Origin: Actinomycetota bacterium
GTDB lineage: Bacteria > Actinomycetota > CADDZG01 > WHSQ01
Length of the DNA stretch: 38,192 nucleotides
Assembly (NCBI GenBank): GCA_009380005.1
Contig: WHSQ01000002.1
Coordinates: 89,619-127,810 of the forward strand
Reading direction: 5' to 3'
Shown one piece after another: positions 1-38,192 of the stretch; the first letter of the stretch is position 1, and every line of letters begins with the position of its first letter. The position numbers were made by a program, and so were the translations under genes. The notes beneath the pieces were generated by a model, which saw only the letters and a list, made by a program, of their open reading frames with translations, was not told where the DNA came from and did not search any database.

Positions 1-48
1 CAGATCGATCGGGCCCTCGAACACGTCGAGCTTCACTTCGTAGGGCAC
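1..48 (-). CDS. scpA: ScpA, segregation and condensation protein A (5' end only)
   Basis: Only the first 16 codons lie in the window; the gene continues beyond base 1. The residues read VPYEVKLDVFEGPIDL, the typical ScpA opening ending in the EGPxDLLL element. ScpA is the kleisin that bridges SMC heads in the bacterial condensin complex and acts on the nucleoid in chromosome compaction. The start is taken as GTG at 46-48, preceded by a G-rich stretch (52-57) that could serve as a weak ribosome site; no ATG lies upstream before the in-frame stop near 124. It follows trpS on the same strand after a 108-bp gap that holds an octamer repeat cluster (71-94). In mycobacteria scpA follows a parA-like gene, which fits the context here. 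Confidence 0.85.
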   Translation of the reverse strand, partial: MPYEVKLDVFEGPIDL

Positions 49-70
49 GGGCCCCCCGGTGACGCGTCCA

Positions 71-94
71 CTTGTAGTTTTGTCGACATATCGA
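71..94 (+). repeat. Octamer repeat cluster A
   Basis: Three adjacent 8-bp units of the YTTGTCGA type occupy the trpS-scpA gap: CTTGTAGT (71-78), TTTGTCGA (79-86) and CATATCGA (87-94). The first two match cluster H (4054-4069) at 15 of 16 positions. It is AT-richer than its surroundings. Function is unknown; see the finding on ParA-associated octamers. Confidence 0.7.
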
Positions 95-156
95 CCAGAA
101 TCCCCTCCTCGGGCCGGGTCAGCCTATAGCCCGGGCGACCTCGGCCGGCGGCTTTC

Positions 157-1164
157 CTACGCCTGGGGCCGCCGCAGCCCCACCGCCTCACGGACGTCCG
201 CCATCGTGTCGGCGGCGACCTCGGACGCTCGCTTGGCTCCCGTCGCCAGGATCCGCTCGAGCTCGCCGGGATCGGCCAGCGCGGCCTCGTAGCGCTCCCT
301 CAGCGGGGTCAGGTGGGCCGCCACGGCCTCCGCCAGCTGCGCCTTGAAGTCCCCGTATCCCCGTCCCTGGAAGCGCCCCTCCAGGGATTCGGTCGGCTCC
401 CCCGTAACCAGGGAGAAGATCGACAGCAGGTTGGTCAGTTCCGGCTTGTCCTCCCCCGCCCGGACCTGCGTCCCAGAGTCGGTCTTGGCGGACTTGAGCT
501 TCTTCGTGATCTGCCCGGGGTCATCGGTCAGCAGGATCGAGGCCGTGGGCCGGCCGGCGGACTTGCTCATCTTCTGGGTGGGATCGTCGAGGGCCATGAT
601 CCGAGCGCCGGGGCCCCGGATGTAGGCCTCGGGGACCACCAGGGTGTCGCCGAACTGGGCATTGAAACGCTCGGCGAGGTCTCTCATCAGCTCGATGTGT
701 TGGCGCTGATCCTCGCCCACGGGGACCCGGTGCGCCCGGTACAGCAGCACGTCGGCCGCCTGGAGCACGGGATAGGCGAACAGGCCCACGCCGACCGACT
801 CGCCCTCTCCCTTGGAGCGCTCCTTGAATTGGATCATCCGCCGCAATTCCCCCATCCGGGCGATGCACGTAAGGACCCAGGAGAGCTCGACGTGCTCGGG
901 GACGTGGGACTGGAGGAAGAGCACGCTCGCTTCGGGGTCGATCCCCACCGACAGCAGGCTGGCGGAGGTCTCCAGCGTGCGAGCGTGAAGCTCCGCGGGC
1001 GACCACGGCATCGTCATCGCGTGGAGGTCCACGATGCAGTAGTAGGCATCGTGATCGTCCTGGAGGCGGACCCAGTTCCTCAGGGCGCCGAGGTAGTTGC
1101 CGAGGTGGGGGCTTCCGGTCGGTTGGATCCCCGAGAAGACCCGTGGTCGGGCGCTAGGGTTCAA
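157..1164 (-). CDS. trpS: Tryptophanyl-tRNA synthetase
   Basis: This cytoplasmic class I aminoacyl-tRNA synthetase charges tRNA-Trp with tryptophan using ATP. The 335-residue product has normal bacterial TrpRS length. The N terminus reads RVFSGIQPTG, with the HIGH-like element PHLGN around residues 19-23. The family segment GEDQRQHIELMRDLAERFN lies near 150-168, and the KMSKS loop is intact at 198-202. The start is read as TTG at 1162-1164 because no ATG or GTG lies just upstream and the conserved N terminus begins only about 7 residues in; the Shine-Dalgarno match is weak. It is divergent from the site-2 protease gene (start 1229) and lies upstream of scpA on the same strand. Function is certain, the start codon moderately so. 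Confidence 0.97.
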   Translation of the reverse strand: MNPSARPRVFSGIQPTGSPHLGNYLGALRNWVRLQDDHDAYYCIVDLHAMTMPWSPAELHARTLETSASLLSVGIDPEASVLFLQSHVPEHVELSWVLTCIARMGELRRMIQFKERSKGEGESVGVGLFAYPVLQAADVLLYRAHRVPVGEDQRQHIELMRDLAERFNAQFGDTLVVPEAYIRGPGARIMALDDPTQKMSKSAGRPTASILLTDDPGQITKKLKSAKTDSGTQVRAGEDKPELTNLLSIFSLVTGEPTESLEGRFQGRGYGDFKAQLAEAVAAHLTPLRERYEAALADPGELERILATGAKRASEVAADTMADVREAVGLRRPQA

Positions 1165-1216
1165 GCTCTGGTTCAGGGTTAGCCTCCGCTGTCGTCGAGC
1201 AGCCGCATGCAGGCCC

Positions 1217-1222
1217 TAGGAT
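1217..1222 (+). promoter_or_regulatory. -10 box of a leaderless promoter (site-2 protease gene)
   Basis: TAGGAT lies 6 nt before the GTG start at 1229, the spacing expected if transcription begins at the start codon. No Shine-Dalgarno sequence is present. The same arrangement recurs before five other genes in the window. Confidence 0.5.
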
Positions 1223-1228
1223 ACCGCC

Positions 1229-1906
1229 GTGCTCACCGACATCTCCCGCAGTCTGCCGGGGCTGCTGCAATACCTGGCGACCGACCCCGTCCTCTTCGTC
1301 CTCCTCTGCGTCTCCCTGCTGGGAGCACTGACCCTGCATGAGTTCGCGCACGCTGCCGCCGCCGTGGCTCAGGGAGACAGACTGCCGAAGGCGACCGGCC
1401 GCCTCACGCTGAACCCGCTCCGACATCTCGATCCCCTGGGCACGATCGCCCTGCTCCTGGTCGGATTCGGCTGGGCCAAGCCCGTCCAGTTCCGGCCCGC
1501 GGCCCTCCGCTCCAAGCGATTCGGCGCCGCCTTCGTGGCCCTCGCCGGCCCCTTGATGAACCTCCTGCTGGCCGTGGTCGCCGTCGCCCTCTACGGCCTC
1601 CTGGAGGGGCCCTTGGACCTCCCGCCCCTGGGGCCGGGTGGGTCGGCCGTCACGCAGTTCTTCGTCCTGTTCATCGCCATCAACGTGATCCTGGCCGTGT
1701 TCAACCTCATCCCGCTGCCGCCCCTCGACGGATCCCGGCTCCTCACGATCTTCCTGCCCCCGAGTCAGCAGCGGATCATCTTCTTCCTCGATCGGTATGG
1801 GTTCGTCATCCTGCTCGCCCTCGTGTTCTTCGGGGGCATCACCCTCCTCGGCCCCGTCATCGAAACGGTGCACGGTTGGGTGCTCCAGGTCGGTGGGGCG
1901 ATATAG
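1229..1906 (+). CDS. Site-2 protease family protein (peptidase M50)
   Basis: A 225-residue polytopic membrane metalloprotease of the compact S2P/M50 class, which cuts substrates within the membrane, often to release transcription factors. The zinc-binding HEFAH motif is at residues 37-41 in a hydrophobic helix, and the third zinc ligand lies in the PLPPLDG element (Asp near 167). About five hydrophobic segments are visible; there is no PDZ domain, so this is the minimal family type found beside trpS or scpA in many bacteria. The GTG start at 1229 has a TAGGAT box 6 nt upstream and no ribosome site, suggesting a leaderless mRNA. About 38 nt after the stop a short inverted repeat (1944-1956) could end transcription. 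The substrate is unknown. Confidence 0.92.
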   Translation: MLTDISRSLPGLLQYLATDPVLFVLLCVSLLGALTLHEFAHAAAAVAQGDRLPKATGRLTLNPLRHLDPLGTIALLLVGFGWAKPVQFRPAALRSKRFGAAFVALAGPLMNLLLAVVAVALYGLLEGPLDLPPLGPGGSAVTQFFVLFIAINVILAVFNLIPLPPLDGSRLLTIFLPPSQQRIIFFLDRYGFVILLALVFFGGITLLGPVIETVHGWVLQVGGAI

Positions 1907-1910
1907 CCAC

Positions 1911-1941
1911 TAAGTGATAAGTGGAGAAGTCGACAGGTCGA
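1911..1941 (+). repeat. Octamer repeat cluster B
   Basis: Just after the site-2 protease stop codon: a 7-nt unit TAAGTGA (1911-1917), then TAAGTGGA (1918-1925), GAAGTCGA (1926-1933) and CAGGTCGA (1934-1941). The last three are in strict 8-bp phase. Confidence 0.65.
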
Positions 1942-1975
1942 CAGCCGTGGCACGGCCTTGACCCTGGTCGCGCCC

Positions 1976-2031
1976 CTTAGCGATAAGGTGCCTTGTCGAT
2001 AAGTACCCTTGGGCACTCATCGCCTTATAGC
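1976..2031 (+). repeat. Octamer repeat cluster C (longest)
   Basis: Seven consecutive 8-bp units in phase: CTTAGCGA (1976), TAAGGTGC (1984), CTTGTCGA (1992), TAAGTACC (2000), CTTGGGCA (2008), CTCATCGC (2016) and CTTATAGC (2024). The central unit is an exact YTTGTCGA match; the others are degenerate. It is 2 bp out of phase with cluster B. Confidence 0.6.
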
Positions 2032-2301
2032 CCCACCGCGGACGCCGATGGAAGTAGCGCCGTACGCCGCATCGAGCGTGGCGGCCCCCGATCGCCTGAG
2101 CACGAGAGCTGGGCCCGGGAGAACTGCGCCCCCATCCGACGGGCCCTCCCGGAGGTGCCCGGCGCGCACCAACCGGTTGGGCGCTTCGGCTTGAGATCTC
2201 GGGCCCGCCGCCGAGCTCACGGTTCACGCCTCCCGGCGGGCGCGTCGTACGAAACCATCAACCTCTAGGTAAGCGTTATACCGCAGGCCCCGGGAGACGG
2301 C

Positions 2302-2316
2302 GAGGATTCAATCCTC
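2302..2316 (+). other. Perfect hairpin next to a (CCT)5 run
   Basis: GAGGAT (2302-2307) pairs with ATCCTC (2311-2316) around a 3-nt loop, and the 3' arm runs into five CCT triplets (2313-2327). There is no T-tract, so it is not an obvious terminator. It was considered and rejected as a tRNA T-arm. No function is assigned. Confidence 0.45.
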
Positions 2317-2526
2317 CTCCTCCTCCTGTCGCCGGGCCGCCCCCGATAGTGAGCCCTTCGGCGCCCTCAGGGAACGGGGCGTCTGGGCGCTCGGCGTTCT
2401 CCCACTTCCCCCCGAGACCATTCCTGGGCGGAGGTAGCAGTCCCCACCCTCCAGGGATCTCCCGGGGGGTCTTGGAGGGAACGGTCGCGTACCCCGCCCA
2501 CGAGGGTAGATACGGCTCCAAATCCC

Positions 2527-2558
2527 CTAATGTATTTGTAGATAAGTCTCGAAGTAGA
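2527..2558 (+). repeat. Octamer repeat cluster D
   Basis: Four units in phase: CTAATGTA (2527), TTTGTAGA (2535), TAAGTCTC (2543) and GAAGTAGA (2551). It is markedly AT-rich for this region. Confidence 0.6.
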
Positions 2559-2600
2559 TCATGGCTTCCACCAGCCACGATGCATCCCCGCCCCCATCAA

Positions 2601-2632
2601 CTTAGGGATTTGTATCTTTATAGACATGGCGA
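2601..2632 (+). repeat. Octamer repeat cluster E
   Basis: Four units in phase: CTTAGGGA (2601), TTTGTATC (2609), TTTATAGA (2617) and CATGGCGA (2625). It is 42 bp beyond cluster D. Confidence 0.55.
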
Positions 2633-2686
2633 TGAGGGGCCCCTGGCGATAGGTCGGAATTTCACCCCGATCGGAGGGGTCGCGGC

Positions 2687-2722
2687 GGGGATCCGTAAGG
2701 CGCGGGGACCCGTAAAGGCGGC
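2687..2722 (+). repeat. Imperfect tandem repeat (17/19 bp)
   Basis: Two neighbouring copies share the frame GGGGAYCCGTAAR followed by a GC-rich end: 2687-2703 and 2704-2722. A third partial GGGGA follows. The repeat is unrelated in sequence to the octamer clusters. Confidence 0.45.
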
Positions 2723-3259
2723 GGGGAGGTCCCCGAGAAGCCGACAGGTCCCGACGCGGGGCCGACCGAGGACCGCGCGGGTCACGGTCGGTCGGCGATT
2801 CCGCCGGAGCGCGTGGCGGCGTTTCCGGCCCGCGCCCGGGCCTAGGGGAAGCTCGAGCACCCCCCGCCCCCGGCCCTTGCCGAAGGGGGCATGCGCGCAC
2901 GCCTCATGCGCTGATCCCCGGCGCGCGGAGCCGGCGCCCAGCTCGAGCCCGGCCTTGACGCCAACTAGGCTCAGCCTCTACCATAGGTTTAGTCATGGAC
3001 CGCGACCGTACGGTGGGGCCAGCTTCCGCCGGTGTCCCTCGCGAGCTTCCCCACGAGGGACAGCAGCCGGCCCCCTCGGTCGCGGCGGCATCACCATCAT
3101 CGCCACCACCGCTGAGTCCATGGCAGGGGCCGGTCGCGGCCGACGGAGAGCCGCGCGGCGCCCCGATGCCGACCGCCGTATCTCACGCGTCCCGCTCCGA
3201 TCGAGTGCTCGCCCGGCGTCGAAAGCTCTACCTGCCGCGGCGTCCGGGTGGGCTCTGGC

Positions 3260-3307
3260 TGAGTCGATCGGTCGATTAAGTTACAAGTCGTTTTGTCGAT
3301 TAGCGGC
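3260..3307 (+). repeat. Octamer repeat cluster F
   Basis: Six units in unbroken 8-bp phase: TGAGTCGA (3260), TCGGTCGA (3268), TTAAGTTA (3276), CAAGTCGT (3284), TTTGTCGA (3292) and TTAGCGGC (3300). The units CAAGTCGT and TTTGTCGA also occur next to each other upstream of parA (5170-5185, opposite strand and order). Confidence 0.7.
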
Positions 3308-3365
3308 CATGGCGACTATGCGCCTGAGCTGGCGTTCCATCTCGGAACCGCCGACGACAAGGCTA

Positions 3366-3397
3366 CTAGTAACTATGTAGACAAGAGGACTGATCGA
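3366..3397 (+). repeat. Octamer repeat cluster G
   Basis: Four degenerate units in phase: CTAGTAAC (3366), TATGTAGA (3374), CAAGAGGA (3382) and CTGATCGA (3390). Confidence 0.5.
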
Positions 3398-3776
3398 TAG
3401 GGCCGCCCGCCACCGTCGCCGGAGCCCTGCCTGGAAGCGGGGCCTCGTTTCCGTCGGCCTTCGGTCGCCCGTCGGTCCCTGGGGCTTGGTCGGAGCGACT
3501 CCTCCGCCGGCGGGCGCCTAGCGATCGAGGGGGTCTCGATCGCCCCCCACGTCGACCCCCGCCGCCGACATGCTCTGGGGGCAGGGGAAGCCAGGGCGTG
3601 GGCACGGCGTCCAGCGCAGGTCGGACCCAGCCATAACCCTCAACCAGAGAGCGAGACTTCGTGGGGGCAGGCCGATGTTGTCGCGCGCGCCTTCCCCACC
3701 GGGACGACGGCTAACCTCGGACCGGCGGCACCGGGCAGATGGAGCTCCCCGACTTCCGTAGGGGACCCAAGGAGAA

Positions 3777-3796
3777 GGGGCCGGTCGCCCGGCCCC
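3777..3796 (-). terminator. Hairpin terminator of the parA-RHH operon
   Basis: An 8-bp all-GC stem (GGGGCCGG at 3777-3784, CCGGCCCC at 3789-3796) with a 4-nt loop lies 21 nt past the stop codon of the RHH gene. On the minus strand it is followed by the pyrimidine-rich CTTCTCCTT. A second 7-bp hairpin (3811-3827) carries the stop codon in its loop. Confidence 0.55.
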
Positions 3797-3817
3797 CAGG
3801 TCTCCGGTTCGGGTCGC

Positions 3818-4183
3818 TCAGCGACCCAGGCGTCGCAGAAGGATCGAGTCGTCTCCCCTCGCCTCGAAGTCCTCGAGGACGTAGGCCAGAGCGGCCCGGA
3901 CGATCTTGCCGCGATCGGCTGCGACCCCGTGCTCGGCACGGAGCTTCAATCGAGCGCTCTCCAGGCTCATGAGGTCTTGGCTGGTGCAGTAGAAGGTGAT
4001 CTTCTCCTCGTGCCGAGGCCCCTTCTTGGGCGCATCCGCCGGAGCTTCGGCGACTTGTAGCTTTGTCGACTTGTCTCCTTGAGGACGGCTGACCGGCTGC
4101 TCCGGCTGCTTGGGAGCGGGATTGCGCTCCCCGGTGCGGCGGAAGAGCTCCTCAGCTCCCGGCAGGCTGGCGCGTCGTGACAC
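3818..4183 (-). CDS. Small ribbon-helix-helix-like partner of ParA
   Basis: A 121-residue protein that I do not recognise as a named family. Residues 1-58 look disordered (Pro, Lys, Gln, Arg). Residues 60-107 read as a strand (EKITFYCT) followed by two amphipathic helices (about 68-84 and 90-107), the layout of ribbon-helix-helix DNA-binding proteins such as ParG or omega, which partner ParA ATPases. The GTG start at 4181-4183 lies inside the parA 3' end (32-nt overlap) and is preceded, within parA, by an excellent Shine-Dalgarno sequence AAAGGAGGTG (4191-4200), so translation is probably coupled. Codons 36-43 are formed by octamer cluster H. A centromere-binding adaptor role is inferred from fold and position. 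It could instead be a regulator of the operon. Confidence 0.65.
   Translation of the reverse strand: MSRRASLPGAEELFRRTGERNPAPKQPEQPVSRPQGDKSTKLQVAEAPADAPKKGPRHEEKITFYCTSQDLMSLESARLKLRAEHGVAADRGKIVRAALAYVLEDFEARGDDSILLRRLGR
4054..4077 (+). repeat. Octamer repeat cluster H, inside the RHH gene
   Basis: CTTGTAGC (4054), TTTGTCGA (4062) and CTTGTCTC (4070), in phase. The cluster encodes the GDKSTKLQ stretch of the protein's disordered N-terminal part, so a DNA motif is tolerated there without disturbing the fold. Confidence 0.65.
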
Positions 4184-5141
4184 GTTCCATCACCTCCTTT
4201 GCCAACTCTCGATAGGCCTGCGCGCCCACTGAGTTGGAGGCGTAGGAGAGGATGGGCTCCCCCGCCACCGGCGCCTCGGCGAACCGGATCGTCTTGCGGA
4301 TTACCGTGTCGAAGACCTTGCGACCGAACGCTTCTCGGGCCCGCTCGTAGACCTCCCGGCCGTGGATGGTCCGGTTGTCGTACATCGTGGCGACGATGCC
4401 GTCGACGTGGAGGCTGGGGTTGAGACGCTCCTGGATCTTCTCGATCGAGTCCATCAGCCGGGCCATGCCCCGCAGCGCGTAGTACTCACACTCGAGGGGG
4501 ATGAGCACCCCATCGGCCGTGGTGAGGGCGTTCACGGTCAGCAACCCGAGCGACGGGGGGCAATCTATAAAGATGAAGTCATACTTGAGCCTTAGTGGTG
4601 CGAGGGTCCGCATGAGCGTCTGCTCCCTAGCCACCTCGTTCACCAGAAGGAGCTCGGCCGCCGCCAGGTCGGTGTTCGACGGGATGATGTCGAGGCCCGG
4701 GAACGAGGTCGGGACCACAACGTCCTCGGCCGATACGTCCCTATCGAGCAGGGCGTCGTAGATCGAGCGTTCCAGACCCTCCGGCTCCAGGCCCAGACCG
4801 ATGCCACACCCTCCCTGGGGGTCGAAGTCCACCAGGAGCACCCGATGGCCCATCTCGGCAAGGCCGGCGGCCACGTTGATGGCGGTAGTGGTCTTCCCCA
4901 CGCCGCCCTTCTGGTTGGCCAGGGCGATGAGCCTCGCCTCGTGGGGGCCGTCGTCGGGCCGCCCGATCGGAGCCACGGCGCCATCCCCGGAAACGGACGC
5001 CACTTCGGTGGTCGCCACGCCCGCGGTCCCGTTCGTCGCGGGATCGCCGTCGGCGTCCGGGGCCGGGCCGGGCTCTCGGTGTTGCGGGATCGCCTGGTCT
5101 GGCGGATCAGCCAGACGCTGCCCCGGTCCCTGCTGCTCCAA
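4152..5141 (-). CDS. parA: ParA-family chromosome partitioning ATPase
   Basis: A 329-residue ParA/Soj-type ATPase of the deviant Walker A class, which drives DNA segregation by nucleotide-dependent nucleoid binding. Counted from the chosen start, the Walker A KGGVGKTT lies at about 78-85 with the signature lysine present. The Walker A' region LLVDFDPQGG and the Walker B region FIFIDCPPSLG follow. The first 70 or so residues are a Pro/Gly/Ala-rich extension not usual in ParA (about 260 residues). The start is taken as TTG at 5139-5141 because GAGGAGG ends 5 nt upstream; a TTG nine codons earlier (5166-5168) lacks a ribosome site and falls in octamer cluster I. It is coupled to the RHH gene downstream and is equivalent in position to the extra parA near scpA in mycobacteria. 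Confidence 0.93.
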   Translation of the reverse strand: MEQQGPGQRLADPPDQAIPQHREPGPAPDADGDPATNGTAGVATTEVASVSGDGAVAPIGRPDDGPHEARLIALANQKGGVGKTTTAINVAAGLAEMGHRVLLVDFDPQGGCGIGLGLEPEGLERSIYDALLDRDVSAEDVVVPTSFPGLDIIPSNTDLAAAELLLVNEVAREQTLMRTLAPLRLKYDFIFIDCPPSLGLLTVNALTTADGVLIPLECEYYALRGMARLMDSIEKIQERLNPSLHVDGIVATMYDNRTIHGREVYERAREAFGRKVFDTVIRKTIRFAEAPVAGEPILSYASNSVGAQAYRELAKEVMERVTTRQPAGS

Positions 5142-5161
5142 GAGTCCTCCTCGAACTCGAA

Positions 5162-5193
5162 ATGACAAAACGACTTGTCGACAAATCGCCTGA
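5162..5193 (-). repeat. Octamer repeat cluster I, upstream of parA
   Basis: Read on the minus strand: TCAGGCGA (5186-5193), TTTGTCGA (5178-5185), CAAGTCGT (5170-5177) and TTTGTCAT (5162-5169). It ends 20 bp before the parA start codon, where an autoregulating partition protein would be expected to bind. Confidence 0.65.
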
Positions 5194-5234
5194 GGTGAGG
5201 CAGGTTAGCGCAGGCTCACCACGCACACAACCCC

Positions 5235-5296
5235 CAGTTCCCCCAGACCCACGTCGGCCCCCCGGGGGATCAGTTCCCCCCGACCCACGGTCGGCC
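5235..5296 (+). repeat. Direct repeat in the parA-MFS intergenic region
   Basis: Two near-identical copies of about 25 bp lie at 5235-5259 and 5271-5296. Both begin CAGTTCCCCC, share a GACCCACG core and end TCGGCC; they differ by one substitution and one inserted base. The spacing between starts is 36 bp. They lie between divergent genes, so they may be protein-binding sites, but nothing shows which protein. Confidence 0.5.
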
Positions 5297-5387
5297 GCGG
5301 CACCCGGTGCTCGGCCGAGCCGTAGGGATCGGTTTCCGCCGGAACCCGGCGATCCGGCCGCGCAGCTCGTTAGGCTGAGCGACCACC

Positions 5388-6590
5388 GTGCACGAACCCG
5401 AGAACGCCTCCGCGCGACGAGCGGCCACCCTGCTGCTCGGCCTCTCCCTGGTGTTGGCCATGAGCACGTGGTTCTCGGCCTCCGCCGTGGTCCCCCAGCT
5501 GAGACCCCTCTGGCGCCTGTCGGATGCCGCGGCCGCGTGGCTCACGATCTCCGTCCAACTCGGTTTCGTGGTGGGGGCGCTCCTGTCGAGCACGTTCAAC
5601 CTGGCCGACCTCGTCTCCGCTCGAGCAACGATGCTCATCGGAGCGACCGGGGCCGCCGCCTGCAACATAGGCCTGCTGGTGGCGGGCGGGAGCGGATCGG
5701 CGATCGCGTTGCGATTCGGCACGGGCTTCTTCCTGGCGGCGGTCTATCCGCCGGCCTTCAAGTTGATGGCGACCTGGACGCGGCGGGCGCGTGGGACCGC
5801 CCTGGGGCTGCTCGCCGGCGGCATCGCGCTCGGCTCCGCCGTGCCTCACCTCGTCAACGCTCTCGGCGGTCTCGATTGGAGGCTCGTCGTCTCCGTAACC
5901 TCCGCTCTCACCGTTCTCGGCGGCCTGGTGGCTTTCGGCCTCGTGCGCGAGGGCCCGTTCCCATTCCCGCGCGCGACGTTCGACCCTCGCCAGATCGGCA
6001 AGGTCTTCAAGAACCGGGGCGTCAGGTTGGCGTCGCTCGGCTATTTCGGCCACATGTGGGAGCTGTTCGCGATGTGGGCCTGGTTCGGAACCTTCTTCGC
6101 GGCTCGGGCGGCGGCGGACCCTGGGCTCGCGTCCGAATCCGCGCCGCTGGCGACGTTCGCCGTGATCGGGATCGGTGCGGCGGGATGCTGGCTGGGAGGC
6201 GTCCTCGGAGATCGGTGGGCCAGAACCCTGACCACGGCCTCCATGATGGCGGCGTCCGGCCTCTGCGCGCTGGTGATAGGGCTCCTGTTCGAGGGCCCGC
6301 TGTGGATCCTTCTTCTCGTTGCGCTCGCGTGGGGCTTCACCGTCATCGCAGACTCGGCACAGTTCTCCACCCTGGTCACCGAGCTCGCCGACCAAGCCTA
6401 CGTGGGTACGGCCCTGACGTTGCAGCTGGCGATCGGTTTCCTGCTGACGATCATCACGATCTGGCTGATCCCCGAGCTCGAAGACGCCTTCACATGGCGG
6501 TGGGCCTTCGCGTTCCTAGCCCCCGGCCCGGCGATAGGCCTCATCGCGATGCTCCGGCTCAAACGGCTCGATGCTGCGCCGGTCCATTAA
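5388..6590 (+). CDS. MFS transporter
   Basis: A 400-residue integral membrane protein with about twelve hydrophobic segments and the major facilitator superfamily layout. The N-terminal half contains LLLGLSLVLAMSTWFSASAV, then helices with the small-residue pattern GLLAGGIALGSAVPHL. A cytoplasmic loop around 190-215 (FDPRQIGKVFKNRG) separates the two halves. The GWxLGG-type segment GCWLGGVLGDRWAR (about 265-278) resembles the MFS loop motif G-x-L-aD. The GTG start at 5388 has TAGGCT 11 nt upstream, implying a very short leader. Substrate unknown; it may be an efflux or nitrate/cyanate-type carrier by overall look, but this is not decidable. Its TAA stop overlaps the promoter of the thioesterase gene that follows 9 bp later. 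Confidence 0.9.
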   Translation: MHEPENASARRAATLLLGLSLVLAMSTWFSASAVVPQLRPLWRLSDAAAAWLTISVQLGFVVGALLSSTFNLADLVSARATMLIGATGAAACNIGLLVAGGSGSAIALRFGTGFFLAAVYPPAFKLMATWTRRARGTALGLLAGGIALGSAVPHLVNALGGLDWRLVVSVTSALTVLGGLVAFGLVREGPFPFPRATFDPRQIGKVFKNRGVRLASLGYFGHMWELFAMWAWFGTFFAARAAADPGLASESAPLATFAVIGIGAAGCWLGGVLGDRWARTLTTASMMAASGLCALVIGLLFEGPLWILLLVALAWGFTVIADSAQFSTLVTELADQAYVGTALTLQLAIGFLLTIITIWLIPELEDAFTWRWAFAFLAPGPAIGLIAMLRLKRLDAAPVH

Positions 6591-6593
6591 CCT
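6588..6593 (+). promoter_or_regulatory. -10 box of a leaderless promoter (thioesterase gene)
   Basis: TAACCT, beginning in the stop codon of the MFS gene, lies 6 nt before the ATG at 6600. The spacing fits a leaderless transcript; no Shine-Dalgarno sequence is present. Confidence 0.45.
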
Positions 6594-6599
6594 GCTTCG

Positions 6600-7055
6600 A
6601 TGGACGAACCCAGCGTGCAGGATCGACTGAATCCCAACGGCATGTGCTTCGGTTGCGGCTCGGCCAACGAGCAGGGTCTCCAGTTGAAGAGCTTCGTCGT
6701 CGACGACACGAGCCTCGAAGCGACGTGGGCGCCACAGCCGCACCACCTCGCGTTCCCCGGCATCCTGAACGGCGGCATCATCGGCACGCTGCTGGATTGC
6801 CACTCGACGATCACCTCGTGGTGGTCGTTCCTTCAACGATTCCCCGACGAACCGCCCTACGCGCTTACGGCCGACTACACGATCAGGCTCCTGAAGCCGA
6901 CCCCAATCGACGCGCCGGTACATCTCACGGCGAGAGTGGTCGATCTATCAGACCGCCGCGCCACCGTCGAAGGCTCCTTAACCGTCGACGGCGAAGAGAC
7001 CGCAACATCCACCGGCCTCTTCATCCGCCCCAAGAAACCCTTCCCACTGAAGTAG
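6600..7055 (+). CDS. PaaI-family hotdog thioesterase
   Basis: A 151-residue single hotdog-fold protein of the PaaI/YiiD acyl-CoA thioesterase group. The N-terminal CFGCG element (residues 16-20) is common in this subgroup. The catalytic region reads HHLAFPGILNGGIIGTLLDCH (about 48-68), corresponding to the H-x-G-x-x-x-G-G-x-x-x-x-x-x-D helix of the family. The second half is the usual beta-sheet core ending in RPKKPFPLK. Such enzymes hydrolyse acyl-CoA thioesters in the cytoplasm; the acyl chain is unknown. It follows the MFS gene by 9 bp but has its own leaderless-type -10 box, so it can be expressed separately. Confidence 0.88.
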   Translation: MDEPSVQDRLNPNGMCFGCGSANEQGLQLKSFVVDDTSLEATWAPQPHHLAFPGILNGGIIGTLLDCHSTITSWWSFLQRFPDEPPYALTADYTIRLLKPTPIDAPVHLTARVVDLSDRRATVEGSLTVDGEETATSTGLFIRPKKPFPLK

Positions 7056-7197
7056 GAGGTCAGATCCACTCCGGGTACGGGATCAGCAGTCATCGGTGGC
7101 GCGGCGCGGGAGTGTGTCTCGGAGTGCGTCTCGCAGGCGAGTAGCGCCACCTCGCCCAGCCCCGCGGGTCGGTGGCCGGAGAGACCGCGGTCTGGAA

Positions 7198-7542
7198 CTA
7201 GGCCGCGTTCTGTTTGCAGCTCACGCAGAGGGTGGCGCGCGGCCGTGCTTCGAGGCGCTCGGGCGAGATCTCCTTGCCGCAACGCGCGCAGCGACCGTAG
7301 GTGCCGTCCGCTATGCGACCGAGCGCGGCGACGATCTCCGCGTGGGTCTGTTGCAGCCCCTCCACCAGGGACAGCAGCTCCGATCGCTCGGCCGTGACCT
7401 GGGCAGAATCGGCGAAGCCCCCCTGAGGCATGTCGATCTGGTCGCCCTCCACCGTGGCGCCCTGATCGGCGAGGCGTTGCTCGACCGTGGCTCGTTCCGC
7501 CTCGAGTTGTTGTTTGATGCGCGCTAGCGTTGCTTTGTCCAT
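7198..7542 (-). CDS. TraR/DksA-type zinc-finger protein
   Basis: A 114-residue DksA/TraR-family protein. The N-terminal 75 residues form a coiled-coil hairpin, and a four-cysteine zinc finger follows (C85, C88, C106, C109). Members bind in the RNA polymerase secondary channel or act in related roles. Actinobacterial relatives are often called DksA-like but lack the acidic coiled-coil tip of E. coli DksA; here the tip region carries EGDQIDMPQGG. The ATG start at 7540-7542 has GAGGGGGAT just upstream. It sits 18 bp after xerD and is the last gene of the long minus-strand run. The role is inferred from the family; no specific target is visible. Confidence 0.9.
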   Translation of the reverse strand: MDKATLARIKQQLEAERATVEQRLADQGATVEGDQIDMPQGGFADSAQVTAERSELLSLVEGLQQTHAEIVAALGRIADGTYGRCARCGKEISPERLEARPRATLCVSCKQNAA

Positions 7543-7560
7543 ATCCCCCTCGATAGGCAG

Positions 7561-8523
7561 TCAGGCCCGGGCCCGTGGGTGCGAGGACATGTAGACCTCG
7601 CGCAATCGCCTGTCACTGACCAGCGTGTACACCTGCGTAGTGGAGAGGCTGGCGTGACCCAGCAGCTCCTGTACCACCCTGATGTCCGCACCGGCGTCCA
7701 GCATGTGAGTGGCGAAGGAATGCCTCAGCGTGTGAGGCGACACCTGCCGCTCCAGTCCGGCGACCCCAGCGTACCCCTTCAGGATCTTCCAGCATCCCTG
7801 CCGGCTCAGGCGTTGCCCCCGGGCGTTGAGGAAGAGAGCTCCTCGTGACGAGCGCTTGGAACGCTTGTTCAGATCGGCCCTCACGCCGGTCAGATAGCGC
7901 TCCACGGCACGACGCGCCTGCCGTCCGACGGGAACGCGCCGTCCCTTGCCTCCCTTGCCGGAGCGAACCAGCACGCTCCCTTCATCCAGGTCGAGGTCGT
8001 CGACGTCCAAACCGACGAGCTCCGATATACGAAGGCCGGAGCCGTAGAGCGTCTCCAGGATCGCGCGGTCCCGCAGGCCCAGCTTCTCGTCGCTCGGCGA
8101 CGCGATGAGACGTTCAACCTCTTCCAGGCTGATCGCTTTCGGGATCGCCTTGGGTCTCTTGGGGGAGCCTACGGTCGCGGTCGGGTCGGTCGCCACGTGC
8201 TCCTCCCCCACCGCGAAACGATAGAAGGAACGCAGCGCTACGAGGGCTCGCGCTGCGGACGAGGGAGCGAAGGGCTTCGACGCCGGGTGACGTCCGGCTC
8301 GCAAGCGTTCCAAGAAATCCGTCACGTCGTCCGGGGTCGCGCGTCTTGGGATCCGCCCTTCCGCTCGACAGAACTCCCGCCACAGGTTGAGGTCCCGCCG
8401 GTACGCCGCGATCGTGTTCTGCGACAAGCCCTTCTCGAACTCGACGTAGGAGAGGAACTCGTCGATCCACCGGTCGATCGCGGCGCCGCCCGGGCTCCCC
8501 CGGGGCGCCGGCGCGGCGCTCAT
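7561..8523 (-). CDS. xerD: Tyrosine recombinase XerD
   Basis: A 320-residue site-specific tyrosine recombinase that, with XerC, resolves chromosome dimers at dif. A SAM-like N-terminal core-binding domain (about 15-105) precedes the catalytic domain. The catalytic residues are all present: R165 in GSGLRISEL, K190 in GKGGKGR, H264 and R267 in HTLRH, H290 in LLGH and the nucleophile Y299. The start is ATG at 8521-8523, one base after the ald stop (TGA-C-ATG); a longer open frame runs upstream inside ald but has no family similarity. The position between pyrG and parA/scpA matches mycobacteria, supporting XerD over XerC or an integrase. Confidence 0.95.
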   Translation of the reverse strand: MSAAPAPRGSPGGAAIDRWIDEFLSYVEFEKGLSQNTIAAYRRDLNLWREFCRAEGRIPRRATPDDVTDFLERLRAGRHPASKPFAPSSAARALVALRSFYRFAVGEEHVATDPTATVGSPKRPKAIPKAISLEEVERLIASPSDEKLGLRDRAILETLYGSGLRISELVGLDVDDLDLDEGSVLVRSGKGGKGRRVPVGRQARRAVERYLTGVRADLNKRSKRSSRGALFLNARGQRLSRQGCWKILKGYAGVAGLERQVSPHTLRHSFATHMLDAGADIRVVQELLGHASLSTTQVYTLVSDRRLREVYMSSHPRARA

Positions 8524-8524
8524 G

Positions 8525-9637
8525 TCAGACCAGATCGTCCAACGAGGTGAAGTCCATGGAATGCGCCTCCGCAACGGGTTCGAAGACCAGTCCACCCTTG
8601 TGAGTGTTGACGCCCTTGGCCAGCGCCGGATCATCGGCGATCGCCTGCGCGAAGCCCTTCTCGGCCAGCGCCACGATGTACGGCAGGGTGGCGTTCGTCA
8701 GGCCGTAAGTGCTGGTGTTCGGCACCGCGCCCGGCATGTTGCCGACGCAGTAATGCACCACGTCATGTACGACGTAGGTCGGGTTCGAGTGCGTCGTCAT
8801 GTGGGAAGTCTCCGAGCAGCCGCCTTGATCGACGGAGATGTCCACGAATACCGATCCCGGCTTCATGGAGGCGATGGTCTCCTCGGTTATCACCTTGGGA
8901 GCGCGGGCACCGGGGACGAGCACCGCTCCGATGACGAGGTCCGCAGACGCCACCGTCTCCTCCACCGCGAGCCGGTTCGAAGCCAGCGTCAGGATCTTTC
9001 CCTGGTGGATGCGGTCGATGTCTCGAAGCTTGTTGATGTTCTTATCGAGGCAGATCGCTTCTGCCTCCATGCCTTGCGCTATCCACGCCGCGTTCATGCC
9101 TGCCATGCCGGCCCCTATCACGACCACGCGGCCCGGCCGGACCCCCGAGACGCCGCCCAGCAGCACCCCCCGGCCCCCGTTCTCGCGCTCCAGGAAGTTC
9201 GCGCCGACCTGGGGAGCCATGCGCCCGGCGACCTCGCTCATCGGGGCGAGCAGAGGCAGGGACCGGTCCGGCAGCTCCACCGTCTCGTAGGCGATCGCCG
9301 TGGTCTCGCTCTCGAGCAGGCGCCGGGTCAGCGCTTCGGCCGCGGCCAGATGCAGGTACGTGAACAGGATCAAACCCGGCCGCAGGCGGTGGAGCTCCTC
9401 GGCGATCGGTTCCTTGACCTTGAGGACCAGCTCGGCCGTCGCCCAGACCTCGTCGGCGGCTTCCAGGACCTTGGCTCCCGCACGCTCGAAGTCGCCATCC
9501 TCGATGGAAGACCCCGCCCCTGCGGCTCTCTCGATGAAGACCTCGTGGCCGCCCACGGCAAGCTCGCGCACCCCGGCCGGCGTGATGGCGACGCGGTACT
9601 CGTTGTCCTTGAGCTCGCGCGGTACCCCGACCTTCAT
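8525..9637 (-). CDS. ald: Alanine dehydrogenase
   Basis: The cytoplasmic NAD-dependent enzyme interconverts L-alanine and pyruvate plus ammonia. The 370-residue length is exactly as expected. Numbering agrees with characterised enzymes: K75 in KVKEP, H96 in YLHLA and D270 in ISVDQGG are the catalytic residues, and the Rossmann loop [10 protein letters not shown] begins near 175. The N terminus [17 protein letters not shown] is family-typical, so the ATG start is secure. It lies between pyrG (36-bp gap) and xerD (1-bp gap). In mycobacteria this position holds a NUDIX gene rather than ald, so the neighbourhood is rearranged here. It may supply alanine for peptidoglycan or recycle it as a nitrogen source. 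Confidence 0.97.
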
Positions 9638-9673
9638 GGGTAGACCCTATCCAACGAGATCGACGAGCCGGGA

Positions 9674-11464
<1,791 letters not shown>

Positions 11465-11506
11465 CTACGCGGCGGGCGCATTACCGGCTCGAAACCTTCG
11501 CGTTTC

Positions 11507-12361
11507 CTATTCCGGCGGGTGCCGGCCCAGGCGATCGAAGGCTGCGAGGGCCGGGGTGCTCTCGATTACCTTCGAGAAGGACCACCTCTCCGATGCCGCA
11601 TTCAGGGCGAGCAGCAAGACCATCGTCGCGACCCGGGCCGGCTCGTCCATCGCCAGGGCCAGGCCCAGGCCCAGAACCGCCCCCAGGGGGTTGGCCCCCG
11701 CATCGCCCAGCATCGCCTTCTCCCCGAGGTCGCTCGGCAGCACGGCGGCCAACGAACCGAGCAGGGCGGCCGTTGCGACCGTCCAATCGTCGGGAGCCAG
11801 CAGCACCGGCGCGATCGCCAGAAGCAACGAGACCTTCCCGGCCCGGCCCGGGGCCCGATCGAGCAGGTTGACGAGGTTGGCCGTGAGCGCCACGATCGCG
11901 GCGATCTCCAGCACGGGTCTCCACCCGTCCGCGACCAGAGCTCCCGCCGCCACCCCGGAAACGGCCCCGACCAGCATCTTCACGACTCCGCCCGTCAACC
12001 TCCCGCGCCGTGCGGCTCCCAGGTGACCGCCGAAACCGCGCGCCGGCTCGTCGCCCCGTCGATCGTCGATCGAACCTGCGACGTACATCACGACGATCAA
12101 GAGACCGGCCGCCAGCCCTATCGAACCGATCCGGCCGGCTTCCCATCCCGTGGATCCCACCGCCACGACGAAGAACATCCCGCACATCGCCCCGAAGACC
12201 ATCGGGCTACCCAAGATCGCGGGGACGTGCCGCCCCGAGACGTTCACGCGCATGAGAGTCACGGGTGGTGCCGCGAGACGTAGTCGAAGCAGGATACGAG
12301 CCACCGCTCCACCTATGACGGCGGCCGCGAGGACCGTCACGAAGGCATCCGACCCCATCAT
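11507..12361 (-). CDS. Short MraY/WecA-like membrane protein
   Basis: A 284-residue multi-helix membrane protein resembling the MraY/WecA polyprenyl-phosphate glycosyl-1-phosphate transferases, which attach a sugar phosphate to a lipid carrier. Family-like motifs are the Asp pair in GSIDDRRGD (99-100), NLLD (165-168, where MraY has N-x-x-D-G) and LGDAGANPLG (218-227, the MGDxG element). It is shorter than the usual 320-360 residues and I see no clear C-terminal HHH-type motif, so activity is uncertain. Its ATG (12359-12361) overlaps the upstream stop by 4 nt (ATGA), coupling it to the phosphatase-fold membrane gene. Likely a lipid-linked sugar step paired with the GT4 gene in the same run; it could be a divergent, non-catalytic relative. 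Confidence 0.72.
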   Translation of the reverse strand: MMGSDAFVTVLAAAVIGGAVARILLRLRLAAPPVTLMRVNVSGRHVPAILGSPMVFGAMCGMFFVVAVGSTGWEAGRIGSIGLAAGLLIVVMYVAGSIDDRRGDEPARGFGGHLGAARRGRLTGGVVKMLVGAVSGVAAGALVADGWRPVLEIAAIVALTANLVNLLDRAPGRAGKVSLLLAIAPVLLAPDDWTVATAALLGSLAAVLPSDLGEKAMLGDAGANPLGAVLGLGLALAMDEPARVATMVLLLALNAASERWSFSKVIESTPALAAFDRLGRHPPE

Positions 12362-14556
12362 GCCGAGCCTCCCTCGGCCAGGTCTGCCCCTCGCTCCAGG
12401 GACAGATGGATGAACAAGGCGAACGGAACGATGAACGACAGCATCAAGGCCGGGATCACGATGCCCGAGTCGTTCACGAAGAAGCCGATCACCGACAGGA
12501 TCAGGGCGGAGATGAGACCCGCCCTCAGACGGGGATGGGTGATGGCGAGCCGGTCCCACCGACCGCGGGGCCGAAGGAAGAGCCAGCCGATCAACAACAG
12601 CGCGAAGGGAACCAGGTACGTCCAGATCGTGTTCGTGAACACTCGAAGGTTGGTTCGCACCTTACGCACCACGGTGTCCAGGAAGACGTCGATACCTCGC
12701 GTGGTTACATCCTCGTAGAGGCGCGCAAGGTGCGTGCGACTGTCTTCGGGACGCGCGAGATCGACGGCGAGGAAGATGGCCAACGCCATCAGCATCGCTA
12801 GGACGCCGGTCAGCACGACCCTCCAGGTCGGCTTCCTCCCCGAGAGGAGCAACCACGCGAGACCGAGACCCGGGACGAGAGCGATTATCCCGCCGACATC
12901 GCTGCCCCACTGCGGCGCACCGTCGATCACGATCGTCACGAGGAACAGGAGGGCGACGACGATGAGGCTCAATGGTGCTCCCCTCCAGCGGTGAACGATC
13001 AGCGTTCCGGCTATGACGCAGGTCGCGGCGATGACCGAGTACGCGATGTTTCCGAAACCGGCGAACCGCCCCGCCACGATCGGTGAGTAACTGAACACCG
13101 TGTTCAATTGGAGTTGAGCGCCGGTCACCCCGTCCACCAACAGCAACAACAGGGTGGCCGCGGACAAGAGCAACAGACGATCCAGGGGGCCGCGTGCTAT
13201 CAGCCACGCGATACCGACCAACGCGGCGTCCACGCCTATCAGGATCGCCGAGAAGCCGACGAAACCCAGGGCGTTCTGCTCCATCAGCCCCATCAGATAG
13301 GTCGACGCCGGCAACGCCACGACCGCCAGCGTGGCGAACTCCAGCAGCCGGCCCCCGACGCCCGCGGCCAGCACGTGCTCCCGCCTCGTCATCAGCAACC
13401 ACAGGATCAGGACGTAAACGATCACCTGGAAGATCACGAAGATCGTCGATACCGGTGTGCGAACGCGGTCGATGAAGACCGCCTCGTCGTCGAGCTCCCG
13501 CGCGTGGTGGAACACATCGTCATCGACCGGCGCGATGGCCGTGAAGGACCGACCCAGCATCGAAGGCGGACGCTCGACCCCCTGCTGTTCCAGGATCGTG
13601 GGGGCGACGTCCGGCAGGGTCACTATGCCGGATCGTCCGGTCGACGGAGACACCAGAGATCGCCCCGCCGGGAATCGCGGTCCCGCAGCGAGCACGACGC
13701 CGAAGTGGACCGCCGGATCCCAGGCGGGAGACGTCGGGGAGACGATCAGCAACAGATCACGATCGAGATCCAGCTGCGCGGCGGTCTCTCCCAAGAGCTC
13801 ATCCGCCGCCAGCAGCGCGTCCCGCCGTTCCTCGGGCAGGGGGCGGCCCTGGACGGCCTCCAATTCGTCCACGCGGGTCAGGTCGCCATGCTCGATGAAG
13901 GTGACGGAGCATCGGAGCGCCAGCGCGGCGTCGATCGCCTCTCGGATGGCCCCGTCATCGGTCGAGACTCCGAACGGTCGAGTCGGGTCCGAACGCAGGA
14001 GCCCTGCATCCACGGCGGCCGTCGCGATCCCTGATGGATCCGTCGCCGACAACAGCGTCCATCGCCCGTGGCCGATCGGCGTGGGAGGGTCCAGGCCGAG
14101 GTCTCCGTTACCGATCGCGATGACCGGCGGCCCGAGCGCGTCGGCGAGCGCGCCCGGTACCGCGTCGTAGGTCGCTTGATCGGCCAGAGCGCGCACTTCG
14201 TCCATGCCGCCCACCCTCACCGTTTCGAGCCGACCGTCGCCGGCATCGCCGCCGGGGCCCAGCGATTCTCCGCCCCCGGTCGTGCGGCCCCCATCCATGC
14301 GCGTACCGGCGCCCAGGGTGACGTAGCCCGAGGCCAGCGATGTGCGAGACGAATTCGTCCTCACCGACATGGACCCGGCCGCGCCCCGCTCGGCGAGCTC
14401 CGACATCCGGGGCGGCCGGAACCGATCGACGTCGTGCCACGTCGTGCCCGGCAGGGTGAACACCACGACCCGAGCGCAGCTCTGGGCCCCGGCGGATCCC
14501 GCGGGCAACGCCAGCGCCAGGACGATGCCGGCCAGGATCACCGCGGACCTACGCAC
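12358..14556 (-). CDS. Alkaline-phosphatase-fold domain fused to a polytopic membrane domain
   Basis: A 732-residue fusion. A signal-type helix (residues 1-24, ending AGAQS) leads to an extracytoplasmic domain of about 330 residues that reads like an alkaline-phosphatase/sulfatase fold: an opening strand VVVFTLPGTTW, a Ser/Thr-rich turn TNSSRTSLASGY, and LPDVAPTILEQQGV, the usual C-terminal element. Residues 360-720 hold roughly ten membrane helices. The Asp that normally begins the metal site in the first strand (xDG) is absent, and no SDHG motif is seen, so the domain may be inactive or act differently. The GTG start at 14554-14556 overlaps the GT4 gene end by 8 nt; the stop overlaps the MraY-like start. 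The setting suggests envelope polymer transfer or transport. No specific function is assigned. Confidence 0.7.
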   Translation of the reverse strand: MRRSAVILAGIVLALALPAGSAGAQSCARVVVFTLPGTTWHDVDRFRPPRMSELAERGAAGSMSVRTNSSRTSLASGYVTLGAGTRMDGGRTTGGGESLGPGGDAGDGRLETVRVGGMDEVRALADQATYDAVPGALADALGPPVIAIGNGDLGLDPPTPIGHGRWTLLSATDPSGIATAAVDAGLLRSDPTRPFGVSTDDGAIREAIDAALALRCSVTFIEHGDLTRVDELEAVQGRPLPEERRDALLAADELLGETAAQLDLDRDLLLIVSPTSPAWDPAVHFGVVLAAGPRFPAGRSLVSPSTGRSGIVTLPDVAPTILEQQGVERPPSMLGRSFTAIAPVDDDVFHHARELDDEAVFIDRVRTPVSTIFVIFQVIVYVLILWLLMTRREHVLAAGVGGRLLEFATLAVVALPASTYLMGLMEQNALGFVGFSAILIGVDAALVGIAWLIARGPLDRLLLLSAATLLLLLVDGVTGAQLQLNTVFSYSPIVAGRFAGFGNIAYSVIAATCVIAGTLIVHRWRGAPLSLIVVALLFLVTIVIDGAPQWGSDVGGIIALVPGLGLAWLLLSGRKPTWRVVLTGVLAMLMALAIFLAVDLARPEDSRTHLARLYEDVTTRGIDVFLDTVVRKVRTNLRVFTNTIWTYLVPFALLLIGWLFLRPRGRWDRLAITHPRLRAGLISALILSVIGFFVNDSGIVIPALMLSFIVPFALFIHLSLERGADLAEGGSA

Positions 14557-15652
14557 CCGCCGCCTCCCGGTAGACGGTTCTCAACCGGTCCAGCATCCGC
14601 TCGGTGGAGAACCTATCGTCGAGCCGAGCCTTGGCCGCCTTCGCGTACCGGCGGGCACCTTCCGGCGAAGCGAGGACGTGAGACAAGGCATCGGCGAGCG
14701 CGACGGGTTTGTTCGGCGGTACGAGGCGGCCGGATACCCGGTCCTCTACGAGCTCGGGCAGCCCACCCACCGCCGTGGCGACGACGGGAGCGCCAAGGCT
14801 TATGGCTTCCTGGGCGGCGAGCGGGATGCCCTCCCAGACGGACGACAGAGCGAACACATCTCCTGCCGCGATCTGATCCGCCGGGTTGGGGGTGAAGCCC
14901 ACCCATCGGACGCGCTCCGCGATCCCGAGCTCGTCGGCCAGTGATCTGAGCTTGTCCTCCAACGCTCCCTTGCCCACGACCGCGAGATAGACGTCCGGCG
15001 ACAAGAGACTCAGTGCGCGGAGAAGGACGTGCAACGCCTTCTGCGGGTCGAGACGTGACACGGTAACTATGAGCGGAGCCGCGATAGGTACGTCGAGTGA
15101 GGAGCGCACCTCGGCGCGCTCACGGTTCACCTCGGGCTTCTCTCCGATGCCCAGGTAGAGCACCTCTATCTTCGAGCTCTGCTTGCGGGCGACTCGCCGC
15201 AGATGAACGCCTATCTGTTCCGAGACTGCGAAGGTCTTGAAGCTCTGCCACACCGCAAGCGGCTCGGACCAGCGGTAGGCAACGGATCTGATCGTCCCCG
15301 CTATCTCCGGCCGGACGAGGTTGTGCACCGTCACCAGCGTGGGGATGTCGAGTCGCCGTGCAGCACGTGCGGAGTCCGTCGCTGCTCGCAGCCCGTGAGC
15401 GTGGATCACGTCGTAATGGCCGTCACCGAGCAGACCGCTTAGAGCGTCGATGGCCGAGCGATGACCACGCAGGGCGCCGCGCGGGATCGTCACCTCCAAC
15501 GGCGCCTTCGGCATCTCGACCGGGAGATCGGGTGGTGCCGCGACATCCACTTCGAAGTCATCGTCGCCGTCGAGTGCTTCCGTTACTTGCGCCACGTGGC
15601 GCGCGATACCACCGGCCGAGTGAGATAGGACCTGCAACACCCGTATGGTCAT
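14549..15652 (-). CDS. GT4-family glycosyltransferase
   Basis: A 367-residue GT-B fold retaining glycosyltransferase. The N-terminal half starts [19 protein letters not shown] (glycine loop of the acceptor domain). The C-terminal half carries [16 protein letters not shown] and the donor-site EX7E motif in [11 protein letters not shown] followed by [16 protein letters not shown], typical for GT4 enzymes that use nucleotide-sugar donors. The start is ATG at 15650-15652, overlapping the murJ stop by 4 nt; the longer open frame has no family similarity. With murJ upstream and the phosphatase-fold and MraY-like genes downstream, it probably builds a lipid-linked glycan on the cytoplasmic side. Sugar and acceptor unknown. 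Confidence 0.9.
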
Positions 15653-17259
15653 CCTCGCCCTCGTCCGAACGCTGCCCGGAGGGACACCAGCTCGTCCGAG
15701 CGCCGCCATCTCATGAGCCCGAGGTACACCGCAGACCCCACGAGGGCGATCGCCGCGACCGCCAGGGCGGAGCCGCCCTTCCCGGCATCCGGGGTGACCG
15801 CGGCTGCGGCGATCATGCCGATGGTCGCAAACGCGCCGATCCCGGCTGCCCGCAGGGCGGAGTCCCTAAGGGCGGCTCCCCCGCCCGTGCCCACGCGCAT
15901 GCGCAGCGCTCGGGACAGCAGCACGGCTCCGATGACCGACGCGGCCGAGTGGGCCGCAGCGAGGGCCGGTACTTCCCATCCCTCGGGTGCGGCGAAGAAC
16001 GCAACCGCGCCCCCCACGCTCGAGACCGCAACCGTGATCAGGTTGATCAGCGCCGGTGTCTTCGTATCGCTCAACGCGTAGAACCCACGGGTGAGCACGA
16101 GGAAGATCGAATACGTGGGCAACCCGATGGCGAATGCGGCGAGCGTGCGGGCGATCAGGTCGGTCCCTTCGACGGTCATGGCACCGTTGTTCAACCCGAG
16201 CTCCAAGAGGGGGCCCGCGGCGGCGACCAAGAACCCCGCGATCGGCACGAGCAGGAACAGCAGCATCCGAAGGCCTTCCCTCATCCGGATCCCCACCTCC
16301 TGGAGCTCACCTTTCACCGCGTGCTCGGACATCTCGGGGAAGAGCACGTGGAATACGGGCACGCCGAACAATGCGTGCGGGAGGTAGAAGAAGGTGTAGG
16401 CCCACTGGTACGCGGCGACGCCACCTTCGACCCTGTTCGCCAACACGAGGACGACGATCAGCCCCGCCTGGTAGCCCCCCGCGTAGCTGAGCGCCCAAAC
16501 GCCCAGACGCATGGCGCGCCTGACCGCAGGGTGACGCCGGTCCGGATCGAAGCGGAACCTCCATCCGAGCCGGCGCAGTTCCGGGATCAGACAAACGGTC
16601 ATGGCCACGACGCCGGCCGTCGTACCGGCCCCCAGCACGAAGATCTCGGCCCCCGTTATCGACGTCACGGACGGAGCCCCCGAGCGCATCGCCGCGTACC
16701 CGAGATAGACGGCGATCACGACGACGTTATTGAAGATGGGAGCGATCGCCGCCGTGGCGAATCGGCGATGCGCATGGAGGGCACCCGTCATGATCATCCC
16801 CGCCCCGTAGAAGACGACCTGCGGAGCGAAGAGCCACAGGAAGCGAGTGCCGAGCGCGATCTCCTCCTCGCGCAGGGCGGAATCGGCCACGCCGATCGTG
16901 AGCAGCCGCATGATGAGGGGAGCGGCGAGGGCCAAGATCAACGCCACCGCGATGAGACCGACGAGAGCGACCGAGGTCAGCGCGTTCGCCGCCCTCCATC
17001 CCTCCCGGCTCCGGCCCCGGGTGATGTGTTCCACGAAGGTGGGAACGAACACCGAGGTAAGCACGCCGGCGGCCACGAGCTCGAACAACAGGTTGGGGGC
17101 GGTATTCGCCGTCTGGTAGGTGTTGGCGAGGAAGGTCGTGCCCATAGCCCCCGCCACGACGAGGACCCGCACGAAACCCGTGATCCGCGACAGGGCCGTC
17201 GCGGCCGTGATGACCGCAGCTCCGCGCGCCAACCCCGCCTGTCGCCGGCTATGGGTCAC
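15649..17259 (-). CDS. murJ: MurJ-type lipid II flippase
   Basis: A 536-residue MATE-like (MVF) transporter with about 14 membrane helices. MurJ moves lipid-linked peptidoglycan precursor across the membrane. Family features include the opening SRITGFVRVLVVAGAMG, then ANTYQTANTAPNLLFELVA with AGVLTSVFVPTF, and the second-half segments YLPHALFGVPVFHVLFPEMS and FYALSDTKTPALI. The start is GTG at 17257-17259, two bases after the steB stop; the N-terminal part of the longer open frame is antisense-like noise. Unlike mycobacterial MurJ, no kinase-like cytoplasmic extension is present. Since the genome may hold another copy elsewhere, this one could flip a different lipid-linked sugar made by the adjacent GT4 and MraY-like proteins. 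Confidence 0.92.
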   Translation of the reverse strand: MTHSRRQAGLARGAAVITAATALSRITGFVRVLVVAGAMGTTFLANTYQTANTAPNLLFELVAAGVLTSVFVPTFVEHITRGRSREGWRAANALTSVALVGLIAVALILALAAPLIMRLLTIGVADSALREEEIALGTRFLWLFAPQVVFYGAGMIMTGALHAHRRFATAAIAPIFNNVVVIAVYLGYAAMRSGAPSVTSITGAEIFVLGAGTTAGVVAMTVCLIPELRRLGWRFRFDPDRRHPAVRRAMRLGVWALSYAGGYQAGLIVVLVLANRVEGGVAAYQWAYTFFYLPHALFGVPVFHVLFPEMSEHAVKGELQEVGIRMREGLRMLLFLLVPIAGFLVAAAGPLLELGLNNGAMTVEGTDLIARTLAAFAIGLPTYSIFLVLTRGFYALSDTKTPALINLITVAVSSVGGAVAFFAAPEGWEVPALAAAHSAASVIGAVLLSRALRMRVGTGGGAALRDSALRAAGIGAFATIGMIAAAAVTPDAGKGGSALAVAAIALVGSAVYLGLMRWRRSDELVSLRAAFGRGRG

Positions 17260-17261
17260 GT

Positions 17262-18203
17262 TCAGTCGAGGAAGGCCTCGGGGAGCGGTGCGCTGGCCCC
17301 CTCGTCGCTCCCGTAGTGGCCCGTGATCCCCTGACCGGCGCGGGCCAGGCCGAGCACGAGAGCGATCTGGCTGGTGGTCGTTTCGGCGTGATCGACCGTG
17401 ACCACGGAACCCGAGATCCGATCGTCCTCTCGAACCCGCTGTACGAGGTTCCATCCCGACGAAGAGCGTTCCGCCACCGCCACCGCGGCCCCCTCCTCGA
17501 CGAGCCCACTCGACATCTCGATGGCGAACCGCCAGGCGTTGAACCCGGGGCGTCCAGAGCCTCCGCCGAGGATCAGGAACATGGCATTCGAAGGAACGAT
17601 GTCCTGGCTCTCGTTCAGCTCCACGGTCAGGTACCCCGCCTCCTGCAGCGTTTCGGCCAGGGACGTGAGCCGGGAGGCCGGCCCCGTATCGGACGACGGC
17701 TCGAGCTGGCCGCCCGTCTGCGACATGAAGAGACCGAGACGCCCGGCCATCTCGATCCTGACCTCGGCGGGATCCGAGCTCGTTATCCCCACGATGTTCG
17801 CCAGCTCCTGGACCTCCTCGCCACTCCCCAGCGCCAGCTTGTCCGTGACCGTCAGCGTGGACGCGATCGTGCCGTCCGCTTCTTCGACCGCTCCGGCTGC
17901 GGCGTCGGTGAGCGCGCTGTCGGTGTGGTCGAACCTGACGAAGACGACGTTCTCTCCCTGGAGCGCACCTTCGATCATCCAGGAGCGGACGGCGAGCGCG
18001 AAGCTCTCCGCGTCCTCCAAACGAGCCTTCAACTCGAGGTTCTCGTCTCGAACGATGCCGTTCTGTTTCCGGACCGACTCGATATCTTCCTTCAAACGCC
18101 CGGTCGCCGCCTCGCCGACGAAACCCGATCCGAGGGAAACGCCGATCGCCAACGACAGGAAGACCGCGACCAGGGAGATCAGGTGGAACCGGAAGTTCAC
18201 CAC
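17262..18203 (-). CDS. steB: SteB / MctB-family membrane-anchored protein
   Basis: A 313-residue protein with one N-terminal membrane helix (about 6-28), a coiled coil (about 32-65, KEDIESVRKQNGIVRDENLE) and an extracytoplasmic domain of about 240 residues with the conserved LILGGGSGRPGFNAWRF region. This is the SteB/MctB family: in mycobacteria it has been called an outer membrane channel and copper transport protein; in corynebacteria SteB acts with SteA in cell wall peptidoglycan organisation. The start is GTG at 18201-18203, one base after the steA stop. Pairing with steA here supports the division/cell wall role over copper transport. Confidence 0.9.
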   Translation of the reverse strand: MVNFRFHLISLVAVFLSLAIGVSLGSGFVGEAATGRLKEDIESVRKQNGIVRDENLELKARLEDAESFALAVRSWMIEGALQGENVVFVRFDHTDSALTDAAAGAVEEADGTIASTLTVTDKLALGSGEEVQELANIVGITSSDPAEVRIEMAGRLGLFMSQTGGQLEPSSDTGPASRLTSLAETLQEAGYLTVELNESQDIVPSNAMFLILGGGSGRPGFNAWRFAIEMSSGLVEEGAAVAVAERSSSGWNLVQRVREDDRISGSVVTVDHAETTTSQIALVLGLARAGQGITGHYGSDEGASAPLPEAFLD

Positions 18204-18204
18204 G

Positions 18205-19401
18205 TCAGCCGAACACCGCCCCCGCGATCCTGCGCCAGAGGTCCTGGAGCTCGATCCACCGGACCTCCACGAGGCCCCTGAGTGGGTCGCTCAGGACGAC
18301 CGCCACGATGAGCGCAGCCAGGGCCGCACCTATGAGCAAGAACAGGTCGCTTCGGCGAACCCGTGCGTCGTAGAGACGGCTGACGCCCTTCGCGTCCACC
18401 AGGATCGGTCCGACGCGGAGGCGCGTCAGGAAGGTCGAAGCCATCCCTCGCCGGCCCTTGTCCATGTACTCGACGAGGTTGGTATGGGTGCCTACGGCGA
18501 CGATCAACGCGGCCCCCCTTTCGAACGCAAGCAGCATCGCTATGTCCTCCGAGGTCCCCGTTGCCTCGAAGGTCACGGACGGCACTTCGAGGGCGTTCAG
18601 TCGCTCCAGACCCGGGGCGCTCCCGCCCGGATACGCGTGCACCACGACCTCCGCGCCGGTCAACAACGCTTCGTTGGACACGGAATCCATGTCGCCGACG
18701 ATCATGTCCGGCCGGAGTCCGAATTCGCGCAACGCGTCGGCTCCACCATCGACGCCGACGAGGATGGGCTTCACCTCCCGGATGTAGGCACGGAGATGGG
18801 CGAGATCCTGTTTGTAGTCGTGGCCTCGGACGACGATGAGCACCTGACGTGCGTGGAAGTCCGTCCGCACCTCCGGGAGGCGGGAGGCTTCCAGGAGAAC
18901 GTCGCGCTCGTCGCGGATGTACTCGATGGTGTTCTCGGCGAAGCGCTCGATCTCCGCCCCGATGGAGCGCTTCGAATCGTCGAAGATCCGCTCGGCCAGG
19001 TCCCGGTCCACCACGCGACCCTCGGCGACGACCTTCTTCCTGCCGCGGTCGACACGAAGGACCTTGTCACCTTCGATCATGACCCTCGCGTTCTCGGGGA
19101 TGCGCATCACCTCGGGGCCACAGTCGTCCAGGATGGTGATGCCGGCGGTCGCCAGGAGCAGCGGACCCAGGTTGGGATAGCGGCCCGTGGCCGCCTTGGA
19201 GGCATCGATGACGGCACCCACCTTCTGTTGAACGAGCCCCTCCGCAGAAACGCGATCGATGTCCTCATGGTCGATCACGGCTATCTCCCCCGGCTCCATC
19301 CGAGTGATGAGTCGCTTGGTGCGGACGTCCACCCGAGCGCGCCCGGACAAGCCTTCGAGCGCCGCGCCGTCATCGACCTTGCGTCGCAGTCGCAGCATCA
19401 T
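18205..19401 (-). CDS. steA: SteA, cytokinetic-ring associated membrane protein
   Basis: A 398-residue actinobacterial protein. An N-terminal alpha/beta region (about 10-160) precedes a domain resembling thiamine pyrophosphokinase, with GVDGGADALREFGLRPDMIV followed by GDMDSVS (about 220-246). One C-terminal membrane helix lies near 350-372. In Corynebacterium SteA recruits SteB and the pair affects septal wall integrity and susceptibility to envelope stress. The ATG start (19399-19401) overlaps the recN stop by 4 nt, and steB follows after one base, so the three are translationally linked. The TPK-like domain keeps the Asp-rich motif but its substrate, if any, is unknown. Confidence 0.92.
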   Translation of the reverse strand: MMLRLRRKVDDGAALEGLSGRARVDVRTKRLITRMEPGEIAVIDHEDIDRVSAEGLVQQKVGAVIDASKAATGRYPNLGPLLLATAGITILDDCGPEVMRIPENARVMIEGDKVLRVDRGRKKVVAEGRVVDRDLAERIFDDSKRSIGAEIERFAENTIEYIRDERDVLLEASRLPEVRTDFHARQVLIVVRGHDYKQDLAHLRAYIREVKPILVGVDGGADALREFGLRPDMIVGDMDSVSNEALLTGAEVVVHAYPGGSAPGLERLNALEVPSVTFEATGTSEDIAMLLAFERGAALIVAVGTHTNLVEYMDKGRRGMASTFLTRLRVGPILVDAKGVSRLYDARVRRSDLFLLIGAALAALIVAVVLSDPLRGLVEVRWIELQDLWRRIAGAVFG

Positions 19402-21083
19402 GGGGTGGGACGTCCTGCGAGCTCGAGGAGTTCGAGGGCATGCTCCCTGGCCCTGCCGCTCTCGGGCATCCCTGCGAGCATCCGCGACAACTCCTCGACC
19501 CGCTCGGTCCCGGTCACGGGACGAACGACCGCCGACGTTCGGCCCGCGGCCTCGAGCTTCTCGACGCTGAGGTGTTGATGGGCGAAGGCTGCAACCTGAG
19601 GGAGATGCGTCACCACGAGGACCTGCGCGCCGGTAGTCTCTGCCAGGCGCGACAGCTTCTCTCCTACGGAACGAGCCGCGCGGCCTCCGACGCCTGCATC
19701 CACCTCGTCGAAGACCAAGGTGGGCACCTCGCGGGACGACGTCAGGAGGTGGAGGGCGAGCGCCGTTCGGGACAGCTCACCACCCGAAGCGACCTTCGCC
19801 AGAGGCCTGAGCTCCTCGCCGCCGTTCATCGCGACGTTGAAGGCGACCGACTCGGCACCACCTTCGTAGAGGTCGCGAGGCGTAAGGGCCACCTCCACCC
19901 GTGCACCCGGCAACGCCAGCTCCCCCAGAGACTCGGTCAGCGCCTTCTCCAACCTGCGCGCCGCATCGCGTCGGATCGAGGAGAGTCGCTCCGCAGCGGC
20001 GACGGCCCGTTCCCGAGCCGACTGCCTCTCGCCTTCCCACCGGGCCATCTCGCTCCCGGTGGCGTCCAGCTCCGCGGCCCTGGTTCGGGAGCGTTCCAGG
20101 TACGCGGAGATCTCTTCCTCGTCGTCTCCGTACTTCCGACGAAGCTTGGCCAGGGCGTCGAGCCGGCCGCGGGTGTCCGCCAGAGCATCGGGATCGGGAG
20201 TGACGTCGGCGGCCCGAAGCTCGCTCGCGACGTCGGCGACTTCGAGACTCAGCGAATCGAGGCGTCTCGCCACGGGCTCGAACCGGTCGTCCAGCGGACC
20301 GAGCTCTCCGATCAGCCGCGCGGCCTGCGCCAGAGACTCTTCGACCCCGCCCTCGGCGCGCAGGAGCTCCAGGGCCGAAGCGACCCCCGTCCCGATGGTC
20401 TCCGCATGCTCCAGCCTGGACGCGTCACGCCGCAAACGTTCGAGCTCGCCCGGGACCAGCCCCGCACCTTCGATCTCTTGGATCTCATACCTGAGGACGT
20501 CGAGCTCCCGCGCGCGCTCGCGCTCCTCGGCGCGGAGCTCGTCCACGATGCGGCCGGCATGGATGGACGCTCTAACGGCATCGCGGACGTCGCCCGCCAG
20601 GGCTACCGCCTCCTCGCCGGCGAAGTCGTCGAGCGAGCCCCTTTGGTACGAGGCGGAGCTCAGCCTTTGGTGCTCGTGCTGACCAGCGATCTCCACGAGA
20701 GAGCTACCGATCTGTTCGAGGGTGGACAGAGCCGTGATCCGGCCGTTGATGCGAACCTTGCCGCCGCGTCCGTCCCCGATGGTGCGCGACACGACAACCT
20801 CCATGACGTCCCGCTCGAGCCGGTCCAGCGCGCCGCTCTCCACCAGCAGAGGGCCGGCAGCGTGGCCCGCCGCCAGCTCGAAACGGCCCTCCACGCGGGC
20901 TTCGGTCGCGCCTCGCCGCACCAGCGTCCGATCCGCCCGTCCCCCTCGGAGCAGACCTAGGGCCGCCACGAGCAGGGTCTTGCCGGCGCCGGTTTCGCCC
21001 GTGAGAGCGCTACAGCCGGGGTCGAAGGCGACCTCGGCCCGTTGGATCACGCCGAGGTTCTCGACCAGAAGATCTCTCAACAT
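19398..21083 (-). CDS. recN: DNA repair protein RecN
   Basis: A 561-residue SMC-like ATPase that acts early in double-strand break repair. The Walker A GETGAGKT is at about 28-35 and the N terminus LRDLLVENLGVIQRAEVAF is characteristic. A long central coiled coil (about 150-390) is rich in Glu, Arg and Ala. The C-terminal ABC-like half contains VASGGELSRTALALHLL (signature), then VFDEVDAGVGGRAA (Walker B), and ends with QVLVVTHLPQVAAFAHQHL. It sits between nadK and steA as in mycobacteria, and the 41-bp gap from nadK shows no terminator. Confidence 0.97.
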   Translation of the reverse strand: MLRDLLVENLGVIQRAEVAFDPGCSALTGETGAGKTLLVAALGLLRGGRADRTLVRRGATEARVEGRFELAAGHAAGPLLVESGALDRLERDVMEVVVSRTIGDGRGGKVRINGRITALSTLEQIGSSLVEIAGQHEHQRLSSASYQRGSLDDFAGEEAVALAGDVRDAVRASIHAGRIVDELRAEERERARELDVLRYEIQEIEGAGLVPGELERLRRDASRLEHAETIGTGVASALELLRAEGGVEESLAQAARLIGELGPLDDRFEPVARRLDSLSLEVADVASELRAADVTPDPDALADTRGRLDALAKLRRKYGDDEEEISAYLERSRTRAAELDATGSEMARWEGERQSARERAVAAAERLSSIRRDAARRLEKALTESLGELALPGARVEVALTPRDLYEGGAESVAFNVAMNGGEELRPLAKVASGGELSRTALALHLLTSSREVPTLVFDEVDAGVGGRAARSVGEKLSRLAETTGAQVLVVTHLPQVAAFAHQHLSVEKLEAAGRTSAVVRPVTGTERVEELSRMLAGMPESGRAREHALELLELAGRPTP

Positions 21084-21124
21084 CCGCCGCCCATCCTACG
21101 TGGGGCGCCGGAGGCGGCTGCGTG

Positions 21125-21907
21125 TTACCCGGGCAGTTGCAGCTTCCTTCGCAACCTCTCCACGAAACCTGGACCCGAGAGGCGGACCAGCCTGAGGGGC
21201 CGCTGGTGCCGGGCCACCCGGACCACCGTGCCGGCGGGAAGGTCCCTGCCGATGGAACCGTCGATCGATAGCGCAGCCTCGCCTTCGGCGTCGTCGACGA
21301 TCAGCTCGACCACATCCTCGGGCGGGAGCACGAAGGGCCGGGAGAAGATCATGTGTGCGGCAACGGGCACCAGGACCATGCACGCTGCCCGAGGCGAGAC
21401 GATGGGTCCGCCGGCGCTGAGGGCGTAGGCCGTAGACCCCGTCGGGGTGGCGACGATCAGCCCATCGGCATTGAAGGCCGCCAGCTCTTCGCCGGCGATC
21501 CTCACCTGGAGGCGGATCAGACGGTGTCTGGAAGCCCTCTCGACCAGCACCTCGTTCAGGCCGACGAACGTCTGATCACCCGTCGAGCAGGCCAGCATCA
21601 GCCGCTCCTCGATCTCCATATCCCCCGAAGCGATCTTCTCGAGCGCGGCCCAGGCGTCCGGAGCGTCGACCTCCGTTAGGTAACCGAGCGTCCCGAGATT
21701 GACGCCCAGCAATGGAACGTCGGCCGCATGCGCCGTCTGAGCGGCCCGAAGCATCGTGCCGTCGCCCCCCAGCGAAACGACGAGGTCGGGCGATCCGTCG
21801 TCGACCTCGACCCCCCGCTCTGCCAGTGCCGCCCCGAGCTCTGCCTCGAGCTCGGCGGCTCGGCCTATACCGCTGTGAGCGACGAAGGAAACGCTATTTA
21901 CCTTCAT
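21125..21907 (-). CDS. nadK: NAD kinase
   Basis: A 260-residue cytoplasmic enzyme that phosphorylates NAD to NADP. Family motifs are the GGDGT nucleotide-binding signature (residues 47-51) and NADGLIVATPTGSTAYALSAGG with the conserved NE/D and T-x-S-T-A-Y elements. The start is ATG at 21905-21907, giving MKVNSVSFVAHSG; it overlaps the tlyA 3' end by 14 nt. The gene pair tlyA-nadK followed by recN is conserved in actinomycetes and many Firmicutes. Confidence 0.96.
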   Translation of the reverse strand: MKVNSVSFVAHSGIGRAAELEAELGAALAERGVEVDDGSPDLVVSLGGDGTMLRAAQTAHAADVPLLGVNLGTLGYLTEVDAPDAWAALEKIASGDMEIEERLMLACSTGDQTFVGLNEVLVERASRHRLIRLQVRIAGEELAAFNADGLIVATPTGSTAYALSAGGPIVSPRAACMVLVPVAAHMIFSRPFVLPPEDVVELIVDDAEGEAALSIDGSIGRDLPAGTVVRVARHQRPLRLVRLSGPGFVERLRRKLQLPG

Positions 21908-22691
21908 CGGAGGCTTCCCGCGCGGCCTTCTCGACGGCCGAGGTGTCGGATGCGACATCGCGATGAAGATGCAGGAAGAACTCGCGGTTACCTGCCGGCC
22001 CGGGCAGCTCGGATGGAACCACTGCTACCAATCCCAGCCCGAGCTCCTCGCCGATCACGACCACCTTCGACATCGAGAATCTCCACAGAGCCGGATCGCG
22101 AACGACTCCGCCTTTGGGGACGGCCGACTTGCCAACCTCGAACTGAGGCTTCACCAATAGCACGTGATCCGCGTCCGGTTCGGCTAGAGACACCAGCGCT
22201 GGAAGCACCAGCGTCAAGGGGATGAACGAGAGGTCGGCCACCACGCCTTCAGGCATCCAGGGCAACGCGTCGGGCTGCAGGTCCCGGATGTTCGTGCGCT
22301 CCATCACGTGTACGCGTTCATCGTTCCGTAGGTTCCAATCGAACTGCCCGTAACCAACGTCCACGGCGATCACTTCCGTCGCATCACGCTTCAACAGGCA
22401 GTCGGTGAAACCCCCCGTGGACGCTCCGACGTCGAGCCACCGACGACCGGCGACGACGACGTCCAGTCGATCGAGCGCGCGGTCCAACTTCTCACCTCCG
22501 CGCGACACGAAACGGGGCCGGTCCCGGACGACATCGATGGCGGCGTCGGCGCTCACCATGGCAGCAGGCTTGCCCACCGGCATCCCTCCGACCTCCACCT
22601 CCCCAGCCTCGATCAGTCTCTTGGCCTCGGAGCGCGTTGCCGCGAGACCGCGACTGACCAATTCAGCGTCCAGGCGGCGGGGTTTCGTCAA
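21894..22691 (-). CDS. tlyA: TlyA-family rRNA 2'-O-methyltransferase / hemolysin
   Basis: A 265-residue protein with an N-terminal S4 RNA-binding domain (about 4-62, RRLDAELVSRGLAATRSEAK) followed by an FtsJ/RrmJ-type methyltransferase domain. The SAM motif WLDVGASTGGFTDCLL begins near 84 and the catalytic-type lysine lies in LLVKPQFE. In mycobacteria TlyA methylates 16S and 23S rRNA and its loss causes capreomycin resistance. The start is TTG at 22689-22691, chosen because the S4 domain begins three residues later as in the mycobacterial protein. The start overlaps the small upstream ORF by 29 nt, suggesting coupled translation. Confidence 0.95.
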   Translation of the reverse strand: MTKPRRLDAELVSRGLAATRSEAKRLIEAGEVEVGGMPVGKPAAMVSADAAIDVVRDRPRFVSRGGEKLDRALDRLDVVVAGRRWLDVGASTGGFTDCLLKRDATEVIAVDVGYGQFDWNLRNDERVHVMERTNIRDLQPDALPWMPEGVVADLSFIPLTLVLPALVSLAEPDADHVLLVKPQFEVGKSAVPKGGVVRDPALWRFSMSKVVVIGEELGLGLVAVVPSELPGPAGNREFFLHLHRDVASDTSAVEKAAREASDEGK

Positions 22692-22830
22692 CGTCGCGAT
22701 CGAGCTCCCGTTCGAGATCTTCGTGCACCTCGGTCAGAGTCTCGAGACGGGCCTCGTCGTCGGCATCCTCGGCGCGCCGCAGCTTCTCCTCGGCGCCCTC
22801 GATGCCGTCGGGTTGCGGGTGATCTTCCAT
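22663..22830 (-). CDS. Small acidic protein upstream of tlyA
   Basis: A 55-residue ORF beginning MEDHPQPDGIEGAEEKL and ending ETPPPGR. It is strongly acidic with a predicted single amphipathic helix (about 12-46, rich in Glu, Asp, Arg and Leu). Mycobacteria also have a small conserved ORF (Rv1693) at exactly this place, between the HAD phosphatase and tlyA, so it is probably real. Its stop overlaps the tlyA start by 29 nt, and it starts 20 nt after the phasin-like gene. The start region has no strong ribosome site. Function unknown; a coiled-coil or leader role for tlyA translation is possible. Confidence 0.65.
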   Translation of the reverse strand: MEDHPQPDGIEGAEEKLRRAEDADDEARLETLTEVHEDLERELDRDVDETPPPGR

Positions 22831-22850
22831 AGCCTGATTAGACCCGACGA

Positions 22851-23339
22851 TCAGCCATCGGTGGTGGAGGGGCCGGGATCCCGATCCAAACCACCGGCGC
22901 CCGGCGCCTTCTGATCCGCGGGCCGGCGCGCCGCGGAAGTCTTCTTCTGCGATCGGCTCCGGGTAGCGGTCCTCTTGGCGGCCGACCCGGCCGTCGTCTT
23001 CGCGGTGGAGGTCCTGGAGGCCGGACGGCGGGCCGTGGATCGGTCGGTGCGGGCCTTCTCTTCGAGCCTGGCCACCTTGCGCTCGAGCCGTTCCAGGTCA
23101 CGGCGAGAAGCCAGACCCAGGTTCTGGACCTGGTTCTCGATCTCGGCCCGGACGAAGGACATGAGCTCGCGCCGGTTATCGCTGCTCTTTTTCAGGATCT
23201 CTTTGACGAGGGAACCAGCCTGTCCATGGGGAACGTCTCCGCTGCTGACGAGGTCCCGCACCAGTCTTTCGGCGCGGTTCCGGGTCAGCTCGGCCACACC
23301 GGACGTGAACAAGACGAGGCGCTTCAGTTCTTCTCTCAT
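22851..23339 (-). CDS. Phasin-family-like protein
   Basis: A 162-residue protein. Residues 1-97 are helical, begin EELKRLVLFTSGVAELTRNRAERLV and resemble polyhydroxyalkanoate-granule-associated (phasin/PhaF-PhaI) proteins, ending in a short coiled coil (RRDLERLERKVARLEEKA). The rest is a Lys/Arg/Ala/Thr/Ser-rich low-complexity tail like histone H1 or the PhaF C terminus, which may bind DNA. The ATG start (23337-23339) has a perfect AGGAGGGAT site. It leads the minus-strand run to tlyA and has a TAGGTT -10 box that overlaps the -10 box of the divergent rhomboid gene. No PHA synthase gene is present in the window, so a granule role is not shown. Confidence 0.75.
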   Translation of the reverse strand: MREELKRLVLFTSGVAELTRNRAERLVRDLVSSGDVPHGQAGSLVKEILKKSSDNRRELMSFVRAEIENQVQNLGLASRRDLERLERKVARLEEKARTDRSTARRPASRTSTAKTTAGSAAKRTATRSRSQKKTSAARRPADQKAPGAGGLDRDPGPSTTDG

Positions 23340-23373
23340 GATCCCTCCTGAACGCGGGAAGTTCGAGGCCCGA

Positions 23374-23382
23374 ACCTATACT
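23374..23382. promoter_or_regulatory. Overlapping divergent -10 boxes (phasin and rhomboid genes)
   Basis: The minus-strand box TAGGTT (23374-23379) and the plus-strand box TATACT (23377-23382) share three base pairs. The plus-strand box is 7 nt before the rhomboid GTG start (leaderless); the minus-strand box leaves about a 28-nt leader with a strong ribosome site for the phasin-like gene. RNA polymerase could occupy only one at a time. Confidence 0.5.
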
Positions 23383-23389
23383 CATCGCG

Positions 23390-24211
23390 GTGCTCAGTCT
23401 CATCCCGATCCACGACGCCAATCCGACCTCTAGGAAACCACTGGTCACGCTCGGCCTCATCGCCCTGTGCGTGGTCGCATGGCTGCAGACGCCGGGTCTG
23501 GGCGGCAACAGCGAGTCTCTCGAGTACTTCTACGATCAGGCTCCCGTGCCGTGCCAGGCGCTCGAGGGTGAATGTCCCGACCAGGTCTCCTTGGGTACCG
23601 ACTCCGCCGGCCGCGAGCTGACGATCGAAGTGGATGACCCATCGATGGGCCCGTTCATCTTCTCAATGCTGTTCTCCACCTTCCTGCATGGAGGCTTCTT
23701 GCACCTCGCAGGGAATATGGTTTTCCTCTGGGTCTTCGGCAACAACATCGAAGACAACCTCGGACACATCAGATACACGTTGTTCTATCTGCTGGGAGGA
23801 ATCGCGGCATCCGCCGCCCACGTCTTGTGGGCGCTTCGTGACCTGTCCGACGCGTGTCTACAGAACGCGGCCGCTTGCGAGAGCATCCAACCGTACGTGC
23901 CCTCGGTCGGCGCGTCCGGAGCGGTTGCCGCGGTCATGGGCGCCTACATCGTCCTCTTCCCGCGCGCGCGCGTGAGAACCCTGGTCATCTTCTTCTTCAT
24001 CACCGTGATCGAGATGTCGGCGTTCGCGGTCCTGGCTCTATGGTTCGTTTATCAATTCCTCATCGCGTTTCAAGAGTTGGCCGGAGAAGCGAACGAGGTC
24101 GCCTGGATGGCTCACGTCGGGGGCTTCGTCTACGGAGCGATCGCGATCTTCCTCCTGGGAGGTAGACCGCGGCGAAGACAGAGCTCGTGGCAAACGGAAT
24201 GGCGCTATTGA
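23390..24211 (+). CDS. Rhomboid-family intramembrane serine protease
   Basis: A 273-residue membrane protein with six core helices. The catalytic Ser is S176 in GASGAV and the His H242 in AHVGGFVYG; the oxyanion helper H105 and N109 lie in FLHLAGNM. An extracytoplasmic loop of about 55 residues (35-88), rich in acidic residues and with two cysteines (C55, C62), follows the first helix. Rhomboids cut membrane proteins near their helix ends. The GTG start at 23390 has a TATACT box 7 nt upstream and no ribosome site. It is the only plus-strand gene between the HAD gene and the phasin-like gene and interrupts an otherwise mycobacteria-like order. Substrate unknown. Confidence 0.95.
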   Translation: MLSLIPIHDANPTSRKPLVTLGLIALCVVAWLQTPGLGGNSESLEYFYDQAPVPCQALEGECPDQVSLGTDSAGRELTIEVDDPSMGPFIFSMLFSTFLHGGFLHLAGNMVFLWVFGNNIEDNLGHIRYTLFYLLGGIAASAAHVLWALRDLSDACLQNAAACESIQPYVPSVGASGAVAAVMGAYIVLFPRARVRTLVIFFFITVIEMSAFAVLALWFVYQFLIAFQELAGEANEVAWMAHVGGFVYGAIAIFLLGGRPRRRQSSWQTEWRY

Positions 24212-24999
24212 TCCTGGAACTCTCCGCGAACGGCCGCGGCAAGATCGCGCGCAACAGCGTCGGGTCGGTGTTCTAGTCCCGCGACCTCGGGCGCAGCCAC
24301 CACGCCGGTCAGGACGAGGACCGTTCTCCATCCCTTGGATCGCGCACCGGCCAGGTCGGTCTCCGGCCTGTCCCCCACCGCGGCGATCGCTCGAGCCCCG
24401 TCGAATCGATGCTCGATGAGGTCCATCATCGGAGGGTGAGGCTTCCCCATCACTTCGGCGCTCGCTCCCGATGCCGTTTCGATCGACGCGAGGATCGCTC
24501 CGGCACCGGGCCACAGCGCGCCTCCCGCCGCGGGAAAGGAAGCATCGGCGTTCGTGGCTATCAGCGTCGCTCCGGCCCTCACCGCCAGCGTCGCTCGACG
24601 CATGGCGTCGTAGTCGAAGGAAGGATCCCACCCGACGACGACCAGTTCGGGAGGGTCGCCCGATCCGAGATCGAAACCCACCCGGGCCAGTTCCTCCTCG
24701 ACTCCCTCTCCCCCGATCGCCAGGACCGGTCCCGGGGCCAGACCGCGTTCGGCGAGCGTCTCCGCGGTGGCCACGGCGGACGTGAGGATCTGCTCCCGCT
24801 CTGCGGGGACGCGGAGTCCGCGGAGCTTCTCCAGGTAGGCGTCGACGGTCGATCGGGAGTTGTTCGTGCAGTAAAGGATCCTGACGCCACGCTCCGTCAG
24901 CTCGGTGAGCGCCTCGACCGAACCGGCCACCGCTTCGTCGCCTCGATAGACGACCCCGTCGAGGTCGCAGACGAGCCCGTCGATCTCGTCAAATATCAT
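24205..24999 (-). CDS. HAD-IIA family phosphatase (NagD-like)
   Basis: A 264-residue HAD hydrolase with the type IIA (NagD/phosphoglycolate phosphatase) cap. Motif I is DLDGVVY with nucleophile D12 and acid D14; motif II is TNNS (about 44-47); the motif III Lys lies in MGKPHPPM; and motif IV is GDRPETDLAGA. The mycobacterial protein at the same position (Rv1692) is a glycerol-3-phosphate phosphatase acting in lipid turnover, which is the best guess here. The ATG at 24997-24999 is only 8 bp from the divergent DUF1015 start, so its promoter must lie inside that gene. It overlaps the rhomboid 3' end by 7 bp (convergent). Confidence 0.93.
   Translation of the reverse strand: MIFDEIDGLVCDLDGVVYRGDEAVAGSVEALTELTERGVRILYCTNNSRSTVDAYLEKLRGLRVPAEREQILTSAVATAETLAERGLAPGPVLAIGGEGVEEELARVGFDLGSGDPPELVVVGWDPSFDYDAMRRATLAVRAGATLIATNADASFPAAGGALWPGAGAILASIETASGASAEVMGKPHPPMMDLIEHRFDGARAIAAVGDRPETDLAGARSKGWRTVLVLTGVVAAPEVAGLEHRPDAVARDLAAAVRGEFQDQ
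24994..24999 (+). promoter_or_regulatory. -10 box of a leaderless promoter (DUF1015 gene)
   Basis: TATCAT lies 8 nt before the ATG at 25008 and overlaps the first codons of the divergent HAD gene. No ribosome site is present. Confidence 0.45.
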
Positions 25000-25007
25000 C
25001 CGTCGCC

Positions 25008-26210
25008 ATGCCCGAACTCAGACCCTTCCGCGGCGTCCGCTACTCCTCGAGCGAGCAGCTCAAGGCCGTGATCTGCCCTCCCTACGACATCATCGGTCCC
25101 GAGGAGCAGGAACGGCTCTACGCCAGGCACCCTCACAACGCGGTGCGCCTCGAACTCGCCCGGGGGGATGCGAAGTATAGGGACGCGGCCCGGACCTACG
25201 AACGATGGTTGGAAGAGGGCGTCCTCGTCCCGGACGAGAATCCCACGCTCTACGTCTACCGTCAGGACTTCACCGATCCCGAGGGCCGGCCCCGGCGCGT
25301 GGCGGGGATCGTCGGAGACCTGGAGCTCGAGGAGTTCGGAGGAGACGGCGGCGTGCTGCCTCACGAGCGAACCATGGCGGGTCCGAAGGCCGATCGGCTC
25401 GAGCTCATGCGAGCCCTCCCCGTGAACGTGTCTCCGATCTTCGCCATATATAGAGGTGGCGGAGGTCTCGCCCCCTACTTCACGTCCCTCGAGAACAGGC
25501 CGGCGGCGGCGCGCGCCGCCGACGATCAAGGCGTTCTGCACCGGATGTGGACGGTCACGGCCCCCGCGGAGATCGAGATGCTCCGAGATGCATTGCGGCC
25601 CGGCCCCCTCGTCATAGCCGACGGCCACCATCGCTATGAGACGGCCCTCGCCTACCACCGGGAACGGGACGGCGTGTCCGGGCCTCACGACGGGATCATG
25701 TGCTACTGCGTCGATGCCGACGCCGAGGAGCTGCTGGTCCTCCCCTACGACAGGGCGTTCCGGCCGAAAGAGCCCGGCGACGACATCAGGGAACGGGCTC
25801 GCTCGATGTTCGGCGCCACCGCCGCAGGGCCGGGTGCGCTGGACGCGTCGGATGCCGATCACCCGCTGCTGGTGGTCTTCCCCGACGAGGACCTGCTGAT
25901 CGAGTTATCGGACGCCGACGTGGTGGGAGCGGTGGGCGCCCGGGCCCGGGCGTGGCGCGATCTCGACGTCGTAGCCCTTCACGAGGTCGTCATCCCGAAG
26001 GTCGCCCCCGGCGCCGAAGAGTTCCGGTTCTCCCGGTCCGAGGAAGACATCAGAGCGCTGGCCGCGGAGGGCTGGATCGGGGTGCTGCTGCGGGCGGTGC
26101 GTCCCGCGCAGATAGTCGACGTCGCGTCCTCCGGGGAGCGGATGCCGCAAAAGGCCAGCTATTTCTGGCCCAAGGCCGTCACCGGCCTGGTCCTCAGGTC
26201 GTTGAGGTAG
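25008..26210 (+). CDS. DUF1015 family protein
   Basis: A 400-residue protein of the DUF1015 family. The diagnostic segments are present: the N terminus LRPFRGVRYSSS with ICPPYDII, the central IADGHHRYETAL (about 203-214), and the C terminus PQKASYFWPKAVTGLVLR. Family members are cytoplasmic and widely distributed. Their activity is not settled to my knowledge, so no reaction is assigned; the clustered His and Asp in the DGHHR motif suggest a catalytic site. The start codon has a leaderless-type -10 box. The 3' end overlaps the convergent small membrane-protein gene by 17 bp. Confidence 0.92.
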   Translation: MPELRPFRGVRYSSSEQLKAVICPPYDIIGPEEQERLYARHPHNAVRLELARGDAKYRDAARTYERWLEEGVLVPDENPTLYVYRQDFTDPEGRPRRVAGIVGDLELEEFGGDGGVLPHERTMAGPKADRLELMRALPVNVSPIFAIYRGGGGLAPYFTSLENRPAAARAADDQGVLHRMWTVTAPAEIEMLRDALRPGPLVIADGHHRYETALAYHRERDGVSGPHDGIMCYCVDADAEELLVLPYDRAFRPKEPGDDIRERARSMFGATAAGPGALDASDADHPLLVVFPDEDLLIELSDADVVGAVGARARAWRDLDVVALHEVVIPKVAPGAEEFRFSRSEEDIRALAAEGWIGVLLRAVRPAQIVDVASSGERMPQKASYFWPKAVTGLVLRSLR

Positions 26211-26730
26211 CTTCGGCGCCAGCCTTCGCGGCACGGGGCGGATCGCAGACCCGGCACGGCTCGAGCCCCTCGGCCTCGGCCTGCTCGACCGTGACCGTCA
26301 TGAGGCTCTCCTTGCCGTCGAGGACCTTGCAACCCCGGCGGTGATACACGGTTGCTCCGGCGACCACCTGCTCGCCCGTCTCGTGACCGGCCCCGTTGGA
26401 GGATGTCGTGACCTGCAGGCGGGAGAGGTTGCGGCCGAGGAGGCGGGTCATCTCCTCATAGAGCTCGGTCATGACCTGGCGCTCGGCTCGGATCGTGGAC
26501 AAGAAGAGCAAGGTGGCTCCGGTGATGATCAGACCGAGCCCCATGAACCCCCCGGACAGCAGATAGGGGGTCTGGGCCGGAGCCCAGTTCTGGCCGGCTG
26601 CGCCGTCCCACGCCTTGGCGATCACGACGAAGCCGAGGACGACGAACGCGAAACCCAGCGTGCGTCCGAGCTTCACCCGTCCATCCGCGTCCGCCCACAT
26701 CGACGCCCAGAACGCTTTGATCTTCCGCAT
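26194..26730 (-). CDS. Small membrane protein with a C-terminal cysteine (Ada-like) motif
   Basis: A 178-residue protein not matched to a named family. Two membrane helices lie at about 24-40 and 58-79, then a short helical region. The C-terminal domain contains TVYHRRGCKVLDG, a Val/Thr strand and a Gly-Leu-x-Pro-Cys-x-x-Cys turn (GLEPCRVC). The spacing H130, C134, C159, C162 resembles the small zinc-binding module of Ada-type proteins (HRxxC ... GxxPCxxC). The ATG at 26728-26730 is preceded by GGAGGAGAT; an open frame extends upstream but without support. It is divergent from the transporter cluster. Zinc binding or a redox sensor role is an inference. Confidence 0.7.
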   Translation of the reverse strand: MRKIKAFWASMWADADGRVKLGRTLGFAFVVLGFVVIAKAWDGAAGQNWAPAQTPYLLSGGFMGLGLIITGATLLFLSTIRAERQVMTELYEEMTRLLGRNLSRLQVTTSSNGAGHETGEQVVAGATVYHRRGCKVLDGKESLMTVTVEQAEAEGLEPCRVCDPPRAAKAGAEATSTT

Positions 26731-26894
26731 ACGTGATCTCCTCCGTCGAGGGCGGAAAGAGCCACCCTCGCCCATCTTGGGAAGGTTCGCAGTTCGTGGG
26801 CCTTTTCCTTCCCCGGAGCAGGAAATAGGCGCCTCCGGCCGAATCATTCACTCGGGCACCCAAATATGCAGGTCGACCGGGAGGCGTGGCGCGT
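26731..26894. promoter_or_regulatory. Divergent promoter region of the transporter cluster
   Basis: This 164-bp gap separates the membrane-protein gene (minus) from the transporter companion gene (plus). It holds an inverted repeat CCGGAG/CTCCGG around 26815-26840 and the interrupted palindrome CCGA-N9-TCGG (about 26838-26854). These could be regulator sites for the amino-acid transporter cluster. No clear -10/-35 pair was recognised. Confidence 0.35.
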
Positions 26895-28280
26895 ATGCCC
26901 AATCGAAGGCTTACCAAGGGGGCTCTGGCGTGTTTGTCGGGCGCCCTGCTGATGCTGCCGTTCATGAGCTCTCCCGCCTCGGCGGCCCGCGCCGACGTGC
27001 CCCTGAACACCTACGCCTGGTGGTGGACCGACGCCGAGTCGGAGGAGACGGACGTCCTCGGGAACAAGGTCCTCGTCGAGGGGACGAACCCCTACTGCCC
27101 CGCGACCGGAGGGTCCGCCGGCGCCGGCGGTTCGGCCGCCTCCCAGGAAGCCTGTCAAGAGGGCCGGCTTCCGATCTGGGTTCGGAACGGCGACTTCGAG
27201 AACCCGACGATGAGCTTCGCCCTCGACATCGATACCTCTCTCCTGGCGGGGGCCTCGATCGAGAGCTTCACCGTGAAGCTCCTCGAAGCCGACTGCGATC
27301 CGGCCGACGGCCGCAAGGACACGCCCCAGTGCGAGCAGCTCACCACCACGATCCCCCAGGACAACCCCGCCAGCCAGAGCCAGGACGAATTCGAGTCCTC
27401 CTTCCGGGTCCAGGTCTGCACCGTCACGGAGATCTTCGGCGAGGGTGAGGCCCGTCCCGTGGACGAGCGTCCCCGCTTCCGGTGCGACCTCGAGGTCTTC
27501 GGCGATCGCCGGTTGCTGAGGTCGCCCGTCAACCCCGCCACCGGCGCTCCGACCCACCTGGACGACCACGTCTGGGTGTTCGATCTCACGGAGGTCGCGA
27601 AGACCTGGGTCGAGGAGTTCACCATCCCGACGGCCGTGCTCTTCCGCGCCGAGCCTCCGCGTAACCCGAGGACCTCGGATCAGTACCGGGTGGTCTTCGC
27701 GGGCACCAAGGACAAGGCCGCCAAGAGCGCCGAGAACGTCCAACAGCAACCCGGCGTCGAGATCGAAGCGATCTACAGCGGTGGCGGCGGGTTCGGGGAC
27801 ATCCCGGGCGGGGGCGACACCGTGGCCGGCACCAGTTTCGGCGCCGGCACCGGGAGCGCGAGCGACTTCGGGACGGGGACGACGGACACGGGCACGAGCG
27901 ACTTCGGGACGGGGACGACGGACACGGGCGCCACGCCGGACCCCGTCGAGACCCCCGAGCCGTCGGGCCCGGCGGCCGACCTGCAACCCCAGGCGGGCGG
28001 CGGGTCGGAGCCGATGCCCGGCTACGTGTGGCTCGGGATCCTGGCCGGCCTCGCAGGGTTCGCGCTGGTCCGCACGGTGGTCATCCCGGCCACGACCGGC
28101 ATCCGACCCGACGGGGTACTGGCGCAGATCCAGGCCATCAACGCTCAACGGCGCGGGACGACGCTGGCCGAGATGGCCGGAACCGGGCCGACCTTCTTCG
28201 GTCGCGTGGCCACCGGCGTCGCCACGGTGGGCAGGGGGATCGCCGGCGTGACCGGAAGGATCAGCTTCTTCAAGAGGTAG
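26895..28280 (+). CDS. Secreted, membrane-anchored companion protein of the ABC transporter
   Basis: A 461-residue exported protein. A signal peptide (1-30, cut after SPASA) precedes an ectodomain to about 300, with beta-rich segments and cysteines. One part, WVFDLTEVAKTWVEEFTIP followed by a strand-rich region, resembles DNRLRE-type carbohydrate-binding-like modules. Residues 300-375 are a Gly/Thr/Asp/Pro linker with a duplicated SDFGTGTTDTGT unit. One membrane helix (about 377-397) and a 64-residue basic cytoplasmic tail follow. The ATG at 26895 is chosen because GGGAGG (26879-26884) lies 10 nt upstream; a GTG at 26886 would be only 1 nt from it. It precedes the substrate-binding gene by 36 bp, so it is probably co-expressed and may be a cell-surface receptor or scaffold for uptake. 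The function is inferred from context only. Confidence 0.75.
   Translation: MPNRRLTKGALACLSGALLMLPFMSSPASAARADVPLNTYAWWWTDAESEETDVLGNKVLVEGTNPYCPATGGSAGAGGSAASQEACQEGRLPIWVRNGDFENPTMSFALDIDTSLLAGASIESFTVKLLEADCDPADGRKDTPQCEQLTTTIPQDNPASQSQDEFESSFRVQVCTVTEIFGEGEARPVDERPRFRCDLEVFGDRRLLRSPVNPATGAPTHLDDHVWVFDLTEVAKTWVEEFTIPTAVLFRAEPPRNPRTSDQYRVVFAGTKDKAAKSAENVQQQPGVEIEAIYSGGGGFGDIPGGGDTVAGTSFGAGTGSASDFGTGTTDTGTSDFGTGTTDTGATPDPVETPEPSGPAADLQPQAGGGSEPMPGYVWLGILAGLAGFALVRTVVIPATTGIRPDGVLAQIQAINAQRRGTTLAEMAGTGPTFFGRVATGVATVGRGIAGVTGRISFFKR
27861..27932 (+). repeat. Two tandem 36-bp repeats in the companion gene linker
   Basis: Copies at 27861-27896 and 27897-27932 are almost identical (differences only in the last bases). 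They encode the duplicated SDFGTGTTDTG unit of the linker. Recent duplication is likely, and copy number may vary between strains. Confidence 0.85.
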
Positions 28281-28284
28281 CAGG

Positions 28285-28300
28285 TCGAGCGCAAGCTCGA
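28285..28300 (+). other. Intergenic hairpin with GCAA (GNRA) loop
   Basis: TCGAGC pairs with GCTCGA (6 bp) around the stable tetraloop GCAA, between the companion gene stop and the ribosome site of the substrate-binding gene. Such structures often stabilise the upstream mRNA and give unequal expression in transporter operons. There is no T-tract, so it is unlikely to be a full terminator. Confidence 0.5.
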
Positions 28301-28316
28301 GAAGGGGGAACGGGTC

Positions 28317-29780
28317 GTGGATCGCAAACGCTTGATCGGCATAGTCGTCGTCGGCTGCATGCTGCTGATCACGGCCGCCTGCGGTCAGAAGCCCGGGGTG
28401 ATCAAAGAGGCCACACCGGCCGGGGCCGCCGGCGGCCTGGGCGGGGGCGAGATCCCCCCGGGGGCCGAGATCGACCCCGAGACCGGTGAGCTCCTGGATG
28501 CCGAGGGGAACCCCGTCGCCACCTCCACCGGCTCCGGCACCTCCACGGGCTCGGGCTCCGGCACCTCCACCGGCTCCGGCACCTCCACCGGCTCCGGTAC
28601 CGGAACGTCTCAAGCCGCGCCGGGCGAGCCCTCCGGCGGCAACTCGACCGGCGTCGGCGACGACGTGATCAAGATCGGCATCCACGCGCCGCTGACCGGG
28701 GCCGCGCCGGTGCCCTCCGACTCGGTGGAGAAGGGCAAGGACCTCTACTTCCGCTGGCTCCAGAGCAAAGGCATCAAGATCAACGGCCGCGAGGTCAAGG
28801 TCGTGCTGAAGAACGACAACTACAACCCGTCGCAGGCCGTGTCGGTGTGTAAGGAGATGGTCGAGAAGGACAAGGTCTTCCTGCTCTCGGGAGCGGCCGG
28901 CACGGACCAGATCCAGGCCTGCGCTCGCTACGCGGCATCCGTAGGAGTCCCGTACGTATCGGCCGGCGTCACGGAACGCGGGGTAACCGGACTGCCCAAC
29001 TACTTCACGACCTCCGCGACCTACGCGGATCAGGGTCCCCTACTGGCCGACTACATGGCGAGCCGGCTCGGCGCCAAGGGCGAGAAGAACGGGCTGGTCT
29101 TCTTCGACACCCCGAACTTCCAAGATGCGGCGGCCGCGTTCAAGAGCGGCCTGCGGAAGCAGGGAGTGAAGCTGCACTACGAGAAGTACGTGAGCAAAGC
29201 CGCCGACGACGACGAGGCCAAGAACGTGATCGGCGAGCTGAAGGCCAAGGGGATCAAGAACGTCTACGTCCTGACGTCGCCCTTCTGGTTCATCGACCTG
29301 AACAAGGAATGCACGCTGCAGTCGTACTGCCCGCAGTGGGTCGGCGTGGGTATCTCGATGACGTTCGACAGCGTCGCCTCCGCCTCGTGCCCGGGCATCG
29401 ACGGAGCTGCTTTCTTCTCCCCGTTCCCGGCGTGGTCCGAGTCCAAGCGTTACGACGCCGACTTCGACGCGGCCGTGCGCCGCTTCCATCCGGAGGAGGG
29501 CGGGGGGGACGATTTCATGTGGTTGTCGTGGATCGGGACCAAGGTGATCGGCGAGGCACTCAAGTACCCCGGGAGGAACCTGACGCGTGAACGCTTCGTG
29601 TACTTCCTGGAACGCAAGCGTGGATTGAACGTCGGAGTGGGCCCACGGTTGAGCTACTCCCCCGACAACCACTTCGGAGCACGGACGGTCTACGTGAACG
29701 ACGCCCGCTGTCGTGGCGGGAAGCAACCGGCGGACAACCGCTGGCACACCCTGGTGTCCCCGCCCACGGCCGACTTCTGA
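28317..29780 (+). CDS. Branched-chain amino acid-type substrate-binding lipoprotein
   Basis: A 487-residue extracytoplasmic lipoprotein of the LivJ/HAAT type. The signal peptide ends in the lipobox ITAAC with Cys 22. Residues 45-110 form a Ser/Thr/Gly linker containing repeated STGSGT units, which raises the binding domain off the membrane. The periplasmic-binding fold type I then follows: IKIGIHAPLTGAAP, then KVFLLSGAAGTDQIQA, then GLVFFDTPNFQDAAAAF. It would bind a branched-chain amino acid, amide or a related small ligand and deliver it to the LivHM permease. The start is GTG at 28317 with a GGGGGA site 7-8 nt upstream. The specific ligand is not decidable. Confidence 0.92.
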   Translation: MDRKRLIGIVVVGCMLLITAACGQKPGVIKEATPAGAAGGLGGGEIPPGAEIDPETGELLDAEGNPVATSTGSGTSTGSGSGTSTGSGTSTGSGTGTSQAAPGEPSGGNSTGVGDDVIKIGIHAPLTGAAPVPSDSVEKGKDLYFRWLQSKGIKINGREVKVVLKNDNYNPSQAVSVCKEMVEKDKVFLLSGAAGTDQIQACARYAASVGVPYVSAGVTERGVTGLPNYFTTSATYADQGPLLADYMASRLGAKGEKNGLVFFDTPNFQDAAAAFKSGLRKQGVKLHYEKYVSKAADDDEAKNVIGELKAKGIKNVYVLTSPFWFIDLNKECTLQSYCPQWVGVGISMTFDSVASASCPGIDGAAFFSPFPAWSESKRYDADFDAAVRRFHPEEGGGDDFMWLSWIGTKVIGEALKYPGRNLTRERFVYFLERKRGLNVGVGPRLSYSPDNHFGARTVYVNDARCRGGKQPADNRWHTLVSPPTADF

Positions 29781-29821
29781 TCAGCGGGGAGCAAGACAAG
29801 CGAAGGAGTAGCTACCGAACG

Positions 29822-30829
29822 ATGCGCACCGGTGTCGTGGTCGGCGTCATAGCCGGCATCGTCGGACTGATCCTCATCCTGGGATGGGGGGACGTCGAGG
29901 GACCGAACGGTTCGATCGTCATCGGGCTGTTCCAGGGCGCCGCGTACGGCCTCCTCGCGGTCGGTCTCGTCCTCGTGTACAAGGGCACCCGCGTCTTCAA
30001 TTTCGCCGCCGGGGAGTTCGGAACGCTCGCGGCGTTCATCGCCTTCCTGTTCATCCACCAGTGGAAGGTCGTTCCCTACGGGCTTGGGATCCTCTTCGCG
30101 CTGATAGCGATCACGCTATTGGGTCTGTTCATGGAACGCGTGATCGTTCGCCCCCTGATGCATGCGCCGCGCGTAACCCTGCTCGTGGCGACGATCGCTT
30201 TCGGCCTCCTGCTGGTCGGCGTCGAGTTATTCGCTTTCCGTCCCGAGCCGAAGAACCTGCACCCGTTGATCCAGGGCATCGACCAGGCCACCGGCCAGCC
30301 CGTGGGGCCCGAGCTTGCCGGGTACTTCGTCTCTCCCCAGGAGATGGTGATCGTCGGCGTCGTCCTGGCGTTGGCGGCAAGCCTGGGATGGTTCTTCTCG
30401 AAGACGGACCTCGGCCTGGCCATCCTGGCGACTTCGCAGGACGCGTTCGCGACCCGCGTGGTCGGGATCGGCGTGGCCCGGACGTCCCAGCTGATCTGGG
30501 GCATGGCCGCCTTCCTGGGAGCGCTGGCGGGCCTCCTGTACGTGCCCGCGGGGGGCGCGCTCGCGCCGGGTGTGATCACCACGCAGACGCTCATCCCCGC
30601 GTTCACCGCAGCGGTCATAGGGGGGATGACGAGCCTGCCCGGCGCTTTCGTGGGAGGGATCGTCGTCGGGCTTCTCCAGCAGCTCGCCCTGTGGGCGTCC
30701 GGCCACTATTACCTGGGCGATCAACCGTGGCAGCAATTAATCCCGGGTTCGGCCGACGTCGCCGTTTTCGCTGCGCTGCTCGTCGTTCTGCTGGCGCGGC
30801 CACAGGGTCTGCTGGGAACGGAGGCTTAG
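29822..30829 (+). CDS. livH: LivH-type ABC transporter permease
   Basis: A 335-residue inner-membrane permease of the HAAT (branched-chain amino acid) family with 8-9 helices. Conserved elements are GAAYGLLAVGLVLVYKGTRVFNFAAGEFG (about 39-67) and the ABC-facing EAA-like loop near 210-225 (ATSQDAFATRVVGIGVAR). The C-terminal part contains LPGAFVGGIVVGLLQQLAL. It forms the membrane channel with LivM. A GAAGGAG ribosome site precedes the ATG; it follows the binding-protein gene after 41 bp. Confidence 0.93.
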   Translation: MRTGVVVGVIAGIVGLILILGWGDVEGPNGSIVIGLFQGAAYGLLAVGLVLVYKGTRVFNFAAGEFGTLAAFIAFLFIHQWKVVPYGLGILFALIAITLLGLFMERVIVRPLMHAPRVTLLVATIAFGLLLVGVELFAFRPEPKNLHPLIQGIDQATGQPVGPELAGYFVSPQEMVIVGVVLALAASLGWFFSKTDLGLAILATSQDAFATRVVGIGVARTSQLIWGMAAFLGALAGLLYVPAGGALAPGVITTQTLIPAFTAAVIGGMTSLPGAFVGGIVVGLLQQLALWASGHYYLGDQPWQQLIPGSADVAVFAALLVVLLARPQGLLGTEA

Positions 30830-30832
30830 CGC

Positions 30833-32311
30833 ATGGCTACCGCTACGGAGGTCCTCCGCCCGGTCACGACCCGGGAGGACAAGTGGCGCCCCAGCACCAA
30901 GGGATGGGTCGCGCGTCGCGCCGTTCTGCTCCTGATCCTGGGCGGCATCGTCTTCTTGACCGCCAGCGTCGAAGGTTTCTGGGCCGACCGGATAGCACGG
31001 GCCGCGATCTTCGCGGTCATCGGCCTATCGCTCAACATGGTCTTGGGCTATATCGGACAGGTCTCGCTCGGACATCAGGCGTTCGTGGGTATCGCCGCGT
31101 TCATCGCGGCGTACTACGCGACCGAGAAAGCCGGCTGTGAGTTCGAAGGCTGCAGCATGTCCACCTTCATCACCAGCACCGTCTTCGCCGCCCTCAGCGG
31201 CGCTATCGCCGCGGGCGTCCTGGGTCTCGTGGCCCTCCGGATCCGGGGGCTCTATCTGGCCCTGATCACGCTCGCGTACGGACTCGTGTCCCAGAACTCC
31301 ATCTTCGAGATCTCTTTCCTCACCCGAGGTGGTGCAGGGATGCCGGCGGTACGCCCCGATGGCTGGGTCGGCGATCACGCCTTCGCGTTCCTCACGTTGA
31401 TCTTCCTCGCCGGGGTCATCTTCGTGGACTGGAGCATGATGCGTTCCAAGGTCGGCCGCGCGATCCTCTCGGTGAAGCACTCCGAACCCGTGGCAGCCTC
31501 TTACGGCATCAACGTCACGGGGTACAAGATCATCGCCTTCGTCCTGTCGGGGCTGTTCGCTGGGGTCGCAGGATCTCTCCTGGCGTTCCGCAACCAGAAC
31601 GTCGTCGCCAACGACTTCAGCTTCGTAGAGACGTTGACCTGGGTCCTGATGGTCGTCGTGGGCGGCTTGGGGAACCGGGTCGGCGTCATCATCGGCTCTG
31701 CCTTCTTCGCGATGTTCGGCTTCATCCTCGAGCCCGTCCTTCACTGGCTCGGCGGGCTCTGGGGGCCGCTGCACTTCCTCGAGGAGGCGGGAGCCCAGGC
31801 GTACGTGGTCATCATCGTCGGAGCTGCGCTGGCGATCTTCACGATCATCGAGTACCCGGGCGGCATCGGCCAGCAGGTCTCGCCGATCACCAGGTGGCTG
31901 GGTGGCCAACGCTTCTCCATGCACCCCGATGGGCACGGCAAGCACCAGACCCAGGCGTCCGAGGCGTCGAAGACGGGCGTGATGGGTCGCCTCGGCCTCC
32001 AGCGCTCCGGTTCGACCGACGAGGTCACCGAAGCTTCGGATGAGACGGCCCCGACGTCGGTGATGGAGCGGGCAACCGTGATGGAGCAGGCGACCGCGTC
32101 CCCACCCCCGCCACCTGCGCCCGCGGTCCACCCGGACGACGAGCCCGTGGCGCATGCTTCTGGTTCGGCCGACGACCCGCCGGGCAAGCCAGACCCCGTC
32201 CCTGAGGTGGGCGGAACGGATGAAGGTCCCGCGTCCCGCAAGCGCGGTTTCTTAGGCAAGCTGGGGTTGCAGAAGAACGGGGCCGCGCAGCAGGAGGAGA
32301 AGACACGATGA
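30833..32311 (+). CDS. livM: LivM-type ABC transporter permease with a long C-terminal tail
   Basis: A 492-residue protein. Residues 30-338 are a normal LivM permease (SLNMVLGYIGQVSLGHQAFVG, ALRIRGLYLALITLAYG, GRAILSVKHSEPVAASYGI, VVVGGLGNRVGVIIGSAFF). Residues 339-492 are a cytoplasmic extension not usual in the family: acidic and Pro-rich, with two copies of a Gly-hydrophobic-LG-basic-LGLQ-basic motif (GVMGRLGLQRSG at 382-393; GFLGKLGLQKNG at 472-483). The tail could tether or regulate the ATPases LivG and LivF. The gene starts 3 bp after livH and its TGA overlaps the livG ATG. Confidence 0.92.
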   Translation: MATATEVLRPVTTREDKWRPSTKGWVARRAVLLLILGGIVFLTASVEGFWADRIARAAIFAVIGLSLNMVLGYIGQVSLGHQAFVGIAAFIAAYYATEKAGCEFEGCSMSTFITSTVFAALSGAIAAGVLGLVALRIRGLYLALITLAYGLVSQNSIFEISFLTRGGAGMPAVRPDGWVGDHAFAFLTLIFLAGVIFVDWSMMRSKVGRAILSVKHSEPVAASYGINVTGYKIIAFVLSGLFAGVAGSLLAFRNQNVVANDFSFVETLTWVLMVVVGGLGNRVGVIIGSAFFAMFGFILEPVLHWLGGLWGPLHFLEEAGAQAYVVIIVGAALAIFTIIEYPGGIGQQVSPITRWLGGQRFSMHPDGHGKHQTQASEASKTGVMGRLGLQRSGSTDEVTEASDETAPTSVMERATVMEQATASPPPPPAPAVHPDDEPVAHASGSADDPPGKPDPVPEVGGTDEGPASRKRGFLGKLGLQKNGAAQQEEKTR

Positions 32312-33147
32312 CCTCCGTGTTGAAGGTCGAGGGCACCGGTATCCGTTTCGGGGGCCTCGTCGCACTCGAGGACGTGAGCGTCTCCGTACCCGAGTGGGAG
32401 ATCGTCGGTCTCATCGGACCGAACGGCGCCGGCAAGACCACGCTGTTCAACTGCATCACAGGGCTGTACACGCCCAACACGGGCACCGTGTATCACCGCG
32501 ACCGCGACATCTCGCCTCTGCCGACCCACCGCCGGACGGCTCTGGGGATCGGCCGCACCTTCCAGAACATCGGTCTCGTCCGAGGGCTCACCGTCCTCGA
32601 GAACTGCCTCGTCGCTCAACACCCGCGAATCGGATACGGCGCACTGAGCGGGATCTTCGGTGGACCGCGCTCCTTCGTGGAAGAGAGGAAGCTCCGCGCC
32701 TACGCGATGGAGGTGCTCGATTTCTTCGATCTCACCAGCCTCGCCGATTCATCGCTCGACGGCCTCCCCTACGGGACGCTGAAGCTCATCGAGATCGCGA
32801 CCGTCCTGGCTACGGATCCGGATCTCGTCCTGCTGGACGAGCCGACCTCCGGGATGGGACCGGACGAGGCACACCGGCTCGGCGAGCAACTGCTGGAGCT
32901 ACGCAAGACGTTGAACCTGACCATGCTGATGATCGAGCACCACGTTCCCGTCGTCGTGGACGTTTGCGACTACGTCTACTGCCTGAACTTCGGACGGGTG
33001 CTCACCGAGGGCAAGCCCACTGACGTACGCAACCACCCCGAGGTGGTCGCGGCCTACCTGGGCGATGAGGCCGTCGAAGGCGAGGACCTGTCGGACGAGG
33101 AGCACATCGCCGAGCACGAGGAGGCCGAGGCCGATGTCGTTCCTTGA
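32308..33147 (+). CDS. livG: LivG-type ABC transporter ATP-binding protein
   Basis: A 279-residue ATPase of the HAAT transporter. Walker A GPNGAGKTT is at 37-45, the Q-loop Gln in GRTFQNI at about 83-89, Walker B LVLLDEPTSG at 173-182 and the H-loop His in MIEHHVP. The ABC signature reads LPYGTLK (153-159) instead of the usual LPYGQQR of LivG, so it is degenerate at the fifth position. The C terminus is an acidic tail (EGEDLSDEEHIAEHEEAEAD). The ATG overlaps the livM stop (ATGA), and the 3' end overlaps livF by 14 nt. Confidence 0.94.
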   Translation: MTSVLKVEGTGIRFGGLVALEDVSVSVPEWEIVGLIGPNGAGKTTLFNCITGLYTPNTGTVYHRDRDISPLPTHRRTALGIGRTFQNIGLVRGLTVLENCLVAQHPRIGYGALSGIFGGPRSFVEERKLRAYAMEVLDFFDLTSLADSSLDGLPYGTLKLIEIATVLATDPDLVLLDEPTSGMGPDEAHRLGEQLLELRKTLNLTMLMIEHHVPVVVDVCDYVYCLNFGRVLTEGKPTDVRNHPEVVAAYLGDEAVEGEDLSDEEHIAEHEEAEADVVP

Positions 33148-33847
33148 GATCCGTGACCTGAGCACCGGGTACGGCGCGATCCCCGTGCTGCAGGGCCTCT
33201 CCTTCGACGTCGAAGAGGGCGAGACGGCCGTCCTGCTCGGCCTCAACGGAGCGGGCAAGACGACGACGATCCTGACCATCGCCGGCCTGCACGAAGCGTG
33301 GGGTGGCTCGGTGACGTTCGACGGCAAGGAAATCACCGGGCGGGATCCGAAGCGGTTAGTCGCAGAGGGCATCGTCCTGATCCCCGAGGGCCGGCACGTG
33401 TTCCCGCAGCTCACGATCGCGCAGAACCTTCGCCTGGGAGCGTGGCCGTACCGGAAGGATCGTGGCGGCAACCGGGAGAGGATCGAGCAGGCCGTCGAGT
33501 ACTTCCCCCGCCTGCGTGAACGTTGGGCGCAGATGGCGGGGACCCTGTCCGGAGGCGAGCAGCAGATGCTCGCCATCGCGCGCGGCTTGATGGCCCGGCC
33601 AAAGATGCTCCTCATAGATGAAGCGTCGCTGGGCCTGTCGCCGAAACTCACCCACACGGTGTTCGACGTCGTTCGCCAGATCAACCTGGCCGGCACGACG
33701 GTGCTGATGGTCGAGCAGAACGCCGGTGTTCTGAAACTGGCCGACCGCGCCTTCGTCATGGAGAAGGGAACGATCGTCTACTCGGGGGCCGGCGCGGACA
33801 TGAACTCCGCCGACATCCGGCAGGCGTACATGGGAGCCCCCGCCTAA
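33134..33847 (+). CDS. livF: LivF-type ABC transporter ATP-binding protein
   Basis: A 237-residue ATPase, the second NBD of the transporter. Walker A GLNGAGKTT is at 36-44, the signature LSGGEQQ is canonical, Walker B is MLLIDEASLGLSP and the H-loop lies in LMVEQNA, where Gln replaces His as is usual for LivF. The start is ATG at 33134 inside the livG 3' end (14-nt overlap); a longer open frame upstream has no family similarity. Its TAA stop overlaps the stop of the convergent Rossmann-like gene by 4 bp, leaving no room for an intergenic terminator. Confidence 0.95.
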   Translation: MSFLEIRDLSTGYGAIPVLQGLSFDVEEGETAVLLGLNGAGKTTTILTIAGLHEAWGGSVTFDGKEITGRDPKRLVAEGIVLIPEGRHVFPQLTIAQNLRLGAWPYRKDRGGNRERIEQAVEYFPRLRERWAQMAGTLSGGEQQMLAIARGLMARPKMLLIDEASLGLSPKLTHTVFDVVRQINLAGTTVLMVEQNAGVLKLADRAFVMEKGTIVYSGAGADMNSADIRQAYMGAPA

Positions 33848-34374
33848 CTCGGAGGCTCCAGCTTCAAGCGGGCCCACTCCTCGTCGCGGGTCAGATCAAC
33901 CTCCAGATGGACGTCGCCCGCCAGATCGTCGGCGGCGTCTAAGGCCTCCACCACCGCCTCGAACGGCACCGTCCTGCGGAGCCGGCCGCGGAGCTTCCCG
34001 GTGTGGATCACCACGTAGGGCAAGCCGGAGGTGCTCAACGTCTCCACCGCCTCCGCCGAATGCTTGGAACCCCACATCACGACCCTGACACCCTCGATGC
34101 GCTTCGCGGCAGCGACCACTGCGCGCACGATGTCGCGGTGGGTCGGTACGACGGCTTCCTCGTAGACGACGATCGTCCGGGCATGGGTCGCGGCACGCTC
34201 GATCAAGTCTTCGTCCGTCCTCGATCCCTGGGCCACGTGCGCGTCGCCGGGGTCGACATGGTCGATCATCCCGTCGTCCTCCACGAGGATCCCGACGACA
34301 TCGCCCTGTTCAACCAGCCGGCGGGCCAGCAGCCCATCGATGTGTGTGTTCCCTGCGACTATGAGAACGCTCAC
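33844..34374 (-). CDS. TrkA-N/Rossmann-like nucleotide-binding protein
   Basis: A 176-residue protein starting VSVLIVAGNTHIDGLLARRLVE. The first 75 residues read like a TrkA-N or NAD(P)-binding Rossmann half: strand, loop AGNTHIDG (not a classic GxGxxG), helix, strand VVGILVEDD, then DAHVAQGSRTDEDLIERA, like the GDATDEEVL segment of RCK proteins. The rest is an alpha/beta continuation ending LKLEPPS. The GTG start (34372-34374) overlaps the lipid-kinase stop by 4 nt (GTGA), so the two are coupled. A role in ligand sensing or as a short dehydrogenase-like protein is possible; no catalytic residues are evident. Confidence 0.7.
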   Translation of the reverse strand: MSVLIVAGNTHIDGLLARRLVEQGDVVGILVEDDGMIDHVDPGDAHVAQGSRTDEDLIERAATHARTIVVYEEAVVPTHRDIVRAVVAAAKRIEGVRVVMWGSKHSAEAVETLSTSGLPYVVIHTGKLRGRLRRTVPFEAVVEALDAADDLAGDVHLEVDLTRDEEWARLKLEPPS

Positions 34375-35291
34375 GCCTTGACCTTGAGCACATCTCGCGC
34401 TATCGAGAAGCGCGTCGCCCTGGCCCGCTCGAGGGGTTCGCCGTCGACGTGACGCTTGAAGGGCTCGTCCCCCGTGATCTCGAAGGTCTCGAGATCGCTC
34501 TCGTAGAAGGCGTCCTTGTCCTCGATCAAGTTCTTTGACACGACGCATCGCCAGGCATAGATGGGCAGCTCGTGCATCCGCATCTTGCGGAGACCGAATA
34601 CGTCGAGACCGCCGTCCAGCTCGACGCGGGGCGCTACCTGGACGCTGCGTTTGCCCAGGTAAGCGTACGGACCGGTGTTCGAGGCGATCGCCATGGCGAC
34701 ACGCACCTCGCCGAAGTCCCCCTTCACCGTCATCGTCGGGTCACGATAGCGGTACCCGCTCATCAACACGCGGAACGCGCTCCAGAAGAAGAAGAATTCC
34801 CCGAACCGTCGTTTCGCCAGGATGTCGAGGTCGACGCGTTCGGCGGCTTCCGCGTCGAAACCACAGCCCGCCGAGAAGGTGAAGTAACGGTCGTCCATCA
34901 GTCCCAGCGAGACTCGCCTCGAACGTTGGTACATCCGGTCGCGCAGATGACGGATCGCCTCGAAGGCATCCATCGGGATCCCCAAGGATCGCGCGAAGAC
35001 GTTCATCGTTCCGCCGGGGATGATCCCGAGCGTGGCATCCGTGCCGGCGAGTCCGTTGGCAACCTCGTTGACGTGTCCGTCCCCGCCGAACGCGATCACC
35101 AGCTCCCCTCCCGAATGGGCGACCTCTTTGGCGATGCCCACGCCGGTGGTGCGCGCCGTAGTGGAAACCTGATCGATCTCGAAGCTATCTCGGACGGCTT
35201 CCAGGACCCGTTCGCGCTCGTCGTCCGACAAGCGCCCGGCGTTAGGGTTGTCGATCAGGACGGCTACTGGGCGTCTGCCGCGGGCTGCCAT
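34371..35291 (-). CDS. Diacylglycerol kinase-family lipid kinase
   Basis: A 306-residue DAGK/YegS/LCB5-type kinase. The ATP-binding GGDGHVNEVANGL is at 69-81 and the glycine-rich segment IPGGTMNVFARSLGIP at 91-106 (normally GTxNDxA). The C-terminal sandwich domain has the DGEPL element (about 283-287) shared by bacterial members. Such enzymes phosphorylate diacylglycerol or related lipids at the inner membrane face; substrate not determined. The ATG at 35289-35291 has TAGGTT 7 nt upstream with no ribosome site, so a leaderless mRNA is likely. It is divergent from the MBL-fold gene (29 bp between starts) and coupled to the Rossmann-like gene. Confidence 0.93.
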   Translation of the reverse strand: MAARGRRPVAVLIDNPNAGRLSDDERERVLEAVRDSFEIDQVSTTARTTGVGIAKEVAHSGGELVIAFGGDGHVNEVANGLAGTDATLGIIPGGTMNVFARSLGIPMDAFEAIRHLRDRMYQRSRRVSLGLMDDRYFTFSAGCGFDAEAAERVDLDILAKRRFGEFFFFWSAFRVLMSGYRYRDPTMTVKGDFGEVRVAMAIASNTGPYAYLGKRSVQVAPRVELDGGLDVFGLRKMRMHELPIYAWRCVVSKNLIEDKDAFYESDLETFEITGDEPFKRHVDGEPLERARATRFSIARDVLKVKA

Positions 35292-35298
35292 GCCCGGA

Positions 35299-35304
35299 AA
35301 CCTA
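35299..35304 (-). promoter_or_regulatory. -10 box of a leaderless promoter (lipid kinase gene)
   Basis: On the minus strand TAGGTT ends 7 nt before the ATG at 35291. The same hexamer appears before the TPR gene. Confidence 0.5.
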
Positions 35305-35320
35305 TAGCGCGGAGAGAGTG

Positions 35321-36241
35321 ATGAGGGAACCGCTCGTTATCGACACGGTGATGCACGGCGTGACCGGCATCACCGCGGCCTTCGTCCTGCGCGGGGAGAA
35401 GACGGCTCTCGTCGAGACCGGTCCCAAGTCATCGGTGGATCACGTCCTGACCGGTCTGGAGGAAGCGGGGGTGGATGCTCTGGACTGGATCGTGGTGACC
35501 CACATCCATCTCGACCATGCGGGCGCGGCCGGCACGATCGCGGCTCGTTTCCCCGAGGCCACCGTCGCCGTGCATGGTCTCGGGGCGCCCCACCTGGTCG
35601 ATCCATCGAAGCTGTGGTCCAGCGCATCCCGCATCTACGGCGACCAGATGGATCGGCTCTGGGGCGGGATCGACCCGCTGCCCGCCGAGCGGATCCGGAT
35701 AGTGGAGGACGGCGACAAGATCGACCTGGGCGGCCGCTCCCTACAGGCCGTCGAGACGCCGGGTCATGCCGGACACCACCACGCCTTCGTGGACGACGAG
35801 ACCGGCATCGTGTTCGCCGGCGACGCCATCGGCGTGAGACTCCCGGACGTCGGCATCGTGCGACCGGCCACCCCCCCTCCGGAGTTCGGGCTCGAGCTCG
35901 CCATCGCATCGATCGAGAGGATCCGCGGATTGGGCGCCAAGGAGCTGTGGCCGACGCACTTCGGCGGTACCTCTCGGGGGTTCAACGGGTTGGACGTCGA
36001 CGGCGCGTGCGACGCCGGCATCGAATCGTTGCGCCAGTGGGCCGGCTGGGTCCGAGGCGGGCGCGAGAGGAGCCGCGACCTGGACGACGTGAGCCGCTAC
36101 GTCGAGGATCGGGCCCGAACCGCGATGGAGGCGGCCCTCGACCCGGCCGGGATCGCGCGGCTCGAGCAGACGACCTCGTACCGGATGAACACGATGGGCT
36201 ACATGCGGTATTTCGACAAGCTCGAACAGACCACGAGCTAG
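35321..36241 (+). CDS. Metallo-beta-lactamase-fold hydrolase
   Basis: A 306-residue MBL-fold protein. The metal-binding HIHLDH motif is at 61-66, followed by later ligands in ETPGHAGHHH and in FAGDAIG, and PTHFGGTSRG near the end of the core. This order fits the hydroxyacylglutathione-hydrolase/lactonase-like branch. About 85 residues after the core are helical and Arg-rich; the end repeats LEQTTS twice. The ATG at 35321 is chosen over a GTG three bases earlier because GGAGAG (35311-35316) is spaced 4 nt from it. The substrate is unknown. It converges on the TPR gene with a 28-bp gap. Confidence 0.9.
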   Translation: MREPLVIDTVMHGVTGITAAFVLRGEKTALVETGPKSSVDHVLTGLEEAGVDALDWIVVTHIHLDHAGAAGTIAARFPEATVAVHGLGAPHLVDPSKLWSSASRIYGDQMDRLWGGIDPLPAERIRIVEDGDKIDLGGRSLQAVETPGHAGHHHAFVDDETGIVFAGDAIGVRLPDVGIVRPATPPPEFGLELAIASIERIRGLGAKELWPTHFGGTSRGFNGLDVDGACDAGIESLRQWAGWVRGGRERSRDLDDVSRYVEDRARTAMEAALDPAGIARLEQTTSYRMNTMGYMRYFDKLEQTTS

Positions 36242-36269
36242 CGCGCCGGGAGCCCTCAGGCGCTAGTGG

Positions 36270-37064
36270 CTAGTGGCCGGACAGGCGGGCCGCTCGCTCG
36301 GGCGCGTCGGTGAGGTCTGGGTCCGCCGCCGCCACCGCTTCGAAGTACTCCCTCGCCTGCGTGAACCGACCTCGGCGTTCCAGCAGGTCGGCGAGGGCGT
36401 ACCAGGCGCGCATGTGATGGACCTCGGCCGTCGGAGGGTCGAGACGCAGGGTCATCATCCGGGCGATCGCTTCGTCGAGCCGGTCGAGGTCCGCCAGAGC
36501 TCCGGCCGCGACGATGGTCCCCTCGTAGGAGACTTCCGGATCCTCGAGGGCGGGATCGATCTCGTCGCAGAGCTCGAGGCCGCGATCGGGACGGCCCATC
36601 GCGCGGTAGGCATCGGCGAGGACCGGATTCTGTGACGTGGACCCCGAGATCCTGCGGAACGCGGCCAGCTCCCGTGCCGCCTCCTTCCACCGACCCATCC
36701 GGTGATAGACGAGCCCCAGAAGCTCGCGCGCGGTGACCGATCGCAACGCGATGTGCTTCGCCTGTTCGGCCAGCCGCAACGCCTCATCCATGTCGTCCGC
36801 CGCGAACGCGGCCGCGGCGTCGGCGAAGACCTTGACGAGGATGTCGCCCTTGCCGGGACGAGCCGTGGATCGCAGCTCCTTCACGACCTCGTCCGGGAGA
36901 TGGACGGGATCGTAGCTGGGCGCCACGACCTGCAAGGTGGGCGCCTCATCTCGCCGGCGCGGCGTGCGCGAGGAACGGCGTTCCGGTCTCGCTCGCTGCG
37001 ATCGATCCCGGCGGGGGCCGGGGGGCCTGCCGCCGTTGCCTCGCCGAGGTCTTCGCTCGCCCAT
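36270..37064 (-). CDS. TPR-repeat protein with a basic N-terminal extension
   Basis: A 264-residue protein. Residues 1-42 are extremely Arg-rich (about half basic), suggestive of nucleic-acid or membrane-surface contact. Residues 75-255 form helical pairs typical of tetratricopeptide repeats: AAAAFAADDMDEALRLAEQA, then ARELLGLVYHRMGRWKEAAREL, ADAYRAMGRPDRGLELCDE, and YALADLLERRGRFTQAREYFE. TPR proteins serve as scaffolds; the partner here is unknown. The ATG start has TAGGTT 6 nt upstream on the minus strand (leaderless type). It is divergent from the disrupted lipoprotein gene. Confidence 0.87.
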   Translation of the reverse strand: MGERRPRRGNGGRPPGPRRDRSQRARPERRSSRTPRRRDEAPTLQVVAPSYDPVHLPDEVVKELRSTARPGKGDILVKVFADAAAAFAADDMDEALRLAEQAKHIALRSVTARELLGLVYHRMGRWKEAARELAAFRRISGSTSQNPVLADAYRAMGRPDRGLELCDEIDPALEDPEVSYEGTIVAAGALADLDRLDEAIARMMTLRLDPPTAEVHHMRAWYALADLLERRGRFTQAREYFEAVAAADPDLTDAPERAARLSGH

Positions 37065-37070
37065 GCGCTC

Positions 37071-37076
37071 AACCTA
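37071..37076 (-). promoter_or_regulatory. -10 box of a leaderless promoter (TPR gene)
   Basis: TAGGTT on the minus strand ends 6 nt before the ATG at 37064; no ribosome site is present. Confidence 0.5.
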
Positions 37077-37126
37077 TGGCATCGAGACCAGCGCCCGACC
37101 CATGCGCCTTCGGGCAGAATTGGGCG

Positions 37127-37820
37127 GTGGCAGCAGCAGGCACGCCGGAGACATCGAGGAAGTGGTCGTGGAACTCTCTTCGCGGTGCGGCTCGCCTCGT
37201 CGTCCACGGGTTGCCGGCGCTCGTCCTTGTTCTCATCGCGGGGTGCTCGTTCCGCGAGGCGGCGTTGGAGCATCGACCGGCCCCACCGCTCGACGCTTCC
37301 CCCCAACGATCGCGACCGCCTGGCCGACATGTTCGACGACGAGCTCGAGCCCTTCGGGCTGCGGCTCACCCGAGGCGCACTCATCGATATCTCCGGTGAT
37401 AAGTACGAGCCTTCCGACGAGGGAACCCATCTCGCCCTGTACGTCGAGCCGGGGTCGGACGCCTACTCGGGTCTCGATTACCTCGCGAACCTGGTGCCGC
37501 TGACGAAGGTCTTCCTTCCCGAGGTGTTCGATCGCTGGCCGGGATTGATGTCCTTCGACGTCTGCCAGGAACCGCCCGGCGCGCTCGACTCGGATGAGGA
37601 GCCACCGCCGGAGACCCAGATCAACGTGAGCCGGGTCCAGTCGGACACCATCGACTGGGGCACGGTGGACGACGTCGACCTCCTGGCCGCGGCGTTCGGC
37701 GAGCCTCCCCAGGTCAGGCTCGTGATCTCGGAACGCATCCGGGCGCTGCCCGAGTACGACGAGCTCGTAGCGGAGGTGGAGGCCGAGACGGGGCTCACGC
37801 CCTCGAGCAGCTTGGAGTGA
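37127..37820 (+). pseudogene. Lipoprotein gene split by a single-base frameshift
   Basis: The front part (from GTG 37127; an ATG at 37076 is an alternative) encodes a hydrophobic signal ending in a lipobox, LVLIAGCS, with Cys about residue 40. The rest of the protein lies in a different frame from about 37305: NDRDRLADMFDDELEPFGLR and on to SSSLE at 37817, with good protein character and acidic composition. Removing one C from the C6 run at 37299-37304 joins the frames as DASPNDRDRL. So this is either an assembly or sequencing error in a homopolymer, or a real pseudogene. Intact, it would be a surface lipoprotein of about 230 residues of unknown function. I found no named family. Confidence 0.7.
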
Positions 37821-37892
37821 CGCGGCGCGACCCTGGGGCGCGGGCGCGACCTCCTGGCCGGCTCCTCTACGGCGGCTGTGCCCCGCTCGCGA

Positions 37893-37918
37893 AGAGAGCC
37901 GCCCGAAGGCGGCTCTCT
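37893..37918 (-). terminator. Hairpin terminator of the rRNA operon
   Basis: An 11-bp perfect stem (AGAGAGCCGCC at 37893-37903, its complement at 37908-37918) with loop CGAA lies 8 bp beyond the 5S rRNA 3' end. There is no T-tract, as is common in high-GC actinomycetes. It could also end the plus-strand lipoprotein transcript. Confidence 0.75.
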
Positions 37919-37926
37919 CGTGAGAA

Positions 37927-38045
37927 ATCCCGGCGACGACCTACTCTCCCACCCCGTCTCCAGGGCAGTACCATCGGCGCTGAAGGGCTTAACTGCTGGG
38001 TTCGGAATGGGACCAGGTGTTTCCCCTTCGCTATGGTCACCGGAA
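37927..38045 (-). rRNA. rrf: 5S ribosomal RNA
   Basis: Read on the minus strand, the gene begins near TTTCCGGTGACCATAGCG and ends near GTCGTCGCCGGG. Helix I closes between these ends (8 bp). The conserved internal segments CCCATTCCGAACCC and GGGAGAGTAGGTCG are intact. The length is about 119 nt. It follows the 23S gene by roughly 93 bp. The exact ends are estimates of a few bases. Confidence 0.96.
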
Positions 38046-38138
38046 ACCTGCAAACCTCGTGACCTACTTATCCAATTTTCAAGACGATCCAGGTTCGAAA
38101 CCGAACCTCGGACCATCCATAGCGAGCGCGAGCGAGAG

Positions 38139-38192
38139 CCAAGCCCTCGGCCTATTAGTACCGGTCGCCTGAACACATTGCGGTGTGTACAC
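38139..38192 (-). rRNA. rrl: 23S ribosomal RNA, 3' end (partial)
   Basis: The minus strand shows the conserved 23S tail ACCGGTACTAATAGGCCGAG followed by GGCTTGGCT; the gene runs out of the window. The 3' boundary (about 38139) is estimated. Confidence 0.92.

Follow-up and report, generated by a model that had tools for sequence, protein, structure and literature searches.

In corynebacteria and tubercle bacilli the proteins SteA and SteB take part in cell separation, and an action on the septal hydrolase RipA has been reported for them. In the window analysed here (the whole stretch of 38,192 nucleotides, from contig WHSQ01000002.1 of an Actinomycetota bacterium) four genes for a flippase, a glycosyltransferase, a phosphatase-fold membrane fusion and an MraY-like protein lie between steB and pyrG, which raises the question of what such a set is doing beside steA and steB and whether it was inserted there, as the original prediction had it.

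The genes between steB and pyrG

All four reading frames are open, lie on the minus strand between steB and pyrG and have the boundaries originally proposed. In order of transcription the genes are:

18205..19401, minus strand: steA homologue with a thiamine-pyrophosphokinase-like domain (NF040608, 465 bits; TPK_catalytic and SteA-like_C)
17262..18203, minus strand: steB (mctB) homologue (PF11382, 177 bits)
15649..17259, minus strand: MurJ2, the genome's second MurJ-family flippase (536 aa, GTG at 17259; PF03023, 247 bits; TIGR01695, 271 bits)
14549..15652, minus strand: GT4-type (GT-B) glycosyltransferase (367 aa, ATG at 15652; PF00534, 122 bits; PF13692, 112 bits)
12358..14556, minus strand: protein with an AlkP-fold ectodomain and a multi-pass membrane domain (732 aa, GTG at 14556)
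11507..12361, minus strand: PNPT, a homologue of MraY/WecA-like polyprenyl-phosphate glycosyl-1-phosphate transferases (284 aa, ATG at 12361)
9674..11341, minus strand: pyrG, CTP synthase (start about 11341; NF003792, 837 bits), the next gene downstream of PNPT

The expectation that the genes overlap or nearly touch was borne out: a gap of 2 nt (read from the sequence) separates the steB stop (17262) from the GTG of MurJ2 (17259), and it is followed by overlaps of 4 nt between MurJ2 and GT4 (ATGA, 15652–15649), 8 nt between GT4 and the AlkP-fold/membrane gene (14556–14549) and 4 nt between the latter and PNPT (ATGA, 12361–12358), with about 165 nt between PNPT and pyrG. Judged from these overlaps, co-translation of the cassette with steA and steB is plausible. 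A sigma-70-like promoter was looked for in the region and none was found, a result that is weakly informative in a G+C-rich actinobacterium. Upstream of the cassette the window carries steA, steB, recN, nadK and tlyA, and downstream of PNPT it carries pyrG, alanine dehydrogenase and an XerD-type recombinase. As in the SteA–SteB system, steA and steB are adjacent, and each is matched by its own family model. The genome also encodes three LCP-type (LytR-CpsA-Psr) proteins.

Folds and motifs of the encoded proteins

PNPT scores 29.2 bits against PF00953 (cut-off 27), NCBIfam has no model for it, and since PDB sequence and profile searches gave no match a fold search was needed. Its AF2 model (pLDDT 92.1) matched MraY, DPAGT1 and a PDB polyprenyl-phosphate N-acetylhexosamine-1-phosphate transferase in Foldseek (probability 1.00, TM-score about 0.55–0.66, about 15% identity), in agreement with the MraY-like character assigned to it originally. 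Across 114 homologues from three phyla the motifs GxxDD, TxGxxK, NxxNLLDxxPGRAxK and MLGDxGxN are near-invariant, residues D99, D100, K128, N162, N165, D168 and D220 are invariant or nearly so, and the acidic catalytic positions (DD, the D of NxxNxxD and the D of GDxG) are 98–100% conserved (95–100% when taken together with TxGxxK and GDxGxN); the catalytic acidic motifs also align with those of the genome's own MraY (hhalign), a comparison that left locus L003 aside. PNPT therefore has the fold and core motifs (GxxDD, NxxNxxD and GDxGxN) of the MraY/WecA/DPAGT1 family (PF00953), but it differs from MraY in its length of 284 aa and its low identity (about 15%), in having PGRA after NLLD where MraY has GLDG, and in its C-terminal part, where the conserved HxH/HHH nucleotide-contacting loop is absent from the 114-homologue alignment and a conserved SFSxxIE...DxLGR tail stands in its place. 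At the single C-terminal column with many His residues (window residue 254) the protein studied here has N. The genome encodes three PF00953 proteins, PNPT and two more, one of which is a canonical MraY with the HHH motif; the candidate identity of PNPT as a second MraY was rejected for want of the HxH loop. From the motifs and the model we read PNPT as a probable active transferase with a donor unlike that of MraY and, as the HxH loop is missing, this donor may not be UDP-HexNAc.

The flippase and glycosyltransferase identities held (TIGR01695 and PF00534 scores above), and MurJ2 exceeds the TIGR01695 equivalog cut-off of 235.6 bits. The original prediction had proposed a check for a second murJ, and one is present elsewhere in the genome (G000:C11) and outscores the locus copy (311 versus 248 bits). 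The conserved Asp in TM2 of the housekeeping lipid II flippase, which we take to correspond to D39 of E. coli MurJ, is retained in the genome's other MurJ, whereas MurJ2 and most locus copies elsewhere have N at this position. Another MurJ is encoded away from the locus in 12 of the 13 sampled genomes with a locus MurJ, as it is in the window's genome. In a Coriobacteriaceae genome (G143), whose locus is also that of Coriobacteriaceae bacterium EMTCatB1 (L157, L118), the only MurJ that was found lies inside the locus, on the opposite strand and adjoining a GT2 gene.

The AlkP-fold/membrane protein (AF2 model, pLDDT 89.3) consists of an AlkP-fold domain at about residues 25–345 and a multi-pass membrane domain at about residues 360–730. 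The whole protein was searched and the Foldseek hits are dominated by the AlkP domain, which matches the AlkP-fold structures YejM, iPGM and NPP with probability 1.00 and has weak profile similarity to iPGM. The proposed phosphatase-fold membrane fusion is thus correct as to fold; a working phosphatase was rejected as the metal ligands are lost, the DH motif of the metal site being absent in 41 of 41 homologues and the metal-binding Asp of the first strand being replaced by Pro in the window and kept in only 12 of 36 aligned sequences. With these ligands gone the AlkP-fold domain cannot be a working phosphatase, and if the protein is active the membrane part should be responsible. YejM/PbgA likewise has an extramembrane AlkP fold joined to TM helices, but the window protein has the reverse domain order (AlkP first, TM after) and a far larger TM part, and YejM is reported to be a metalloenzyme (PMC7576196), unlike the DH-less family here.

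Within the membrane part D475, R497, G500, G551, D599, H609, R631 and D696 are 93–100% conserved (41 homologues), and Arg/Lys-rich loops occur at about residues 390–399, 454–460, 524–527, 572–577 and 662–674. With the AlkP domain outside and these loops inside, sequence and model helices together predict that all conserved motifs of the membrane part lie on the outer face, where D475, R497, D599, H609, R631 and D696 would stand as a polymerase or ligase needs them. No family scored above cut-off for the window protein, and when 29 homologues were scanned against Pfam and NCBIfam their membrane part matched neither a family nor a Wzy or WaaL model; scattered weak matches to FeoB, DUF6056 and SGSH_C were discounted as random or as reflecting the AlkP fold. 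On paper the cassette pairs a priming PNPT, a glycosyltransferase and a flippase of the MurJ/MOP kind as Wzx/Wzy- and WaaL-type systems do, and like Wzy and WaaL its multi-pass protein has conserved Arg, His and Asp on the predicted outer face. It differs from them in that the membrane part has no sequence match and is fused to a dead AlkP-fold ectodomain, and in that the cassette adjoins cell-separation regulators and not a variable polysaccharide island. The gene for this protein is present as two tandem copies in one locus (L059, G010) and on each side of PNPT in two others (L053, G017; L035, G018). The MraY-like and phosphatase-fold proteins are not just unrelated membrane proteins, as both folds are those claimed.

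Linkage to steA and steB and its inheritance

Further genera of the window's family, and additional families of the phylum, share the order steA-steB-MurJ-GT4-AlkP/membrane-PNPT-pyrG, so it is neither peculiar to this assembly nor due to chance. Related loci were found in Candidatus Aquicultor, Coriobacteriia and 'Actinomycetes bacterium' MAGs. Of 296 evenly sampled actinomycetotal genomes, 125 have SteA over cut-off, 114 have PNPT and 109 have both (a SteA match is missing in only five of the 114 PNPT genomes), and the two genes lie within 12 kb on the same strand in 97 of the 98 genomes that have both on one contig. A GTDB scan found PNPT in Clostridia and Armatimonadota as well; Thermoanaerobacterium saccharolyticum (L072) has one of the homologues. 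Among the best 80 loci of one scan across phyla, Clostridia included, 67 had enough upstream DNA; steA lies upstream of PNPT in 65 of these 67, and 57 of the 65 have the order steA-steB-GT2-PNPT. The clostridial arrangement is spo0A-steA-steB-GT2-PNPT, a Spo0A-type response regulator gene preceding the block in the loci that were read closely, and SteAB has been reported to adjoin Spo0A in Clostridia (PMC12977500).

The partners vary around this core. In Clostridia and many actinobacteria the partner is GT2; one actinobacterial clade (support 0.95) has PNPT-MurJ-GT4, relatives of the window have MurJ-GT4-AlkP/membrane-PNPT, and in Coriobacteriia MurJ and GT2 are on the opposite strand. Beside steAB the loci of Clostridia carry GT2 and PNPT alone, so MurJ2, GT4 and the AlkP-fold/membrane protein are not essential parts. 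Among the matches listed (down to about 76 bits) the last of these has strong matches in 102 of the 114 PNPT genomes versus 10 of the 182 others, counts that are inflated by shared ancestry; again among the matches listed, its gene is beside PNPT in 38 of the 102 and elsewhere in the rest, in several directly after parB. Four such homologues from other actinomycetota (L040, L041, L042 and L055) are near parA/parB; in the two loci whose genes were read one by one, L040 and L041, they come directly after parB.

Three loci depart from the usual pattern or lineage. One (L155, G293) has the rearranged order recN-PNPT-steA-steB-MurJ-AlkP/membrane-pyrG, with the same partners still together. A large Streptomyces-like genome (L161, G140) has recN-PNPT-GT4 before pyrG without steA or steB, and the PNPT/GT4 pair can therefore outlive SteAB. 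A contig titled as a Bifidobacterium breve MAG (L135) has steA-steB-PNPT-pyrG; MAG contigs in the survey can be mis-binned and this one probably is, Bifidobacterium being reported to be without SteAB (PMC12977500).

Tree distances of steA and PNPT are correlated at 0.83 (the largest of 500 permutations gave 0.095), those of steA and steB at 0.84 and those of PNPT and recN at 0.87, and Bacillota are set apart from Actinomycetota in both the steA tree (62/62) and the PNPT tree (59/62). PNPT is thus an old neighbour of steA and steB that has been inherited vertically with steA and recN. The window resembles the SteA–SteB (TapA–MctB) systems of Corynebacterium and Mycobacterium in having adjacent steA and steB within a recN-steA-steB block, but there steB is followed by pyrG without GT or PNPT, as the original prediction stated for mycobacteria and as is the case in a Mycobacterium-like genome (L160). 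PNPT is absent from 16 SteA genomes, eight of them in the family of this Mycobacterium-like genome. Because of the congruent trees, the PNPT-less locus and this family distribution, loss is a better explanation for the mycobacterial order than insertion is for the window: mycobacteria probably lost PNPT, and the reading of the cassette as inserted between steB and pyrG is probably backwards. A later addition is conceivable for the MurJ/GT4/AlkP-membrane part alone, which whole families of genomes share.

A candidate lipid-linked glycan pathway and its alternatives

The reading we favour, with somewhat better than an even chance of being right, is that the cassette represents a locally extended version of an old module uniting SteA and SteB with enzymes for a polyprenyl-phosphate-linked glycan. 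This agrees with the assembly line envisaged originally, for which we infer the following activities and order of steps. PNPT would move a sugar-1-phosphate from a nucleotide sugar onto polyprenyl phosphate at the inner face, GT4 (GT2 in most other lineages) would add a sugar, and MurJ2, as distinct from the housekeeping MurJ, would flip the product. At the outer face the membrane part of the AlkP-fold protein would transfer or polymerize the glycan, with the dead AlkP-fold domain perhaps binding or sensing. SteA, through its nucleotide-diphosphate pocket, might then couple the glycan or precursor pool to the SteB-dependent activation of septal peptidoglycan hydrolases.

UDP and GDP have been reported to stabilize CgSteA, and carbohydrate binding is predicted for its pocket (PMC12977500), which fits a SteAB-linked glycan pathway; a conserved GT and PNPT neighbour would explain the nucleotide-diphosphate pocket. 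The words 'glycosyltransferase' and 'lipid' are absent from the text of that structure paper, and in the literature searched on the PNPT gene and the SteAB neighbourhood, as in the accounts of the SteA–SteB system that were examined, no description of a GT–PNPT link was found. Counting against the proposed module, corynebacteria and mycobacteria have a functional SteAB but lack these genes, and SteA/TapA of M. tuberculosis is reported to act via MtrB, independently of SteB (PMC12338722), so that the coupling of SteAB may differ between lineages.

The best of the alternatives, although we think it unlikely, is a variant of peptidoglycan-precursor synthesis, in which a lipid I/II-like molecule, modified or specific to the septum, is made by PNPT and flipped by MurJ2, with SteAB timing its use at division. 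The MraY fold of PNPT, the membership of MurJ in the lipid II flippase family, the Coriobacteriaceae genome (G143, L157) with its only MurJ in the locus and the action of SteAB on peptidoglycan hydrolases (PMC12977500) all favour it, but PNPT is without the HxH loop of MraY and has diverged far from it in sequence, the genome encodes a separate MraY and MurJ, most locus MurJs carry N for the TM2 Asp, and the cassette contains no Mur ligase or MurG homologue. We give little credence also to the view that PNPT is beside steA and steB merely through the stability of the tlyA-nadK-recN-steA-steB-pyrG block, without a functional tie to SteAB. Its main support is the Streptomyces-like genome that keeps PNPT-GT4 without steAB; in addition, conservation and vertical inheritance extend over the entire block, recN and pyrG included, and PNPT shows a correlation with recN as it does with steA. 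However, the neighbours differ by phylum (spo0A upstream in Clostridia, recN in Actinomycetota) while steA-steB-(GT)-PNPT remain together, as do the partners in the rearranged locus L155, and PNPT genomes without a SteA match are few (5/114, the Streptomyces-like one included). It is improbable that PNPT has a non-catalytic or regulatory role, as a relative able to bind polyprenyl phosphate or a nucleotide and to modulate SteAB or MurJ: the missing nucleotide-contacting loop and the weak PF00953 score would suit such a role, but the conservation of the acidic positions, TxGxxK and GDxGxN in three phyla and a glycosyltransferase gene as the usual neighbour argue against it. Finally, the idea of a newly inserted cassette is very improbable, since, although the Mycobacterium-like locus has steB directly before pyrG and the presence of the MurJ, GT4 and AlkP-membrane genes varies from lineage to lineage, a recent insertion or horizontal island was rejected on the base composition of the block, which resembles its surroundings, on the distance correlations and on the congruent trees of a PNPT that adjoins steAB in two phyla, the remaining part being common to whole genome families.

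To return to the glycan module, the linkage of steA and steB to PNPT across two phyla suggests that SteAB first worked with a putative surface sugar. A wider version, which we put forward only tentatively and hold to be doubtful as a whole, is that SteAB was originally the control unit of a lipid-linked glycan pathway (GT and PNPT, later with MurJ2 and a pseudo-AlkP polymerase or ligase) common to Clostridia and Actinomycetota; SteA would sense nucleotide sugars or UDP/GDP products and gate cell separation (in Clostridia, spore formation) on the glycan, and corynebacteria and mycobacteria would have kept SteAB and lost the glycan. That a SteA gene travels with a glycosyltransferase and an MraY relative through two phyla would give the SteA nucleotide pocket a testable role, in response to a signal from a nucleotide sugar or a lipid-linked glycan. 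It further defines two families of proteins that have no curated model and suggests a putative envelope glycan in many spore-forming anaerobes and actinobacteria.
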